Assembly: GCA_021773835.1 (NCBI GenBank)
Contig: JAJFJQ010000057.1
Location: forward strand, 62,001-126,000
Length of the DNA: 64,000 nucleotides
Direction of reading: 5' to 3'
DNA from: Gammaproteobacteria bacterium
GTDB lineage: Bacteria > Pseudomonadota > Gammaproteobacteria > Ga0077536
In this document: positions 1-64,000 of the stretch, one piece after another
How positions within the stretch are numbered: position 1 is the stretch's first letter
How the letters are laid out: each line of letters starts with the position of its first letter
The notes under the pieces: model-generated
What the model saw: only the letters and a program-made list of their open reading frames with translations
Database searches by the model: none
What the model was told of the DNA's origin: nothing
Position numbers and translations under genes: made by a program

Positions 1-1449
1 GAGCATGCCCCAGGCGGAGAACAGGCCCGGGTAGAGCGGGATGATGACTTCCTTCACTCCGAGTTCGCGTCCGAGTGGTGCGCCATGCATTGCGCCGCCA
101 CCGCCACCGACGACTAGCGAGAAATCGCGGGGGTCATGACCACGTTGAATCGACACCAGCTTCAAAGCGTTTATCATGCTGGCATCGACCGTGCGGATCA
201 CAGCGACCGCGGCTTCTTCGATTGATGTATCAAGACCGTCGGCGATCTTCTGCATTGCCTTGCGTGCGCACTCGAGGTCCAGTGCAACTCGCCCATCGGC
301 AAAATTTTCGGGATTCAACACGCCTGAAATCAATTTCGCGTCGGTTACGGTCGGCTCCTCGCCGCCACGTCCATAACACGCCGGGCCCGGCTCGGCACCG
401 GCACTGACCGGACCAACTTTCAGCAGGCCCGCTTTATCGAACCACGCGATCGAGCCACCGCCTGCCCCAATCTCAACGATATCGACCACTGGGATCCGTA
501 ACGGATAACCAAAACGCGTACGGCTGTACTCGAGACGATATTCAGTCGTTACCCGCGGGCTACCACCCTCAATGGTTGAACACTTGGCAGTGGTCCCGCC
601 AATATCGAGATAAATGATCTTCGGCTCGCCACAGGCCTCGCCAACCAGTGCAGCACCGTTACAACCCGCGGCCGGTCCCGATTCCATCAATGCGATCGGA
701 TGCTCTTTTGCCCAGGCAAACGTCGTCGTCCCCCCATTCGACTGCATGGCGAACAGGGGGCAGCGTACATCGTGCTCCTGTAATGCGACTTCTAGGCGGT
801 CGAAGTAACGTTGAATTATCGGTTGTACATAGGCGTTAAGCACCGCAGTCGTTGCACGTTCATATTCCCGCCACTCGCGCGTAATCTCGAAGCTTGCGGT
901 TACCGTCACCTCCGGCATCTTCTCCCGGAGATACGCGGCCGCGGCCGCTTCGTGCTCCGTCGCGGCGTAGCTATGTAGGAATTGGATCGCGATCGCCTCA
1001 ACGTTTTCGGCGCGGCAGCGCTCAACCACATGATCGAGTTCTTTTATGTTGAGCGCTTGCATGACATTGCCTTGGGCATCGACCCGTTCATCGACTTCGA
1101 AGCGCAACAGACGCGGTACAAATGGACGTTCTTTATAGAAACGTAGGTTGTAGAGATCGGGACGATTGCCGCGTGCGATTTCGAGTACGTCGCGAAAACC
1201 TTTGGTTGTAACCAGAGCGGTGCGCGCGCCCTTACGCTCGGTGATGGCATTGATCACGGTCGTCCCGCCGTGAACGAAAAAATCCACGTCGCTATGGTCG
1301 AACGCGCCGAGTTCTATGGTATCGACAACACCTTGGGTTAGATCCCGCGGCGTGGTGAGGGATTTCGCGACTTGAAGGGCGCCAGAATTCTCGTCGAAAT
1401 AGACGAGATCGGTGAATGTTCCACCGATGTCGGTTGCTAGACGACCCAC
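1..1449 (-). CDS. hyuA: Hydantoinase/oxoprolinase A subunit (HyuA-like), C-terminus beyond window
   Basis: About 483 codons are visible and the frame is open to the left edge, so the C-terminal third of a usual ~680-700 residue protein is missing. The N-terminus carries the ATPase-fold signature DIGGTFTDLVYFD, followed later by GGTTVINA and the second phosphate-binding segment YLDIGGTTAKCS. In the family this subunit binds ATP and, with HyuB, hydrolyses cyclic amides such as hydantoins, 5-oxoproline or N-methylhydantoin. The GTG start lies one base after the hyuB stop (TGA-G-GTG), so the two are translationally coupled. The substrate is not predictable; the neighbouring amidohydrolase, amidase and molybdenum hydroxylase suggest an N-heterocycle or cyclic imide. 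Confidence 0.9.
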   Translation of the reverse strand, partial: MGRLATDIGGTFTDLVYFDENSGALQVAKSLTTPRDLTQGVVDTIELGAFDHSDVDFFVHGGTTVINAITERKGARTALVTTKGFRDVLEIARGNRPDLYNLRFYKERPFVPRLLRFEVDERVDAQGNVMQALNIKELDHVVERCRAENVEAIAIQFLHSYAATEHEAAAAAYLREKMPEVTVTASFEITREWREYERATTAVLNAYVQPIIQRYFDRLEVALQEHDVRCPLFAMQSNGGTTTFAWAKEHPIALMESGPAAGCNGAALVGEACGEPKIIYLDIGGTTAKCSTIEGGSPRVTTEYRLEYSRTRFGYPLRIPVVDIVEIGAGGGSIAWFDKAGLLKVGPVSAGAEPGPACYGRGGEEPTVTDAKLISGVLNPENFADGRVALDLECARKAMQKIADGLDTSIEEAAVAVIRTVDASMINALKLVSIQRGHDPRDFSLVVGGGGGAMHGAPLGRELGVKEVIIPLYPGLFSAWGML

Positions 1450-1450
1450 C

Positions 1451-3220
1451 TCAAGCAGCGCTTGCTGCGCGTAGCGCGTTTGTTTCTTCGACGTCCAATG
1501 CGTTGCCGTCTGCGGTCATAACAACCCCATAGTCGTCACGCGCTTGCGCGGCATCGATATAGCCAGCGCGCACTTCTTCCGCCACATCTACTGCTGGGCG
1601 GTCAAAGGGATCGCCGTGGCCACCGCCACCACCCGTATACATCCGGATCCGATCGCCGTTTTGCATGATCGTTGTCGGCGCACGCGCAGCACGTTCGTAC
1701 TGCTGATCGAGTCTTAGGTCGAATAGGTTACACGACCCATCGCCACCACCTTCGGTTGCCCACGGCCTCTCGATTGATCGACCGTAACTTGCAGATAACA
1801 CGGTGTCGTCGGCAAGCACTTCATATTCACGGATTGACCCGTAACCACCACGATAGCGACCGGCACCAACACCACCTTCGATGTTTAAGGAATACTCCCG
1901 CACGCGCACGGGAAATTTCGCTTCAATCAACTCGATCGAATAATTGAATGTATCGCCGTTCGAAATAGGACTCGTGACACAATTACCGTCACGCTCATCG
2001 GTCGCACCCCAACCCACCATACTGGGCTCGATCATTACCCAGGGCTCGTGGCGCGAGCGATCGACGCCTCCCATCACGGTTACGCACAGACTATTCGCGC
2101 TACCGGCGCTAATACGCTCCGGCACGATTGGTGCGAGCGCCTTCCAGGCGAGTTCGGAGACCTGGCCCGTGCCCTCAAAATACCAGCCGACCGGGGCAGG
2201 CTTCGTCGCTGTGAACACGGTGCCTTCCGGTGCTACGACTGTTAACGGGCGAAACCAGCCTTCGTTCGAGGGTGCTTGTGGATCAACGATCGCTTTGAAG
2301 ACGGTTTTAACCGCAGAGATCATAGCCGATCTCGAACAATTGACTGGTCCACGCACTTGTGGGGAGGTGCCGGTGAAATCAAATGTGATCTCTTCTCCCG
2401 CAATCTTCACCTCGACCTGTGTTGGAAAGCGGTCCTTCGTGATGCCGTCACCATCGAGCCAATCAGTTGCTCGATAAACACCGTCTGGTAGTTCGGCGAC
2501 CGCTGCTCGGCTTACCGCTTCGCTGGTCGAAAGAATGTGCTGGAAGGTTTCACGAACACCTGCGCTACCATATTTTTCGCATAGCTCCTGGCAACGCTTA
2601 TCGGCAATGCGGACTGAGGCGACTGCGGCGTTGAGATCTCCCAACGCCATCTTTGGGATCCGCACGTTCGCCTCGACCATCTCGAAAACCGTGCGCTCGG
2701 GTTTGTCATCTTTATACAGGCGAAGGCCAGGAAAGCAGATCCCTTCTTGATATATCTCAGTGGCGTCCGCCGGTAGCGATCCTGGCGACTTGCCACCAAC
2801 ATCCGTCCAGTGAGAGATCGAGATCCCAAACGCGAACAACTCGTCGTCTACAAAGATTGGTTTAATAATGCCCACGTCGTTGTAGTGGGTACCACCGTCG
2901 AATGGATTATTAAGGATATAGATATCGCCAGGGGCAAGTTCGTCGCCGAATTTATCGAGGATCACCGCCGTCTGGATTGAGAACGTACCGGTGAACACCG
3001 TAATACCATTCGTTTGCGACACCAGCTGACCGGACGCGTCGCAAAACCCGCAGGCGAAATCGAGTACTTCGTAGATCACCGGACTCATTGAGCTCCGTTG
3101 CAACACGACCCCCATCTCATCCGCCACAGCAAGCAGTTTCCCTCTTACGATCTCGCGTGAAACCAGATCCGTCGTGTAATTAGCGTCCGCTTGTGATCGG
3201 TCGGAATTCGCTTTGGCCAT
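1451..3220 (-). CDS. hyuB: Hydantoinase/oxoprolinase B subunit (HyuB-like)
   Basis: A 589-residue HyuB/HydB-family protein of full family length. Recognisable blocks are the start region (IVRGKLLAVADEMGVVLQRSS), YILNNPFDGGTHYNDVG, FTGTSPQVRGPVNCS and a glycine-rich tail (MYTGGGGGHGDPFDRP). With HyuA it forms an ATP-dependent cyclic-amide hydrolase in the cytoplasm. The open frame extends 39 codons further upstream, but the ATG at 3220 is preceded by GGAGAACCAC, a good ribosome site, and gives a normal N-terminus. The gene is divergent from the M20 hydrolase at 3316, with a 95-base shared promoter region. Confidence 0.92.
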   Translation of the reverse strand: MAKANSDRSQADANYTTDLVSREIVRGKLLAVADEMGVVLQRSSMSPVIYEVLDFACGFCDASGQLVSQTNGITVFTGTFSIQTAVILDKFGDELAPGDIYILNNPFDGGTHYNDVGIIKPIFVDDELFAFGISISHWTDVGGKSPGSLPADATEIYQEGICFPGLRLYKDDKPERTVFEMVEANVRIPKMALGDLNAAVASVRIADKRCQELCEKYGSAGVRETFQHILSTSEAVSRAAVAELPDGVYRATDWLDGDGITKDRFPTQVEVKIAGEEITFDFTGTSPQVRGPVNCSRSAMISAVKTVFKAIVDPQAPSNEGWFRPLTVVAPEGTVFTATKPAPVGWYFEGTGQVSELAWKALAPIVPERISAGSANSLCVTVMGGVDRSRHEPWVMIEPSMVGWGATDERDGNCVTSPISNGDTFNYSIELIEAKFPVRVREYSLNIEGGVGAGRYRGGYGSIREYEVLADDTVLSASYGRSIERPWATEGGGDGSCNLFDLRLDQQYERAARAPTTIMQNGDRIRMYTGGGGGHGDPFDRPAVDVAEEVRAGYIDAAQARDDYGVVMTADGNALDVEETNALRAASAA

Positions 3221-3315
3221 GTGGTTCTCCACTGTTGCTTGACGGGACTCGAAACGGCAGCTTATGGTGCGGCCGTAGACTTGTAAAGATCCGCACGAAC
3301 GCCCCAGGAGACCAA

Positions 3316-4446
3316 ATGGCCACAATACCGTCCGCACTCGAGATCACCCAAGAACTTGTCCGTTTCGACACGCGCAACCCACCCGGGGACGAACTCGCCT
3401 GCGCAAATTATTTGGCTGAGTTAATGCGCGACTTTGGACTCGAGGTCGAGCCGTATGAGTTTGCGCCTAATCGTACGAGCCTGGTCGCTAGACTAAAGGG
3501 GCGCGGGGACAAAAAGGCCTTGTGCTTTGGTGGTCATATCGACGTTGTGCCGCTAGGCACGAAGGAATGGACGGTCGATCCCTTCGGTGCCGAAATCGTC
3601 GACGGCAAGCTATACGGTCGTGGTACAACCGATATGAAAGCCGGCATCGCCTGTTTTGTTCATACAGCACTGATGATTGCCGCTGCCGGACACATCGGTG
3701 CCGCTGATATTGAGCTGGCAATCTGCGCTGGTGAGGAGACGGGTTGCGAAGGATCGTTTCATCTTGCGAAGGTCGGCGCCTTAAGCGAGGCGGGTGCAAT
3801 TGTTATCGCTGAACCGACATCGAATTACCCAATCATCGGTCACAAAGGTGCATTGTGGCTCAAGGTCCAGACCAAAGGCGTCACCGCACATGGTTCAATG
3901 CCGGAAGTTGGCGTCAATGCGGTGTACAAGGCGGCGCGTGCTGTGACGTCGATGGAAGAGCACCGCTTTCAGCTCGATCCGCATGAACTGCTTGGTAAGT
4001 CTTCACTGAACGTCGGTACCTTCCATGGCGGGCTCAATCTGAATTCAGTGCCAGACCAGGCTGAGTTTACCGTCGATATCCGCACCATCCCTGATCACAG
4101 TCATCGTGAGATTGTCGATACGATCAAAGGCCGACTGGGTGACGAGGCTGCGGTTGAATCGATCATCGACGTTGGCGGGGTCCATACGCCACATACCAAC
4201 GAATGGATGCAGGAAGTCTTCGCGGTGATGGAGCCGTTGCTTGGTGAACGCATCGAACCGCGCGGCGCGCCTTACTTTACCGATGCAGCGGCACTCACAC
4301 CCGCCTCTGGCAATCCGCCGACGGTGATCCTGGGTCCCGGCGAGATGCACATGGCGCACCAAACCGACGAATATTGTCCGGTGCAACACATCGAACAGGC
4401 GGACGAGGCTTACTTGACTATCGCGCGACGTTGGCTTGAGCTGTAG
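3316..4446 (+). CDS. M20 family metallohydrolase (ArgE/DapE type)
   Basis: A 376-residue M20 dizinc amidohydrolase. Motifs include GGHIDVVPLG and YGRGTTDMKAGIACF (metal-binding His and Asp), CAGEETGCEG (catalytic Glu pair), HKGALWLKVQTKGVTAHGSMP (lid domain) and a late metal-binding His in MHMAHQTDE. The family hydrolyses N-acyl or N-carbamoyl amino acids and similar amides. I chose ATG 3316 because CCAGGAG precedes it at proper spacing and the family N-terminus matches; the frame is open for another 41 codons upstream. It is the only plus-strand gene between hyuB and the Rieske gene. A role cleaving the carbamoyl or acyl amide produced by HyuAB is plausible but inferred. Confidence 0.9.
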   Translation: MATIPSALEITQELVRFDTRNPPGDELACANYLAELMRDFGLEVEPYEFAPNRTSLVARLKGRGDKKALCFGGHIDVVPLGTKEWTVDPFGAEIVDGKLYGRGTTDMKAGIACFVHTALMIAAAGHIGAADIELAICAGEETGCEGSFHLAKVGALSEAGAIVIAEPTSNYPIIGHKGALWLKVQTKGVTAHGSMPEVGVNAVYKAARAVTSMEEHRFQLDPHELLGKSSLNVGTFHGGLNLNSVPDQAEFTVDIRTIPDHSHREIVDTIKGRLGDEAAVESIIDVGGVHTPHTNEWMQEVFAVMEPLLGERIEPRGAPYFTDAAALTPASGNPPTVILGPGEMHMAHQTDEYCPVQHIEQADEAYLTIARRWLEL

Positions 4447-4477
4447 TTAGCCCGTTCGGTAGAAATCTAACGAGATC

Positions 4478-5620
4478 TTATGCCTCCTCGCCAAACATGC
4501 GGTCGAGATAGGCGTTGAGTAGGTGATGGATTGCCTTTTCCAGGCCCATGGTTGGACCTGGTGTGAAGTGCCGTGACCCGACCCCATTTTGCAGCGAGTG
4601 CATCATCTCCTTATCCTCGCTCGCCACGAGACGAATGAAATCTTTCACCACCTGACTCTTCTGTTCAAACGCCGGTTGCTCAAACCATTCGTCCGGATAT
4701 TGCGTCAAGACGGTAACGCGGGTCTTATCCGGTCCCAGTGGATGACAAAACCACGGCTGCAACATATCCGGCCGGGCAAACATATTGAAACTTGGCCGGA
4801 TAAAAACGGTGAAGGCGAATGACTTCGATTTCTCAGCAAGCCAGGGCATCGGTTTGCCGAACAACCAAGCGCCGTCTGGCGCCATCGTTAAGCTCTCATA
4901 TTCTGAATGGTAGCCGTATTTGGTCAGATGGAACGGAAACTTTTCCACGGGGAAGCCCTTACCAAACGTGTTGCTATGGATCACACCAACGTGATAGATG
5001 TCCATCAAGTTTTCCGGTACGAACTTCCAGTTGCAGTTGAGATCAAATACGTACTCATCGGCTATGCGCGTTTCATCCGCACGTAGAAAACCGGCAACTT
5101 CCTGGACCCGATCCGCCGCGAGGTAGTCGTCCAAACTTTCCGCATTCGAGTCGAAATTGATAAAAATGTAGCCCGCCCAAGTATCGAGTTGAATTTTCGG
5201 CAGGCGACAGGATTTCCAGTCGTAGTCGTCTACTTCGCGGCTATAGGGCGCCCCCACCAGCGCACCGTCCAGACCGTAGACCCACGCGTGGTAGGGACAA
5301 CTAAATTCCTGCGCATTGCCCTCGCCCTGCACCACCTCAACCCCGCGGTGCTGACAGACATTGGCTAATGCACGCAGGGTGCCGGCCTTATCGCGACAAA
5401 CCAGGATGGGTTCGTCGGCGATGCGCATCGCACGAAAATCTCCGGGATTGGGATACTGCTCGACCCGGCCGATGCAGATCCAATCGCGCATGAAAATCTG
5501 TTCGATCTCGCGCGCGTAGATTTCAGGCGAGGTATAGAATTCACCCGGCAGGTGGCGCGCTCGGAGAAGCTCTTTACGCGTGCCTTTGAAGTCTCGAATT
5601 TCTTCCATCTGTGCAGCCAT
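4478..5620 (-). CDS. Rieske non-heme iron oxygenase, alpha subunit
   Basis: A 380-residue aromatic-ring-hydroxylating/quaternary-amine-type oxygenase. The Rieske site is Cys-x-His-x16-Cys-x2-His (CQHRG ... CPYHAW, about residues 89-111). The mononuclear iron motif is ENLMDIYHVGVIH, with Asp-x2-His-x4-His spacing, about 95 residues further on. Overall it resembles glycine betaine or carnitine monooxygenases (GbcA/CntA-like), which demethylate or cleave C-N bonds, but the substrate cannot be assigned. ATG 5620 was chosen because AAGGTGG lies just upstream; a GTG three codons earlier overlaps that site. No ferredoxin reductase gene is adjacent, so electrons must come from elsewhere. Confidence 0.9.
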   Translation of the reverse strand: MAAQMEEIRDFKGTRKELLRARHLPGEFYTSPEIYAREIEQIFMRDWICIGRVEQYPNPGDFRAMRIADEPILVCRDKAGTLRALANVCQHRGVEVVQGEGNAQEFSCPYHAWVYGLDGALVGAPYSREVDDYDWKSCRLPKIQLDTWAGYIFINFDSNAESLDDYLAADRVQEVAGFLRADETRIADEYVFDLNCNWKFVPENLMDIYHVGVIHSNTFGKGFPVEKFPFHLTKYGYHSEYESLTMAPDGAWLFGKPMPWLAEKSKSFAFTVFIRPSFNMFARPDMLQPWFCHPLGPDKTRVTVLTQYPDEWFEQPAFEQKSQVVKDFIRLVASEDKEMMHSLQNGVGSRHFTPGPTMGLEKAIHHLLNAYLDRMFGEEA

Positions 5621-5635
5621 CAGCACCACCTTAAT

Positions 5636-5679
5636 CTGTATTGGATCGGTATCTTAAGATGATCGCTGACCTAATACAG
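5636..5679. promoter_or_regulatory. Inverted repeat upstream of the Rieske oxygenase gene
   Basis: CTGTATT at 5636 and AATACAG ending at 5679 are exact inverted copies, enclosing a separate 10-base palindrome ATCTTAAGAT at 5651-5660. The element fills the short gap between the cupin stop and the Rieske start. It could be an operator or an mRNA hairpin; nothing in the sequence decides which. Confidence 0.3.
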
Positions 5680-5694
5680 CAGCCCAATCGTCAA

Positions 5695-6684
5695 TCACTT
5701 CTTAGCGAGTGATTTTTCGACTGATCGTTTCCACGAAGCCCGGAACTTGGACGCGGTCAGTTGCCCGACTTTGTCGCCCCACTCCTGCCCTGCCGAGGTC
5801 TTTTCCCACGCGATGAACTCGGGTAATTCGCTAAATCGCTTCCACGGCAGGTCTGCCCATAGAGCAAATTCAATCGGACCATCCCATGGCGCTTCGGCAA
5901 AGTAGGCGTCACAGATCTCCTGTTGATTGGGGTAGTCACGGATCCCCCAAGGCACACCCATCGGTGCATCGGTGTGCACCAAGAAAAGACAACCGCGGCG
6001 ACTGGCAAACGGACCGTGCCAAAATTCTTGGGGGTGACCTACGGCCGAACCCGGTGCCAACACACCTTCATCGGCGATAAAGCAATCGCCTTCCAAGATG
6101 AACAACTCTTCCCAACACTCGTGATGGTTATGTTCAAACGGTGTTGCCATGCCGGGCGCAACGTATTCCATACGCAGATGTCCACCGGGGCCGCCTTCAT
6201 AGCCGTCGCCATGGGGATCCGGCGCCCTGAGCGGCTTGTGCATAATGCTATGCGAAGTCGGAACGCTCTGGCGCCAATCTATTGTATGGCTCTGCACGAT
6301 GCGATTCACGGTATACGGTGGCGGAAACGCAGGCATGTGCGGATTCCAATAGACGAAGGCCAATGCGCCGGTTTTGGAGGTCAATTCCCCACCGCCACAG
6401 CCCTGTGGAATATGGGCATAGCCACTCGGCCCAACGTAGTCACCGTTAAAGCCTAAGTCGCCGTTTAAGAGGAATATCTCGATCGATCCCTCGCCGCCAT
6501 CAGTTTGCTTCTTCCAACCCTTCGGGATTTCAACCAATAGCGACTCGGCATCGCTATTCGAATCGCGGCTCATCAATGCGGCCAATAGACCTGCCACTAC
6601 GGGCGGACCGTCGACTGGTTTGCGCGCGAGATCCATATAGGTAAAAAACTGCGGGTTCTCTCTGCGCCAATGTTCTTCACTCAT
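5695..6684 (-). CDS. Double-cupin domain protein
   Basis: A 329-residue soluble protein. The second half has a clear cupin metal site, HNHHECWEELFILEGD followed after about 20 residues by GHPQEFWHGP (His, His, Glu, then His). The first half (IFLLNGDLGFNGDYV ... GYAHIPQG) looks like a degenerate cupin repeat. Members include dioxygenases, isomerases and anti-sigma ChrR-like proteins, so function is open; here it sits in a catabolic operon and is more likely an enzyme. The start is well supported by GGAGGATACGAAA before the ATG. Confidence 0.8.
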   Translation of the reverse strand: MSEEHWRRENPQFFTYMDLARKPVDGPPVVAGLLAALMSRDSNSDAESLLVEIPKGWKKQTDGGEGSIEIFLLNGDLGFNGDYVGPSGYAHIPQGCGGGELTSKTGALAFVYWNPHMPAFPPPYTVNRIVQSHTIDWRQSVPTSHSIMHKPLRAPDPHGDGYEGGPGGHLRMEYVAPGMATPFEHNHHECWEELFILEGDCFIADEGVLAPGSAVGHPQEFWHGPFASRRGCLFLVHTDAPMGVPWGIRDYPNQQEICDAYFAEAPWDGPIEFALWADLPWKRFSELPEFIAWEKTSAGQEWGDKVGQLTASKFRASWKRSVEKSLAKK

Positions 6685-6746
6685 TTTCGTATCCTCCGGT
6701 AGCTTGGCTTTTTAGTTCACGATTAATCGATTGGAAAATAGATTTC

Positions 6747-8738
6747 CTAGGTACGATTGAACATCGCAGCGGTCTTGTTTTTGGCGTAAGCCAAAAAGAA
6801 GTCTATCGATGTAGGCTCTGCCATTGATTCGCGATAATCCGCCACATCGATGTTTGCTGCCATCAAGATCTTTCGCACCGGCACTTCCATTTTTTTTCCA
6901 GTGCGCGTGTATGGGATAAAAGTCACTTCAAGAATGTCGTCCGGAACATGACGCGGCGAATATGATCTCAAAGCGCTCTTGATTTTATTTTTCACCTCGT
7001 CGTCGAGCGCGATATTCGGTTTTAATTTCACAAACAAGGGCATGAAAAAACCGCCGTCAGGCAGATCAAGATTCACAATCAGACTATCCGCAACCTCATC
7101 TAAGGCCTCGATCGTTCGGTAGATCTCGGCCGTGCCCATGCGTACGCCGTAGCGGTTCAGGGTCGCATCGGAACGGCCACGGACATAACAACCGCCTCGG
7201 GCGTTCATTACGAAATAATCGCCGTGGCGCCACACCCCTGGGTAGGTATCGAAATAACTATCGCGATAACGCCTATTGTCTTCGTCGTTCCACAGAAACA
7301 GGGGCATCGACGGCAATGGTTGGGTGACGACGAACTCGCCCACCTCATCGAGGATCGCCTTGCCGTCATCGTCGAACGAGTGCACATCTGCGCCGAGGAA
7401 GCGCGTTTGAATCTCACCAGCGCGAACCGGTAATAGCGGACATCCGCCGACGAAGCTCGAAGAGATGTCGGTACCACCGCTGGCGGAATTGATCCACAAA
7501 TCGTCGTTTACATTTTCGTAGAACCAAGCGAAATGATCTGGTGACGCAGGTGACCCAGTGCAAAAAATACTGTCGAGCTTGGATAAATCGTAACGCTCTT
7601 TCGGCACGACGCCTTCGTTCATCATCAAGGATACAAATGCGGGGCTTGCACCGAAGAATGTTGTTCCGGTCGCAGCGGCCATCCGCCATAAGACATCCGC
7701 ATCGGGATGGGTCGGGTTACCGTCATACAGAACGATTGTGCCGCCATTCAGGAGACAACCACCTAAGACATTCCACGTGATCCAACCACTGGTGGTGAAC
7801 ATAAATGTTACCGAGGTTGGTTTAAGATTCATGTGAAACATACAAAACTTGAGTAACTCGACGGTGATGCCGCCATGGCCATGGACGATTGGTTTCGGTA
7901 GTCCGGTCGTCCCAGACGAATAGACGATCCACAGCGGGTGGCTGAAACTGACATCTTCAAATTCGAGCTTCGACGGAACGCCATCGGCTTGCACCTCCCG
8001 CCAGGGGGTGGTGTTGCTAACCGGCAAGAACTCATCATCCGCAAATAAATAGGAAACTGAAATCACATGTTCGATGCTCGGTAAGCCTTTGATCAGTTCG
8101 CCAACATCATCGCGCTTATCGAAGTCCTTACCGGCATAGCGATAGCCATCGACAGTAAAAAGGATCCGCGGATCAACTTGCCCAAATCGATCGAGTGCAC
8201 TCTTGATGCCGAACTCGGGCGCACAATTCGACCAGGTTGCGCCGATACTCGCGGCACCAAGGAAGGCAATGAGCGTTTCTGAAATGTTCGGCATAAAAGA
8301 GACGACGCGATCGCCCGGCTTAACCCCTAGCTCACGGAGTTTGTTGGCGACTTTACCTGCCATTTCGCCAAGCTCATGCCAGCTTACTTGTCCCAGCGGA
8401 CGGATTTCGGACAGAAATTTAAACGCAATACCGTCAGAACTTGCATTACGTAGAATTTGTTGTGCATAGTTGATGCGGGCGCCTGGAAACCATGTCGCGC
8501 CGGGCATATCACGCGACCCAAGCACACGTTCGTAGGGGCTCGAAGACTTGAGTTCAAAATAATCCCACAGGCATTGCCAAAATCGCTCAATGTCGTCTAC
8601 GGACCATTGCCATAGTGCTTCGTAGTCGGAGAACTCGTATCCGTGGTGGCGTTTTAACCATTCCATGAACGCGGCAATGTTCGTTTGTCGCTTAAACGCC
8701 TCACTCGGCGTCCACAGAATATCGCCTTCCTGAGTCAT
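6747..8738 (-). CDS. Acetoacetyl-CoA synthetase-type acyl-CoA ligase
   Basis: A 663-residue ANL-superfamily adenylating enzyme. The ATP-binding P-loop is YSSGTTGLPKPIVHGHGG, the adenine-binding region SASGGTDISSSFVGG, the hinge and ribose-binding region HGDYFVMNARGGCYVRGRSD, and a C-terminal lysine lies in YTRTGKKMEVPVRK. The N-terminus (LWTPSEAFKRQTNIAAFMEWL) and length are typical of acetoacetyl-CoA synthetases, which activate acetoacetate with ATP and CoA. In this cluster it may activate acetoacetate or a related beta-keto acid made by ring cleavage. GAGGAAGGG precedes the ATG. Confidence 0.88.
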   Translation of the reverse strand: MTQEGDILWTPSEAFKRQTNIAAFMEWLKRHHGYEFSDYEALWQWSVDDIERFWQCLWDYFELKSSSPYERVLGSRDMPGATWFPGARINYAQQILRNASSDGIAFKFLSEIRPLGQVSWHELGEMAGKVANKLRELGVKPGDRVVSFMPNISETLIAFLGAASIGATWSNCAPEFGIKSALDRFGQVDPRILFTVDGYRYAGKDFDKRDDVGELIKGLPSIEHVISVSYLFADDEFLPVSNTTPWREVQADGVPSKLEFEDVSFSHPLWIVYSSGTTGLPKPIVHGHGGITVELLKFCMFHMNLKPTSVTFMFTTSGWITWNVLGGCLLNGGTIVLYDGNPTHPDADVLWRMAAATGTTFFGASPAFVSLMMNEGVVPKERYDLSKLDSIFCTGSPASPDHFAWFYENVNDDLWINSASGGTDISSSFVGGCPLLPVRAGEIQTRFLGADVHSFDDDGKAILDEVGEFVVTQPLPSMPLFLWNDEDNRRYRDSYFDTYPGVWRHGDYFVMNARGGCYVRGRSDATLNRYGVRMGTAEIYRTIEALDEVADSLIVNLDLPDGGFFMPLFVKLKPNIALDDEVKNKIKSALRSYSPRHVPDDILEVTFIPYTRTGKKMEVPVRKILMAANIDVADYRESMAEPTSIDFFLAYAKNKTAAMFNRT

Positions 8739-8775
8739 TCGCCCTTCCTCACAGCACCCGTGTGTGCGTTCACGA

Positions 8776-9186
8776 TCACCAGTTCTTGCGCTCGTTATGC
8801 TGGTTGTAAATCTTGGCCGAGATCCGCCACCCGTCGTCGAACTTCAGCAAACTGATGAAATCCGTGTAGATATGGACGCCTTCGTTAAATAGCTCTAACT
8901 TCACAAAGGCGGCCGTACCGGTTACATCAACGATGGCGAATTTGTGCGCCCAATGATTCTTCTCGTCGGCAGCGTCATAGCCATCGACAATCGATTGTTC
9001 AAGTTTCGATAACCAGTCACCAATCGGGAACTTACCGAGCGCGTTCCCTTCGGCAGAAAAGATTGCAAAATCTTCGTGGAAGCCGCGTCGCATCGCATCA
9101 AGATCCCGTTTGTTGAATGCTCCGTTAAGGTAGGTCTCGGTGATGTGTGCTTTTACCGATTCGATTGCTACGTTCTCATTACCCAT
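8776..9186 (-). CDS. NTF2-like (lumazine-binding/SnoaL-type) small protein
   Basis: A 136-residue protein of the NTF2-like fold: an N-terminal helix region with YLNGAFNKRDLDAMRRGFHEDF and C-terminal strands ending DFISLLKFDDGWRISAKIYN. Such proteins are ligand-binding accessory subunits or small isomerases and hydrolases. No catalytic residues can be singled out. The ATG has AAGGGG nine bases upstream. It lies between the FAH hydrolase and CoA ligase genes, so a role in handling a pathway intermediate is likely. Confidence 0.75.
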   Translation of the reverse strand: MGNENVAIESVKAHITETYLNGAFNKRDLDAMRRGFHEDFAIFSAEGNALGKFPIGDWLSKLEQSIVDGYDAADEKNHWAHKFAIVDVTGTAAFVKLELFNEGVHIYTDFISLLKFDDGWRISAKIYNQHNERKNW

Positions 9187-9245
9187 GTTGGTAACCCCTT
9201 CCAGTACGCCGAATTATGTGAACTGTCGTATCGATCAAATGTCTT

Positions 9246-10013
9246 CTAATGGAATGTGTTGCTCAATGTTCCAATGCCGTCTATTACAATCTCAATGGTA
9301 GTGCCCGATTTCATTGGCAGCGCGCCGGGCCCCGTACCGCAGGCGATTAAATCGCCGGGAAATAATGTCATCTCTGCCGACAGCAAGCTTATGATCTGGC
9401 GCGGTGAAAAAACCAGATCGCTCAGTAGGTAGTTCTGCCGTTCGCGCCCATTGAGAATTGCCCGTACTGAGAGTTGTTCCAACTCAAGTCCGGTGCGGAT
9501 CACCGGGCCGAATGGCGCGAAGGTGTCGAATGCCTTCGCTCGAGTCCATTGCGGAAAATGAGGGTCCACATCCAACAATTGGAATGCCGTAACATCGTTT
9601 ACGCAGGTGTAGCCAAAGATGTGGTCGTCAGCCGCCTCCTCGGATACGTGCTTGCACACCTTGCCAATTACAATCCCGAGTTCGGCTTCATAAAAAATAC
9701 GTTTTGCGTGCTCGCCGGGACTGAGGATCGTTTCACCGCAGGGTAGAAACGTATTCGGCGGTTTGATGAAGTAATGCGGATAGAGGGGCGTTGGCACACC
9801 GTGCTTGAGGGCAAGTGAGTTCGAATTGTTGGCCAGGCCGATCAGCTTTGCTGGCTGGCACGGCACAAGGAGCTTCACCGCGTCTATGTGCAACACTTCT
9901 GCGGTGGCAACCGCGCCGGTAAACATGTCGCCTCGATGCACCGCGATCTGATTACCGGCGAGCGTGCCGAAGCCCGTGTGAGCATCTACCTCGAATCTGA
10001 CCCAATGCGTCAT
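9246..10013 (-). CDS. Fumarylacetoacetate hydrolase family protein
   Basis: A 255-residue FAH-family enzyme. The core motif IFYEAELGIVIGK gives the Glu-x-Glu metal ligands, followed by GYTCVNDVTAF (metal Asp) and a C-terminal block, LFPGDLIACGTGPGALPMKSG, with the usual turn. Family members are metal-dependent C-C hydrolases, decarboxylases or isomerases acting on beta-diketo or enol acids, for example in homoprotocatechuate or heterocycle catabolism. ATG 10013 was chosen over an ATG 19 codons upstream because GGAGG precedes it and MTHWVRFE is a typical family start. Confidence 0.88.
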   Translation of the reverse strand: MTHWVRFEVDAHTGFGTLAGNQIAVHRGDMFTGAVATAEVLHIDAVKLLVPCQPAKLIGLANNSNSLALKHGVPTPLYPHYFIKPPNTFLPCGETILSPGEHAKRIFYEAELGIVIGKVCKHVSEEAADDHIFGYTCVNDVTAFQLLDVDPHFPQWTRAKAFDTFAPFGPVIRTGLELEQLSVRAILNGRERQNYLLSDLVFSPRQIISLLSAEMTLFPGDLIACGTGPGALPMKSGTTIEIVIDGIGTLSNTFH

Positions 10014-10084
10014 CCGCGCGGGTCCTCCGAATCGTAGCCCAGTACGTTCGATGGCGATCCTCCTCGGCATTGCTCACATAGTGA

Positions 10085-10117
10085 TTGGATACTTAAATAT
10101 GTCATCTAAGTATCCAA
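10085..10117. promoter_or_regulatory. Perfect 10-bp inverted repeat upstream of the FAH gene
   Basis: TTGGATACTT (10085-10094) and AAGTATCCAA (10108-10117) are exact inverted copies around a 13-base A/T-rich spacer. The element lies between gntR and the FAH gene, 72 bases before the FAH start. Its GTATCC-type half-sites resemble the GTATAC half-sites in front of gntR, so it is a candidate binding site for that regulator; a hairpin at the gntR 3' end is the alternative. Confidence 0.5.
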
Positions 10118-10154
10118 AAAATAAGACAATACAGAGTCCACGTAACCGACCGAC

Positions 10155-10895
10155 TTATTCCGCGTCCACTACCCGAGCGTAATTTGAAATAACCTCGGTA
10201 ACGCTTGGCTGCGCATCTTCACCCCAGCTATCGAGCGCGCGGTGGAGCACACCATCGAGGTGATCGGACATCGTTTTCCACGCGCGCTTTGGATCGTTAT
10301 CGCGTAGCGCGGCGATAATCGAGCGATGCTCATCCATATTGCAGCTTGGCCAATTCGGACGGCCATAGAGACCCAGGATCAAGGCACTGCGCGCGACCAG
10401 GGATTTGATGTATTTGAGCAACAGTGGGCTGTCGGCCATCTCGGCCAAAATCACATGAAATTCAGCTGCTTGGCGAATGTAGTCGTCCGCCGCCTCGCGG
10501 TACGCGCGCTCTTCACCGGCAACCCATTGTTCAAGCACTTTGACCTGTGTCGGCGTGAGATTGCCGCACACACGCTCGACGACCAGGCGCTCCAGCTCGG
10601 TGCGCACGGTAAAGACGTCGCGCGCCTCTTCGATGGTGGGTCGGGCGACGGAGGCGCCTCGATTCGGTGCGATTTCGACCAATTCCTCGGCAGCAAGCTT
10701 CTCCAGCGCGCGCCGCACAACCGTGCGGCTAACTCCGAGTTGCTCACCAATTGCGTCTTCCGGGAGTTTCACGCCAGGTCCCAAGGCCTGCTCCAAAATC
10801 GCCAGACGTAGCACGGCATAGACGTAATCGGGCCGACTGCCCCGCTTTGTCGCCGCCGTATACGTTATTTTTTCTGGATTAATTGCCACTGGCAT
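10155..10895 (-). CDS. GntR-family transcriptional regulator, FCD subfamily
   Basis: A 246-residue regulator. The winged helix lies in the first third (LPEDAIGEQLGVSRTVVRRALEKL, then a wing with PNRGASV), followed by an all-helical FCD effector domain with the metal or ligand residues Asp/His/His distributed in TVRTELE, AAEFHVILAEM and EHRSIIAALRDND. It is divergent from the ggt-led operon and upstream of the leftward catabolic genes, so it most likely controls both arms, released by a carboxylate intermediate. That role is inferred from position only. Confidence 0.92.
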   Translation of the reverse strand: MPVAINPEKITYTAATKRGSRPDYVYAVLRLAILEQALGPGVKLPEDAIGEQLGVSRTVVRRALEKLAAEELVEIAPNRGASVARPTIEEARDVFTVRTELERLVVERVCGNLTPTQVKVLEQWVAGEERAYREAADDYIRQAAEFHVILAEMADSPLLLKYIKSLVARSALILGLYGRPNWPSCNMDEHRSIIAALRDNDPKRAWKTMSDHLDGVLHRALDSWGEDAQPSVTEVISNYARVVDAE

Positions 10896-10903
10896 CTCAA
10901 GTG

Positions 10904-10937
10904 ATTGTATTCTATTTTAGACAATGAGGTATACAAT
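10904..10937. promoter_or_regulatory. Candidate GntR operator and ggt promoter
   Basis: ATTGTATTC (10904-10912) and GTATACAAT (10929-10937) form an inverted repeat with one mismatch in nine, in the 59-base gap between gntR and ggt. TTGTATAC/GTATACAA half-sites are common for FCD-type GntR regulators. TTGTAT and TATACA here also have about 18-base spacing and could serve as -35 and -10 boxes for the rightward operon, which would place the operator over the promoter. Confidence 0.5.
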
Positions 10938-10954
10938 TTCTATAGGACGGACTC

Positions 10955-12547
10955 ATGCTCGAAACCCTGCGTGCAACCAAGGGCATGGTGATCGCACCGC
11001 ACCATCTGGCTGCAAGCGCCGGCTTGCGGGTACTAACGGATGGCGGTAACGCAATCGAAGCAATGGTCGCAGCAGCCGCCACAATTGCAGTCGTCTATCC
11101 GCACATGAATGGATTAGGCGGTGATAACTTCTGGTTAATACACACGCCTGGCGATAGTCCGCGCGGGATCGCCTCATGCGGTCCGGCGGCGGCGATGGCC
11201 ACAATCGACCATTACCAGGAGCAAGGATTCAATCGCATTCCCGCCAGAGGTTCCGCTGCCGCGCTCACTGTCGCCGGTGCGGTGGCCGGTTGGGATCGTG
11301 CGCTTGCGTTCAGCCGGTCTCAATGTGGCGGAAAACTTCCGCTTGCTCGCCTACTCGAGGATGCCATTGATTATGCCTCGCGGGGCGCTCCCGTCACCCG
11401 CTCGCAACACGACAACACCGTGCAAAAACTCGCTGAACTTCGCGACCTTGACGGATTTGCTGAGACCTTTCTCGCCCACGGACTCGCCCCAACGATCGGT
11501 GCACGCTTTCAGCAACCGCGATTGGCCGCGACGCTCGAACAACTCGCACATGCAGGCGTCGCGGATTTCTACCGCGGTGATCTTGCGCGCTCGATCGCTA
11601 AAGACCTGGAGCGCGTCGGTAGCCCGATCCGGCTCGCCGATCTTGAGTCTTATCGCGCGCGCGATGTTCAACCGTTAAGCACCCGTGTAGCCGGCAATAC
11701 AGTGTTTAATTTACCACCACCAACGCAGGGACTTGCCTCGCTACTGCTGCTGGCGATTTTTGCACGGGTACAGGCGAAAGACGCCGATGGATTTGATTTC
11801 ATTCATCGTATTGTTGAATCGACAAAGCAGGCATTTTTAATTCGAGATAGCCACGTTACCGACCCCGCCTATATGAGCACCGAGGCCAATGATTTTCTAA
11901 CCGGCGACGGTCTCGATGCGCTCGCGGCAGAAGTCGATCTCAAACGCGCAGCTCCTTGGCCCGCCACATCGTCGGGCGGCGACACCGTGTGGCTCACCGC
12001 CGCGGATGACGATGGACGCGTGGTCAGTTTTATCCAAAGCATCTTCTTCGAGTTTGGATCGGGGGTCGTATTAAAAGACAGCGGTGTGTGCTGGCAAAAC
12101 CGCGGGACCTCATTCAGTCTCAACAAGACCGCGACCAATCCGCTCACTCCGGGACGTTACCCATTTCATACAATCCAACCGGCGCTCGCGCACCTCGGCG
12201 ATGGTCGAGTCATGGCCTATGGCACGATGGGCGGCGAAGGCCAACCGCAGACCCAAGCCGCGGTATTCTCACGTCATGTACTCTATGGACAAGAACTGCA
12301 ACACGCCGTCACCGCACCGCGTTGGTTGCTTGGCCGGACCTGGGGCGAAGCGACGACAAGTTTAAAGGTCGAAAGCCGGATCGACGATGCGACTCGAGTT
12401 CAATTGACGGAGGCCGGCCACGACGTTGAAGTGGTCGACGCCTTCGATCCGATAATGGGTCACGCCGGCGCGTTGACCCTTGATACCGACGGGATCTTGG
12501 CCGGCGCCTGCGATCCGCGCAGCGACGGTTCGGTTGCCGGTTTTTAA
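10955..12547 (+). CDS. Gamma-glutamyltransferase family protein
   Basis: A 530-residue Ntn-hydrolase of the GGT family. It opens without a signal peptide (GMVIAPHHLAASAG, DGGNAIEAMVAAAATI), has the GLGGDNFWL region, and the autoprocessing site is GGDTVWLTAADDDGRVVS, where the Thr of WLTAADD is the expected nucleophile. The C-terminal half has GGEGQPQTQAAVF. True GGTs are periplasmic; lack of a signal suggests a cytoplasmic relative acting on an amide pathway intermediate, as in other catabolic gene clusters. AGGACGG precedes the ATG. It is first in the rightward operon. Confidence 0.87.
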   Translation: MLETLRATKGMVIAPHHLAASAGLRVLTDGGNAIEAMVAAAATIAVVYPHMNGLGGDNFWLIHTPGDSPRGIASCGPAAAMATIDHYQEQGFNRIPARGSAAALTVAGAVAGWDRALAFSRSQCGGKLPLARLLEDAIDYASRGAPVTRSQHDNTVQKLAELRDLDGFAETFLAHGLAPTIGARFQQPRLAATLEQLAHAGVADFYRGDLARSIAKDLERVGSPIRLADLESYRARDVQPLSTRVAGNTVFNLPPPTQGLASLLLLAIFARVQAKDADGFDFIHRIVESTKQAFLIRDSHVTDPAYMSTEANDFLTGDGLDALAAEVDLKRAAPWPATSSGGDTVWLTAADDDGRVVSFIQSIFFEFGSGVVLKDSGVCWQNRGTSFSLNKTATNPLTPGRYPFHTIQPALAHLGDGRVMAYGTMGGEGQPQTQAAVFSRHVLYGQELQHAVTAPRWLLGRTWGEATTSLKVESRIDDATRVQLTEAGHDVEVVDAFDPIMGHAGALTLDTDGILAGACDPRSDGSVAGF

Positions 12548-12582
12548 GGCGCAATCCAACAGTTACAAATAGGAAAACGCTC

Positions 12583-13809
12583 ATGGACATCATTCTTAGA
12601 AACGCCCGTGTCAGTCACGATACAGCCGATGGGCTGGTGGATATCGGTATCGCCGACGGCAAGATTGAAGCGCTACAACAAAACCTCCATGCGGACGGCG
12701 AACAACTTGACCTCGGCGGGCGCATGGTCACGAGCGGATTTATCGAGACACACATCCACCTCGACAAATCGTGCATTCTCGAACGCTGCAAGTCCGACAA
12801 GGGCGATCTCGATGAAGCAATCCAAGAAGTGGCGCAGGCGAAGGCCGCGTTTAACGCTGAAGATGTTTATGCACGCGGACAGCGCACCTTAGAGAAGTGC
12901 ATCGTCAACGGCACGACGCACATGCGCACGCATCTTGAAGTCGATCCGGTGATTGGTCTGCGCGGTCTCGAAGGGATAAAAGCGTTGATTGACGATTACA
13001 AATGGGCAATGGATATCGAGATATGCGTGTTTCCACAAGAGGGATTGCTAAACAACCCAGGCACAGATGAGCTCATGGTGGCGGCGCTAAAAGATGGTGC
13101 AACCGTGGTCGGCGGTGCGCCCTACACGGACTCGGATCCGCACGGCCAGATCGATCGACTGTTTGAGATGGCGCGTGAGTTCGACACCGATATCGATATG
13201 CATCTGGATTTCGGACCCGATCCAAGCGACTTAGACCTCGATTATGTTTGCAAATTGACCGACCGATTCGATTACGCAGGGCGGGTTGCGATCGGACATG
13301 TGACAAAACTGTCCGCCGCATCTCCGATCCGCTTCGCACAAGCGGCGCAACGTCTGTCGAGTGCCGGCGTTGCGCTCACAGTCCTGCCATCGACCGACCT
13401 ATTTCTAATGGGGAGGCATCAAGACCAGAGCGTCATGCGGGGTGTCACAACTGCCCACAAACTACTGAGTGAAGGGGTGAACTGCTCGCTTTCGACCAAC
13501 AACGTATTAAATCCATTCACACCGTTTGGTAATTGCTCACTGATCCGTATGGCCAATTTGTATGCCAACGTCGCCCAGATCGGTAAACGCGAAGACATTG
13601 TCGAATGTTTTCATATGATCACTTCGCGCTCAGCAGCTTTGATGCGTCTCGATAACTATGGCGTCGCTGAAGGCAACGCAGCCGATTTGGTGGTACTCGA
13701 CTGTGAGGACCGGGCAGCGGCCGTCGCTGAGCTAGCGCAACCTTTATGGGGTTTCAAACGCGGCCGCATGACATTTTCGCATGCGGCTGCGGTAATTAAT
13801 CGTCCCTAA
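12583..13809 (+). CDS. Cytosine deaminase-like amidohydrolase
   Basis: A 408-residue amidohydrolase-superfamily TIM barrel. The first metal site is THIHLDK (His57, His59), with later ligands MHLDFG (His207) and IGHVTKL (His239). At the position where cytosine deaminase has its catalytic metal-binding Asp (GHDDV), this protein has STNNVLNPFTPFG, so Asp appears replaced by Asn. It probably opens a cyclic amide or deaminates an N-heterocycle, but the altered ligand makes the reaction uncertain. AGGAAAACGCTC precedes the start. Confidence 0.85.
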   Translation: MDIILRNARVSHDTADGLVDIGIADGKIEALQQNLHADGEQLDLGGRMVTSGFIETHIHLDKSCILERCKSDKGDLDEAIQEVAQAKAAFNAEDVYARGQRTLEKCIVNGTTHMRTHLEVDPVIGLRGLEGIKALIDDYKWAMDIEICVFPQEGLLNNPGTDELMVAALKDGATVVGGAPYTDSDPHGQIDRLFEMAREFDTDIDMHLDFGPDPSDLDLDYVCKLTDRFDYAGRVAIGHVTKLSAASPIRFAQAAQRLSSAGVALTVLPSTDLFLMGRHQDQSVMRGVTTAHKLLSEGVNCSLSTNNVLNPFTPFGNCSLIRMANLYANVAQIGKREDIVECFHMITSRSAALMRLDNYGVAEGNAADLVVLDCEDRAAAVAELAQPLWGFKRGRMTFSHAAAVINRP

Positions 13810-13856
13810 ATCACCAGGCATGGCCTTGCTAAACGCACTAACCAGGAGAGAAAGTC

Positions 13857-15059
13857 GTGGGGGCAAATGATATTCCAAACGATCGGCTCGGCGCCTTCTG
13901 CCGGGAAAACCACGTGGCCCTTACCCACACGGGACAAGGTGCACTGGACGGGCTGACATTTGGCACAAAAGATGTCTTTCATATCGCCGGCACCCGTACC
14001 GGCTTCGGTAACCCGGACTGGTTACGAACACATGCGGAAGAGACCCTCACCGCGCCTACCGTGCAATCCATGCTTAACGCGGGCGCCGACATGCTTGGGC
14101 GGACCTTGAGCGACGAGCTGACCTATAGCCTGTCAGGCGAAAACGTCCACTACGGCACACCCGTTAATTCCGCCGCGCCGGATCGTATCCCGGGTGGATC
14201 CTCTAATGGATCTGCTGCCGCCGTGGCGGGCGGCCTGGTCGATTTCTCCCTCGGCACGGACTGCGGCGGCTCCGTGAGATTGCCCGCAAGCTATTGCGGG
14301 ATCTTGGGCATGCGGCCTACGCACAATCGCATAACGACCGAAGGCGTGCTTCCATTCGCACCATCGTTTGATGTTGTCGGATGGTTTGCTAACGATGCCG
14401 CCATATTCGAACGCGTCGGTGCGGTACTGCTTGATGAACCGAAATCAAACGATAGCGCCAAGCGCATGTTTATCGCGAGCGATGCTTTTTCGCTGGTTGA
14501 CTCGGCAGTTAGCGAGGCCCTGCGCCCAAGTGTCGAGCGGCTTGCCGACCGATTCGAATCGAGCGAGGAGTTGCAGGTCAGTCCGGATGGGCTCGCTGCC
14601 TGGTTTGAAGTTTTTCGAGTGGTCCAAGGATCCGAGATTTGGGGTAACCGCAAAGCTTGGATCGAAGAGGTCCAACCGACGTTCGGGCCCGGTATCCGCG
14701 AACGTTTACAGTGGGCATCGACGATCGATGCGGCAACTATCGCTAAGGCACAGGGCGAACACACCGCAATAAAAGCCTATCTCGCTGATCTGCTAGGGCC
14801 ACATGACATTCTATGCCTGCCGACCTCACCTCGAGTGGCACCGCTAAAGGGTATGGACACGGATAAACTGGAAATCGAATACCGTGCGCAGGCAATGTGT
14901 TTGCTGTGTATCGCCGGCCTCGGCGGTCTGCCGCAAGTCAGCCTACCGCTGGCATCCCAAGATGGCCTGCCGCTCGGCTTGTCGCTTGTCGGTGCCCCCG
15001 GTTCGGACATGATGTTGTTGGCGCTTGCGGCGGATTTGTTCGTCGAGGCCAGCATTTAA
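13857..15059 (+). CDS. Amidase signature family enzyme
   Basis: A 400-residue amidase with the complete Ser-cisSer-Lys set: Lys38 in FGTKDVF, Ser115 in PGGSSNGSAAAVAGG and the nucleophile Ser139 in GTDCGGSVRLPAS. It is shorter than the common 450-500 residue members. It hydrolyses a primary or substituted amide to acid and ammonia or amine, consistent with a late step in N-heterocycle breakdown. The start is a GTG preceded by AGGAGAGAAAGTC; no better ATG exists nearby. Confidence 0.92.
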   Translation: MGANDIPNDRLGAFCRENHVALTHTGQGALDGLTFGTKDVFHIAGTRTGFGNPDWLRTHAEETLTAPTVQSMLNAGADMLGRTLSDELTYSLSGENVHYGTPVNSAAPDRIPGGSSNGSAAAVAGGLVDFSLGTDCGGSVRLPASYCGILGMRPTHNRITTEGVLPFAPSFDVVGWFANDAAIFERVGAVLLDEPKSNDSAKRMFIASDAFSLVDSAVSEALRPSVERLADRFESSEELQVSPDGLAAWFEVFRVVQGSEIWGNRKAWIEEVQPTFGPGIRERLQWASTIDAATIAKAQGEHTAIKAYLADLLGPHDILCLPTSPRVAPLKGMDTDKLEIEYRAQAMCLLCIAGLGGLPQVSLPLASQDGLPLGLSLVGAPGSDMMLLALAADLFVEASI

Positions 15060-15129
15060 ATGATACGTGAAGGACGAGTCATTACCATGAGTTAAGTCTG
15101 ATTATTTGTGTGCCGTTTTGGAGTTCCTG

Positions 15130-15912
15130 ATGGATTACAGCAATATTGATTTCACTTTAGACGATGCAATCGCGACGATAACCGTCGATCGCCCGGACCG
15201 TCTCAATGCGCTCAACCCGCAAACCATGCAGGAAATCGAACACTGCATCGATGCGATCCGCGATGACCGCAGCATTCGTTGTGTGATCTTTACCGGGGCC
15301 GGCGAGAAGGCCTTCATTGCCGGTGCGGACATCACCGCCATGGTTACGATGTCTGGGTTTGAGGAAAAAACCTTCGCCTACCATGGCAACCAGGTGTTGC
15401 GCGCATTTGAACACCTACCGATCCCGATCATTGCTGCCGTTAATGGGTATGCGCTCGGTGGGGGAACTGAACTTGCGCTTGCCTGTGACCTCATTTTAGC
15501 TGCCGACACTGCCCGCTTTGGCCTACCGGAGATCAAACTCGGCATCATTCCCGGCTTCGGCGGTACCCAGCGACTCCCTCGCAGAGTCGGCCTGCTGCGT
15601 GCGCGAGAAATGATCTATACCGGGGACATGATTGATGCCGCAACGGCATACGAGTTTGGGTTGGTCAATCACGTCTACCCCGCGGCCGAATTGATGGGTG
15701 AGGCGAACGCGCTGGCGACGAAGATCGCGCGCCAGGCACCACTTGGGATCCAACAAGCAAAGGCGGCGATCAATGGCGGGATCGAAGTCGATCTCGATAC
15801 CGGATTACGTTTCGAAACAGAGGCCGTTGGCCTTGCCTTCTCAACGGACGATAAAAAAGAAGGTATGACCGCATTTTTAGAAAAGCGGGAACCGCAATTC
15901 CAAGGCAAATGA
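15130..15912 (+). CDS. Enoyl-CoA hydratase/isomerase
   Basis: A 260-residue crotonase-fold protein. The oxyanion-hole region GAGEKAFIAGADITAM and the signature block ALGGGTELALACDLILAAD, with the Glu of TELALACD and a second catalytic Glu in FGLPEIKLGIIPGFGGTQRLPR, are those of active hydratases. It would hydrate an unsaturated acyl-CoA formed after the CoA ligase step. ATG 15130 was preferred over a TTG eight codons upstream because TTGGAG lies six bases before it. Confidence 0.93.
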   Translation: MDYSNIDFTLDDAIATITVDRPDRLNALNPQTMQEIEHCIDAIRDDRSIRCVIFTGAGEKAFIAGADITAMVTMSGFEEKTFAYHGNQVLRAFEHLPIPIIAAVNGYALGGGTELALACDLILAADTARFGLPEIKLGIIPGFGGTQRLPRRVGLLRAREMIYTGDMIDAATAYEFGLVNHVYPAAELMGEANALATKIARQAPLGIQQAKAAINGGIEVDLDTGLRFETEAVGLAFSTDDKKEGMTAFLEKREPQFQGK

Positions 15913-15943
15913 AATTTCAAGGCACAACAGGAGAACATGACCC

Positions 15944-16825
15944 ATGTATCCAAAGCCTATCGAAAATTATTTCGCGCCGACAAGTCTGGACGACGCACTA
16001 AAACTTTTGAACGAGTACGGCGGCGGTGCCCGATTGCTATCAGGCGGACAAAGCCTGATGCCACTATTGAAGGCGCGCGGCGCGTCCGCCGAGACCATTA
16101 TCGATATCAATCGGATCCCCGGCCTCGCCGGCATCGAACACGTCAATGGTGAACTACGGCTCGGCGCAATGGTGCGTCATGCGGCCGTACTGCGAGATCC
16201 TTTGATTGGACGCGTATGTCCGCTATTACAAGATGCGGTTCGCTCAATTGGCGATCCTCAGGTGCGCAATCGCGGCACTATCGCCGGTTCGCTAGTGTTT
16301 GCCGATGCACTAAGCGATATTCCGGTTGCCGCCGTCGCGCTCCGGGCAAGCGTTACTGCGGTTGGAAGCTCAGGCGAAAGCCGCATAGTTGGTATCGATG
16401 AATTCTTCATCGGGCCGCGCAAGACTACGATCCGCGAAGACGAGATCGTCCGCGAGGTCTGCTTTCCGGGTTGCATAGAAAACAGCGGCGGCGCCTACAT
16501 TAAACATGCACACGTCACTAACGGTTACGCGCTACTGTCGGTTGGCGTTCAATTGACGATCGACGATGGCGGCAACTGCAGCGCAGCCGGGATCGCAATC
16601 GGCGGACTTGAGTCGATGCCGGCGCGTGCCACAACCGCCGAGGCGCATCTAGTTGGATCGACATTGGATGGGCGGACCGTCGCACAAGCGGCTCAAGCTG
16701 CCGCTGATGAAATTGCGACCTATACCGACTTTCGCGCATCCGCCGAGTATCGACGAAATCTAATCGAGCAATACGTTGGCCAAATGACCGAACGTGCACG
16801 GCAACGTGCGGGAGGCTCATCATGA
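15944..16825 (+). CDS. Molybdenum hydroxylase FAD-binding subunit (CoxM type)
   Basis: A 293-residue medium subunit of the xanthine oxidase family. The two FAD contacts are LLSGGQSLMPLLKARG near residue 30 and IGDPQVRNRGTIAGSL near residue 103, followed by a CO-dehydrogenase-flavoprotein C-terminal domain. It passes electrons from the iron-sulfur subunit to an acceptor. It heads a medium-small-large set; the stop overlaps the next start (ATGA at 16822). An out-of-frame ATG at 15937 is nearer to the AGGAG, so the real initiation context is slightly unusual. Confidence 0.93.
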   Translation: MYPKPIENYFAPTSLDDALKLLNEYGGGARLLSGGQSLMPLLKARGASAETIIDINRIPGLAGIEHVNGELRLGAMVRHAAVLRDPLIGRVCPLLQDAVRSIGDPQVRNRGTIAGSLVFADALSDIPVAAVALRASVTAVGSSGESRIVGIDEFFIGPRKTTIREDEIVREVCFPGCIENSGGAYIKHAHVTNGYALLSVGVQLTIDDGGNCSAAGIAIGGLESMPARATTAEAHLVGSTLDGRTVAQAAQAAADEIATYTDFRASAEYRRNLIEQYVGQMTERARQRAGGSS

Positions 16826-17340
16826 GCACTCAGATCGAAATCACAATAAACGGTGATCGTTATCAAGGCACGGTCGAAAATCGGACCTTGCTGGTGGATT
16901 TTATCCGCGAAACAGCCGAACTGACCGGCACCCATGTTGGTTGCGCGTCCGAGGGCCGGTGTGGCGCGTGTACGGTACTCATGAATGGCGAGGCGGTGAA
17001 ATCGTGTTTGTTGCTTGCGGTTCAGGCCGACGGGTTTGAGGTACAGACCATCGAAGGTCTCGCCAACAATGGCAAATTGCATCCGTTGCAAGAGGCATTT
17101 TGGGAAAACCACGGACTGCAGTGCGGTTACTGTACGCCGGGCATGTTGATGGCGCTGTCGGAGTTTCTGAAAAACCCATCGCGTGACGAACACGAGATCC
17201 GCACCGCCATGTCCGGCGTGCTGTGTCCGTGCACGGGCTATGTGCATATCGTCGATTCGGTTAAAGCCGCCGTCGACAAACTCGAGGCGATGGATCCGCA
17301 CGATCGCGAACAGCTTTTCGCGCCAATAGGAGAAGTGTGA
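16822..17340 (+). CDS. Molybdenum hydroxylase [2Fe-2S] subunit (CoxS type)
   Basis: A 172-residue small subunit with two [2Fe-2S] sites: an N-terminal ferredoxin-type site ([13 protein letters not shown] ... KSC, Cys41, 47, 50, 62) and a C-terminal helical site (QCGYCTPGM and GVLCPCTGY). The first loop reads Cys-x5-Cys instead of the family's Cys-x4-Cys, a one-residue insertion with frame intact on both sides. It transfers electrons from the molybdenum centre to FAD. It overlaps the upstream gene by four bases and the downstream start by one. Confidence 0.93.
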
Positions 17341-19724
17341 TGGGTGCCGAAATGAAAAACCCGTGGGTTGGTAAGTCGATCAAGCGAAAAGAAGACGAGC
17401 GGCTATTGAAGGGCCAAGGTCAATACATGGTCGACCTCATCGTCCCCCGAATGTCGCACTTAGGTTTTGTCCGCAGTCCGCATGCGAGTGCGACGATTAA
17501 AGCGATAGATGCCAGCAAAGCACTGGCGTTACCAGGAGTGGATACGGTGATGACCGGCGAAGACTTCCGCGGTTGGAAGAGCGTGCTGTCTGATAACAGC
17601 ATCCCAAATTTGCCTGGTGACATCACGAAACGCCCCGAATATTGGCCGCTCGCATTGGATGACGTGAAGTATGCCGGCGACGCGGTTGCTGCCGTGGTCG
17701 CTCGGGACAAATACACTATTGAAGATGCGATGGATTTGATCGACATCGAGTATGACGTACACATACCGGTGCTGGATGCCGAGGAGGCCCTGAAGCCCGA
17801 CGCTCCCTTGGTTTTCCCGGAATGGGGTGACAACATCATTTATCACCAATCCATGAAAAGCGGCGATGTCGACGGCGCCTTTGCTGCGGCCGATCTCGTC
17901 GTGCGCGAACGCGTACCAGTCCACCGCACCGGCGGCCAGCCGATGGAGATGCGTGGGTGTCTCGCAAAATATGATGCCGCCGACGGTTTGGTGTTGTGGC
18001 TGACCACGCAACGCCCACACATTATTCGAAACTTGCTCGCCGAATATCTCGATCTGCCACTCGATAAAGTTCGCGTGATCCAGCCCAAGGATATGGGCGG
18101 TGCTTTCGGTACAAAAGCACCGTTTTATCGCGAGGATATCGTCGCGAGTCGGCTCGCGATGGAACTTGGTCGGCCGGTCAAATGGATTGAGAACCGAGTG
18201 GAAAGCCTAACCAACATGGGTCAAGAGCGCGACCAGGTGCATTACATGGAGGTCGCCTTCAAACGCGACGGTTCGATCCTCGCGATGCGCGACAAGATCA
18301 TCTCCAATATCGGCGATGCGCGCACTGCCATCTATGTCGGCTTTGCCATGCCGTTCGTCGGTTCGATGTATATGACCAACGGCAACGAGGTACCTGCAGC
18401 CGAGGTGGACCTCACCTGCGTGGTCACCAACAAAGCCTGCATCACCCCCGTGCGCGCCTTTGGTTCGTACGCGGGGCGTATCGCCTTCGACCGGGTGTTG
18501 AATATCGCCGCGCGCAAGCTTGAACTCGACCAACTTGAAATGCGCCGCAAACACTGCATCAAGACCTTTCCCTACGATACCCCGCTCGGGGTCCACGTAG
18601 ATAGTGGCGACTTCATGGGATCGCTCGAGCTGGCGGCGGAACAAGTTGACTACGATAGGTTCCGCGAGCGGCAAATCATAGCCTGGGGCAAGGGCCAATA
18701 CCTTGGTGTTGGTATCGGTATGGGTATTGAACTGTCCGGCATGCGCTCCGAAGTTCTCGTGCGTATGGAGCACATGCCAGGCTTTGGATCGGCGACGGTT
18801 CGCTTCGACGCCCATGGTAAGGTCCAAGTATCAGAAGGCGATTCGCCGCACGGGCAAGGCCATGAAACCACGTTTGCCCAAGCGGTTGCCGGTGAACTCG
18901 GTCTGACCCCGGACGATGTCTACGTTACCTATGGCGATACGATGTCTACCCCGTTTTCATGTGGCACGCTCGGCAGCCGCGGCGCGTCGTATACGATTAG
19001 CGCCGCAGTGATGGCCGCACGTGCGTTACGGCCAAAGATGAGCGCAATCGCCGCCCATATGCTGGAACTGCCGGAAGAGACACCACAGCGCGAGGATTTT
19101 TTGTTCCTCGATGGTGAGGCCATTTGGATCCCCGATGACAGCAAGCGCGTGTCCATCAAGAAAATCGCGCACGTTGCCTTACAGGCGCCTATCCATCTGC
19201 CACCCGGCATGGAAGCCGGGCTCGACCATACCTCCTACTATGAAGCGCCGTCGACCGGTATGCACAGTTGCAGCGTCCACGCCTGTACGGTTGAGGTTTT
19301 CCCCGAGACGGGCCGCTTTCAGATCATGAAATACGCTGTGATTGATGATTCTGGCGTACCTATTAACCCGATGTTGGTGCGGGGGCAGATCAACGGTGGC
19401 GTCGGCATGGGGATCGGGAACGCGACGATGGAAGAATATCTCTACGACGCGCAAGGTCGCCAATTGACCTCGACGCTGCGCGATTATTGCATCCCTTCCG
19501 CGCTTGACCTGCCCTACGTCGACGTCGTTCATCACAACAGTCCTTCGCCACACACCCCGCTTGGCTCAAAGGGCAAAGGCGAAGGGGTGCCGGGTACGTC
19601 TTCCTCATGCCTGGTCAATGCGATCGAAAATGCGCTGCTGCCATTTGGCGTAGAAGTGACCAGCCTCCCGTTGCGGCCTGAAAAAATCTGGCGCTTGGTG
19701 CAGGCCGCCAAAGCCGCAACCTAG
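17340..19724 (+). CDS. Molybdenum hydroxylase large, molybdopterin-binding subunit (CoxL type)
   Basis: A 794-residue large subunit of the xanthine oxidase family. It has QPMEMRGCLA, DMGGAFGTKAPFYRED, SPHGQGHETTFAQAVAGELG and the catalytic-Glu region PLGSKGKGEGVPG. The active-site loop reads PVRAFGSYAGR, neither the AYRCSFR of CO dehydrogenase nor the usual AYRGAGR, so it is not a CO dehydrogenase and likely hydroxylates an N-heterocycle or aldehyde with water as oxygen source. ATG 17340 overlaps the previous stop (TGATG) and is preceded by AGGAGAAGTGTG. Confidence 0.93.
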   Translation: MGAEMKNPWVGKSIKRKEDERLLKGQGQYMVDLIVPRMSHLGFVRSPHASATIKAIDASKALALPGVDTVMTGEDFRGWKSVLSDNSIPNLPGDITKRPEYWPLALDDVKYAGDAVAAVVARDKYTIEDAMDLIDIEYDVHIPVLDAEEALKPDAPLVFPEWGDNIIYHQSMKSGDVDGAFAAADLVVRERVPVHRTGGQPMEMRGCLAKYDAADGLVLWLTTQRPHIIRNLLAEYLDLPLDKVRVIQPKDMGGAFGTKAPFYREDIVASRLAMELGRPVKWIENRVESLTNMGQERDQVHYMEVAFKRDGSILAMRDKIISNIGDARTAIYVGFAMPFVGSMYMTNGNEVPAAEVDLTCVVTNKACITPVRAFGSYAGRIAFDRVLNIAARKLELDQLEMRRKHCIKTFPYDTPLGVHVDSGDFMGSLELAAEQVDYDRFRERQIIAWGKGQYLGVGIGMGIELSGMRSEVLVRMEHMPGFGSATVRFDAHGKVQVSEGDSPHGQGHETTFAQAVAGELGLTPDDVYVTYGDTMSTPFSCGTLGSRGASYTISAAVMAARALRPKMSAIAAHMLELPEETPQREDFLFLDGEAIWIPDDSKRVSIKKIAHVALQAPIHLPPGMEAGLDHTSYYEAPSTGMHSCSVHACTVEVFPETGRFQIMKYAVIDDSGVPINPMLVRGQINGGVGMGIGNATMEEYLYDAQGRQLTSTLRDYCIPSALDLPYVDVVHHNSPSPHTPLGSKGKGEGVPGTSSSCLVNAIENALLPFGVEVTSLPLRPEKIWRLVQAAKAAT

Positions 19725-19776
19725 CAGATCTACCACCCCGCTTGCTATTAGGGACCAGGAGTCCCTAACATTCGCT

Positions 19777-20766
19777 ATGCAGTTTGGTGACACTCCAATA
19801 GAACACGCTCTCGGTGCGGTACTGGCGCATTCGGTGCACCTCGATGGTGGCCGGATACCGAAGGGCCGCGTCCTAACGCATGATGATATCGAGCAACTTC
19901 GAGCGGCCGGGCTCACATCGATCGTTGCTGCGCGATTAGACGAAAACGACGTCGCCGAAAACGCCGCCGCAGCCCGCATCGGGCAGGCACTGCAATGCGA
20001 CAGCCTCGATATCGCGAAACCATCGACCGGTAGGGTCAACATCTTCGCAAAATACAACGGACTGTGTGTGATCGACGCCGTGCGTATTAACCAAATTAAT
20101 GCCGCCCATGAATCGATGACGATCGCGACGCTACCGCCCTTCGAGCCGGTCAGTACCGGACAACTGATCGCGACAGTGAAGATCATACCGTTTGCCGTAC
20201 CGTTGCCTGAATTGACCAACGTCGTGTCTATAGCTGGTGGAAATGAACCGGTGCTGTCTGTGCAGCGATTTCAAAATCGCACGGTTGGCGTCGTATTCTC
20301 CGAATTGCCGACGGTCCCCTTCAAGGGTAAAGATAAGGCCATTCGGGTGCTTGAAGATCGGCTAGCCCAGGTTGGGGGCAAGATTGGCGACATGGCCGTG
20401 TGCCAGCACGAAGCATCGGCGGTCGCCGAGGCGATCCGATCCCACCTCGAGCGCGGCTGCGATTTGATCTTATTATTTGGTGCCTCTGCGATTGTCGATC
20501 GAGGTGATGTCATCCCAGCCGGCATTGTCGAGGCTGGCGGCGAGGTCACTTATTTCGGTATGCCGGTGGAGCCCGGCAACATGTTGTTACTCGGCCGCGT
20601 TGGTGAGGTTAACGCGATAGGACTACCGGGTTGCGCACGCTCACCAAAATTCAACGGCTTTGATTGGGTTCTGCAACGCTTATTCGCCGGGCTAGCGCTC
20701 AGTGGTCCAGATATAGCCGGAATGGGGGTCGGCGGACTATTGAAAGACCTCCAGCGGCGTGAATAG
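19777..20766 (+). CDS. Molybdopterin-binding (MoCF_biosynth-like) protein
   Basis: A 329-residue protein resembling the N-terminal molybdopterin-binding half of MocA-type molybdenum cofactor cytidylyltransferase fusions: RIPKGRVLTHDDIEQLRAAG at the front and, later, the MoeA/MogA-like core (LILLFGASAIVDRGDVIPAG, YFGMPVEPGNMLLLG, GLPGCARSPKFNGFD). The C-terminal nucleotidyltransferase found in the fusions is absent. It lies 52 bases after the large subunit and probably matures or inserts the cofactor of that enzyme. The exact reaction is unknown. Confidence 0.8.
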   Translation: MQFGDTPIEHALGAVLAHSVHLDGGRIPKGRVLTHDDIEQLRAAGLTSIVAARLDENDVAENAAAARIGQALQCDSLDIAKPSTGRVNIFAKYNGLCVIDAVRINQINAAHESMTIATLPPFEPVSTGQLIATVKIIPFAVPLPELTNVVSIAGGNEPVLSVQRFQNRTVGVVFSELPTVPFKGKDKAIRVLEDRLAQVGGKIGDMAVCQHEASAVAEAIRSHLERGCDLILLFGASAIVDRGDVIPAGIVEAGGEVTYFGMPVEPGNMLLLGRVGEVNAIGLPGCARSPKFNGFDWVLQRLFAGLALSGPDIAGMGVGGLLKDLQRRE

Positions 20767-20863
20767 AGTGGTCGGACCGGATCACATCGCAACCAATCAG
20801 AACGACACCCCTACCGTCACGCCGCACGCGCAGCCAATGATTTAGATCGGTGGAGTAAATTTA

Positions 20864-21601
20864 ATGAGCACACCAATGTCCCAAGATCGGTTTTACTTTT
20901 ACTCATTTATTGCCATGACGATCCTTTGTCTTGGCGGCTTTGTACCCAGTTTTTTCTTGCGCCCCCAATTCTTTGCAGAACCGTTGCCGGTGTGGATGCA
21001 CATTCATGGTGTGCTATTCACGCTATGGTATTTCGTGGCTATTGCGCAGGCGTGGCTGATTTTGAAAAACAAACAGATTTTGCATCGCGAGTTAGGTGTG
21101 ATCGCCGCAATGATTGTTGTCAGCGGCTTTATTCTGACCTTCGTTGCCGTAGCCTACCTAACCGCTAATGGTCAACACGTCACAGGCGGCGCAGGTTTTA
21201 ATATCATCCTCACCTCGGCGTTCACTTGTTGCGTAGCGGTTGGTGTTTATTTTCGCCGTAAGCCGGAGATACATAAGCGTTTGATGCTCTTGGCCACGGC
21301 CCTACTCACAGTACCGGGCTTTGATCGTCTAATACGAAATATCGTGCAGCCAAGCGTTCCGACATTTTCGACGAAGAACGCACAGATGATCGTGCTGGTT
21401 TTCGCTGCGGCCTTTGTCGGCTATATGATCTACCGGGATGTTAGATCGGGTAAACGTCCATCGATCGGCATACTGATCGCCTTTGTCTGCTTCTTTGTCG
21501 GCGGTACCTTGGGGAATTTGTTTGTCGACACCGAGATGTGGAGTGCGATGGTGGCATCTTTTGGCTTATCTGCTGCGGCCGGAGCTCCCATTCCACATTA
21601 G
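20864..21601 (+). CDS. Seven-helix integral membrane protein, function unknown
   Basis: A 245-residue protein with about seven hydrophobic helices, near residues 9-30, 41-66, 76-99, 108-130, 137-155, 170-188 and 199-220. Histidines sit in or next to the membrane (WMHIHGVLF, LHRELG, EIHKRLM), a pattern that could bind heme or metal. I cannot place it in a named family with confidence. The last 60 codons recur, truncated, at 25179-25375 beyond the cyclase gene. GGTGGAG precedes the start. Confidence 0.75.
   Translation: MSTPMSQDRFYFYSFIAMTILCLGGFVPSFFLRPQFFAEPLPVWMHIHGVLFTLWYFVAIAQAWLILKNKQILHRELGVIAAMIVVSGFILTFVAVAYLTANGQHVTGGAGFNIILTSAFTCCVAVGVYFRRKPEIHKRLMLLATALLTVPGFDRLIRNIVQPSVPTFSTKNAQMIVLVFAAAFVGYMIYRDVRSGKRPSIGILIAFVCFFVGGTLGNLFVDTEMWSAMVASFGLSAAAGAPIPH
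21409..21601 (+). repeat. Left copy of a ~190-bp direct repeat flanking the cyclase gene
   Basis: This 3' end of the membrane-protein gene matches 25179-25375 closely at the DNA level. Shared words include TCGACACCGAGATGTGGAG, CTGATCGCCTTTGTC-like stretches and CCCATTCCACATTAG at the stop. The right copy lacks about four codons in the middle. The two copies are in the same orientation and bracket the cyclase gene. Confidence 0.8.
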
Positions 21602-21671
21602 CTATTCATGATTGAATGAGATAATCCGTTAACTCAATGTCGAGACCCACGAGGAACAACCGGAACACACT

Positions 21672-24600
21672 ATGCAATGCGAAAGTTGCGGACATGCGAA
21701 CTACTCGAAGGATAAATTTTGTTCACAATGCGGTGCCGCCCTAGTTGCGCGGTGCTTGAGTTGTAATGCCGAACTACAAGCTAACGCAAAGTTTTGTTCT
21801 GAGTGCGGAAGAGTCGTGGCAGTCGCACCTGTGGGTGATGGATCCGATCTCGACACAAAGACCTCGCCACGACGTTCGGTCGCACAGTACACGCCCAAAC
21901 ACCTGGTCGAGAAAATCCTACAATCACGGTCTGCGCTAGAAGGTGAGCGTAAGCAGGTTACGGTTCTATTCGCTGATGTAAAAGGATCAATGACGCTTGC
22001 CAGTCAACTTGATGCGGAAGATTGGCATGATCTACTCGATCGTTTTTTCTCTATTTTGACCGAGGGCGTGCATCGATATGAAGGCACGGTCAATCAATAC
22101 ACCGGTGACGGGGTGATGGCGTTATTTGGTGCGCCTATTTCTCATGAGGATCATGCACAACGCGCCTGTTACGCAGCGCTCCAAATGCGCGACGAGCTGC
22201 GCCGTTTATCAGTGGAGTTACGCATGGAAAAAGGCATCGATCTCGGGGTGCGCATGGGTATTAATTCTGGTGAGGTGGTGGTGGGAAAAATCGGTGACGA
22301 CTTGCGCATGGATTACACCGCGCAGGGTCACACGGTTGGTGTCGCCCAGCGGCTCGAACAACTGGCGGAATCTGGCCATGTTTACATTAGCGAACATAGC
22401 GCGCGCTTGGTTGAAGGTTACTTCCAGTTAACCGATCTCGGTACCTCTAAGATCTCGGGATCCGACCTACCCCTTGGTGTATTCGACCTCGATGCGACAA
22501 CCAATGTTCGTACCCGCCTGCAAGTGTCGCGCTCGCGCGGCCTAACCCAGTTCGTCGGACGCAAAGACGAGATGGAGACCCTAAACGCTGCACTTTCACG
22601 TGCGCGTGACGGTCATGGGCAAGTGGTTGGTGTGGTGGGCGAACCGGGCTTGGGCAAAAGTCGTCTGTGTTTCGAATTTGTCGAACGATGCCGCGCCCAA
22701 GGAATGCCAATATACGAGGCACATTGCCCGTCTCACGGCCAGCAGATCCCGTTTATTCCGATCCGGGAACTGTTTCGAAGTTATTTCGATATCACCGATC
22801 AGGACACACCCGCACAAGCGCGACAGAAAATTGCAGGCATGTTGCTGCTGCTGGATCCCGGCATGCATAGTGGCTTGCCGGTGCTATTCGAATTCTTAGG
22901 CATTGGTGATCCGGATCATCCGACCGAATCGATCGAAGCCGATGCGCGTCAGCGGCAAATATTTGATTTGCTGCACAAGATCTCGCGCGCACAGAATGAG
23001 CGCGGCATGGCGTCGCTGGTTTTCATTGATGATCTCCATTGGATCGACAGTTGGAGCGATGAATTTGTCGCCCAAATCGTCGAAGCGACCCAGGCAAGTC
23101 ACACGCTCCTGCTTGTGAATTTTCGCCCCGAGTACCACGCAACCTGGACCAACAAACCTTATTACCAGCAATTGCCTTTAGTGCCGCTCAGCTCTGACGA
23201 CGTGCAGGAGATGGTCACAAGCGTGTTGGGTGCCGATGTCTCGGTGCAAGCGTTGATCGAACGGATCCTAGCGTGGACGAGTGGTAATCCGCTTTACGCC
23301 GAAGAAATCATCAATACTTTGATTGAAACTAATCAACTCGAAGGTAAACGCGGATCATATGTCCTAAGTACGGATATCACTGCTTTGGAGGTACCGCTGA
23401 GCGTGCAAGCGATTATCGCCGCCCGTATCGATCGCCTAAGCGAACTCGACAAAGCCCTGCTCCAGGCAGCCTCTGTCCTCGGCAAAGAGTTCTCCAGGCC
23501 GGTCATCGAATTAGTGGCGGACATACCGGCAAGCGAATTTACACAGACCCTTGAAGGGCTTAAAAGTGCGGATTTTATTTACGAGATCGCACTATACCCA
23601 ACGGTCGAATTTTCGTTTAAACACCCGCTCGTCCACGAAGTTGCGTATGACTCGCAATTAAGAGACAAGCGCGCGCACCTTCACGCCGCCGCCGCTCGCA
23701 CAATCGAATCGGTGGAATCCGCAAGACTGGACGAATTCGCTTCAATGCTTGCTTACCATTGGGAAAATGCGAACATTCACGACGTTGCGTTGCAGTGGCA
23801 TCATCGAGCCGCACGCGTCTCAGGGATCAGCGATCTGCGTGCGGCCTTTAATCACTGGAAAAAGGTCCGCGGTCTTGTCGACAAGGTAGAGAACACCAAA
23901 CAAACTTTAACCGCAGGTGCGCAGGCGTGCGGAGAGATTATGCACTTGCAATGGCGCTTAGGTGAACCGGAAGCTGCCGCGCACGATTTACTCCAAGACG
24001 GGAGTGCACTGGCTGAACGCGCCGGAGATATCCGAGCCAAGGCGATGCTAACCGCTAGTTACGCGGCATTGCGCGGCATTTCTGGCGGTTACGCGAACGA
24101 TTACGCGCACTACGGGCAAGAAGCCGCGTTGTTGGCGGCGCAAACTGATGATCAAGAACTCAAGCTATGCATGGACAGCTGGCACTGCTGGGGTTGCGTA
24201 TTTCGTGGTGACTATGGTCGCGCGCGGGCGATCGCGGACGACATATTAGACGTTATGCCCATGGATCCTGAGTTCGGTACGACGTACTTCCCCGGGACTT
24301 TGCGTTGGTCCGTTCATTCGCAACGTGCCATTAGTCTTGCGATGCATAGCGAACGCACACAAGCCTTTGCCGACTTCGACGATGGCCTTCGACTTTCTAA
24401 TCGGCGGGCAGAATCAATCAGCTACACCGCCCCTATGAGTAGTGTCGTGGCAAACTATTTGGGCGATTTCGCAAGGGGATGGGAACAGACACAAATTTCG
24501 CTTGAAATTACGGGTTCAAATACCGCGATTGTAAGCTCGGCGGCATCGATGGCTTTGTGTCTATCGTTGGAAGACAAATTTGAAGAAGCGCGAACCTGGG

Positions 24601-25049
24601 GCGAACGCGCGCTTGATATGATGTCGCAGAAAGTGAGTTACTTACCGTTCCTTCCCGTCGTTCATGGCGTACTAGCGGACATCGAGATCGCATTAGGCAA
24701 CCCAACGAGGGCATACGACCTGTCCCAAACAGCGATCGACTTTTGTCAACCACGGGAGCTATTTTGGTTCCCGAGCCCTTGGCTAGCGCGCGCGCATGCT
24801 TACACCGTATTGCAGGACCACGATGGCGCGCGAGCAGCACTACTCGAAGCGCAAGCCTTGATCGAAAAAATTGGCGCGCGGATCTTCCAACCATTTTTGC
24901 ACGAACGCCAGGCGCATTTTGCTGCAGTCTTTAACGCTAATTGGCGGCATGACGACGAAATAAACACGGCGCGCACACTATTCGAAGAAATCGGGTCTAC
25001 TGATCACATTTCTCGCCTGGGGCGAGCCCATCCCGACATTGTGGCGTGA
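21672..25049 (+). CDS. Zinc-ribbon class III cyclase/AAA ATPase/helical-repeat regulator
   Basis: A 1125-residue multidomain protein. Two zinc ribbons come first (Cys pairs at 3/6, 17/20, 28/31, 42/45), then a class III nucleotide cyclase domain (about 94-260) with metal Asp in LFADVKGS and TGDGVMALFG, then an ATPase domain with Walker A GEPGLGKSRL and Walker B LVFIDDLHWID, then a long TPR-like helical region to the end. The cyclase position that normally holds the transition-state Asn (VNxAARL) reads VGVAQRL, so catalysis may be weak or lost. No membrane helix is seen. It may be a cytoplasmic signal integrator; the effector and output are unknown. Confidence 0.85.
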   Translation: MQCESCGHANYSKDKFCSQCGAALVARCLSCNAELQANAKFCSECGRVVAVAPVGDGSDLDTKTSPRRSVAQYTPKHLVEKILQSRSALEGERKQVTVLFADVKGSMTLASQLDAEDWHDLLDRFFSILTEGVHRYEGTVNQYTGDGVMALFGAPISHEDHAQRACYAALQMRDELRRLSVELRMEKGIDLGVRMGINSGEVVVGKIGDDLRMDYTAQGHTVGVAQRLEQLAESGHVYISEHSARLVEGYFQLTDLGTSKISGSDLPLGVFDLDATTNVRTRLQVSRSRGLTQFVGRKDEMETLNAALSRARDGHGQVVGVVGEPGLGKSRLCFEFVERCRAQGMPIYEAHCPSHGQQIPFIPIRELFRSYFDITDQDTPAQARQKIAGMLLLLDPGMHSGLPVLFEFLGIGDPDHPTESIEADARQRQIFDLLHKISRAQNERGMASLVFIDDLHWIDSWSDEFVAQIVEATQASHTLLLVNFRPEYHATWTNKPYYQQLPLVPLSSDDVQEMVTSVLGADVSVQALIERILAWTSGNPLYAEEIINTLIETNQLEGKRGSYVLSTDITALEVPLSVQAIIAARIDRLSELDKALLQAASVLGKEFSRPVIELVADIPASEFTQTLEGLKSADFIYEIALYPTVEFSFKHPLVHEVAYDSQLRDKRAHLHAAAARTIESVESARLDEFASMLAYHWENANIHDVALQWHHRAARVSGISDLRAAFNHWKKVRGLVDKVENTKQTLTAGAQACGEIMHLQWRLGEPEAAAHDLLQDGSALAERAGDIRAKAMLTASYAALRGISGGYANDYAHYGQEAALLAAQTDDQELKLCMDSWHCWGCVFRGDYGRARAIADDILDVMPMDPEFGTTYFPGTLRWSVHSQRAISLAMHSERTQAFADFDDGLRLSNRRAESISYTAPMSSVVANYLGDFARGWEQTQISLEITGSNTAIVSSAASMALCLSLEDKFEEARTWGERALDMMSQKVSYLPFLPVVHGVLADIEIALGNPTRAYDLSQTAIDFCQPRELFWFPSPWLARAHAYTVLQDHDGARAALLEAQALIEKIGARIFQPFLHERQAHFAAVFNANWRHDDEINTARTLFEEIGSTDHISRLGRAHPDIVA

Positions 25050-25098
25050 GTTTGCTCGACCTGACGGAATGTTACGCGGAACGGGGAATTCTACGCGA

Positions 25099-25171
25099 CC
25101 GTCACAAAATATAATTTCATAGCCTATCGATTATGGAAATCTGCACTTCAATAAGATTGTGGGTATCTCGA
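25099..25171. repeat. Diverged intergenic repeat, copy 1
   Basis: The segment from GTCACAAAATATAAT through CGATTATGGAAATCTGC, AAGATTGTG and TATCTCGAATATT aligns with 27835-27921 at roughly three-quarters identity by eye, with short gaps. It lies between the cyclase stop and the truncated gene copy. Its nature is unknown; a duplicated promoter or recombination footprint is possible. Confidence 0.5.
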
Positions 25172-25375
25172 ATATTGGCGCTGATTTTCGCTAGCGCCTT
25201 CGTCGGCCAAACGCTCTACCGGAATGTTAGAACGGACAAACGTCCATCAATCAGCATATTGATCGCCTTTGTCGGGAGTGCCTTGGGAAATTACGTTGTC
25301 GACACCGAGATGTGGAGTGCGATGGCGGCATCTTTTGCCTCATCTGCCACTGCCGAAATCCCCATTCCACATTAG
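25133..25375 (+). pseudogene. Truncated duplicate of the membrane-protein C-terminus
   Basis: An 80-codon frame from a fortuitous ATG. From about codon 16 on it matches the last 65 residues of the membrane protein at 20864-21601: AFVGxxxYRxVRxxKRPSI, ILIAFV, LGNxxVDTEMWSAM and the identical ending IPIPH. The first five helices are missing and one internal stretch is shortened. It is best read as a remnant of a segmental duplication rather than a gene; a short expressed membrane peptide cannot be excluded. Confidence 0.75.
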
Positions 25376-25472
25376 CCATCCGTATATGGATAATCGCAGG
25401 CAAACAATCTGTTCTATTGCCCGCTTATTGGCTATCCAGATAATTCTGACCCATCTAGAAAAAAACTGATTA

Positions 25473-27740
25473 TTAGCAATATTCACGCGCACGCCGAAAA
25501 TAACTGTAGCCTATAAAGAGCGCGGAGATGAAAAACCAAACTGCAGGCGGCAAAGGGATGCTGGAAACTACAGATAGTCGCAATACGTCAGTGTCGCCAG
25601 AAAAATCTATGACCGTTTCCAGGCTCCAGAATTGCGTCGCGTCGAGATCAGGCAATGCAACCGTTGCGAACGTTCCTACGATAGTAGGCGAGTAAAATAA
25701 ATCAAACACATTACCAGTGCTTGCTTCGAATATTTCGACATAGTCGACTACAAGGTCGCCACCTAGGGTAAGGCTCGTGCCAATGTCGATTGCGTCGTAG
25801 TCATCGCCGCGAGTTAAACCGCCGAGCTCGATGATTGTGATACTAGCACCGCCAAGAACTGCGTCGCCTTCCACGCTAATTAGACCCGGGCTGTTTCCGG
25901 GTCTAAGTTCGCTTTCAAAAATCACGGTCCCCGCTCCAGTGTAATTTCCATCACCCGCAACTGCTCCCAAGAAGACCGTCTGACTTGAGGCCGCAGTTCG
26001 GATTTCAGCGCCATTGTGTGTCAGTGAATTGTGGAATCTGGTGACACCACCGCCGTCGGATACAATTTGACCGCCGGGCTCGTTAACAACGTCGCCATGT
26101 ACGTCGGCGGTGCCTGTAAAATCTATCAACCCTTCGTTCGTCCACCCGCCAGCTGCCTTGAACTCTCCCCGGCCACCAATCTGCCCGGTACTCAGGTTGG
26201 CAAAGCCATTGTCAAAGTTAATCACACCCAAGTTATTCGTAATTACGCCTTCGTTCGCACTGCGAGAGCCACCGACTGTTACCAGTCCGCCGTCAGAAAC
26301 CGCTACATCACCCAAAGTACCTACCGATAATTCACCCGTGCTGATCCATTTTGATTCCAACCCAGAGACAGTCACCTGCCCATCGCCTACGGAGCCGAAT
26401 GCAGTGCTGCCAACGTGGCTTGTTGCGTTTGAGACGACTCCACCAGCCTCGATCCGTACTTCAGCAGATCCGAAAAAACCGACAAATAGATTGCCAGAAT
26501 TCTCCCACTTCGAGCCTGCTCCAGTTACAGTAACCGCCCCGGTCCCAGTGGTAGTATTTCCGATTCGGGATTCCACTGCGTTAGTTACCAATCCACCATT
26601 TTCGATGCGTAAGGTTCCTGCCCCCCCATTTCCGATCGTTAGCCTGTCCGTACTATTCCACGTCGATCCCGCTCCCGATACGGTCATGATGCTATTTGAC
26701 GTAGTTTGATCAGCGACAGTACCCAGCGTATTGGAAACAACGCCACCATCCGACACCACCATCGTGCCGTCTCCCAATCCGCCAACTCGAAGAATACCCC
26801 CGATATCCCATCGAGAATTCGCCCCAGTTATTGTCGTAGAGCCGATCCCACCAACACCATCGGCCAAGTTGCCGTTACCGCTGGATACAACGCCACCTTC
26901 GGAAACAGTCAGCATTGCGCCGCTATTACCAAAATTGCCAATTGCAAGACCGCCCGAATTTTCCCAGTGCGATCCTGCACCGGTGACTGTGGCTGCGCCC
27001 GTCGAGCCAGCCGAATGTCCAACTGCGCTAGATACAGCAGATATATGCCCGCCATCTGCAACGGTGAGTGTACCGACACCATGTAGACCCACCACAAACG
27101 AGGTCGTATTGATTGCTTTAGAACCGCTCCCGATCACGCTAACCATCGACAGTCCTGGTGCGCCCGGTATTTGGTCGATGATGTCTAATGTTAGAACAAG
27201 CGCGCCGTCCGGTCCGCTTAGATCCAGCGCCCAATCCTTACTGAGCCCGTTAAAGTTATCTTCGTGCACCTGGACACGGACCGTATAATCCCCAGCCGGG
27301 AGCGGATCAGGTACCGCGCGTGCGCTACTTCCCGTAGGCGCGGCAGTAAAATTTAATACCGCGTCAAAGTTACCGGCACTGCCAGTTCCGTCGTCGGTAA
27401 ATGCAGCGCGGGTGGCACTGCGCAGTAATTCGAGGGTTGGATTAAAGCCGCCTCCAGGGATGATGTCGCCTGCATGATTGCCGCTAACTCCCGTTCCAGT
27501 GTGCGACCAAGTGCGAAATTCCAAAGGGTCTGGACTCGCGACTTCGAAGCCTATCTGGATGACAACATCTTGCTGGTCGGAAGCGAGATCGAATTGGCCT
27601 TGCAGTGAAAACTGGGCTTCACCACGCGCTTCAGTGACGGCTGCGCCGATAATCACACAAGCAGCTAGGTTACATGCGCACTTACGTACCCAGTGACGTT
27701 CGTTGGGACATTGTCGGTTAAATTGAGTCACCTGGAGCAT
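25473..27740 (-). CDS. Exported T5SS/PEP-CTERM-repeat surface protein
   Basis: A 755-residue secreted protein. A signal-like segment (NLAACVIIGAAVTEARGEA) is followed by a beta-rich N-terminal domain, then about seven degenerate repeats of the form VTGAGSxW ... LxVGxxGxGxLxVSxGGxVS (about residues 205-500), matching the T5SS/PEP-CTERM-associated repeat type. The extreme C-terminus is a PEP-CTERM-like sorting tail: IPLPPAVWFF, a hydrophobic helix and an RRAREYC basic end. It is probably processed by an exosortase encoded elsewhere and displayed or secreted as a beta-solenoid adhesin. The ATG at 27740 lacks a ribosome site; see the short overlapping frame upstream. Confidence 0.82.
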   Translation of the reverse strand: MLQVTQFNRQCPNERHWVRKCACNLAACVIIGAAVTEARGEAQFSLQGQFDLASDQQDVVIQIGFEVASPDPLEFRTWSHTGTGVSGNHAGDIIPGGGFNPTLELLRSATRAAFTDDGTGSAGNFDAVLNFTAAPTGSSARAVPDPLPAGDYTVRVQVHEDNFNGLSKDWALDLSGPDGALVLTLDIIDQIPGAPGLSMVSVIGSGSKAINTTSFVVGLHGVGTLTVADGGHISAVSSAVGHSAGSTGAATVTGAGSHWENSGGLAIGNFGNSGAMLTVSEGGVVSSGNGNLADGVGGIGSTTITGANSRWDIGGILRVGGLGDGTMVVSDGGVVSNTLGTVADQTTSNSIMTVSGAGSTWNSTDRLTIGNGGAGTLRIENGGLVTNAVESRIGNTTTGTGAVTVTGAGSKWENSGNLFVGFFGSAEVRIEAGGVVSNATSHVGSTAFGSVGDGQVTVSGLESKWISTGELSVGTLGDVAVSDGGLVTVGGSRSANEGVITNNLGVINFDNGFANLSTGQIGGRGEFKAAGGWTNEGLIDFTGTADVHGDVVNEPGGQIVSDGGGVTRFHNSLTHNGAEIRTAASSQTVFLGAVAGDGNYTGAGTVIFESELRPGNSPGLISVEGDAVLGGASITIIELGGLTRGDDYDAIDIGTSLTLGGDLVVDYVEIFEASTGNVFDLFYSPTIVGTFATVALPDLDATQFWSLETVIDFSGDTDVLRLSVVSSIPLPPAVWFFISALFIGYSYFRRAREYC

Positions 27741-27778
27741 GCCACGCTACATTCGATTGCAGGTATTGCTTTCCACAT
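27728..27778 (-). CDS. Possible 16-codon leader frame overlapping the surface-protein start
   Basis: An ATG at 27778 has the only good ribosome site in the region (CCAGGAGAGCAACG) and opens a 16-codon frame, MWKAIPAIECSVACSR, whose TGA at 27728-27730 lies 13 bases inside the next gene. This arrangement suits translational coupling or a leader peptide; a sequencing or true frameshift joining the two frames is the alternative. Confidence 0.4.
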   Translation of the reverse strand: MWKAIPAIECSVACSR

Positions 27779-27834
27779 CGTTGCTCTCCTGGCGTAGCGC
27801 ACATCAGTAATTCAAGCAGAACATTACAGGACAG

Positions 27835-27921
27835 TCACAAACTAAAATCATCTAATCCATTGATTATAAGGATCTACGCTTGGATTAGATTGTGCCGGAT
27901 TTCACGGGTGTCTCGAATTTA
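27835..27921. repeat. Diverged intergenic repeat, copy 2
   Basis: GTCACAAACTAAAAT, TTGATTATAAGGATCT, TAGATTGTG and GTGTCTCGAATTTATT correspond in order to the copy at 25099-25171, with a ~9-base insertion before the last block. The two copies bracket the truncated gene and the surface-protein gene. Confidence 0.5.
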
Positions 27922-27983
27922 TTTCCCGTGGGGCCGAGTTTACTTTACCGATATGGAAACAGGTTTTGGCTACCGAGCGGTTC

Positions 27984-28604
27984 TTAGTCACGAAGGACTA
28001 ACCGTGTGCCGATTCCCATAAAGATGATACTCGCAAATCGGTCCACCCATCTGCCTGCCCTGATAAAGACACCTGCGACGCTACGCGTCGTCAACGTACA
28101 AGCAAGGAAACCGTAAAAGCAAAACGAAATCGCCGTCATGATGGCGATTGCCGCAGGTCCGAACAAAACCGTAGGCTCAGGCGGCAATGTGGCAGCAAAA
28201 AGACTAGTGGTAAACAGTGCCGCCTTCGGGTTCGCCAGATTGGTCAAACAACCTAGTCGAAACGCCGATTTAGCCGGCATCTGAGACATGACACTATTGT
28301 CAGCTTCTTGGGCCGTAAAACTGCCTCGAAGGAGCTGTAATCCAAGGTAGATGAGATAAGCGCCACCGCATAGCTTGAGGGCACCGTATAACCAGGGCAC
28401 CAAGGAAAACAAGATGTTAATGCCGTAATATCCGGCGACCGCCCATATCACAGTACCAGCGCAGATACCGGCAACCGTCTGCATTGCCGCCCGTCGCGAC
28501 TGGCTAATGGCCGTCCGGGCAGTGACTAGGAAGTCCGGACCCACCGCTAAATGCGACGTTAGCCAGATTGTCGCCAGCGGGATTAATGCAGAATACGCGT
28601 CCAA
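27984..28604 (-). CDS. LysE/RhtB-family amino acid exporter
   Basis: A 206-residue membrane protein with about six helices. The N-terminal signature VGPDFLVTARTAISQSRRAAM and the central LTNLANPKAALF are typical of LysE/RhtB translocators, which export amino acids or small metabolites. It stands alone, with no recognisable regulator next to it, and the substrate is unknown. Confidence 0.9.
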   Translation of the reverse strand: MDAYSALIPLATIWLTSHLAVGPDFLVTARTAISQSRRAAMQTVAGICAGTVIWAVAGYYGINILFSLVPWLYGALKLCGGAYLIYLGLQLLRGSFTAQEADNSVMSQMPAKSAFRLGCLTNLANPKAALFTTSLFAATLPPEPTVLFGPAAIAIMTAISFCFYGFLACTLTTRSVAGVFIRAGRWVDRFASIIFMGIGTRLVLRD

Positions 28605-28983
28605 TGCTTAGCTCGTTCTATGGGATGAATGTTTACGTTCGAGTGACGCCGCCGTCAGTCACACCTTCGTGCCGGCATGCTGCAGAGGGTGCAACCTCCC
28701 AATAGTACAAGGCTTTTTTGTGCGGCGGCAACGGCGCGGCAAATCCTACGGACCGGCGACCCGTTACCTAAACGAACCTTTTAAGTGACCGCTTTCCCGA
28801 GGTTCAATATCTAAGCGGCCGTAATGGCTGGAGTCTATCGGGGCGTATTTGACCCTTCAACTTCTCAAGATGAGTGCCAGCTTTTTCCCGGCAGTAGGTA
28901 TTCGCGGCTAGTCGAACGTGCACCATCTTAAGTAGCGCGTGTTCACAGGACTTATCTGGAGCGAACGGGGTTTTAGGATCCAC
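28605..28983. other. 379-base gap without a recognisable gene
   Basis: The gap lies between the LysE-type gene start and the 3' end of the quinoprotein gene. I see no convincing frame, hairpin terminator, tRNA or repeat. It should contain the exporter promoter, but no clear -35/-10 pair stands out. Confidence 0.5.
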
Positions 28984-30870
28984 TCACTCATCTGAGCCTG
29001 CTGGCGCAAAGCCAAGTAGTACGTTACCGGGTAGCCCACCCCACTTACTGTAGCCGGATACCACATAGACCCAGCCGTCCGCGACAACCGGGCCGGAAGC
29101 GTCAATCGCACCCCCGCGCCCGTTGGCACCATTGACGGTTTCGAAGTCGCGCACCGTGTCGTAACTCCAAATGACTTCGCCGGTCTTGGCATCATGTGCT
29201 TGTAGATGACCACTCATGGCGGCTGAAAAGACGACGCCTGGTATGGCCGTCACTGCGGCCGTTTGCGCCGGGCTACATTGTGGGCGCTCGCCGCATGCTA
29301 TCGGCGGCGCTTGCCATACAACTGCGCCATCGCTGAGGTCGAGTGCAACCACGCCGCCGCCGATATTTGCATCGAGTGCCAATTTAGGATCGAGTAGATC
29401 CGGTGTGTTCCAGCGAATGTCACCGAGTGCGACGTAAAGCAGACGCCCGTCGTTTGCCGGTCCCCATTCGATGCCGCCGAGGATGCCACCCTCCGCTACC
29501 TTGCGCTGCCACAATAGCTTACCGCCATCATCCGGATCGAGTGCATGCACCACGCCTGATTTTTGTGCGGCGATTAAGACGCGCTTGCCGTTTGCCATCG
29601 TGGTGAGACTTGGCGAACTGCCCATATCATAGTCAAGGCCCGCAGGTGCCTCCGGACAATTGGTTCGATCTGGGGTGCCGCAAGACATATTCCATGCATC
29701 GCCAGCCAGGCCCTGATACGACCATTTAATCTCAGAGGTTTTGACATCGATCGCAAGGATCGCGTCGCTGGTTTTGGTCGCAGGATTTGATGCGTTCTCG
29801 CTAGTCCCTACGTAGATCACATCAAGTATCGGATCGTAGGTCGGCGCCGACCAGATCGTTGCACCCGAGGGGCCGAATGTTGGATTGCCCAGCGCATTCT
29901 CACCGGTCTTTTTCGGTGTCTCTGCGATCGTGTAGCGACGCCAGCGCTCCGCTCCGGTTGCGGGATTAAGTGCAACGACGCTACCGCGAAATACGCAGCA
30001 TACGGCATCCGTTGCCGCAACTAAGGTCGATTCCGTTGCCGTGATTGGGACAAATAGATTGTCACCGACCAAGATAAAACTACCCATGAGCCGAGACGCC
30101 GGAAATTCATCAACGGACCGGCGCCAGATCAGACTTCCGTCGGTCGCATCGACAGCATATGCGGTACCGGTTAGGTCACCAAAAAATGCGAGCGTCCGCG
30201 ACTTCCCGTCGATCTCTGCGGCGCCAATTACGACGGAGTTTTTGACTGGGGCATCGGCCTGAAATTGCCAGTGGACGCATGCTGTTTTGGGATCTAGGGC
30301 GTAGACCGTACCGCTACGGGAGCCAACAAACAGTCGCCCATCGACGATCGTTGGTTGCGACTCCGCGATCGTCTCCCCAGGAAAGGCGAAGGCCCATTTC
30401 AGTTCGAGGTTCGGTACTTCATTTGGTGACAGTTGTGCCTGTGCCTTCGTTTGATAACGCTTGTTGTGCGTACCATTCCCCCAACCATTCCAATGGGGTG
30501 CCTTGAACAATTCAGTTGAAGGCCAGATCACCGCGGCGCATTCCTGTACTTGGTGGGTATTCCAATTGGGATCAAATGGCGTGCCGGTTATATGTTCCGC
30601 CACGGCGACCCGCTCTGGGCCATTTAATTTGAAATTACCAACGACGCGCATGACGCCGGTCTCAAGCGAACGGATGATCGCCGCAGTCGGCATTGCCGCG
30701 AGCGTATCAAGGGTTGGTGCATGCGCGGCGCCGCTGTCGTGACAACTGGCACATTCCGCGCTGTACAAGCTTGCACCGTCGCGGGGCGCAGCTGCGCTTG
30801 ACGCCGTAGCGACCAGCACCAACAAGGCACCCACAATAAATCGGGTAGCAGTAATTCGGGCACACAGCAT
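28984..30870 (-). CDS. PQQ-dependent dehydrogenase with fused cytochrome c domain
   Basis: A 628-residue periplasmic quinoprotein. A signal peptide (about 1-28) is followed by a heme c domain with CASCH (Cys40, Cys43, His44), then a beta-propeller with repeated ALDP/W docking motifs (VYALDPKTACVHWQF, AVDATDGSLIWRR, VALNPATGAERWRR). A vicinal Cys291-Cys292 pair (AVCCVF) matches the disulfide that contacts PQQ in quinoprotein alcohol dehydrogenases. The layout resembles polyvinyl-alcohol dehydrogenase; the natural substrate is probably an alcohol. No PQQ synthesis genes are in the window. Confidence 0.85.
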   Translation of the reverse strand: MLCARITATRFIVGALLVLVATASSAAAPRDGASLYSAECASCHDSGAAHAPTLDTLAAMPTAAIIRSLETGVMRVVGNFKLNGPERVAVAEHITGTPFDPNWNTHQVQECAAVIWPSTELFKAPHWNGWGNGTHNKRYQTKAQAQLSPNEVPNLELKWAFAFPGETIAESQPTIVDGRLFVGSRSGTVYALDPKTACVHWQFQADAPVKNSVVIGAAEIDGKSRTLAFFGDLTGTAYAVDATDGSLIWRRSVDEFPASRLMGSFILVGDNLFVPITATESTLVAATDAVCCVFRGSVVALNPATGAERWRRYTIAETPKKTGENALGNPTFGPSGATIWSAPTYDPILDVIYVGTSENASNPATKTSDAILAIDVKTSEIKWSYQGLAGDAWNMSCGTPDRTNCPEAPAGLDYDMGSSPSLTTMANGKRVLIAAQKSGVVHALDPDDGGKLLWQRKVAEGGILGGIEWGPANDGRLLYVALGDIRWNTPDLLDPKLALDANIGGGVVALDLSDGAVVWQAPPIACGERPQCSPAQTAAVTAIPGVVFSAAMSGHLQAHDAKTGEVIWSYDTVRDFETVNGANGRGGAIDASGPVVADGWVYVVSGYSKWGGLPGNVLLGFAPAGSDE

Positions 30871-30959
30871 AGGTGATCTCGATCGACGTCTTCACATTGA
30901 GACATGCAGAGAATACACCCGATCAGCGTCGCAGGTTAGACCACACTGAGGGCTGGCGG

Positions 30960-33194
30960 CTAGAGAGCCTCCATCGTGTCCACTCGCTGGAATCCGCGCG
31001 GTAATTTTAATCCGCGGCGGGCGCGTTCCGAACGATACCGCTCAAAATCTTTCTGCTTTAAGGAAATGTGGCGGCTGCCAGCGGTAATTCTAAGCGTTCC
31101 ACCGGCCGGGATGACGACCGCGCTCATCATAAATTCCGCACGATTTTTGAGTTTAGCCGGCGGAATTTGCATCATCTTTAGGCCTTTTCCGCGCGCTAAT
31201 ATGGGCAGTTCCGCTGCGGCGAAGATTAGGAGGTAGCCTTCGTTGGTGAGACAGGCAATCTCATCCTCATCGGGGTCATCTATCTCCGCCGGCACGATCG
31301 CGCGTGCCACGCCGCGCACCGACAATACTGCCTTGCCGGCCTTATTTTTAGAATACAAATCGCCCACCGGCGCGATGAACCCGTAACCAGAATCGGAAGC
31401 AAGCAATACACCTGCTGCTGGATCGCCCGAGATCACACCAACAAAATCAGTCCCGTCCGGCGGAGACAATCTGCCGGCTAAGGGTTCTCCCATGCTTCTG
31501 GCTGAGGGAAAGGAATGTGCCGGCAGGGAGTAACAGCGACCACCGGCATCTAGAAACACAGCGATCTGATTGGTACGGCCGTGGGCCGCTGCCTGGTAGG
31601 CGTCGCCGGTTCGAAACGCTAACTCACGCGGTTCGATGTCATGGCTCTTAGCCGCCCGCACCCAACCTTTTTCCGAAAGGACAATGGTGATCGGTTCGGA
31701 TGGGATCAGATCGGCTTCGGCTATTGCCTGCGCCGCTTCCCGCTGGACCAGCGGCGAGCAACGATCGTCGCCAAACTTTTTGGCGTCGGCCTTGATCTCG
31801 TCACGCACCAAGGTTTTCATGCGCCGGCTGGAACTTAAAATTAGTTCGATGCGTTTCCGCTCCGCGCTTAGTTCTTTTTGCTCACCGCGAATGCGCTCCT
31901 CCTCAAGTCTCGCGAGATGACGTAAGCGCAGGTCCAAGATCGCATCGGCTTGCGTGCCGGTTAACTTGAATCGTTTCATCAACACCGGCTTCGGCTTATC
32001 CTCATTGCGGATGATCTTGATCACTTCATCGATGTTGAGGAACGCAATCAAGTAGCCATCGAGGATATGCAAGCGGTCGACGACTTTATCGAGTCGAAAT
32101 TGCAATCGCCGTCGAACGGTCTCGACCCGGAATTCGAGCCACTCTTTAAGTAAAGTCCGTAGATTTTTGACCGCCGGCAGCCCGTCGGTCCCGATCACGT
32201 TGAAATTGATCCGGTAATTACGTTCTAGATCGGTGGTAGCAAATAAGTGCTGCATCAGTTGTTCCGCATCGACTCGGTTTGACCGAGGCACTAACACGAT
32301 TCGCGTTGGCGTTTCGTGGTCCGACTCATCGCGGATGTCGTCAAGCATGGGCAATTTCTTCGCCTGCATTTGCTGCGCGATTTGCTCTATGATTTTACTG
32401 CCCGAGGTTTGGTACGGCAGCGCCGTGATCGCGATCACGCCTTTCTCCTTTTCGTAGCGCGCGCGCATTTTTACCGAGCCATGACCGGTCTCATAGGCTT
32501 CGCGGATCTCCTCTTGGGGCGTAATGATCTCTGCCGCAGTTGGGTAATCGGGCCCATGAATATGGGCGCAAAGATCCGCCACCGTAGCCTTGGGTTTTTC
32601 AAGCAGGTGAACACAAGCGCTGGCTACCTCGCGCAGATTGTGTGGTGGGATATCGGTCGCCATGCCAACCGCGATACCGGTTGTACCATTGAGCAGTAAG
32701 TTGGGTAAGCGCGCCGGCAACAACAGCGGCTCATCAAGTGTGCCGTCAAAGTTTGGCGCCCAGTCGGTCGTGCCTTGGTCAAGTTCACCCAGCAGGATCT
32801 CAGCGTAGGCGGTTAACTTTGCCTCGGTGTAGCGCATTGCTGCAAATGATTTTGGATCGTCGTTGGATCCCCAATTGCCCTGCCCGTCGATCAGCGGATA
32901 GCGGTAACTGAACGATTGGGCCATCAAGACCATCGCTTCGTAGCAGGCCGAATCTCCGTGCGGGTGAAATTTCCCCAACACGTCACCTACCGTACGTGCG
33001 GATTTTTTAAACTTCGATGCAGCATTTAGGCCGAGTTCCGACATCGCATAGACGATGCGTCGCTGCACTGGCTTTAGGCCGTCTCCGATATGCGGCAAAG
33101 CGCGATCCAAGATGACGTACATCGAGTAATCGAGGTATGCCTGCTCGGTAAATTCGCGCAATGGCCGGCGTTCAATATCTATAATTTCGCTCAT
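30960..33194 (-). CDS. parC: DNA topoisomerase IV subunit A
   Basis: A 744-residue type IIA topoisomerase A subunit. The N-terminus [22 protein letters not shown], the catalytic-tyrosine block ([15 protein letters not shown]) and the quinolone-region [17 protein letters not shown] are diagnostic; the C-terminal beta-pinwheel is shorter than in GyrA and lacks a GyrA box, which supports ParC. With ParE it decatenates daughter chromosomes. It starts 20 bases after parE with GGGGATGG upstream. Position 80-type serine of the quinolone region is present (GDSA). Confidence 0.96.
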
Positions 33195-33214
33195 AGCGGT
33201 TTAACCATCCCCAG

Positions 33215-35107
33215 TTAGCTCAGGGAAATTAGATTGCCCTTACTTTCGAGCCATGCACGACGGTCAGCGGAGCGCTTCTTCGCTAATAACATGTCCATCA
33301 ATTTGTCGGTCGCGCCCGTGTCATCAATGGTCAACTGCACCAGACGCCGTGTTTCCGGCAGCATCGACGTTTCACGCAACTGTAGCGGGTTCATCTCGCC
33401 CAAGCCCTTGAACCTTTGGACGTTGACCTTGCCCTTGATCTTTTCTGCTGCAATACGGTCGATGATCCCTGCTTTCTCGTCCTCATCCAGAGCATAGAAA
33501 ACCGACTTGCCGACGTCCACACGATACAGGGGCGGCATGGCGACATACACATGGCCGGCTTCAACGACGGGGCGGAAGTGTCGAAGAAACAAAGCGCAGA
33601 TGAGCGTTGCGATATGCGCCCCATCGGAATCCGCGTCTGCCAGAATGCATAACTTGCCGTAGCGTAAGCGAGAAATATTCGACGAACCCGGATCGACGCC
33701 AAGTGCAACTGAAATGTCATGCACTTCTTGTGACGCCAGCACCTGGCTGGACTCGACCTCCCAGGTATTCAATATTTTCCCGCGCAGTGGCAATATCGCT
33801 TGAAAGTCTTTGTCGCGAGCTTGTTTCGCTGAGCCCCCAGCCGAATCTCCTTCGACCAAAAACAGCTCCGTCTGGTCCAGATCCTGTGATGTGCAATCGG
33901 CGAGTTTGCCCGGGAGCGCTGGGCCAAGCCCTCCAAGCTTCTTACGCACGACAGATTTGCTTGCTTTGATCCGCGATTGGGCACGCTGCACTGCGATCTC
34001 GGCGATGCGATCGCCGGTTTCCGCATGCTGGTGTAACCACAAACTAAATGCATCGCGCACCACACCTGCAACAAATGTTGAACTTGAACGCGAAGACAAT
34101 CGCTCTTTGGTCTGACCTGAAAATTGCGGATCAGACAACTTCACCGACAGGATGTAAGCGCAGCGCTCGATCACGTCATCTGCCGTGAGTTTCACGCCAC
34201 GCGGTAACAGATTCCTGATCTCGCAAAATTCCCGCATGGCTTCAAGTAAACCCTGGCGCAAACCCGTCACGTGCGTGCCCCCTTGCGGGGTTGGCACTAG
34301 GTTGACGTAACTCTCGGTCACTATCTCGCCATCATCCGCCCGCCACTGCAAAGCCCAAGTAACGGCCTCGTCGTTACCGGACATATCGCCTTGGAATGGC
34401 TTCGTCGGGAGCAATTCCGCGTCCGGCATGGCCTCGCCGAGATAACCCTCTAAGCCTGCCTCGTAGTGCCATTCGTCTTTTGACTTACCGGCTTCGTCTT
34501 GTAGCCGCACCCGCAGACCCGGACATAAGACCGCCTTGGCCCGCAACACATGCCGCAGTTTCGGCAGCGCAAGCTTTACGGTGTCGAAATACTTTGCATC
34601 CGGCCAGAAACGGATCGTAGTGCCAGTATTCTGCTTGCCGACTTTGCCCGTGGCCTTTAGTGGCGTGCGTCGATTGCCGTTGGCAAAGGTCATTTCATAG
34701 ACCTTGCCGCCGCGCTTGACGGCGACATCTAGCTTTTTCGATAGCGCGTTGACTACTGATACCCCGACGCCATGTAGCCCGCCGGAATATTTGTAGTTCT
34801 TATTGGAAAACTTGCCACCGGCATGGAGCCGAGTGAGGACGACTTCTACCCCTGGAATTTTTTCCCCCGGGTGTTTGTCGACTGGCATCCCACGTCCGTC
34901 GTCGGCAACAGAGACGGAACCATCTTTGTGCAAGATGATGTCTATTTGTCCGCAATGCCCAGCGATCGCCTCGTCAACGCTGTTGTCAACGACCTCTTGG
35001 ACCAAGTGGTTGGGTCGCGCTGTGTCGGTATACATCCCCGGTCGTTTGCGAACGGGATCTAAGCCGGTCAGGACCTCGATGTCGGCAGCGTCGTATTTGG
35101 CGGCCAA
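33215..35107 (-). CDS. parE: DNA topoisomerase IV subunit B
   Basis: A 630-residue GHKL ATPase subunit. ATP-site motifs are VDNSVDEAIAG, DDGRGMPVDKHP and YKYSGGLHGVGVSVVNALS; the Toprim part has LVEGDSAGGSAKQARD and ADADSDGAHIATL, and QRFKGLGEMN follows. An in-frame stop two codons upstream forces the start to be the TTG at 35107, preceded by GAGGG. The 190-base upstream region is A/T-rich and contains an inverted repeat AATTACT/AGTAATT (35175-35196) that could be a binding site. Confidence 0.96.
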   Translation of the reverse strand: MAAKYDAADIEVLTGLDPVRKRPGMYTDTARPNHLVQEVVDNSVDEAIAGHCGQIDIILHKDGSVSVADDGRGMPVDKHPGEKIPGVEVVLTRLHAGGKFSNKNYKYSGGLHGVGVSVVNALSKKLDVAVKRGGKVYEMTFANGNRRTPLKATGKVGKQNTGTTIRFWPDAKYFDTVKLALPKLRHVLRAKAVLCPGLRVRLQDEAGKSKDEWHYEAGLEGYLGEAMPDAELLPTKPFQGDMSGNDEAVTWALQWRADDGEIVTESYVNLVPTPQGGTHVTGLRQGLLEAMREFCEIRNLLPRGVKLTADDVIERCAYILSVKLSDPQFSGQTKERLSSRSSSTFVAGVVRDAFSLWLHQHAETGDRIAEIAVQRAQSRIKASKSVVRKKLGGLGPALPGKLADCTSQDLDQTELFLVEGDSAGGSAKQARDKDFQAILPLRGKILNTWEVESSQVLASQEVHDISVALGVDPGSSNISRLRYGKLCILADADSDGAHIATLICALFLRHFRPVVEAGHVYVAMPPLYRVDVGKSVFYALDEDEKAGIIDRIAAEKIKGKVNVQRFKGLGEMNPLQLRETSMLPETRRLVQLTIDDTGATDKLMDMLLAKKRSADRRAWLESKGNLISLS

Positions 35108-35301
35108 ATTTTATACCCTCGGTCGCTCGCTGGGATAATGCGAGCGGTATACTTGAGATTAAATATGTATTACAAATTACTAATAATAAAGTAATTTTGC
35201 TATACATAGATTAGATCGGTCAAGCGCCATGATAGGGCCCTGGACGGGTCGCGGACAATCACCACGGAGCGGCCCGCCAGACGCCGGGAAATAACTTCAG
35301 A

Positions 35302-35886
35302 TCACCCCAAATCGGCAACCAAGGCGTCGCGTACGGCCGGGTCTAATGCCGCTATCTGGTGATCGTAGGATGGGTGGTCAATACCGATGCCCACCGTCGA
35401 CCCGTTCAACGCCGCTTGCACCTGCTCGTCCGCAAATTGGAAACGCAGAAAATGCACCGCGGAGGTCTTCTCCTCGCGCGAACGTTCGATGTCTTCGTCC
35501 GCAATTGCCCATACCGGCTCGGCTTCCCCGATTCGCGCCCAGACCCGATCTTCGATCCCAACGAGTTGGCGCAGCGCGTTGGCCCGTTCAGCCGCGTCCT
35601 CGTACTCGAGCATAAACGTCGCCTTCCAGTTGTTGCCGTCTGGAATCAATGGGTTGTAGGCCTCGAGCTCCTCTTGAATTGCGTCTGCTTCAAATATTCG
35701 CTCGACCCGTAACATTTCCTGAATTTGATATTGGATGGTCAACCGGTCTTCGAAATATAAGGTCGCATGGGGACCGATGGCAACTTGCCGCCGCACCTTA
35801 TGCGCCATCACCTGGCGCCGGAATTCCGCACGCTGCAGGTGGTATTCCTCCAGCCCCATGAGTCCCTCACGGGCTATTTTTTCCAT
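35302..35886 (-). CDS. DUF3501 family protein
   Basis: A 194-residue soluble protein with the DUF3501 pattern: YHLQRAEFRRQVMAHKVRRQVAIGPHATLYFEDRLT at the front and IGIDHPSYDHQIAAL near the end. The family is almost always linked to rubrerythrin and an Fe-S oxidoreductase, as here (five bases after the Fe-S gene). Its biochemical role is unknown; participation in peroxide handling is inferred from linkage. Confidence 0.88.
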   Translation of the reverse strand: MEKIAREGLMGLEEYHLQRAEFRRQVMAHKVRRQVAIGPHATLYFEDRLTIQYQIQEMLRVERIFEADAIQEELEAYNPLIPDGNNWKATFMLEYEDAAERANALRQLVGIEDRVWARIGEAEPVWAIADEDIERSREEKTSAVHFLRFQFADEQVQAALNGSTVGIGIDHPSYDHQIAALDPAVRDALVADLG

Positions 35887-35891
35887 ATTGA

Positions 35892-37232
35892 TTAGATCCC
35901 GTAGGCTCGGCGCAGCAGCGAAAAAGCTGAGGTCGCCCGACCTTCGCTCATGCCGTGCTCAATCAGCTCACCCGCCATCGGGCAATCACTAATGAAATGA
36001 TCCGCTGCGGCTTGTTCAACCCGACTGACGACTGGCCGGCAAATCTTTTGCGCATGGGCATAATTTTCCTTCTTAACTGCATAGGTGCCGTCGTGCCCAG
36101 AGCACCGTTCGATTAGCGTCACCTCCGTGTCAGGCACGAGTTCCAGGACTTCCTTGGTCTTCGGTCCTATTTTTTGCACGCGTTGATGACACGGTACGTG
36201 ATAGGCAACCTTGCCGAGCGACTGAGCGAATTTCAGATCCAATTGCTGCTCACGATGACGCAGCATGAGGTATTCAAAAGGGTCGAAAAATGCCTTGGCA
36301 ACGGTCTGTACGTCCTCATCATCGGGAAACATCAACGGCAGTTCTTGCTTGTACATCAGCACGCAACTCGGAATCGGCGCCGTCAGATCGTAGCCTCGCC
36401 GCACTAATTTCATGAGCTTCGGTATGTTTTGATCCTTCAGTTTTTCGACGGCCTTTAGATCACCAAGCTCGAGTTTCGGCATGCCGCAGCATCGCTCGGA
36501 TTCGGTCAACCCGACATCAACCTTATTGTGCTTCAGGATCGCGACCATATCTTCAACCGTCTGCGGCGCGTTACGATTGCCGTAGCAGGTCAGAAAAACG
36601 CCAAGTCGGCCGGTGGTCTGTGCAGTGGCTTGCACCTTCACCGCGCCTGCATCTTGTTGCATGACGCGTTTTCTTGCGCTTTTGCTTGAAAATTTCGGTA
36701 GCGGTGCTTGTGCGTGAATACCGAGTGTTGCTTCGAGCAAATTGCGCACGGGTTTCAGCTCGTTACTCTTGTTCACGACCTCCGCGACAATTGGAATCGA
36801 CGCAATACTGCCGACCATATCGGTCGCAGTGAGCAATTTGTCGCGCGTTGTCGCGCCGTGCTGTTCATGTTTGACTGCCTTTGCGCGCAACATGAGGTGC
36901 GGGAAGTCCACGTTCCATTCATGAGGCGGGACGTAGGGACATTTGGTCAGGTAGCACAGATCACACAAATAGCACTGATCGACGACCGCCCAATAGTCTT
37001 TCTTATCAACCCCATCGACTTCCATCGTGTTGGACTCGTCAACCAGGTCAAACAAGGTTGGGAATGCGTTACATAAACTGACGCAACGGCGGCAGCCATG
37101 GCAGATGTCATACACGCGTTCCAATTCTGAGAACAGCGCCTGCTCGTCGTAAAAATCGGGCTCCTTCCAATCCAACGGGTGTCGCGTCGGGGCTTCGAGA
37201 CCACCTTCAGCGCTGTTTGCATCATTCGCCAT
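35892..37232 (-). CDS. Fe-S oxidoreductase, heterodisulfide reductase/GlpC-like
   Basis: A 446-residue protein with two N-terminal [4Fe-4S] motifs ([11 protein letters not shown] and [13 protein letters not shown]) and cysteine-rich CCG-type segments in the C-terminal half ([31 protein letters not shown]), as in GlpC and HdrB. It likely carries electrons to or from the rubrerythrin encoded upstream. A strong GGAGAGCGATCG site precedes the ATG. Confidence 0.9.
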
Positions 37233-37288
37233 CGATCGCTCTCCAGATAATACTTGGGGCCTGGGTAGCTATACCCACCGCAAAATGC

Positions 37289-37316
37289 ACGAAGCCGGGT
37301 GGGTACCCGGCTTCGT
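37289..37316 (-). terminator. 12-bp hairpin between rubrerythrin and Fe-S genes
   Basis: ACGAAGCCGGGT and ACCCGGCTTCGT pair perfectly around a four-base loop, 20 bases after the rubrerythrin stop. On the transcribed strand TTTT follows only after three other bases, so it probably acts as a leaky terminator or mRNA-stabilising stem that lets rubrerythrin be made in excess over the genes behind it. Confidence 0.6.
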
Positions 37317-37335
37317 TAACACGAGGTCTGCGAGA

Positions 37336-37758
37336 CTATCCGTTCAGGCCATCGAGCGCCTTTTGGAAGCGATTTGCGTGCGAGCGTTCGGCTTTCGCCA
37401 AGGTTTCGAACCAATCGGCGATCTCGTCGAAGCCTTCCTCACGGGCCGATTTCGCCATGCCCGGATACATATCAGTATATTCGTGGGTCTCGCCGGCGAT
37501 TGCCGCCTTCAAATTAAGATCCGTGCTACCAATCGGCTCTCCAGTTGCGGGATCACCTACGGCCTCGAGGTACTCGAGATGGCCGTGAGCATGGCCGGTC
37601 TCACCTTCCGCCGTTGAACGAAACACGGTAGATACATCGTTATAACCTTCCACGTCAGCTTTTTGCGCGAAATATAAATAACGACGATTTGCCTGCGATT
37701 CGCCGGCGAATGCGTCCTTAAGGTTTTGTTCAGTTTTTGAGTTCTTCAGTGATGGCAT
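37336..37758 (-). CDS. Rubrerythrin-family diiron protein
   Basis: A 140-residue ferritin-like protein. Diiron ligands lie in [57 protein letters not shown] and [11 protein letters not shown] (Glu and ExxH pairs). The C-terminal rubredoxin domain of classical rubrerythrin is absent. It reduces hydrogen peroxide using electrons from a partner, probably the Fe-S protein behind it. CGGAGGAGTACAGC before the ATG is one of the strongest ribosome sites in the window. Confidence 0.92.
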
Positions 37759-37824
37759 GCTGTACTCCTCCGTTTAACACCATTTTGGTCCGACATTTGG
37801 CCCGCTCGTGCGACGCTCAATTTA

Positions 37825-37839
37825 TTAGACTAATTCTAA
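37825..37839. promoter_or_regulatory. Fur/PerR/Irr-like dyad upstream of rubrerythrin
   Basis: TTAGA-CTAAT-TCTAA is an exact inverted repeat with a five-base spacer, 67-81 bases before the rubrerythrin start. It resembles the TTAGAAnnnTTCTAA type of site used by peroxide- or iron-sensing Fur-family regulators, with one deviation. Binding is inferred. Confidence 0.4.
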
Positions 37840-38037
37840 ACCTGGACTAAGCCTAAGGTGTCGCACAAGCCCAAGTCAAGCGTTTGCGCGGCTCGGCCGC
37901 ACCAAATTGCTAACGTAACGGTAGCGCTGACGGTTGACCACAATACCTCCTATAAGTACAGTTGCGGCCCCCTCCGAGCAGTCATGGACACCGGCGGTTT
38001 ATCGACCGAATAACAAAAGTGAGAATTGCGTAAACTC

Positions 38038-38283
38038 ATGGCTCGCAAGTCCCAAAAGATCAATTTCGAAACCTCCATTGCCGCACTCGAAGAGTTGGTC
38101 GAAAAAATGGAAAGTGGCGAATTTTCGCTAGAGCAATCGCTCAAACAATTCGAAAACGGGATCTCGCTGGCACGCGCTTGTCAGCAAGCATTGCGCGAAG
38201 CGGAGCAAAAAGTCCTGCAACTGACAAAGGACGGCGACGGTGAGGAGACTCTGACTCCGTTTACGGCCACCGACGACGACTAA
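38038..38283 (+). CDS. xseB: Exodeoxyribonuclease VII small subunit
   Basis: An 81-residue protein with the XseB core [19 protein letters not shown] and [19 protein letters not shown], followed by an acidic tail. It partners XseA (not in the window) in degrading single-stranded DNA. It lies five bases before ispA, the order usual in gammaproteobacteria. ATG 38038 is preferred to a TTG four codons upstream. Confidence 0.94.
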
Positions 38284-38288
38284 CCCCA

Positions 38289-39182
38289 GTGGCTATGCTT
38301 GAGCAATCTCTGGCCACCTTCCAGGCCCAAGTTGACCGGGCCTTGGACCGGCACCTACCGTCTGCGGACCGCGATCCAAAACGGCTCCACAGCGCGATGC
38401 GTTATGCGGTACTGGGACCGGGGAAACGCGTTCGTCCGGTGCTCGTCTATGCCACCGGGCAAGCCTTCGAGACTGCCCTCGATAAGCTTGACGCCAGCGC
38501 CGTGGCGGTCGAGTTAATTCATGCCTACTCGCTGATTCACGACGATTTGCCGGCGATGGACGACGATGACCTGCGTCGCGGCCGTCCGACCTGTCACAAA
38601 GAATTTGACGAGGCGACCGCGATATTAGCCGGCGACGCACTCCAAGCACTGGCCTTTAGCGTCATTGCTGAGTGTAAAAGCACGTCGGTCACGCCGCCGC
38701 GCCGCATCGAGATGCTACGCACCTTGGCCCATGCGAGTGGTTCAGAAGGCATGGCTGGCGGTCAGGCAATGGACCTCGCAGCCGTCGGAACGCACTTATC
38801 GCTCGAACAACTCGAGACCATGCACCTGCACAAAACCGGCGCGCTGATCCGTGCGAGCGTCCAACTAGGCTATTTGGCTAGTCACATTGACGACCCGGCA
38901 ACCGCCGAGCGCCTCGACCACTATGCGCATTGCGTTGGCCTCGCCTTTCAGGTGCACGACGATATACTCGATGTCGAGGGGGATACTGCGGTAATTGGTA
39001 AACCTCAGGGCTCGGACATTGATCAAAACAAACCCACCTATCCCAACATCCTCGGTATGGCGGAGGCGAAGAAAACAGCTCAATCCTTATGTGATGAGGC
39101 GATTGCGAGTCTCGATAATCTTGGGCCTGCGGCAGACACATTACGGCAGTTGGCCGCCTACATCGTAAATCGAGACCGATAA
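38289..39182 (+). CDS. ispA: Farnesyl diphosphate synthase
   Basis: A 297-residue polyprenyl synthase. The first aspartate-rich motif is [19 protein letters not shown] and the second is [19 protein letters not shown] is the diphosphate-binding site. It condenses IPP with DMAPP and GPP to give FPP for quinones and undecaprenol. The listed start is a GTG five bases after xseB; an ATG two codons later is equally possible. dxs, which often follows, is absent here. Confidence 0.94.
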
Positions 39183-39398
39183 GCCGGGTGGCTTGCCGGA
39201 CATCAGTTCATTACATAACAACGATCCCAGGCAATTCCTGCCCGCTTTATCACCTACCGAAATGACCGTTCCCAGCAAATTGGCCCGACGAATGGGAAAG
39301 TTTTAGAATCGGACTGTCGTTTCATTTGGCACTTTCAACTCGGATCGAGTGTCATAATGCATTGACCGCACCACAACTCCCACATAACGGACACCGAT

Positions 39399-40223
39399 AT
39401 GAATCAGCCTGCACCTATTGCATCCACCATTCCAGACACGCAAAGCAGTGAAGACACGCGTCGGATCGCAATCGATCGAGTCGGGATAAAAGACATTAAG
39501 CACCCCGTCGTGGTGCGCGATCGTGCGGGTCGCGAACAGCACACGGTTGCGAACTTTAATATGTACGTGGGCCTACCGCATAAGTTTAAAGGCACCCACA
39601 TGTCGCGCTTTGTTGAAATTTTAAACCACCATGAGTACGAGATTTCGGTACCCACATTTAAGGGCATGGTAGACGAAATGACGAAGGTGCTCGATGCCGA
39701 ATTCGGCCGGGTTGAAATGACCTTCCCCTACTTCGTACAAAAGGCCGCGCCGGTCTCCGGGGTCAAGAGTTTGCTTGATTATGAGGTGACGTTTATCGGT
39801 GAGGTCGGGCAGGACGGGCCCTTAATATCCGTCAAGGTCGTCGTGCCATGCACCACCTTATGCCCCTGTTCGAAAAATATTTCCGATTATGGTGCGCATA
39901 ACCAACGCTCTCACGTGACCGTGGAAGTAAAGGTTAACGACTTCATGTGGATTGAAGAGCTGATCGACATTGTCGAGCAAGTCGCCAGCTGTGAACTCTA
40001 CGGCCTGCTGAAACGCCCTGACGAAAAGTACGTTACAGAACGCGCGTACGACAACCCGCGTTTTGTCGAGGATATGGTGCGTGAGGTAGCGCTGAAACTT
40101 AACGCAGAAGACAGAATCTTGTCTTATACGGTCGAGTCCGAGAACTTTGAATCGATCCACAACCATTCGGCCTACGCCATGATTGAACGCGACAAAACGG
40201 GTCGCGATCCCGCCGATTTGTAA
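39399..40223 (+). CDS. folE2: GTP cyclohydrolase I, FolE2 (type IB)
   Basis: A 274-residue FolE2. Diagnostic segments are [17 protein letters not shown], the metal-site Cys in [25 protein letters not shown], and [19 protein letters not shown]. It makes dihydroneopterin triphosphate, the first step to folate, and tolerates metals other than zinc. A 216-base region precedes it; I could not find a convincing Zur box. No FolE (type IA) gene is in the window. Confidence 0.95.
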
Positions 40224-40241
40224 TCCGCTCCAGGGTGACGA

Positions 40242-40272
40242 GAATTGTCAATTCACTGCCGCCGGCGGCAGT
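40242..40272. promoter_or_regulatory. Two abutting palindromes, candidate upstream activator sites
   Basis: GAATTGTCAATTC (40242-40254, perfect around a central T) directly abuts ACTGCCGCCGGCGGCAGT (40255-40272, perfect 9+9). They lie about 100-125 bases before the predicted start of the small RNA, a distance usual for enhancer-binding activators of sigma-54 promoters. The second could instead be a folE2 3' hairpin, though only TTT follows. Confidence 0.45.
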
Positions 40273-40299
40273 TTAACGTCACTGAATGCCTGTGTTCTG

Positions 40300-40320
40300 T
40301 AGTTTACGTCTCCTAAACTA
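40300..40320. promoter_or_regulatory. TAGTTTA/TAAACTA inverted repeat
   Basis: TAGTTTA (40300-40306) and TAAACTA (40314-40320) are exact inverted copies with a seven-base spacer, ending 23 bases before the sigma-54 -24 box. The following stretch is A/T-rich and could allow bending. It is a candidate activator or modulator site. Confidence 0.35.
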
Positions 40321-40343
40321 TTGATTTTAATTGTTTTAGTGTG

Positions 40344-40360
40344 TTGGCACGCACTTTGCT
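40344..40360 (+). promoter_or_regulatory. Sigma-54 promoter (-24/-12)
   Basis: TTGGCACG-CACT-TTGCT matches the sigma-54 consensus YTGGCACG-N4-TTGCW at every defined base, with GG (40346-40347) and GC (40358-40359) exactly ten bases apart. The expected start is near G40371. No protein-coding frame follows before a terminator at 40420, so the transcript should be a short RNA. Confidence 0.85.
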
Positions 40361-40370
40361 GCTATTTCAG

Positions 40371-40446
40371 GTACGCAAGCGGCCTGCATGGCCTTTGCGC
40401 TCCTCCCTTTGGTCCATTTACGGGTGCTAACGCACCCGTTTTTTTT
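40371..40446 (+). ncRNA. Predicted sigma-54-dependent small RNA, about 76 nt
   Basis: The predicted transcript starts 12 bases after the -12 GC and has three parts. A 5' hairpin pairs CGCAA (40374-40378) and GGCC (40381-40384) with GGCC (40390-40393) and TTGCG (40395-40399). An unpaired pyrimidine-rich region begins with CTCCTCCC (40400-40407), which is complementary to Shine-Dalgarno-like GGGAGGAG. An intrinsic terminator follows. This is the usual layout of Hfq-type trans-acting sRNAs. It matches no sRNA I know by sequence; sigma-54-dependent sRNAs such as Qrr, NrsZ, CrcZ and GlmY show the control mode is established. Expression is inferred. Confidence 0.7.
40420..40446 (+). terminator. Intrinsic terminator of the predicted small RNA
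   Basis: ACGGGTGC-TAAC-GCACCCGT followed by seven or more T residues (40440 onward). It is a strong rho-independent terminator read only on the plus strand; the reverse orientation lacks a U-tract, so it does not serve mazG. Confidence 0.9.
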
Positions 40447-40460
40447 ACCTGGCGAATCGG

Positions 40461-41237
40461 TCATTCTGCCAATTTCGCTGCCTCCCACAGATCGTCCATA
40501 CGTGCTAGAGACGCATCCCGCACGTTCGTCCCCGCATCTTCGAGGGCGGCTTCGATGAAATGAAACCGCCGTTCAAATTTGCGGCTGGCGCCGCGTAGGG
40601 CTTTTTCCGGGTCCACACCAAGGTGGCGCGCCCAATTGACGCAGGCAAAAAGCAGATCACCCATTTCTTGTTCGATATCAGGCCGAGATCCATCCGCAAT
40701 CGCCACCTCAACTTCGTTAAATTCTTCAACCAGCTTTTCTTTGACGCCGACCATATCGGGCCAATCAAATCCGACTCGGGCGGCCCGTTGCTGCATCTTC
40801 TTCGCGCGGGTCAGCGCCGGCATGCTCACCGGAATACCATCGAGTTCGCTCCTTGGCTGGCCCGGTTTAGCAGCGGCACGCTCTTGTGCCTTCTGGGCCT
40901 CCCACCGGCGCGTCTGTTCGATTGCATCGCCTGGCGGCGCATCGCCGAATACGTGGGGATGGCGCTCGGTCAATTTTCGGGCCAGCGCGGCGACGATGTC
41001 GTCGAAATCGAAGCGCCCCTGCTCGCGCCCCAATTGAACGTAGAACACGACCTGGAACAGTAGATCGCCTAATTCGCCGGGAAGTTCATCCAGCGCCTCC
41101 CGCTCAATGCAATCGGCGACTTCATAGGCTTCCTCGATAGTGTGCGGAACGATTGATTCAAAGCTTTGTGCTAGATCCCACGGGCAGCCATTTTGCGGAT
41201 CGCGTAGCCGGCGCATAATTTCGAATAGTTCGTCCAT
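40461..41237 (-). CDS. mazG: Nucleoside triphosphate pyrophosphohydrolase
   Basis: A 258-residue tandem MazG protein. The first domain has CPWDLAQSFESIVPHTIEEAYEV and ELPGELGDLLFQVVFY with the EExxE/ExxD magnesium residues; the second has KEKLVEEFNEVEVAI and EQEMGDLLFACVNWARHLG. It hydrolyses NTPs to NMP and PPi, limiting aberrant nucleotides. It is convergent with the small RNA locus. Confidence 0.94.
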   Translation of the reverse strand: MDELFEIMRRLRDPQNGCPWDLAQSFESIVPHTIEEAYEVADCIEREALDELPGELGDLLFQVVFYVQLGREQGRFDFDDIVAALARKLTERHPHVFGDAPPGDAIEQTRRWEAQKAQERAAAKPGQPRSELDGIPVSMPALTRAKKMQQRAARVGFDWPDMVGVKEKLVEEFNEVEVAIADGSRPDIEQEMGDLLFACVNWARHLGVDPEKALRGASRKFERRFHFIEAALEDAGTNVRDASLARMDDLWEAAKLAE

Positions 41238-41415
41238 TGTATTTACGGCATTGATTTGATTATTTCGACAAGCCGATTAGGCCATACGGATCCGTGCGAT
41301 CGCAATCCGATAGACCAGTGTCGCCGGCAAGGGATTGCACTTGAGACCGCTTCGAGTGTATAGATTAGCCTTTGCGCGGACCTATCGATAGACTGTGTCT
41401 TGGAGATACAGAAGC

Positions 41416-42000
41416 ATGAACCGAGCACCGTTAATTCTAAGACTTGATGTTGCAGGAACCCCCCTACGCTGGGTCCCGTGGCAGGACGCCGTATGCCTCT
41501 ATAGCCGCGACTTAGTTGCCTGGACCATTGGCGACAACGAATTTACCTTTCTCGGCGGCACGTCACGCGATACGGGCGACCGCTCATCGGTGACCGTAAA
41601 CTCCATTATCGCTATCAAACGGTCCTCTCGCGGGCGCCACGTCCAACGCCATGTACCGCCGCTGAACAACCATGAATTATTCCGGCGAGACGGTTATATG
41701 TGTATGTATTGCGGGTCCCAGCTCGGCGAACATCAACTAACCCGTGACCATGTTATCCCGCTCTCAAAAGGCGGACGTGATCGATGGTCTAATGTCGTGT
41801 CCGCGTGTCGTTCCTGTAATACACGCAAGGGTTGCCGCACACCGGAAGGCGCCTCTATGCCACTACTCGCCGTGCCATATGTACCCAACTGGGCCGAATT
41901 CCTTGCCTTGTCCAACCGTAAAATACTCGCCGACCAGATGGAGTTTCTGCGGTCTCAATTTAACCGGAAGAATCGTCTGTTCCCAATTAGCCCGAATTAA
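41416..42000 (+). CDS. HNH endonuclease family protein
   Basis: A 194-residue protein whose C-terminal half is an HNH domain: FRRDGYMCMYCG, then LTRDHVIPLSKGGRDRWSNVVSACRSCNTRKG, with paired CxxC zinc ligands and the His-Asn-His core. This stand-alone form (about 190 residues) is common in proteobacteria and its role is not established. ATG 41416 has GGAG ten bases upstream and was preferred to a GTG seven codons earlier. Confidence 0.88.
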   Translation: MNRAPLILRLDVAGTPLRWVPWQDAVCLYSRDLVAWTIGDNEFTFLGGTSRDTGDRSSVTVNSIIAIKRSSRGRHVQRHVPPLNNHELFRRDGYMCMYCGSQLGEHQLTRDHVIPLSKGGRDRWSNVVSACRSCNTRKGCRTPEGASMPLLAVPYVPNWAEFLALSNRKILADQMEFLRSQFNRKNRLFPISPN

Positions 42001-42242
42001 ATCTAATGTCGGGTTCTGCGTGCTGCATTAAGTGCATACAAAACTGAAGTGTAGGCAAATGGCGACAGTTGGCGGTCGACTCGATTTCTGAGCGCCTTGT
42101 CGGTTGGCTCACAAATTCCGGTAATTGATAGTCTTATTGCGTACTTTGAAATTGCTAAACGACTGGAATTAGTTCATCATTTTGCACGCCATAAGGGATC
42201 CCTCATCAAGGACAATCGATAATGCGGATAGGAGACATAAAC

Positions 42243-42539
42243 ATGCAAAAAACACTTTCTCTGGCGGTAAGGATTGCTATCGTCGCAGTCATAGCGACAA
42301 GCCTAACAGCTTGCGCGACGGTTAAGCCGGAACAACTAGCGGCGGTAGAAGCAAAGGTCAGTAGTGCCATGTCGGAGGCTCGATCGGCCTCAAGCACTGC
42401 AAAAAACGCAATGGCCGCCGCGACGGCCGCCTCTGAAGCGGCCGCGAAGGCGCAAAGTACTGCAGACGCTGCATTGTCATGCTGTGGCGAGAACAAAGAT
42501 AGAATTGAACGAATGTTCGAGCAAACAATGAAAAAATAG
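42243..42539 (+). CDS. Lpp/OprI-like alanine-zipper murein lipoprotein
   Basis: A 98-residue lipoprotein. The signal peptide ends in a lipobox (SLTAC); the mature part is an Ala/Ser/Lys/Glu helical zipper with heptad alanines (AAATAASEAAAKAQSTADAAL) and a C-terminal Lys-Lys. In Lpp and OprI the terminal lysine is joined to peptidoglycan. A pair of cysteines (SCCGEN) late in the helix is unusual and could crosslink trimers. AGGAG lies eight bases before the ATG. A strong terminator follows. Confidence 0.88.
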   Translation: MQKTLSLAVRIAIVAVIATSLTACATVKPEQLAAVEAKVSSAMSEARSASSTAKNAMAAATAASEAAAKAQSTADAALSCCGENKDRIERMFEQTMKK

Positions 42540-42561
42540 CTTGGACTAGTACTCCAATAAG

Positions 42562-42587
42562 AACCCCGCGAATGCGGGGTTTTTTTT
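42562..42587 (+). terminator. Intrinsic terminator after the lipoprotein gene
   Basis: CCCCGC-GAAT-GCGGGG followed by eight T residues, flanked by AA/TT that extend the stem. It ends the monocistronic lipoprotein mRNA, as expected for a very highly expressed gene. Confidence 0.93.
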
Positions 42588-42609
42588 GGAAAATTTTATT
42601 GCCCTACGA

Positions 42610-43587
42610 TCAATTCAGCCTACGCACTAGTCCATCATCCGCCGGCATGTGCGTGAGCTCATCAACAACGGTATCGCTATTCGATATCACACCAACGGAA
42701 ATCGGAATGCCGCTTTTCTCTAAAATGACGTGTTGTAGCGCGCGCCAATTTAGCTGGACATCTCGTCCCGCTGTTTTAGCCACGATTAACTCCACTACGT
42801 GAGAAAATTGTTCGCGGAAAACATCACGATCTTCGGCGAGATGCGGGTGTACCTCTAAATAGACCTTATTGTGTGCAATGCCAACTTTGTAGGGTTGATT
42901 GACAATATGCACCGGCGTCCCAATCGCGACTTTACCGAATATTTCTTCGACGTCCTTTGGGTACATACGGACGCAGCCATGAGTCACCCGCATCCCAATG
43001 CCGTAGGGTCGGTTCGTTCCATGGATTAGATAACCGGGCAATCCTAGACGAATAGCGAACGCACCCAATGGATTCTCGGGACCTGCCGGCACTATCTTCG
43101 GTAGCGGATCGCCTTCGGCAGCGTGTTCTTCGCGAATTGATTCTGGCGGGTACCAGTTCGGATCCTTAACCTTGGCGACAATTTTTGTTACGCCGTGGGG
43201 CGTGGTCCATTGCTGGCGTCCGATGCTAATCGGATGGGTCGAAACCTTACGTTGGTCTTTGCCCTTGGTCTTGGGGAAAAAATATAATCGCATTTCGGGC
43301 ACGTTGACGACGATGCCTCGCTTTGGCGCCTCTGGCAAAACGTAAAGACTCGGGACAATGATCTCCGTCTCTTCCCCTGGGAGCCACGGGTCTATCGTTG
43401 GGTTGGCCCAACGCATTTCCAAGTATCCCTGATCATAGGCACGCGCTACATCGGACAGCGTATCGGATTGCAAGCTAGATGCGAGCACCAGCTCTCCGAT
43501 GACATCACCGGCCAGCTCAAACGTCAGCGCTGAAGCGGTGCTTGCAAGGAGGCTGCACGTCATGAACAGGGTGTAGCGGCATAGCAT
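42610..43587 (-). CDS. L,D-transpeptidase (YkuD/ErfK family)
   Basis: A 325-residue exported enzyme. A signal peptide (ending near TASALT) precedes a LysM-like region (LSDVARAYDQGYLEMRWANPTIDPWLPGEE), then the YkuD domain with the active-site motif HGTNRPYGIGMRVTHGCVRM (catalytic Cys, preceded by Thr where Ser is common). The ErfK/YbiS type attaches Braun lipoprotein to peptidoglycan, and a Lpp-like gene lies directly next to it in convergent orientation. ATG 43587 gives the clean signal peptide; a GTG four codons upstream is possible. Confidence 0.93.
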   Translation of the reverse strand: MLCRYTLFMTCSLLASTASALTFELAGDVIGELVLASSLQSDTLSDVARAYDQGYLEMRWANPTIDPWLPGEETEIIVPSLYVLPEAPKRGIVVNVPEMRLYFFPKTKGKDQRKVSTHPISIGRQQWTTPHGVTKIVAKVKDPNWYPPESIREEHAAEGDPLPKIVPAGPENPLGAFAIRLGLPGYLIHGTNRPYGIGMRVTHGCVRMYPKDVEEIFGKVAIGTPVHIVNQPYKVGIAHNKVYLEVHPHLAEDRDVFREQFSHVVELIVAKTAGRDVQLNWRALQHVILEKSGIPISVGVISNSDTVVDELTHMPADDGLVRRLN

Positions 43588-43621
43588 GAGGTATCTCACA
43601 GGAATCTAAACGGAATCGGTC

Positions 43622-44035
43622 TCATGTTGGTTGTCTATTATTGCGCAGGCCGCCAATCGCAATTGCGAGCCAGCCCAGTATTAACGCGCTGCCCCCGATC
43701 GGGGCAAACTGGCCAGGTAGCTGGCTTCCGGTCACGCTACGCATAATGAGACCACCGCAAAACAGAAGAATTCCAACTACCAGCAATCCGCCGGCGAATT
43801 TAAACCAGCGATTGCGTTTATTCGACTGCAGCGCAACGCCACAGGCGAACAAGACCGCTGAATGCACCAGCATGTAAGTCACGGCGGTAGTGAATATCAT
43901 TAGCTCGGGATTAGACAATCGTTCAGCTAGCACATGCGATCCGAGCGCCCCGGCGGTAACACCCATCGCACCAAAAAATCCGGCAAGTGCGATCAACCAG
44001 TTGTGCCAATCAATATTCAAACCAGATAGCCTCAC
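43622..44035 (-). CDS. DUF423 family membrane protein
   Basis: A 137-residue protein with four predicted helices and the DUF423 (YgdD-like) signature: LAGFFGAMGVTAGALGSH near the N-terminus and QFAPIGGSALILGWLAIA near the end. Function is unknown. The start is a GTG at 44035. Confidence 0.87.
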   Translation of the reverse strand: MRLSGLNIDWHNWLIALAGFFGAMGVTAGALGSHVLAERLSNPELMIFTTAVTYMLVHSAVLFACGVALQSNKRNRWFKFAGGLLVVGILLFCGGLIMRSVTGSQLPGQFAPIGGSALILGWLAIAIGGLRNNRQPT

Positions 44036-44074
44036 TGCCTTTGCGCGAACACGAGCCGCTCCGGTATTCTACGG

Positions 44075-44596
44075 TCACCTTTCAAGTAGCCGCGGCATCA
44101 ACTCGACCAGGTTGCACGGACGCGTGCGAAAATCCAGCTGATGGACAATCAACGCGTCCCAGGCGAGAGCGCAGGCGCCGGAAGAGCCCGGCAGACAAAA
44201 AAGGTAGGTGCCGTTGGCAACACCTGCCACTGCACGAGATTGCAATGTCGACGTCTTTATATCGTCATACGATAAAACACGAAACATCTCGCCGAATCCA
44301 TCAATTTGCTTGTCCAATAACGGCGTTACCGCTTCAGGGGTGCCGTCCCGACCGGTTACACCTGTCCCCCCTGTGGTTAGCACCACCGATACTGCGGCGT
44401 CTGCCACCCAACGCGAAACCTCCGCGCGGATCGCATAGATGTCGTCTTTGACTAATCGCTTCTCGTGCAAATTGTGTCCAACTGCGCTTAGACGCTCGAC
44501 TAGAAGCTTGCCCGATTTATCTTCCGCCTCGGTTCGCGTATCAGTGATCGTTAACACCGAAATCTGCAATGGTAAAAATTCTCTTGGCGTACTCAT
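44075..44596 (-). CDS. moaB: Molybdenum cofactor biosynthesis protein B
   Basis: A 173-residue MogA/MoaB-fold protein. Core motifs are ISVLTITDTRTEAEDKSG, VVLTTGGTGVTGRDGTPEA and YLFCLPGSSGACALAWD. The family adenylates molybdopterin before metal insertion, though E. coli MoaB itself is not essential. It is separated from the other cofactor genes at 59-64 kb. ATG 44596 starts the MSTPREF sequence; the frame is open much further upstream without coding character. Confidence 0.92.
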   Translation of the reverse strand: MSTPREFLPLQISVLTITDTRTEAEDKSGKLLVERLSAVGHNLHEKRLVKDDIYAIRAEVSRWVADAAVSVVLTTGGTGVTGRDGTPEAVTPLLDKQIDGFGEMFRVLSYDDIKTSTLQSRAVAGVANGTYLFCLPGSSGACALAWDALIVHQLDFRTRPCNLVELMPRLLER

Positions 44597-44702
44597 ATCA
44601 CGCACTCTCAATGTTAAAGTGTAAGCAATCCCGACATATCTGCAGTCGCATTCAGTATTATCCCATAGATAAGATTTCCGACCGAATAAGGTACCGCCTT
44701 CG

Positions 44703-45083
44703 ATGGAGCAGCAACGTCTCGATAAATGGCTGTGGTGTGCGCGATTTTTCAAGACCCGAGGACTCGCCAGCGAGGCGATTAAATCCGGTCGTGTCACCAT
44801 AAACGGTCTGCCCGCGAAACCCGCGCGATCCATTCAAATTGGCGATGTGCTTGTATTGCGTCGCCCGCCATATGAGTATCACGCAACAGTGACCGGGCTT
44901 GAAAAACAACGGGTCCCTGCCAGTAGCACCGACAAATTATACCGTGAGCACGAAGACAGCCGGCTGAAACGGGAAGCACTGGCCCAGTCGATCAAGGCGA
45001 GCGCCATCATCGACGATAGGCGCGGCGGTAAACTATCTAAAAAAGATCGCCGCCAGCGCGAAAAGATGAAGCGCTCCCTTTGA
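44703..45083 (+). CDS. hslR: Hsp15-like S4-domain RNA-binding protein
   Basis: A 126-residue protein opening with the S4 domain RLDKWLWCARFFKTRGLASEAIKSGRVTING and ending in a basic tail (KLSKKDRRQREKMKRSL). Hsp15 binds stalled 50S subunits carrying nascent chains. AAGG lies before the ATG. It is divergent from moaB across a 106-base gap. Confidence 0.92.
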   Translation: MEQQRLDKWLWCARFFKTRGLASEAIKSGRVTINGLPAKPARSIQIGDVLVLRRPPYEYHATVTGLEKQRVPASSTDKLYREHEDSRLKREALAQSIKASAIIDDRRGGKLSKKDRRQREKMKRSL

Positions 45084-45117
45084 ACGAATCACCGATCGCA
45101 ACCGTTAGGCCCTAGCA

Positions 45118-46428
45118 TCAGACAAACTCGCGGTTCCGATCGAGTTTGACAAAATACCACGCCATAGATACACCGCGAGCAGCGAAAAACATTAAAAAGG
45201 CCATCCACAATCCGTGGTTACCAAAGGGCTGTAATAAATACCAAGCCGGCAGGAACACAACAAATGTTGCAAATACCATCGAGTTCCTCATTTCGCGACC
45301 TTTTGTCGCGCCGATAAAAATGCCATCAAAGACGAAACACCACACAGAAACGATTGGCGAAATTGCAGCCCACACCATAAATCGACCGGCCTCGACACGT
45401 AAGGCTGGAATGTCAGTGAGTAGCGCGATCAATGACGATCCGCCAAACGCATAGAGTCCGACGAACAATAGCGCAAATAGGAGTGACCAAAACATTCCGA
45501 GCGCTACCGAAGCGAGAAATCGAGCTCGGTCCGATGCACCGATCGAAAGACCGACCAGTGCCTCGAGCGCGTTTGCAAACCCGTCAAGCGCAAGCGCTGT
45601 GAGCATCTGAAAATTGAGCAATATTGCGTTCGCAGCCAAAGTCGTATCGCCCCAACTTGCGCCCCGCCGGGTGAAAAATGCAAACGTTGCAATCAGACAC
45701 AAGGTCCGCAGCATAATATTCCAGTTGAGACTCAGGAGTCGCCGCATACTCCGCCATTTCCATCTAAACGTGAATGGCGTTGGCCGACGGCGAAACTCAA
45801 TCCTTACTAGCCATACACCCAGCGCGGCGGAAAAATAGGCCGTGATCAGGGAAGCCAGCGCCGCGCCTTCGATGCCTAACTCCAATCCCACGACAAGCAA
45901 CAAATCAAGGCCGGCGTGGAGTAGGCACGGCACGGCGGCGAGAACCATCGCGGCCCGCCCGTTCTGCATCCCGATCAACCATCCAATGATTACCATTGTT
46001 GTGAGGACGCCCGGCGCTCCCCAAATCTTTATCTCAAAGAATTGGCCGGCATGCTTAGTTGCCGAGACGCTGCCGTCAAGCAGTCCAAGACCAAAGTCGA
46101 GAATTTCGTGACGCGCTAGCAACATCACCAAAGCTATTGCTAGGCCTACCGCCAAGGCGTCGCGTAATGTAGCGCCGACCTGAGACGCGTTGTCGGAACC
46201 GTAAACTTGTGCAACCACGCCAGTGGTACCCATACGGAGAAACGTTACACCCCAATACAAGAAATCAAACAACACTGTGGCCAACGCAATTCCAGCAAGA
46301 TAGCTTGGATGATCGAGATGGCCGATCACAGCCGTATCAATCAAGCCGAGCACTGCAATGGAAATGTTCGACAGCATCATCGGTGCAGCTAAGGCCCATA
46401 TCCCGCGATGTGCCGCTCGATCTCGCAT
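45118..46428 (-). CDS. MATE-family efflux transporter (DinF-like)
   Basis: A 436-residue protein with about 12 helices. The N-terminal GIWALAAPMMLSNISIAVLGLIDTAVIGHL and TFLRMGTTGVVAQVYG are typical of the DinF branch of MATE exporters. No LexA gene is adjacent. ATG 46428 gives the family N-terminus; GTG 46458 or TTG 46473 would extend it by 10 or 15 residues, and none has a good ribosome site. Substrate unknown. Confidence 0.88.
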   Translation of the reverse strand: MRDRAAHRGIWALAAPMMLSNISIAVLGLIDTAVIGHLDHPSYLAGIALATVLFDFLYWGVTFLRMGTTGVVAQVYGSDNASQVGATLRDALAVGLAIALVMLLARHEILDFGLGLLDGSVSATKHAGQFFEIKIWGAPGVLTTMVIIGWLIGMQNGRAAMVLAAVPCLLHAGLDLLLVVGLELGIEGAALASLITAYFSAALGVWLVRIEFRRRPTPFTFRWKWRSMRRLLSLNWNIMLRTLCLIATFAFFTRRGASWGDTTLAANAILLNFQMLTALALDGFANALEALVGLSIGASDRARFLASVALGMFWSLLFALLFVGLYAFGGSSLIALLTDIPALRVEAGRFMVWAAISPIVSVWCFVFDGIFIGATKGREMRNSMVFATFVVFLPAWYLLQPFGNHGLWMAFLMFFAARGVSMAWYFVKLDRNREFV

Positions 46429-46670
46429 CCGGCGTAAGACGACCGATTTAATGTTCACGACAGTCGCACGCAAAAATACACACCAGGCGCGGTTTCCAAC
46501 CTATTCTTCGATGTACTGCCGAGACGATACGTAGCCTTAAATGATTCGACGATAAAGTGTTCTAGAAAATTCATCATCGATTGCATCCTAAAACGCGCTT
46601 TTCGGGGTTCATCCGCGCGATAGCTGAGTTATGCTTCCGACCCTCGAGTCTAAAAATAGATCCGCTGCTA

Positions 46671-47624
46671 ATGACCACCGACCTTGATATTCGCCCACAG
46701 CAGGAAGTCTTCCAACGTTTGAGCGCAAATCTCAGCCGTGTTATTCACGGACACGACATGACAATACGATTGCTATTGTCTGCGTTTCTAACCAAGGGCC
46801 ATGTCCTACTTGAAGATTTTCCGGGAACCGGAAAAACAACGCTCGCAAAGGCACTTGCGCGATCCGTCGGCGCTGATTTTCAAAGGATCCAATTTACGCC
46901 CGACTTACTACCAACTGATATTCTAGGCGTATCGGTATTCAACCCACAAAGCGCGAGCTTTGAAGTACACCGTGGTCCAATATTTGCGGAAATACTACTC
47001 GGTGATGAAATCAATCGTGCATCCCCACGCACACAATCGGCTCTACTGCAGGCGATGGGAGAAGCGCAAATTAGCCTGGATGGAACATTGTATCCACTTC
47101 CGGAGTTGTTTTTCGTCATCGCAACGCAGAACCCGGTCGAGTTTCACGGTACCTACCCGCTTCCTGAAGCACAAATGGATCGCTTCGCAATGCGCTTATC
47201 GTTGGGTTATGTATCGGCGCAACAGGAACTCGACATTATCGCGGCCGAACTGGACGGGCCGCCGATTGAGGATATCGAAGCGTGCGTATCGCGTACCGAT
47301 GTGATCGAATTCGAGCGGGTTGCACGCGCAATCGAGGTCTCGGATGAATTAAAACGTTACGCAGTCGATCTGATCGCAGCAACCAGAACGCTACCGGAGC
47401 TCAGTCTTGGCGCGAGCCCCCGCGCCTCGATTACTTTAATTAAGTGCGCACAGGCATTGGCGATCTTCGACGGTAACGGGTTTGTTACGCCAGATCATAT
47501 CCAGCAACTGGCAACCGTGGTGATTAGTCATCGAATCGTAGTTGATGCCAATGCCGGCTTCAGCGGCACAACCACAAACACAATTGTCGAGCGGTTGCTG
47601 TCCGAGGTGCCGGTGCCACGGTAG
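46671..47624 (+). CDS. MoxR-family AAA+ ATPase
   Basis: A 317-residue AAA+ protein. Walker A is EDFPGTGKTTLAKALAR, Walker B LLGDEINRASPRTQSALL, followed by sensor 1 (VIATQNPVEFHGTYPLPEAQMDRF) and sensor 2 (LGASPRASI). MoxR ATPases act as chaperones for VWA or DUF58 partners; a DUF58 gene follows after seven bases. ATG 46671 matches the usual length; the upstream frame has no coding features. Confidence 0.93.
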   Translation: MTTDLDIRPQQEVFQRLSANLSRVIHGHDMTIRLLLSAFLTKGHVLLEDFPGTGKTTLAKALARSVGADFQRIQFTPDLLPTDILGVSVFNPQSASFEVHRGPIFAEILLGDEINRASPRTQSALLQAMGEAQISLDGTLYPLPELFFVIATQNPVEFHGTYPLPEAQMDRFAMRLSLGYVSAQQELDIIAAELDGPPIEDIEACVSRTDVIEFERVARAIEVSDELKRYAVDLIAATRTLPELSLGASPRASITLIKCAQALAIFDGNGFVTPDHIQQLATVVISHRIVVDANAGFSGTTTNTIVERLLSEVPVPR

Positions 47625-47631
47625 GCCTTCG

Positions 47632-48984
47632 ATGCGCGCTTGGTTAATTCGCCGCATACTCAGCATATTTCGCTCCGTATCGCGGTTATCCCTGTGGTTC
47701 GAAACGCGCTTCACATCGACCGGACGGCTACTCATAGCAGGCGTAATTGCAGCAGCAGTTTTTGGTATCGATCCTAATCAAACCCTAGCCTTACGACTAA
47801 CGGCGGTATTAGTCGGGATCCTCATCGTAGCAATATTCACGAGCCTACGCTGGCGACCCGCTCTAGAAGTAAAGCGCGTGCTACCCGATACCGTCACCGT
47901 TGGAACAGCGACGTCGTATTCTCTGGCAATCACAAACCATAGTGATCGCGCGGAGTACGATCTCGTTGTCACCGATCACCTGGCGACCCGCTATCCAACG
48001 CCACAGACGTTTTCGCGCGAGCGCGCCGGCAGTCACGAGTCGAGCTTGAATTGGTTCGACCGGCGGGTTGGGTTTGTACGCTGGCTAGGCTTGCTCAGAA
48101 GCGGTCGTGGTGCGCGCCTTGAATCATTGTCGATACCACCTATCCCAGCGGGGTCGACCATCACCGTGCAGATACCCCTAACCTCACTCCGGCGCGGCAA
48201 ACTGAATTTCACAGAAGTGCTAGTTAAGCGTCCCGATCCCCTCGGGGTCGTATTTGCCTATCATCGCAAAAAGCTTTATGGCGAATTGATTTCGCTGCCG
48301 CGGCGCTACCGCGTTCCGCCGCTACATTGGGTCTCCGAACGCCATTACCATCGTGGCGGCCTAACGCAGGCGGCTGCAGTCGGAGACTCGGAGGAATTTG
48401 TCGGTTTGCGCGAGTATCGACCGGGTGATCCACTACGCCATATTCATTGGCGCAGCTTTGCGAAACGTGGCACACCGATCGTGAAGGAATACCAAGACGA
48501 GTACTTTGACCGGCATGCCTTAGTCATCGATACCTATTTGGATCAAGCCGTCCCATCCGATTTTGAAGTGGTGATCTCGGTCGCAGCGTCGTTCATTCAA
48601 TCCACTCGCCCTCGCGATTCCATTCTAGATTTGGTTTTTATGGGCCAACAGGTGTGGCAGTTAACGACTGGCCGCGGGTTGTCGAGCAACCGCCAAGTGC
48701 TCACGCAACTGGCAGAAGTTCAGCCATCAAAGGTAGATCACTTCGATGAGCTTACGACTTACGTCCAAACTCACGGTAGTCGACTAGCGAGTGTCGTGAT
48801 AGTCAGTGCGAATTGGAATAGTGCGCGCGAGGCGTGCATGGAAGAACTACACAACCGGCGACTACGGTGTCTCGCACTACTCGTTGGAGAGACGACGCCA
48901 GTTGTAGAGCCGGCATCCCGATCAGCACTACATCGAATCCGCCCGTCTTTCATTGAACACGATATCGCTGCGGCCGCATTGTGA
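47632..48984 (+). CDS. DUF58 domain protein
   Basis: A 450-residue protein with two N-terminal membrane helices (about 22-70) and the DUF58 signature EEFVGLREYRPGDPLRHIHWRSFAKRG near the middle, in a VWA-like fold. It forms a module with the MoxR ATPase and the membrane transglutaminase. Cell-envelope assembly or stress is the usual inference; no biochemical activity is established. Confidence 0.92.
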   Translation: MRAWLIRRILSIFRSVSRLSLWFETRFTSTGRLLIAGVIAAAVFGIDPNQTLALRLTAVLVGILIVAIFTSLRWRPALEVKRVLPDTVTVGTATSYSLAITNHSDRAEYDLVVTDHLATRYPTPQTFSRERAGSHESSLNWFDRRVGFVRWLGLLRSGRGARLESLSIPPIPAGSTITVQIPLTSLRRGKLNFTEVLVKRPDPLGVVFAYHRKKLYGELISLPRRYRVPPLHWVSERHYHRGGLTQAAAVGDSEEFVGLREYRPGDPLRHIHWRSFAKRGTPIVKEYQDEYFDRHALVIDTYLDQAVPSDFEVVISVAASFIQSTRPRDSILDLVFMGQQVWQLTTGRGLSSNRQVLTQLAEVQPSKVDHFDELTTYVQTHGSRLASVVIVSANWNSAREACMEELHNRRLRCLALLVGETTPVVEPASRSALHRIRPSFIEHDIAAAAL

Positions 48985-50987
48985 TCGAGGCACAACAACA
49001 AGCGCCACTTGAATCAAAGCACGTGCCGCGATTTTGGCTGGGCGCCTGCCTATTGATTTGGGGTTTCGCCGTAGACCAAATCGCACTTGGCATAATTCTA
49101 GCCACGATCGCCGAACTCGGTGTCTTTCTGCCGTTCAAGTGGGCACTCAGCGAGAACCATTTCTACCGCGTCGCCGACGCCAGCAGTGTGATATTCGCCT
49201 GCGTTACCGTCTATCAGTTTAACGAACATTCGATTTATGGGATTTACCGAATTCTAGCGCTACTACCGGTGTGCGTATTTCCACTGCTCATGGCAGAGCG
49301 CTACAGCACTGCCGGCAACATTCCTCTAAGCGCGTTGTTTCTATCCTTACGTAGACGTGTGCGCGCCGGCTTGGAACGCGAAAGATTTATTGAAATGGAA
49401 TATCCATTCGTGATCATCTGCGCGCTGTCCGCAAGTGCTGGCGACATGTCAACTCCAGTCTATCTGGGCATTGCATTCACGATGATTGCGGGCGTGTTAT
49501 TGGTCGTTAGAGTTCGGCGCTATAGCTTAGCGATGTGGACTGCCGCACTCGTCGCTTCCGCTACCGTCGCGATCGTGATTCATATTGGATTCAACGTTGC
49601 ACAAAAAGGGGTTGAGGGCTCGCTCTCGTACTGGGTGAACCAGTTCGCCTGGTTTCAAACAGACCCTATGCGAACGTTAACGTCCATCGGGTCGATTGGC
49701 CGGCTAAAACTGTCCGATAGGATCCGCGTTCGAGTGAAAGCGCCATTATCGATCCCACTTCCGATCGTGCTGCGTGAAGCCAGTTATTCCAAATACAGTC
49801 TTGGTGCTTGGTCCTCGAGCGATAGCGAGTTCATCGCCATCGATCCAATCCCCGAAACTACCGTCTGGATGCTTGAAGAGGTTGGCAACGAAGGCGCTTT
49901 GCGCACCGCAAAAATAATCGTCAAGCATCCGCAAGACCTCGCCGTAGCACCGCTGCCATACGGGACGGTAAAGATTTTCGGTTCGGAGGTTATCGAGGTG
50001 CAGCGTAGTCAGTTCGATACGACGCTCGTTGAAGCTTTGCCCGGCCAGCTAGAGTACGCAGTGTCTTGGAGAGCCGATATTAATGATCGAGCAACACCGA
50101 CCGTCGACGACCTGTCAGTGCCCGACAACTACGCCAAGGTAATCGGGGAAGTCGCAACTGAGATCGGGCTTGAGGGTGCGGACCCACAACTCGCCATGTC
50201 AAAGGTGGTCCGCTTTTTCCATGAGAATTTTAAGTACTCGTTAATCCAAAAAGGATTCTATCCAGGCCGCACGCCACTGTCGCATTTCATGCTGCAGACT
50301 CGTCGGGGTCACTGCGAATATTTTGCGACAGCAACGGCGTTGCTACTTCGCCACGCCGGGATCCCGGCGCGTTACGCCGTCGGTTACGTTGTCGACGAAT
50401 ACTCCCCATTGGAAAAAGCCTTTGTTGCACGGGCGCGGCATGCACATAGCTGGACCGAAGCCTATATAGACGGCCGCTGGATAACGGTCGACACAACCCC
50501 CGGCGAATGGTACGAATTGGAGCACGCTAATGCTTCGAACTGGCAACGTGTTCAAGATATGTGGTCATGGCTTTCGAATTTATACGCGCGCTTTCAACGG
50601 TCGGATGAAGCGCTAATTAGCGATTCTCTGATCTGGCTGGTCCCACCGTTGATTTTACTGCTGCTTTGGCGCCTCCGATCACGCCTACGGCGAATCACGG
50701 GCGAGCAGACAACACGTCCCACGCAGCATCAGCACGGACATGATTCTGAGTTGTATCAACTTTCTCTACTACTACGCGAAAGTGGTTTCACACTGCGACT
50801 GGGCGACACTTTGAAATCGTTTTTGGTGCGCAATGTCGCCGACAGCGTCACGGGAATTAAGCTTGAGCGCCTACTGGAACTCCACTACCGGCACCGCTTC
50901 AGCGGACTCGGCTTATCATCGAATGAGCGCGATGAATTACGCACTGGTAGCGCGATCTACTGCCGACAATACACCAGCGTCCAGTAA
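48981..50987 (+). CDS. Transglutaminase-like membrane protein (TgpA type)
   Basis: A 668-residue protein with about five N-terminal membrane helices, a periplasmic transglutaminase domain and a last helix (LIWLVPPLILLLLW) before a cytoplasmic tail. The catalytic triad is visible: Cys in TRRGHCEYFATATA, His in RARHAHSWTEAYI and Asp in WITVDTTPGEW. Pseudomonas TgpA is an essential member. The GTG start overlaps the DUF58 stop (GTGA), so translation is coupled. Confidence 0.92.
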   Translation: MIEAQQQAPLESKHVPRFWLGACLLIWGFAVDQIALGIILATIAELGVFLPFKWALSENHFYRVADASSVIFACVTVYQFNEHSIYGIYRILALLPVCVFPLLMAERYSTAGNIPLSALFLSLRRRVRAGLERERFIEMEYPFVIICALSASAGDMSTPVYLGIAFTMIAGVLLVVRVRRYSLAMWTAALVASATVAIVIHIGFNVAQKGVEGSLSYWVNQFAWFQTDPMRTLTSIGSIGRLKLSDRIRVRVKAPLSIPLPIVLREASYSKYSLGAWSSSDSEFIAIDPIPETTVWMLEEVGNEGALRTAKIIVKHPQDLAVAPLPYGTVKIFGSEVIEVQRSQFDTTLVEALPGQLEYAVSWRADINDRATPTVDDLSVPDNYAKVIGEVATEIGLEGADPQLAMSKVVRFFHENFKYSLIQKGFYPGRTPLSHFMLQTRRGHCEYFATATALLLRHAGIPARYAVGYVVDEYSPLEKAFVARARHAHSWTEAYIDGRWITVDTTPGEWYELEHANASNWQRVQDMWSWLSNLYARFQRSDEALISDSLIWLVPPLILLLLWRLRSRLRRITGEQTTRPTQHQHGHDSELYQLSLLLRESGFTLRLGDTLKSFLVRNVADSVTGIKLERLLELHYRHRFSGLGLSSNERDELRTGSAIYCRQYTSVQ

Positions 50988-50993
50988 ACGCCG

Positions 50994-51716
50994 CTAAGAC
51001 ACGGAAGCCATGGCTTCACGTAGGCTGACGGCTTCTTCGGTGTCATCGCTCTCAGCTAAGTATCGCTCGACTGTTTCGTGATCAAGCAGACCTTGCGTTA
51101 CCATTCGGCTCTTCTCACGCGCGGTAAGCCCTGTGCTTCGAATAAATTCGTCTTGGCTAATCGAGTGCGACGTAAGCATGTTGACGCACTCATTCGCGAT
51201 GTCCCGCAACACAGCGTAATTTGGATCCAGGCGAAGCTCGATGAAAGCCGGAGAAGCGAGATTGTTTTCATACAAGCCCCGGATCTCGAGTTTATAACCA
51301 CCAATCAAAATCGGGTTTATCGTCTCCTCGAGTTGTGCCTCGATCGTAATTAGACGACTGCTGACGAGGTCGGACCACATCGAACGGCGCACACTGTCTT
51401 GCCCGAGCACCGCGTAGATCTCAAGAATATCGTTAACGCTGAGATTACTGTAACGGTCATGGACGAGGGTGTAATTGCGCTCGCTCGCTAATCCTTCGAA
51501 GGACGAGAAGCCGAGAAAATGGATGGCCGTCGTATAGGTCTCAAGCATCGGGTTGAAACCAATGCCGCAAACGAGCTGAGCCGCATTCAAGCCTAAAGCC
51601 TGTGCTATCCGTGTCCGTCGGGCATTTTGGTCGCCTTGTGGCGCGACCCGCGTCGACGCGAGGATCTTGCCAAGCTCCTGTTGATCCGCATGCAGTAATG
51701 TTTCTATGGAATACAC
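50994..51716 (-). CDS. Hypothetical protein
   Basis: About 240 residues, soluble, acidic, no membrane helix or signal. I recognise no family. It contains YRD-type mixed helices and a C-terminal helical part with an Arg/Lys-rich turn (TGLTAREKSRMVTQGLLDHE). A GTG at 51716, eight bases after the Rieske stop, is the likely start; a TTG seven codons upstream would overlap that gene. The tight spacing suggests co-transcription with the Rieske protein. Confidence 0.65.
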   Translation of the reverse strand: MYSIETLLHADQQELGKILASTRVAPQGDQNARRTRIAQALGLNAAQLVCGIGFNPMLETYTTAIHFLGFSSFEGLASERNYTLVHDRYSNLSVNDILEIYAVLGQDSVRRSMWSDLVSSRLITIEAQLEETINPILIGGYKLEIRGLYENNLASPAFIELRLDPNYAVLRDIANECVNMLTSHSISQDEFIRSTGLTAREKSRMVTQGLLDHETVERYLAESDDTEEAVSLREAMASVS

Positions 51717-51723
51717 AATTACG

Positions 51724-52053
51724 CTACCACCACGCAAAGACGCGCGAAGCGTCGATCCGGGTCTTAAACTCTGTTAAATCTTGCGTGCCGAAGCGGGTGC
51801 ACCTTCCGTCTCTTAAATCGAACCGCCAACCGTGTAACGGACACTCGACCACGGCGCCTCGGACCTCGCAGAACCCCAGATTGGTACCGTGATGCGGGCA
51901 TCTCGCATCGAATACACGCCATTTGCTGTTTTCGACGGTAGCGAAAATAAAGCGACCATCACATTCTAATACTTGGATATCGCCGCCGCCGCTTACTGCA
52001 CACACATCATGCCATTTCTCGTGATCTGCGTCTTCAGATTCGTTGCAATTCAC
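51724..52053 (-). CDS. Rieske-type ferredoxin
   Basis: A 109-residue single-domain Rieske protein. Ligands are CPHHG and CPLHGW with Cys-x-His-x16-Cys-x2-His spacing (about residues 52-74). Such ferredoxins pass electrons to oxygenases or act as assimilatory-type small subunits. It could in principle serve the oxygenase at 4.5 kb, but the distance makes that speculative. The start is a GTG without a clear ribosome site. Confidence 0.85.
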   Translation of the reverse strand: MNCNESEDADHEKWHDVCAVSGGGDIQVLECDGRFIFATVENSKWRVFDARCPHHGTNLGFCEVRGAVVECPLHGWRFDLRDGRCTRFGTQDLTEFKTRIDASRVFAWW

Positions 52054-52141
52054 CGCTGAATGCTCAATATAAACTAGTCCTCACTTACATGTTCACTTTG
52101 CTCATAGCGGACCCCAAATAGTACCCGATCGTCGGCATCAA

Positions 52142-53338
52142 TCAATCACGGCGCAAACTGTCTCGAATAGCGATCGGGGTCGGATGTCGCATCACTATCC
52201 AATAGCTAGACGCGATAAACGTGACTAGTGTCGCAAGCTGAATGACATAAGCTCCCCTATCTCCAATAAAACCCGATTCAAAGGCGAGGACCGCAATCAA
52301 CAAGCTGAACTCACTGACCTGACCTAAACGTGCACCAATTTCCGCTGACACCCGACGACGCTCTCCGGCGCGAACCAAAAGAACCTTAAATACATAGGGC
52401 TTTAGGAAAAGCATTGTCACGGCAAGCAAGCTCGCCGGCAGTGCAACCTGCATAAACATAGTGGGATTGAAGCCGGCGCCTAAGGAAAAGAAAAATAGAA
52501 TCAAGAAAAAATCGCGCAAGGGCCGTAAGCTATCCGCGATGAACATAGATACGGGACACGATGCCAAAGCCACCCCGGCGATAAATGCCCCAATTTCATG
52601 CGACAGCCCAAATCCAGCGGCGAGTTCGGCGATACCAAGGCACCAAGCGATAACTAGCAGAAAGATGTATTCCTGAATTTGGTCAAACCGTCGAATGAGC
52701 GGCTCTATCATCCAACGTTCGAGCATATAGGTAATTACAATCAACACCGGCAAGGCAAGAATTTCTCTTGCCACTCCATACATCGGATTGCCGCCCACGC
52801 TATACCCTTCGATGATCAATAAAACCAGTATCGCGAATAGGTCTTGCAGTAGCAGGATACTGATGATTATTTGACCCGTATGTTGATGGTGTAAGGTCGT
52901 CGTCGGCAATAATTTAAGCCCGATGATCGTGCTTGAGAACATCATCGTGCCACCAATGAGGAACGCTTCGTGCCACACGAAGCCGAATGCAAATGCGATC
53001 CCAATTCCGATAAGGGTAAATATTGCACAGCTCGCCAACGTTACACTCATCGCCTCGCCGAGCATCCGCCAGAGTTGCTGAGGGAGCATGTTGATACCGA
53101 GCAGATACAACAAAAACATGATCCCGATATCGGATACATCCTCGATCCAACTCGGATCGTCGATCAAACCGCCACCCCATGGCCCTAAGATCACGCCCAA
53201 TAAGATGTAGGCAACGATCATGGCTTGGCGAGCGTAAAGCGCGACTGTCGCCAGCACGGCGGCGCCGGCAAAGATCAAGAAGATTGAATAGATGATCGAA
53301 CCGTCAGTCATAAACGGAATCCGTCCGTTTCGGCTCAT
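52142..53338 (-). CDS. CPA2-family cation:proton antiporter
   Basis: A 398-residue membrane protein with 11-13 helices, homologous to the transport domain of KefB/KefC: YILLGVILGPWGGGLI, the discontinuous-helix region LLLQDLFAILVLLIIEG with the transport Asp, and HEIGAFIAGVALAS. It lacks the TrkA-N nucleotide-binding domain, so it is not a glutathione-gated Kef. An alternative ATG at 53311 would remove nine residues. Confidence 0.88.
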   Translation of the reverse strand: MSRNGRIPFMTDGSIIYSIFLIFAGAAVLATVALYARQAMIVAYILLGVILGPWGGGLIDDPSWIEDVSDIGIMFLLYLLGINMLPQQLWRMLGEAMSVTLASCAIFTLIGIGIAFAFGFVWHEAFLIGGTMMFSSTIIGLKLLPTTTLHHQHTGQIIISILLLQDLFAILVLLIIEGYSVGGNPMYGVAREILALPVLIVITYMLERWMIEPLIRRFDQIQEYIFLLVIAWCLGIAELAAGFGLSHEIGAFIAGVALASCPVSMFIADSLRPLRDFFLILFFFSLGAGFNPTMFMQVALPASLLAVTMLFLKPYVFKVLLVRAGERRRVSAEIGARLGQVSEFSLLIAVLAFESGFIGDRGAYVIQLATLVTFIASSYWIVMRHPTPIAIRDSLRRD

Positions 53339-53417
53339 ATTTCTCGATGTAGGCGACCAAAGTATTCCCCAAAATAGTTTCCAGCGCGTCCGGCTTCCAG
53401 CCCGTCGGCGCGATCAA
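53304..53417 (-). CDS. Possible small overlapping frame between SLC13 and CPA2 genes
   Basis: A 37-codon frame from a TTG overlapping the SLC13 stop (TTGA) to a TGA inside the second CPA2 start codon region. Its translation (for example GWKPDALETILGNTLVAYIE) is protein-like in composition. There is no ATG and no ribosome site of note, so it may be chance. Confidence 0.2.
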   Translation of the reverse strand: MIAPTGWKPDALETILGNTLVAYIEKYEPKRTDSVYD

Positions 53418-54871
53418 GCTAAGATCAACGGTATCAGTTTGGAGCCCGCCATACTGATAACAAGCAAAGCAAAAAGGTTCATGATTGCTCCTGCTGCGGC
53501 CATTTCCTGCGCGCGAATGCGACCGGTGCCAAAAACGATTGCGTTTGGCGGCGTCGCAACCGGCAACATAAATGCGCAGCTTGCGGCGAGCGCAACCATG
53601 ACAATCACCATGTCCCGGTCGAGCGACAACAGTGGCGCCGCAGCCGCAAGGATCGGTACAAAGGTCGCGGTGGTCGCGATATTACTGGTGAGTTCCGTTA
53701 ATAAGATGACCAGCCCCACGAGTATCGTCATCATCACGATCGGCGATATCGGCGGGATGCGCGAGACCCAAAAGCCGATGACCTGATCTGCACCGGTGGC
53801 GTGTATGGCGGCGGCGAGGCTTAAACCGCCGCCGAATAGAATCAGGGTGCCCCAAGGAACTTCCCGTGTATCGGGCCAGTCGAGCACAAATTTCCGGCAC
53901 CGAAGGTCAATCGGAATGATGAACAATGCGACCGCTGCCAACAAGGCGATACCGGTATCGGTCAACTTCGACAATGGTGTAACACCAAAAACTGTGAGAT
54001 CGCCAATCCACGGTCGCAGTATCCAGGCACCAACAAGCGCTCCAAATATCGCTAAGGTCGCGCGCCCGCCGCGGTCAAGTTCAGCCCATACAAGCCCACG
54101 CCCGCTGATCGCTGCTGCTTCGCTATCGATATGCGCGGGCAACGAAAAATGGACACGGGTTAAATACCACCAGGCGATTGGCAGCAATAAGGCAACGCAC
54201 GGAAGGCCGATCGTCATCCATTCAATAAATCCGATCTCGATGCCCAGCACATCGCTAAAGTACGATGCAACGTAGAGATTTGGCGGGGTCCCAATGATTG
54301 TCGCCATGCCACCAATCGAGGCGCTATAGGCGATGGACAACAACAAGCATTTTTCGAAACTACCACCTTTTTGCTCCTCGCCCATCACGCTTAACGCGAT
54401 TGGCAGCATCATGATCGTTGTCGCGGTGTTCGATAACCACATGCTGAGAAACGCTGTGGCGAGCATGAAACCAGCAACGATCCAAGCCGGATCATCACCG
54501 ATCCGGCGCAATAATGAGACCGCAAAGCGCCGATGTAGCGCCCATTTCTGCAGCGCGATAGAGACCAAAAACCCCGCGAGAAACAAAAAGATAAGCGGAT
54601 GCGCATAGGGTTCGGCCGCAGCTTTAAGCGAGACACTTCCAAGCAGCGGGAACAAGGTAACGGGCAACAGGGCCGTCACCGCCATTGGGATCGCTTCAGT
54701 GATCCACCAGATAGCCATCCATGCGGCGATGGCGATCACAACCCGGACACTCTCATCGAGCGGAACCACCGTACCGGCATCATCCAAATAACTGGACGGC
54801 AGACCGAGGTATAGCAAAACGGCACTGATCGGGCCGGCCAGCAGCGAGACTTTTAAAATATCAACACGCAT
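53414..54871 (-). CDS. SLC13/DASS-family anion symporter
   Basis: A 485-residue transporter with about 12 helices. Both inverted SNT motifs are present: LSNTATTIMMLPIA with IGTPPN, and TSNIATTATFVPIL with ATPPNAIV. These bind sodium and a carboxylate or sulfate. Dicarboxylate uptake is typical. AAGG precedes the ATG. It lies just before the CPA2 gene on the same strand. Confidence 0.92.
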   Translation of the reverse strand: MRVDILKVSLLAGPISAVLLYLGLPSSYLDDAGTVVPLDESVRVVIAIAAWMAIWWITEAIPMAVTALLPVTLFPLLGSVSLKAAAEPYAHPLIFLFLAGFLVSIALQKWALHRRFAVSLLRRIGDDPAWIVAGFMLATAFLSMWLSNTATTIMMLPIALSVMGEEQKGGSFEKCLLLSIAYSASIGGMATIIGTPPNLYVASYFSDVLGIEIGFIEWMTIGLPCVALLLPIAWWYLTRVHFSLPAHIDSEAAAISGRGLVWAELDRGGRATLAIFGALVGAWILRPWIGDLTVFGVTPLSKLTDTGIALLAAVALFIIPIDLRCRKFVLDWPDTREVPWGTLILFGGGLSLAAAIHATGADQVIGFWVSRIPPISPIVMMTILVGLVILLTELTSNIATTATFVPILAAAAPLLSLDRDMVIVMVALAASCAFMLPVATPPNAIVFGTGRIRAQEMAAAGAIMNLFALLVISMAGSKLIPLILA

Positions 54872-55066
54872 GTACTGGCGACCTTGATCTCTTCACGACA
54901 AAAAATATTGCTTGGCAATCGGCACCACTCGACCGATGATAGGCGCAATCGTTCAGATCTTTGTGCAGCAGAGGTATTAACGCTTTCCTATTCTCATGTC
55001 CGATGATAAGATGCGCTTATAACCTACTGTACTGTCTAAAGAATATTGTCTCAAAAGTAATTTACG

Positions 55067-56920
55067 ATGCTGACTTTTGACATTTCGGGTGCACAAATAG
55101 ACGGTGCCAGAGACTACCAAGAAGATGCCTTCCTGATCACCCACCTTGGGGATTCGGATAACGAAGGCGGGTCATTGGTCATTGTTGCCGATGGCATGGG
55201 TGGTCACGCCGCCGGCAACGTCGCCAGCAACATGGCCGTGCAAACGTTCAATAAGCACATCACCAGCAACTTCCCCAGCGAAGACCTGCCCGAAGTCTTG
55301 CGCGAATCGGTCCAGCAAGCGAACAGCTCCATTTCCGAGACGGTGCGTGAAACCGCCGCCCTCAAAGGGATGGGCTGTACCTTGGTTGCTGCGGTTTTGG
55401 AAGACAAATTCATCCGCTGGGTTAGCGTTGGGGATAGCCATCTGTATCTGATCCGTAACCACGAGGTCAAAAAGAAGAACGCCGACCACAGTTACGGCGG
55501 ATTCCTGGATCGAATGGCGGCAGAAGGCACCCCGGTCGAACCCGAAGCAGGCTTCTCGCGCAACATGCTCATGAGTGCGCTTACTGGCGAGGACATCGCC
55601 GAGATCGATTGCCCGGAAACACCACTTGAACTCCAGGTTGGGGACCGCATCATTGTCGCAAGTGACGGACTCGATACATTGAGTCACGGCAAAGTGCTGT
55701 CATTTTCCGCCGAGGCCACCTCGCCGAAAGAATGCGTCGACGCACTATTGCAAGGTGTGGACGAGGCAAAGATGCCACGTCAGGACAACACGACCGTTGT
55801 CATTATTGACGTCGGGGAAAAAGAAGAGGCCGCGCAAAGCAGTGCTAAGTCGGCAACCACCGAGCCGTTGAGCGAGGAGCCAACGCTACCCTCTCAACCA
55901 TTCGCCGTCGAAGAAGAGGAACCGCCGAGATCCAGCGGCGGACTTATCGTTGCGGTGGTCGTAGTGCTACTGCTCGCGGTCGGCGGCGGTGGTTATTGGT
56001 ATATGTCGCAAAGCCCGACGGATGTGATTGAAACTACCGAAATCGACGATCTGGAGGATGTCGAGGTCGAAATCGAACCAGAATCAGTCGTCGAAGATAC
56101 GACACCCGACAGTGAGACCGAGCCGGAGCCCGAAGCGGTTACCCCGAGCGACGAGCCGCCAGCGATCGTCGAACCGACGGCAGTCGCGCGCGGAGAAAAA
56201 TTCACCGATAAACTGAAGTCAGGGGCTTCCGCGCCAGAGATGATATGGATCCCCGGTGGTAAATTCACGATGGGCAGCCGCGAAAGTGCCGCAGACTTTG
56301 ACGAGCGCCCGCAACATGCCGTATCGGTGAAACCATTCGCGATGAGCGTCAACGAAATTACGATAGCCCAGTACGGTCGGTTCGCGAAATCCACGGGTCG
56401 CAAAATGCCAAAAACAGGCGATTTAGATGCCGCGACCATGCCGGTATTCTTTGTCTCGTGGAATGATGCGTTGGCGTATTCCAAGTGGCTATCGGAACAA
56501 ACGGGCCACAGCTACCGCATCCCGACCGAGGCGGAATGGGAGTACGCGGCTCGGGCCGGTACCACGACGGCGTACTGGTGGGGCCGCAATCTAGGTAGCG
56601 ACAAGGGCCATTGCTTCGCTTGCGAAACGGGGCTCGACCCGCGCAAACCCACTCGCATTGGACGCTTTGATCCAAACCCATTTGGCATCTATGACCTCGC
56701 CGGAAACATTGAAGAATGGGTCTACGATTGCTACCACAAGAATTACGACGGGGCGCCAAACGATGGAAGCGTCTTCGAGGGCGGTGACTGCTCAGTCAGG
56801 GTGACGCGCGGTGGCGCCTTCTCCAGTGGCCCGAAGGCACTTCGTTCTAGCTCGCGTTCCAAGTTCCGCTTCGATACCGGCAACGACAGTATCGGCATAC
56901 GCGTCGTTAGAGATCCTTAG
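55067..56920 (+). CDS. PP2C phosphatase-transmembrane-FGE-like domain fusion
   Basis: A 617-residue protein. Residues 1-245 are a PP2C phosphatase with metal residues in GARDYQEDAF, VADGMGGHAAG, ASDGLDTL and RQDNTTVV. A low-complexity linker and one membrane helix (GGLIVAVVVVLLLAVGG, about 300) follow, then an acidic Glu/Thr/Pro stretch, then a C-terminal formylglycine-generating-enzyme-like domain (MIWIPGGKFTMGS ... RIPTEAEWEYAARAG ... GIYDLAGNIEEW ... GIRVVRD). The catalytic Cys pair of true FGE is not seen. It probably couples a periplasmic sensing or binding domain to cytoplasmic Ser/Thr dephosphorylation. No kinase gene is adjacent. Confidence 0.88.
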   Translation: MLTFDISGAQIDGARDYQEDAFLITHLGDSDNEGGSLVIVADGMGGHAAGNVASNMAVQTFNKHITSNFPSEDLPEVLRESVQQANSSISETVRETAALKGMGCTLVAAVLEDKFIRWVSVGDSHLYLIRNHEVKKKNADHSYGGFLDRMAAEGTPVEPEAGFSRNMLMSALTGEDIAEIDCPETPLELQVGDRIIVASDGLDTLSHGKVLSFSAEATSPKECVDALLQGVDEAKMPRQDNTTVVIIDVGEKEEAAQSSAKSATTEPLSEEPTLPSQPFAVEEEEPPRSSGGLIVAVVVVLLLAVGGGGYWYMSQSPTDVIETTEIDDLEDVEVEIEPESVVEDTTPDSETEPEPEAVTPSDEPPAIVEPTAVARGEKFTDKLKSGASAPEMIWIPGGKFTMGSRESAADFDERPQHAVSVKPFAMSVNEITIAQYGRFAKSTGRKMPKTGDLDAATMPVFFVSWNDALAYSKWLSEQTGHSYRIPTEAEWEYAARAGTTTAYWWGRNLGSDKGHCFACETGLDPRKPTRIGRFDPNPFGIYDLAGNIEEWVYDCYHKNYDGAPNDGSVFEGGDCSVRVTRGGAFSSGPKALRSSSRSKFRFDTGNDSIGIRVVRDP

Positions 56921-56958
56921 GAATAATCCGCAAGCTACGCAACTGCGAGCGCCATGTG

Positions 56959-57510
56959 TCAGCGCGGCGCCTGGGCGAAACGTACGTGTGACACCTCCCA
57001 CCTGCTCGATTCGCATTCTAGAATCAAACAAGACGGGCCACCGAAGGTACGCGCTCGACCGCAGGCCCCGGGATTCAACACCCACGGCGAGCGCTCAAGA
57101 TCCGTCACGAGGCGATGGCTATGGCCGTAGACAACCGCCATCGCGTCTGGAAATTGGTCGCGCAATTGCTGATGTCGCTTTTTGGCCTGCGGAAACTGGT
57201 GCCCATGGATTACGATGATGTAGCCAGCCTTCAACGACACCCGAGCGACTAACGGTAACGCTTGCAAACACTCTAGCTCATTGGCTGGCCATCGATCGGT
57301 TGTGTCGTTGTTACCACTGACGGCCGCCGTCGGAGCTACCTGATGAAGCGCATTTAGCGCAGCGCTGCGTCCCAGATCCCCGGCATGGATCATAAAGTCG
57401 CAATGCTTCAGCGCTTCCACAATACGGCCGTCTATAGGACCGTGGCTGTCGGACACGAGCCCGATCCGGCGGCACGAACTAGCATCAAATTCTGGAATCT
57501 CGTCAAACAT
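56959..57510 (-). CDS. YfcE/MJ0936-type metallophosphoesterase
   Basis: A 183-residue calcineurin-like phosphoesterase. Motifs in order are VSDSHG, HAGDLG, VSGNND, VIHGHQF and VYGHSHR, giving the full dimetal site. The ATG overlaps the ampG stop by eight bases. The family cleaves phosphodiesters; the substrate is unknown. Confidence 0.92.
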   Translation of the reverse strand: MFDEIPEFDASSCRRIGLVSDSHGPIDGRIVEALKHCDFMIHAGDLGRSAALNALHQVAPTAAVSGNNDTTDRWPANELECLQALPLVARVSLKAGYIIVIHGHQFPQAKKRHQQLRDQFPDAMAVVYGHSHRLVTDLERSPWVLNPGACGRARTFGGPSCLILECESSRWEVSHVRFAQAPR

Positions 57511-58738
57511 CTTGTTGATTTGAGAACGCGGCGTCGTACTCGTTGATAGTTGCTCTCAAACGCTGCAACACCATGATACTCGGCAACGCAATGACGACCG
57601 TGACACCAAAAAAACTCACCCATCCAAATGCATCAACAAAATACCCTGCCGGTGGTCCGCTTAGGATCCGACCGATGCTGGCAGCGCCGGTCAATAAAGC
57701 GAACTGCGTTGCGGTATAGCGTCGATCGCAGATAGCAATAAGCAAGGCCACAAATGCAGCGGTACCCATCCCCCCGGATACGTTCTCCAATGCGACGACG
57801 GTCATCATAGTGACATAAGATTTTCCACTGATTGCGAGCACCATAAAGCCGACATTCGTCAGCGCCTGGATCACGGCAAAAATGAGTAAGGATCGATACA
57901 ATCCCCAATGCAGCATGAGAGCGCCACCGAATACCCCACCTAGCAGTGACGCAGTAAGGCCTACGCCTTTATAGAACACGCCAATCTCAGTAAGACTAAA
58001 TTCCAGATGTCGGACAAAAAATGCCGTAGTGAGTCGCCCCGCCGCCGCATCCCCGAGCTTATAAAGGCACACCAACGCGATTAGGGCGAGCGCCTCCGGT
58101 CGCCGAAAAAATGCTTGGAACGGTCCAATGAAGACCTCGCCCATCGTTCGGGGTGATTCAGCCGGCGCACGCGGTTCAGGTGCCATGATCGTTGCCAGCA
58201 AGCCAATAACCGCAACTGCAGCTAGCGCGGCATAGGTTGCATTGAACCCGATCTGATCTGCAAGGAGGTAGGCACCAGCACCAGATACGATGGTCGCAAT
58301 TCGGTAACCGGCTACGGACACCCCGGCACCCAGGCCGCGTTCCGCGGGCAGCAGGATTTCTGCTCGGTACGCGTCAACCGCGATGTCCTGCGTTGCCGAA
58401 ACGAACGCTAACGCCAAAGCCATCCACGCGAGCAACAGGATATGGTCATTCGGATCCTGGCTAGCGAGCCCGAGTATTAATGCGATCAGCAAAAACTGGC
58501 TCGCCGCCATCCACCCTCTTCGGCGACCAAGCCATGGCGGGCAGAATCGATCGAGCAGCGGTGCCCATAAAAACTTGAGCACATAAGGGATCCCAAGCAA
58601 TGAAAACAACCCGATCGTGGTGATGTCTACGGAAGATTTGGCCAGCCAGGCCTGGAGCGTGCTATCGGTTAGGGCCAACGGCAATCCAGACGAAAAGCCG
58701 AGCACGGTAACGATGCCGAGACGACGCTTGATCCCCAC
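57503..58738 (-). CDS. ampG: AmpG-like muropeptide permease (MFS)
   Basis: A 411-residue major-facilitator protein with 12 helices. The opening VLGFSSGLPLALTDSTLQAWL and IPYVLKFLWAPLLDRF match AmpG, which imports anhydro-muropeptides for peptidoglycan recycling. The start is a GTG at 58738. It overlaps the phosphoesterase gene. Confidence 0.9.
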   Translation of the reverse strand: MGIKRRLGIVTVLGFSSGLPLALTDSTLQAWLAKSSVDITTIGLFSLLGIPYVLKFLWAPLLDRFCPPWLGRRRGWMAASQFLLIALILGLASQDPNDHILLLAWMALALAFVSATQDIAVDAYRAEILLPAERGLGAGVSVAGYRIATIVSGAGAYLLADQIGFNATYAALAAVAVIGLLATIMAPEPRAPAESPRTMGEVFIGPFQAFFRRPEALALIALVCLYKLGDAAAGRLTTAFFVRHLEFSLTEIGVFYKGVGLTASLLGGVFGGALMLHWGLYRSLLIFAVIQALTNVGFMVLAISGKSYVTMMTVVALENVSGGMGTAAFVALLIAICDRRYTATQFALLTGAASIGRILSGPPAGYFVDAFGWVSFFGVTVVIALPSIMVLQRLRATINEYDAAFSNQQDV

Positions 58739-59150
58739 CCGATCCGTGTCGCTAATTGAATTATGCCTCTTGTAGTTCCAATGTCACTGTAGTGTTCGCC
58801 GGCAGATCAATTTCGCAGCGACACCGCTGAGCGCCCTGATACCCGTATGTCGGGCAACGAGCGGTAGGTTCCGAGGCGCTACCCGACGCTGCACTCTACC
58901 CGGAAATAGCCAATGCGGTAAACGCTCCTCCTGCTCGATTAATGCAACACCACGCTGGACACGCCGGCGAGTCGTCCAGGTGGGATCTTGTCGCTTGGCC
59001 CGCACCGTGGCATATCGCTAAACCTTTGATGTTAAATTGCTTTCTTCGTTTCCCGCCCAACAGATGCGCCGGAGGTTTATAACGCTGGACACGCCGGCGT
59101 GTTACACTGACCGGCCGTTACTGAGGAATATCCATTCGCGGATCAGGTAA
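58739..59150. other. 412-base divergent region between ampG and moaA with twin dyads
   Basis: No credible gene is present. It holds an 18-base direct repeat, ACGCTGGACACGCCGGCG, at 58952-58969 and 59082-59099. Each copy is centred on a dyad: GAC-A-CGCCGGCG-A-GTC (58958-58973) and ACACGCC-GGCGTGT (59089-59102, perfect). The second abuts a possible -10 (TACACT, 59103-59108) for moaA. I did not recognise a molybdenum-cofactor riboswitch. Confidence 0.6.
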
Positions 59151-60158
59151 ATGCAAAGCGCAGCAACGACAGAAAAACTAATAGACAACTTTGGCCGGCA
59201 CGTTAACTACGTTCGGATCTCAGTGACCGATCGGTGCGATTTTCGCTGTGTCTATTGTATGTCCGAAGACATGACCTTCGTGCCGCGAGCAAGAATTCTG
59301 ACCTTAGAGGAGCTGGCCCAAATCTCAACTGCATTCGTCGAGCTTGGTGTCGAAAAGATCCGCATTACCGGTGGCGAGCCATTAGTACGACGCAATGTTG
59401 TAAAGCTTCTCGGCGATATCGCGCGGCTGGAAGGGTTGCGCGAACTGACCATTACGACCAACGGATCGCAATTACCGGCGCTTGCGAACAAAATCCGTGA
59501 CGCGGGCGTTCGGCGCCTAAACATCAGTCTCGATTCTTTAGATCATGACTTGTTTCGCCGACTGACTCGCACGGGAGATTTGGATACGGTATTGCAAGGC
59601 ATCGAAGCCGCCCGAACGGCGGGATTCGATAAGATCAAAATTAATGCCGTTATCCTTAAGAATCGCAATCACCACGAAGTTGTCCCGTTGGTGGCCTTCG
59701 CCAGCGAACGCGGCATGGATATTTCGTTTATCGAGGAGATGCCACTCGGCGCGATCGAAGAGCACGATCGTGCGGAGGCTTACTACAGCAGCGACGAGAT
59801 CCGAAGTGACCTAGAAAAACGCTTCACCTTGACCCCGACGAGCGAGACAACTGGGGGTCCATCGCGCTATTTCGATGTCGCTGAGACCGGGACCAAAGTT
59901 GGTTTCATCTCTCCGCACAGCCACAACTTCTGCGACACCTGCAATCGTGTGCGTCTTACCGCCGAAGGTCGACTATTATTATGCCTCGGCCAGGAGCACT
60001 CGGTCGATTTACGCCATGTAGTACGGTCCTTCCCCGGCGATCGGGATCGATTAAAGGATGCCATCCGACAATCCATGTCGATAAAACCGCAAGGGCATGA
60101 TTTCGACCTAACGGAAAAGCCCATCATTTTTCGCCACATGAGTGCGACCGGAGGATAG
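59151..60158 (+). CDS. moaA: GTP 3',8-cyclase
   Basis: A 335-residue radical SAM enzyme. The SAM cluster is CDFRCVYC, the GTP-side cluster CDTCNRVRLTAEGRLLLC, and the C-terminus ends in the required Gly-Gly. It makes cyclic pyranopterin monophosphate's precursor with MoaC, the first step of molybdenum cofactor synthesis. It heads the moaA-mobA-mobB-moeA group. Confidence 0.97.
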   Translation: MQSAATTEKLIDNFGRHVNYVRISVTDRCDFRCVYCMSEDMTFVPRARILTLEELAQISTAFVELGVEKIRITGGEPLVRRNVVKLLGDIARLEGLRELTITTNGSQLPALANKIRDAGVRRLNISLDSLDHDLFRRLTRTGDLDTVLQGIEAARTAGFDKIKINAVILKNRNHHEVVPLVAFASERGMDISFIEEMPLGAIEEHDRAEAYYSSDEIRSDLEKRFTLTPTSETTGGPSRYFDVAETGTKVGFISPHSHNFCDTCNRVRLTAEGRLLLCLGQEHSVDLRHVVRSFPGDRDRLKDAIRQSMSIKPQGHDFDLTEKPIIFRHMSATGG

Positions 60159-60236
60159 CGGACGCCGCCACATGCTGTCGCAATGCCCCGGTGACGGGCT
60201 CGAACCGAATTCTCAATTCCGAACCAGTGTAATGTC

Positions 60237-60833
60237 ATGAAAGCTACCGACATTACGGGGGTGATCCTCGCCGGAGGTCACGGCTCACGCCTAGGTGGGG
60301 AGGATAAAGGATTGGTCGAGGTTGCTGAACGACCAATGATTGCTTACGTGGTAGATCGATTCGCTCCTCAAGTAAATAGCCTATTTATCAACGCCAATCG
60401 AAACATCAATACCTATCAAGAACTCGGGTATCCGGTGATCCGAGATACAGTAGAAGACTTCGCTGGACCACTCGCCGGGATCGCGGCCGCACTTGAACGC
60501 TGCGATTCCCCTTATCTCGCAATATCGCCTTGCGACTCGCCGTTCCTACCGACGAATTTAGTTGCGAGACTAGCTGAAGGGTTGGCGGATTCGCAGGCGA
60601 TGGTCAGCGTTGCCATCGGCGGCGGACGCCCACAACCTGTTTTCGCGATGATCTCAGTGCAACTACGGCGCTCGCTTAATGATTATTTAGTCGACGGCGG
60701 TAGAAAAATCATGGGTTGGTATCGGCAACAAGACCTTGTAGAAGTCGATTTTGGTCCAGACGGGTCGCCGTTCGCAAACATTAATTCACCCGATGAGCTT
60801 GCCGCTGCCGCATTACGCTTAGCAAAATCGTGA
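60237..60833 (+). CDS. mobA: Molybdenum cofactor guanylyltransferase
   Basis: A 198-residue nucleotidyltransferase with GVILAGGHGSRLGGEDKGL, the Asp of SPCDSPFLP and ANINSPDEL near the end. It adds GMP to the cofactor for DMSO-reductase-type enzymes. The xanthine-oxidase-type enzyme encoded at 16-20 kb normally carries the cytosine form, so this gene implies additional molybdoenzymes elsewhere. Confidence 0.95.
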   Translation: MKATDITGVILAGGHGSRLGGEDKGLVEVAERPMIAYVVDRFAPQVNSLFINANRNINTYQELGYPVIRDTVEDFAGPLAGIAAALERCDSPYLAISPCDSPFLPTNLVARLAEGLADSQAMVSVAIGGGRPQPVFAMISVQLRRSLNDYLVDGGRKIMGWYRQQDLVEVDFGPDGSPFANINSPDELAAAALRLAKS

Positions 60834-61369
60834 AGACGTTTCTTTATCGTGGGGTGCCAGTCATTGGTTTTGCCGCATATAGCGGAAGCGGCAAAACGCA
60901 TTTGATGCGACAGCTCATTCCGTGCTTAGTCTCTCGTGGCATCCGTCCTGCGGTTGTTAAACACGCGCATCACGACTTCGATATCGACTATCCCGGTAAG
61001 GATAGCTATGAGTTACGCAAAGCCGGCGCGGACCAAGTCTTGGTCGGGTCAGCCCAGCGCTGGGCCATGGTCGTAGAGACCGCCACATCGAGCGAAGCTG
61101 AATTGACTGACTTTCTGCAGCGGCTGGTGATCACCGATATCGAGCTGATACTCGTCGAAGGTTTCCGCGACCAATCTTTTCCCAAAATTGAGGTACACCG
61201 CCGTAGTCTCCAACGCGATTTGTTCTACCTGCGCGATGAATTTATTATTGCCGTCGCAAGCGACGACGTGGCGATGCACAAAAGCGACTTACCAATCCTC
61301 GACATTAGTGACGTAGACGCGATCGCTAATTTTCTAGCTAGCTACCGTGCTGCCGCTATAGACTTGTGA
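60830..61369 (+). CDS. mobB: Molybdopterin-guanine dinucleotide biosynthesis adaptor MobB
   Basis: A 179-residue P-loop protein: GFAAYSGSGKTHLMRQLIP (Walker A), VKHAHHDFDIDYPGKDSYELRKAGA and ELILVEGFRD. The GTG start overlaps the mobA stop (GTGA). MobB binds GTP and assists MobA. Confidence 0.95.
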   Translation: MKTFLYRGVPVIGFAAYSGSGKTHLMRQLIPCLVSRGIRPAVVKHAHHDFDIDYPGKDSYELRKAGADQVLVGSAQRWAMVVETATSSEAELTDFLQRLVITDIELILVEGFRDQSFPKIEVHRRSLQRDLFYLRDEFIIAVASDDVAMHKSDLPILDISDVDAIANFLASYRAAAIDL

Positions 61370-61432
61370 GGGTGCGCCGACAAACCGTAGCTACGGCCGT
61401 AATAAGCGCCGACATTCCACAGGGATAGATAC

Positions 61433-62704
61433 ATGCAAAACGACCGGATCATAATTCAACCAAATTGTGACGACGACTATGATGCAGACTCGTTGACCTG
61501 CGAGGCGGCCCTTAAGCGGATAGTTGATTCAGTGCGTGCGGTCTCGGGTACGGAAACGCTGCCTATCCGCGAGACCCTAGGTCGGATTTTAGCGACGCCT
61601 GTGGTATCTGCCATCGACGTTCCGTCACATACAAATTCCGCAATGGATGGTTATGCGGTGCGCGCGCAAGATTTGCCCGCTAGCGGGACGAAGCAACTCC
61701 AAGTCGTCGGTAGCGCATTCGCCGGCAAACCTTTCGTCGGCCAAGTTGGCGACAATCAAGCGATCCGCATCATGACGGGTGCGGTCGTACCGTCGGAAAC
61801 CGACGTTGTGATAATGCAGGAGCAAGTCGAAATTGCGGACGATGGCTCGATAACGATTGACGATCGGCACAAGACCGGCCAGAACGTCCGTGCCGTCGGC
61901 GAGGACATCCAGATTGGAACAGAGGTGCTACATCGCGGTCATGTTATCGGGCCAGCCGATCTCGGACTCGTCGCGTCGCTAGGCATCGCAGAAATTGAAG
62001 TCTGTCGAAAAACACGCGTTGCATTTTTCTCAACAGGCGACGAATTGCGCGGGATCGGTGAACCATTGGAACTTGGTCAGATTTACGACAGTAACCGTTA
62101 CACATTGCACGGCATGCTCACTCGGCTTGGGGTTGAGGTTATTGACTTGGGCGCCGTCAAAGACGTTAGGGACACTGTCCGCACGGCACTTATTGATGCC
62201 GCCGCAACGGCCGATATGGTTATCACCTCTGGCGGTGTTTCTGTCGGCGAAGCAGACTATATCAAGGAAGTATTGCAGGAAATTGGCGAGGTTCGGTTTT
62301 GGAAAGTCGCCATGAAACCGGGACGACCGCTCGCATTCGGCTCGATCGACGGATCAGTTTTTTTCGGCCTCCCCGGCAATCCGGTATCGGTAATGGTGAC
62401 GTTTTATCAATTCGTACAGCCATGTCTTTTGAAGATAATGGGTGGAGAGCCGCGGCCACAAATACTACTCAAAGCAAAAGCGCAAAACACGCTGAAAAAA
62501 CGCCCCGGTCGAGTGGAATATCAACGTGGATTTCTTACACGCAACGACGCCGGTGAGTTTGTCGTTCGTACCGAAGCGGACCAAGGATCTGGGATCCTAA
62601 GTTCAATGTCCAACGCGAACTGCTTCGTCGTACTAGCGATGGACAGTGGACGAATTGAGCAAGGCGCTTTTGTCGATGTGCAGCCTTTTTTCGGGATCAT
62701 GTAG
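61433..62704 (+). CDS. moeA: Molybdopterin molybdenumtransferase
   Basis: A 423-residue MoeA. Signature segments are SHTNSAMDGYAVR, RIMTGAVVPSETDVVIMQEQ, FFSTGDEL, DMVITSGGVSVGEADY and FFGLPGNPVSVMVTF. It inserts molybdate into adenylated molybdopterin. AGGGATAGATAC precedes the ATG. The N-terminus has about 20 extra residues rich in Asp. Confidence 0.97.
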   Translation: MQNDRIIIQPNCDDDYDADSLTCEAALKRIVDSVRAVSGTETLPIRETLGRILATPVVSAIDVPSHTNSAMDGYAVRAQDLPASGTKQLQVVGSAFAGKPFVGQVGDNQAIRIMTGAVVPSETDVVIMQEQVEIADDGSITIDDRHKTGQNVRAVGEDIQIGTEVLHRGHVIGPADLGLVASLGIAEIEVCRKTRVAFFSTGDELRGIGEPLELGQIYDSNRYTLHGMLTRLGVEVIDLGAVKDVRDTVRTALIDAAATADMVITSGGVSVGEADYIKEVLQEIGEVRFWKVAMKPGRPLAFGSIDGSVFFGLPGNPVSVMVTFYQFVQPCLLKIMGGEPRPQILLKAKAQNTLKKRPGRVEYQRGFLTRNDAGEFVVRTEADQGSGILSSMSNANCFVVLAMDSGRIEQGAFVDVQPFFGIM

Positions 62705-62739
62705 GTCGCAAACGCTAGCGCTTGTGCGCACCGGACCGC

Positions 62740-63195
62740 TTACGGGTCATTCGCCGTCGAGCCCGGTGTATTCTTAGCAACCCAGCGGTGACCTTCGGCG
62801 AGCGTTTCCTTCTTCCAAAACGGCGCGCGTGATTTCAGATCTTCCATCACATGTCGGCTCGCTTCGAACGCCGCTGCACGATGTGCCGACCAAACCGCAA
62901 CAAGCACAATTGGATCGCCAGGCGTCATGTCTCCGACACGGTGAATGACCAGTATCTCGATCAGGTCCCAGCGCTGATTTGCCTCGGCACAAATTTCCTC
63001 CAGGTGGCGCTCTGTCATCCCTGGGTAGTGCTCTAAGCTCATGGCTTGCACGTCATCACCTTCATTGAAGTCACGCATGGACCCAACGAACACCGCGGTC
63101 GCGCCGAACTTTCCTGACAATTCGGCACGCTCGTTTTGGTAACGTTGTAGCTCCTGCCACGGGTCGAACGGCCTATCGAAGATTTCTACGGTCAT
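62740..63195 (-). CDS. moaE: Molybdopterin synthase catalytic subunit
   Basis: A 151-residue MoaE: GATAVFVGSMRDFNEGDDVQAMSLEHYPGM, VIHRVGDMTPGDPIVLVAVWSAHRAAAF and FWKKETLAEGHRWV, including the active-site lysines. With thiocarboxylated MoaD it converts cPMP to molybdopterin. It follows moaD with a three-base gap. Confidence 0.96.
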   Translation of the reverse strand: MTVEIFDRPFDPWQELQRYQNERAELSGKFGATAVFVGSMRDFNEGDDVQAMSLEHYPGMTERHLEEICAEANQRWDLIEILVIHRVGDMTPGDPIVLVAVWSAHRAAAFEASRHVMEDLKSRAPFWKKETLAEGHRWVAKNTPGSTANDP

Positions 63196-63198
63196 CTC

Positions 63199-63429
63199 TC
63201 AACCACCCGTCACTGGTGGAAAGTAGGCAACTTCGTCGCCATCCTGGAGCCGAGTATCACGCTCGCTGTAAGCCATATTCACGGCCATCATGATATCTGG
63301 TGGGAACGCCTCGTCGCTTATTTCATCCCACACCGAACTAACCGTCATGCCATCAATGTATTCCAAGGTCGCCTCGCGCCTTTGTAGAGACTCCGCTAAA
63401 CTTCCGAACAATTTGATCTTGATAGTCAT
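63199..63429 (-). CDS. moaD: Molybdopterin synthase sulfur carrier subunit
   Basis: A 76-residue ubiquitin-fold protein (MTIKIKLFGSLAESLQ ... DEVAYFPPVTGG) ending in the Gly-Gly needed for thiocarboxylation. ATG 63429 gives the usual length; the frame is open for over 100 more codons upstream but that part runs antisense to moaC. Confidence 0.95.
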   Translation of the reverse strand: MTIKIKLFGSLAESLQRREATLEYIDGMTVSSVWDEISDEAFPPDIMMAVNMAYSERDTRLQDGDEVAYFPPVTGG

Positions 63430-63508
63430 TGATAGGTCAGCACATGATCCATAAGCATAAACGGTAAACTGCAATTCCAATCGCAGCGAGCGTCGAGATT
63501 GAGTAATT

Positions 63509-64000
63509 ATGTCTAAACTAACGCATTTTGACGAGCGCGGTCGCGCGCAGATGGTGGATGTCGGCGACAAGCCAACGAGCGCCAGACGCGCAATAGCCGA
63601 AGGTCGCATTGGGATGTCTCCAACGACCCTTGATTTGATAGTCGCGGGAGGCCATAAAAAAGGCGACGTCATAGGTGTCGCACGGATCGCAGGCATTATG
63701 GCGGCTAAGCGCACCGCTGAACTCATCCCACTATGCCACCCGCTCGCGTTGACTCGTATTGAAATCGAGTGTGAACCGAACATCAATGTAGGCGAAGTTC
63801 ACTGTCGAGCGATGGTCGAAACTAGAGGCCAAACAGGCGTTGAAATGGAAGCCTTAACCGCCGTTCAGGTAACCCTATTAACCATCTACGACATGTGTAA
63901 GGCAGTCGATCGCGGGATGACCATGACGCAAATTCGGCTGGTCGAGAAATCAGGCGGGAAATCTGGCACGTGGCAGCGCAATGCTGACGCGCCCTCACCG
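63509..64000 (+). CDS. moaC: Cyclic pyranopterin monophosphate synthase, runs to window edge
   Basis: At least 164 codons from ATG 63509 with no stop before the edge. Motifs are [73 protein letters not shown] and [10 protein letters not shown]. It converts the MoaA product to cPMP. E. coli MoaC is 161 residues, so only a few codons are missing. It is divergent from moaD across 79 bases. Confidence 0.96.

Follow-up and report, generated by a model that had tools for sequence, protein, structure and literature searches.

Positions 40344-40446 of the window (the whole 64-kb stretch of DNA that was analysed) read as one transcription unit, in which a promoter is followed in turn by a hairpin, a C-rich stretch and a GC-rich stem-loop with a T tract behind it. 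The best reading of these letters is a free-standing small-RNA gene. The unit was judged to be real because relatives conserve it, and this is the decisive evidence; at the level of sequence, the observation of a sigma-54 small-RNA unit is confirmed. We consider it probable that the product is a trans-acting predicted sRNA, dependent on sigma-54 and activated by an enhancer-binding protein and IHF, which pairs with Shine-Dalgarno regions.

The upstream neighbours ispA (38289..39182) and folE2 (39399..40223) lie on the + strand with the small-RNA gene, and the downstream neighbour mazG (40461..41237, - strand) is convergent with it; the three gene names are our presumptive assignments from the protein sequences. 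An HNH endonuclease-like gene (41395-42000) follows mazG in the window. By tblastn, 10 of 10 carriers within the family have the unit flanked by mazG on one side and by ispA or folE2 on the other, in constant orientation, and ispA is found upstream in all of them. The placement between folE2 and mazG given in the preliminary description is correct for the window genome, but folE2 adjoins the unit in only 3 of the 10 carriers (G000, G001, G012).

The predicted -24/-12 promoter TTGGCACGCACTTTGC (40344..40359, + strand) agrees with the sigma-54 consensus and reads TTGGCACG-CACT-TTGC-T over 40344-40360, with GG (40346-47) and GC (40358-59) ten bases apart; eleven bases separate the box from the inferred RNA start. 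It is the sole exact consensus match in 64 kb. When up to 2 mismatches were allowed, 6 matches were obtained in the 64 kb compared with 6.06 expected, and the other five all carried 2 mismatches. The GG-N10-GC promoter was kept together with the RNA in all ten family carriers, in agreement with the initial account of a perfect promoter with this spacing. Mean pairwise identity among the ten was 0.86 for the -24 box and 0.79 for the -12 box, whereas it was 0.42 for the promoter spacer, 0.34 for the leader to +1 and 0.31 for the 60 nt upstream. Because the similarity matches to relatives spanned the core and terminator and never the promoter, these promoter identities are free of search bias. 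rpoN (PF04552) was encoded by all ten carriers (G000 among them) and, counting these, by 33 of 36 family genomes; the three without a match (G002, G003, G021) are all incomplete. Another exact sigma-54 box, TGGCACGGTCTTTGC, occurs in the window's own genome (L218:2129) immediately ahead of a pair of consecutive genes, of which the downstream one encodes an enhancer-binding protein.

The predicted small RNA is about 76 nt long (40371..40446, + strand), its start being placed by promoter spacing. A fold of -30 kcal/mol (z = -3.66) was obtained for the 77 nt that begin at 40371, and 0 of 200 shuffled sequences folded equally well. In the predicted fold a 5' hairpin (40374..40399, + strand) is followed by a nearly unpaired middle that includes CTCCTCCCTTTGGTCC (40400..40415, + strand), the presumed seed for pairing with Shine-Dalgarno regions, and by a terminator stem at 40420-40439. 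The letters of the hairpin vary and its pairing is kept: 9 of 9 pairs were altered on both sides across the ten sequences, and the covariation score was 0.316 compared with 0.154 for shuffles (0 of 500 reached it) and ≤0.127 when the hairpin was slid. In the wider set of 21 sequences the score was 0.618 compared with 0.173, for an alignment fitted to the model. The covarying pairs in the ten carriers support the 5' hairpin first noticed in the window alone. The hairpin of G022 and G016 (L006, L011) holds a second CCTCCC, like the loops of several copies found across the class.

Pairwise identity over the ten genomes was 0.96 for the core CCTCCCTTTGGNCN, a value biased upward since the relatives had been found through core and terminator. 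The unpaired element conserved in the ten carriers is CCUCCCUUUGGUCC; the C-rich stretch of the preliminary description is present, but its extent had been drawn too short, the conserved element CUCCUCCCUUUGGUCC being longer than the CTCCTCCC given there. The strong intrinsic terminator described after the unpaired stretch (40420..40446, + strand) was recovered by fold and alignment as the stem ACGGGTGC/GCACCCGT and a T tract of seven T (eight counting the last base of the stem), and is shared by the aligned carriers. The statement that no coding frame is present needs amending for the window, where one frame from an ATG at 40388 traverses the RNA; this ATG is not conserved, the RNA being without any ATG in 5 of 10 carriers and having ATGs at differing positions in the other five.

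Relatives were sought by several means. A DNA similarity search of 58 genomes, including the window's own, gave nine homologues (E 5.6e-13 to 0.025), the weakest of which (G017, E 0.025) is not convincing by itself; a short pattern recovered the same ten genomes, i.e., 10 of 36 in the family, with 0 matches for the reversed control. The ten scored at least 77 bits with a covariance model that had been trained on them. Fourteen of the 36 family genomes passed E 0.001, and carriers were counted as the ten at ≥77 bits, so that a remnant (L044), a possible relative (L045) and terminator-like matches (L046-L048) were not included. In the ten aligned copies the promoter bases, C-rich core and terminator are common to all, whereas spacer, leader and hairpin letters diverge. 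A covariance search of relatives had been proposed at the outset as a check; comparison of the carriers shows that promoter, hairpin and terminator are kept together as one unit. Nine contigs, all from MAGs, matched in a GTDB contig scan with the exact pattern; one MAG contig titled Klebsiella pneumoniae (CAMCBY010000133.1, L055) is evidently a mislabelled record.

mazG was located in 30 of the 36 family genomes, with the unit at 10 and none at 20 of these 30 loci. At 18 of the 20 unit-free loci, ispA or folE2 ends just 22-115 nt from mazG (measured between tblastn match ends). In G003, which shares its genus with the window, the gap is 114 nt and the unit is missing, and G011, which is one of the 18, has a decayed core and terminator behind ispA with the promoter gone (L044:1501-1599). 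With 20 of the 30 mazG loci in the family lacking it, the element is dispensable; most unit-free genomes have rpoN, so that loss of this gene is no general explanation for the missing unit. PF00158 matches numbered 7-27 in carriers and 1-15 in non-carriers, a comparison in which all 14 control genomes also match and in which genome size and kinship are confounded. The preliminary description had named retention of the flanking genes with drift of the element at neutral rates as an outcome that would count against it. Genes kept with the element lost do occur, at the 20 loci above, where the cassette is present or absent in its entirety, but the ten carriers gave no sign of neutral drift of promoter or core.

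Copies extend beyond the family. R1, a covariance model built from the ten family copies, matched 24 of 369 genomes sampled from the class Gammaproteobacteria at E 1e-4, and 21 of these were outside the family; in the GTDB sense the class would include the former betaproteobacteria. Five of the 22 non-family loci in the 21 genomes adjoin mazG in the same orientation (L166, L167, L170, L173, L183). These come from five genomes of four families, three having ispA and/or folE2 on the other side, and are the best argument for a common ancestral copy. The copy in G166 (L208, 41 bits) adjoins an HNH gene (L208:2735-3286, Pfam HNH) 50% identical to that of the window, and no mazG match was found in the 5.1-kb stretch examined there.

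A wider covariance model, R2, was made from 21 sequences, 11 of them non-family copies from the same genome sample; R1 and R2 gave the window RNA 88.8 and 78.9 bits, respectively, with the window RNA in both training sets. R2 matched 38 of the 369 class genomes (32 of 272 sampled genera), of which 12 are not independent (the 11 non-family training copies and G012). Among 398 genomes drawn phylum-wide, a draw that is not a clean outgroup in that the 20 non-matching genomes listed are all of the same class, R2 gave 2 matches, the window's own genome and the dubious G477, where the matched sequence has neither GG-N10-GC nor a CTCC motif. The phylum-wide draw shows that chance matches to R2 are rare and that the cassette is missing from many lineages within the class. 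GG-N10-GC was exact in 38 of 40 wider copies. CCTCC, CTCCT or CTCCC was present in the body of 36 of the 40 (11.3 expected from shuffles) and of 25 of the 29 copies outside training (8.6 shuffled, maximum 16), the shuffle control being lenient since the motif adds to the model score at one position; in several class-wide copies the C-rich stretch lies inside the loop of the hairpin, where it earns no such score.

The copies away from mazG adjoin purB, purL, purH, DUF2130, S41-protease, glycosidase and other genes, and may be either true relatives or independently built sigma-54 cassettes. Copies are in tandem in G213 and G068 and occur as separate pairs in G063 and G140. Two tandem cassettes share one intergenic region at L213:2501-2790 and at L202:2501-2861, in two different families, where they adjoin an S41 protease gene and a DUF3413/sulfatase gene, respectively.

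Upstream of the promoter, an IHF-like site TAAACTATTGATT (40314..40326, + strand) is an exact match to YAANNNNTTGATW; what we take to be the IHF consensus underlies both this pattern and YAANNNNTTGWTW. With ≤1 mismatch, YAANNNNTTGWTW, one position of which was relaxed after viewing the sequences, was found 29-32 nt before the start of TTGGCA in 20 of 48 copies, against a position-window mean of 0.76 (L181 and L203 of the 40 wider copies were left out of this count). The IHF-like site supports the promoters independently because the models contain no such site. A site at the fixed offset was missing in 5 of the 10 family carriers.

The -24 box is preceded, at a distance of about 110 nt, by a putative activator site with the palindromic consensus GCGTCGnnAAnCCGACGC (40234..40251, + strand), which is weak and degenerate in the window. 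A Gibbs search of the ten upstream regions gave a width-14 motif that lands at these same positions, and a palindromic width-18 motif scored 106.4 compared with ≤62.1 in eight base-shuffled sets (4 restarts compared with 12 for the real regions). The pattern GTCGG-N4-CCGAC, which was fixed post hoc after the motif search, had a mismatch sum of 15 in the ten family members, where 200 shuffles gave a mean of 28.8 and a minimum of 23; it was unsupported in 21 wider upstream regions (66 mismatches; mean 73.5, minimum 65). The palindrome differs from the GlrR site, TGTC-N10-GACA in passages of PMC4987338 and PMC8745638, and from what we take to be the NtrC site. TGTC-N10-GACA was not above shuffles in the family or the wider set, and the AauR-type site TTCGG-N4-CCGAA (from a passage of PMC7962211), like the family palindrome by eye, was yet not enriched at ≤1 mismatch. 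In 37 wider upstream regions YGTC-N8-GACR was above shuffles, TGTC/GACA being found 8 times (mean 2.1, maximum 4) and CGTC/GACG, again with spacer 8, 10 times (mean 2.8, maximum 8); this spacer-8 form came from 130 pair/spacer/set combinations and is only a lead. L181, L203 and L171 of the 40 wider copies were left out of the counts for the GlrR-type, AauR-type and spacer-8 patterns.

Eleven enhancer-binding proteins were read, i.e., nine of the 14 PF00158 matches in G000 and two of seven in G001. In an NCBIfam scan of 10 of the 11, GlrR was closest for two in G000 (547 and 598 bits; cut-off 763) and for one truncated protein in G001 (472 bits, same cut-off), and one protein in G000 was NtrC, over its cut-off. 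GlrR-like regulators, at least two of which are in G000, are one candidate for the activator of the sRNA; of the nitrogen, carbon or envelope state that the sRNA was initially proposed to report, nitrogen found no specific support. A GlrR-like enhancer-binding gene adjoins a double SIS-domain gene in G000 and G001, both of the same genus (L222:784-3300, L226:3-1968). Enteric GlrR controls amino-sugar synthesis through GlmY.

In the mechanism that we propose, an enhancer-binding protein would bind about 110 nt upstream of the promoter, aided by DNA bending at the IHF site, and the activated sigma-54 polymerase would make the 76-nt RNA. Hfq would bind its U tail, the C-rich stretch would pair with several mRNAs at their G-rich Shine-Dalgarno region, whether or not the GGACCAAA side takes part, and pairing would lower their translation. 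The unpaired core complements Shine-Dalgarno sequences plus a specific GGACCAAA extension. Full-complement targets in the ten carrier genomes (GACCAAAGGGAGG at ≤1 mismatch, and CAAAGGGAGG before a start codon) numbered 11 non-self compared with 28 reversed controls in one comparison and 7 non-self compared with 6 in another. A unique full-complement target was rejected, since matches did not exceed the reversed controls and fell in no gene common to the carriers. Since no full-complement gene is shared, any mRNA pairing would be by partial matches at many ribosome-binding sites, in the manner of the alphaR8 RNA SisA (PMC12559287, in part). The earlier notion of a riboregulator pairing with G-rich Shine-Dalgarno regions accordingly keeps its conserved complementary C-rich stretch but lacks a conserved full-complement target.

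The RNA might instead be sigma-54 dependent and act mainly by titration or mimicry, as GlmY does, with the C-rich stretch capturing a protein or another RNA. The near-invariance of the core over 14 nt would suit a single partner, no conserved mRNA complement was found in the ten carriers, the genome encodes GlrR-like regulators, and, according to part of PMC12559287, a sponge RNA binds alphaR8 sRNAs, which carry a comparable 10-mer. However, CCUCC is able to pair with any GGAGG Shine-Dalgarno sequence, and the same source, in part, has the alphaR8 RNA SisA, with an anti-Shine-Dalgarno 10-mer, repressing mRNAs by pairing. We regard action of this kind as unlikely and prefer pairing with Shine-Dalgarno regions.

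Two other readings are far less likely still. Since mazG is transcribed toward the RNA, its stop just 14 bp from the T tract in the window genome, the RNA could act in cis as antisense against the 3' end of the mazG mRNA; we give this very little credence, as the distance to mazG varies among carriers (reaching some 300 nt in G012), no coding sequence overlaps the conserved core in the window, and similar cassettes are found outside the family at many other loci. That the locus is only a terminator of the ispA-folE2 transcript plus a chance -24/-12 box, for which a terminator scan at chance level (2 found, 2.6 expected in a 2-kb stretch, and uninformative alone) and the promoterless remnant right after ispA in G011 might speak, is highly improbable given promoter bases conserved in ten carriers while spacer and flanks diverge, the hairpin covariation, and similar cassettes away from the ispA-folE2 operon.

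The claim that the sRNA was undescribed stands: no Rfam family reached threshold in the window or in 18 wider loci, and full-text searches of a set of open-licence papers yielded nothing that describes the motif or the locus. A search of that set for sigma-54-dependent sRNAs by name turned up only the enteric glnA 3'-UTR sRNA; to our knowledge, few sigma-54-driven sRNAs have been described. The window gave no Rfam match to GlmY/GlmZ, nor to Qrr, CrcZ and NrsZ, counting whichever of these three have models. From its sequence features we file the sRNA as a new family, resembling sigma-54-driven anti-Shine-Dalgarno sRNAs and outside all named families tested. Its promoter, IHF-like site, seed and synteny can all be traced through relatives, and one culturable copy could yield regulator, signal and targets.

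The nearest sub-threshold Rfam matches with a CCUCCCU-like stretch were ncS16, suhB/MmgR and SorX. The ncS16 model (RF02866) aligns over its full length, with 19.9 bits in the window compared with a gathering score of 48; unlike the window sRNA, ncS16 starts in the ompA 3' UTR, and pairing of CU-rich Burkholderia RNAs at ribosome-binding sites by partial matches is predicted (both from portions of PMC5688073). The SorX consensus (RF02784) has an unpaired ACCUCCCUGUUGGA before the terminator; the relative L173 scored 21.2 bits, below the gathering score of 46.6, and there was no SorX match in the window. NrsZ of Pseudomonas is an RpoN-dependent sRNA, as is proposed for the window RNA, but is about 226 nt, lies in the ntrC-PA5126 interval and is driven by NtrB/C (PMC8395346, in part).

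GlmY of Escherichia coli shares with the window sRNA a sigma-54 box (by eye), upstream palindromes and an IHF-like TAACTCATTGATT. It differs in that the E. coli region has three exact TGTC-N10-GACA sites, which are not enriched upstream of sRNAs of the window type, in that its IHF-like site is 177 nt away from the RNA, on the upstream side, and not at the fixed offset seen here, and in that it is 184 nt long, between purL and glrK, and without such a C-rich core. The sigma-54 cassette at L178:1501-1625, which has an exact IHF-like site, lies beside purL, without an adjoining glrK and with no Rfam match; it possibly links GlmY with the sigma-54/C-rich class.

The Rfam consensus of alphaR8 (MmgR/SisA-D; RF00519 suhB) has, like the window sRNA, a hairpin, an unpaired CUCCCU and a terminator. 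Sections of PMC7143759 describe MmgR as 77 nt with an anti-Shine-Dalgarno motif, listed RpoD and RpoN promoters and induction by NtrC, and SisA pairs through its 10-mer with 5' UTRs (PMC12559287, in part). In contrast, alphaR8 belongs to Alphaproteobacteria and a different locus, its consensus is without the UUUGGUCC half, and the RF00519 gathering score of 41 was not reached (window 15.2, G017 23.4, L169 24.0, with the C-rich stretch misaligned). We suggest tentatively, as a possibility that falls somewhat short of an even chance, that the RNA forms one branch of an ancient class of CCUCC sRNAs, not yet catalogued, that sigma-54 and IHF drive in many gammaproteobacterial families. Some lineages would have kept them at mazG, while in others they would have moved, been doubled or been copied in tandem. 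Such a class would give an enhancer-binding protein direct global control of translation and would be the counterpart of alphaR8 in alphaproteobacteria and of GlmY in enterics. The CCUCCCU core in common with alphaR8 RNAs raises the testable question of common descent versus convergence.
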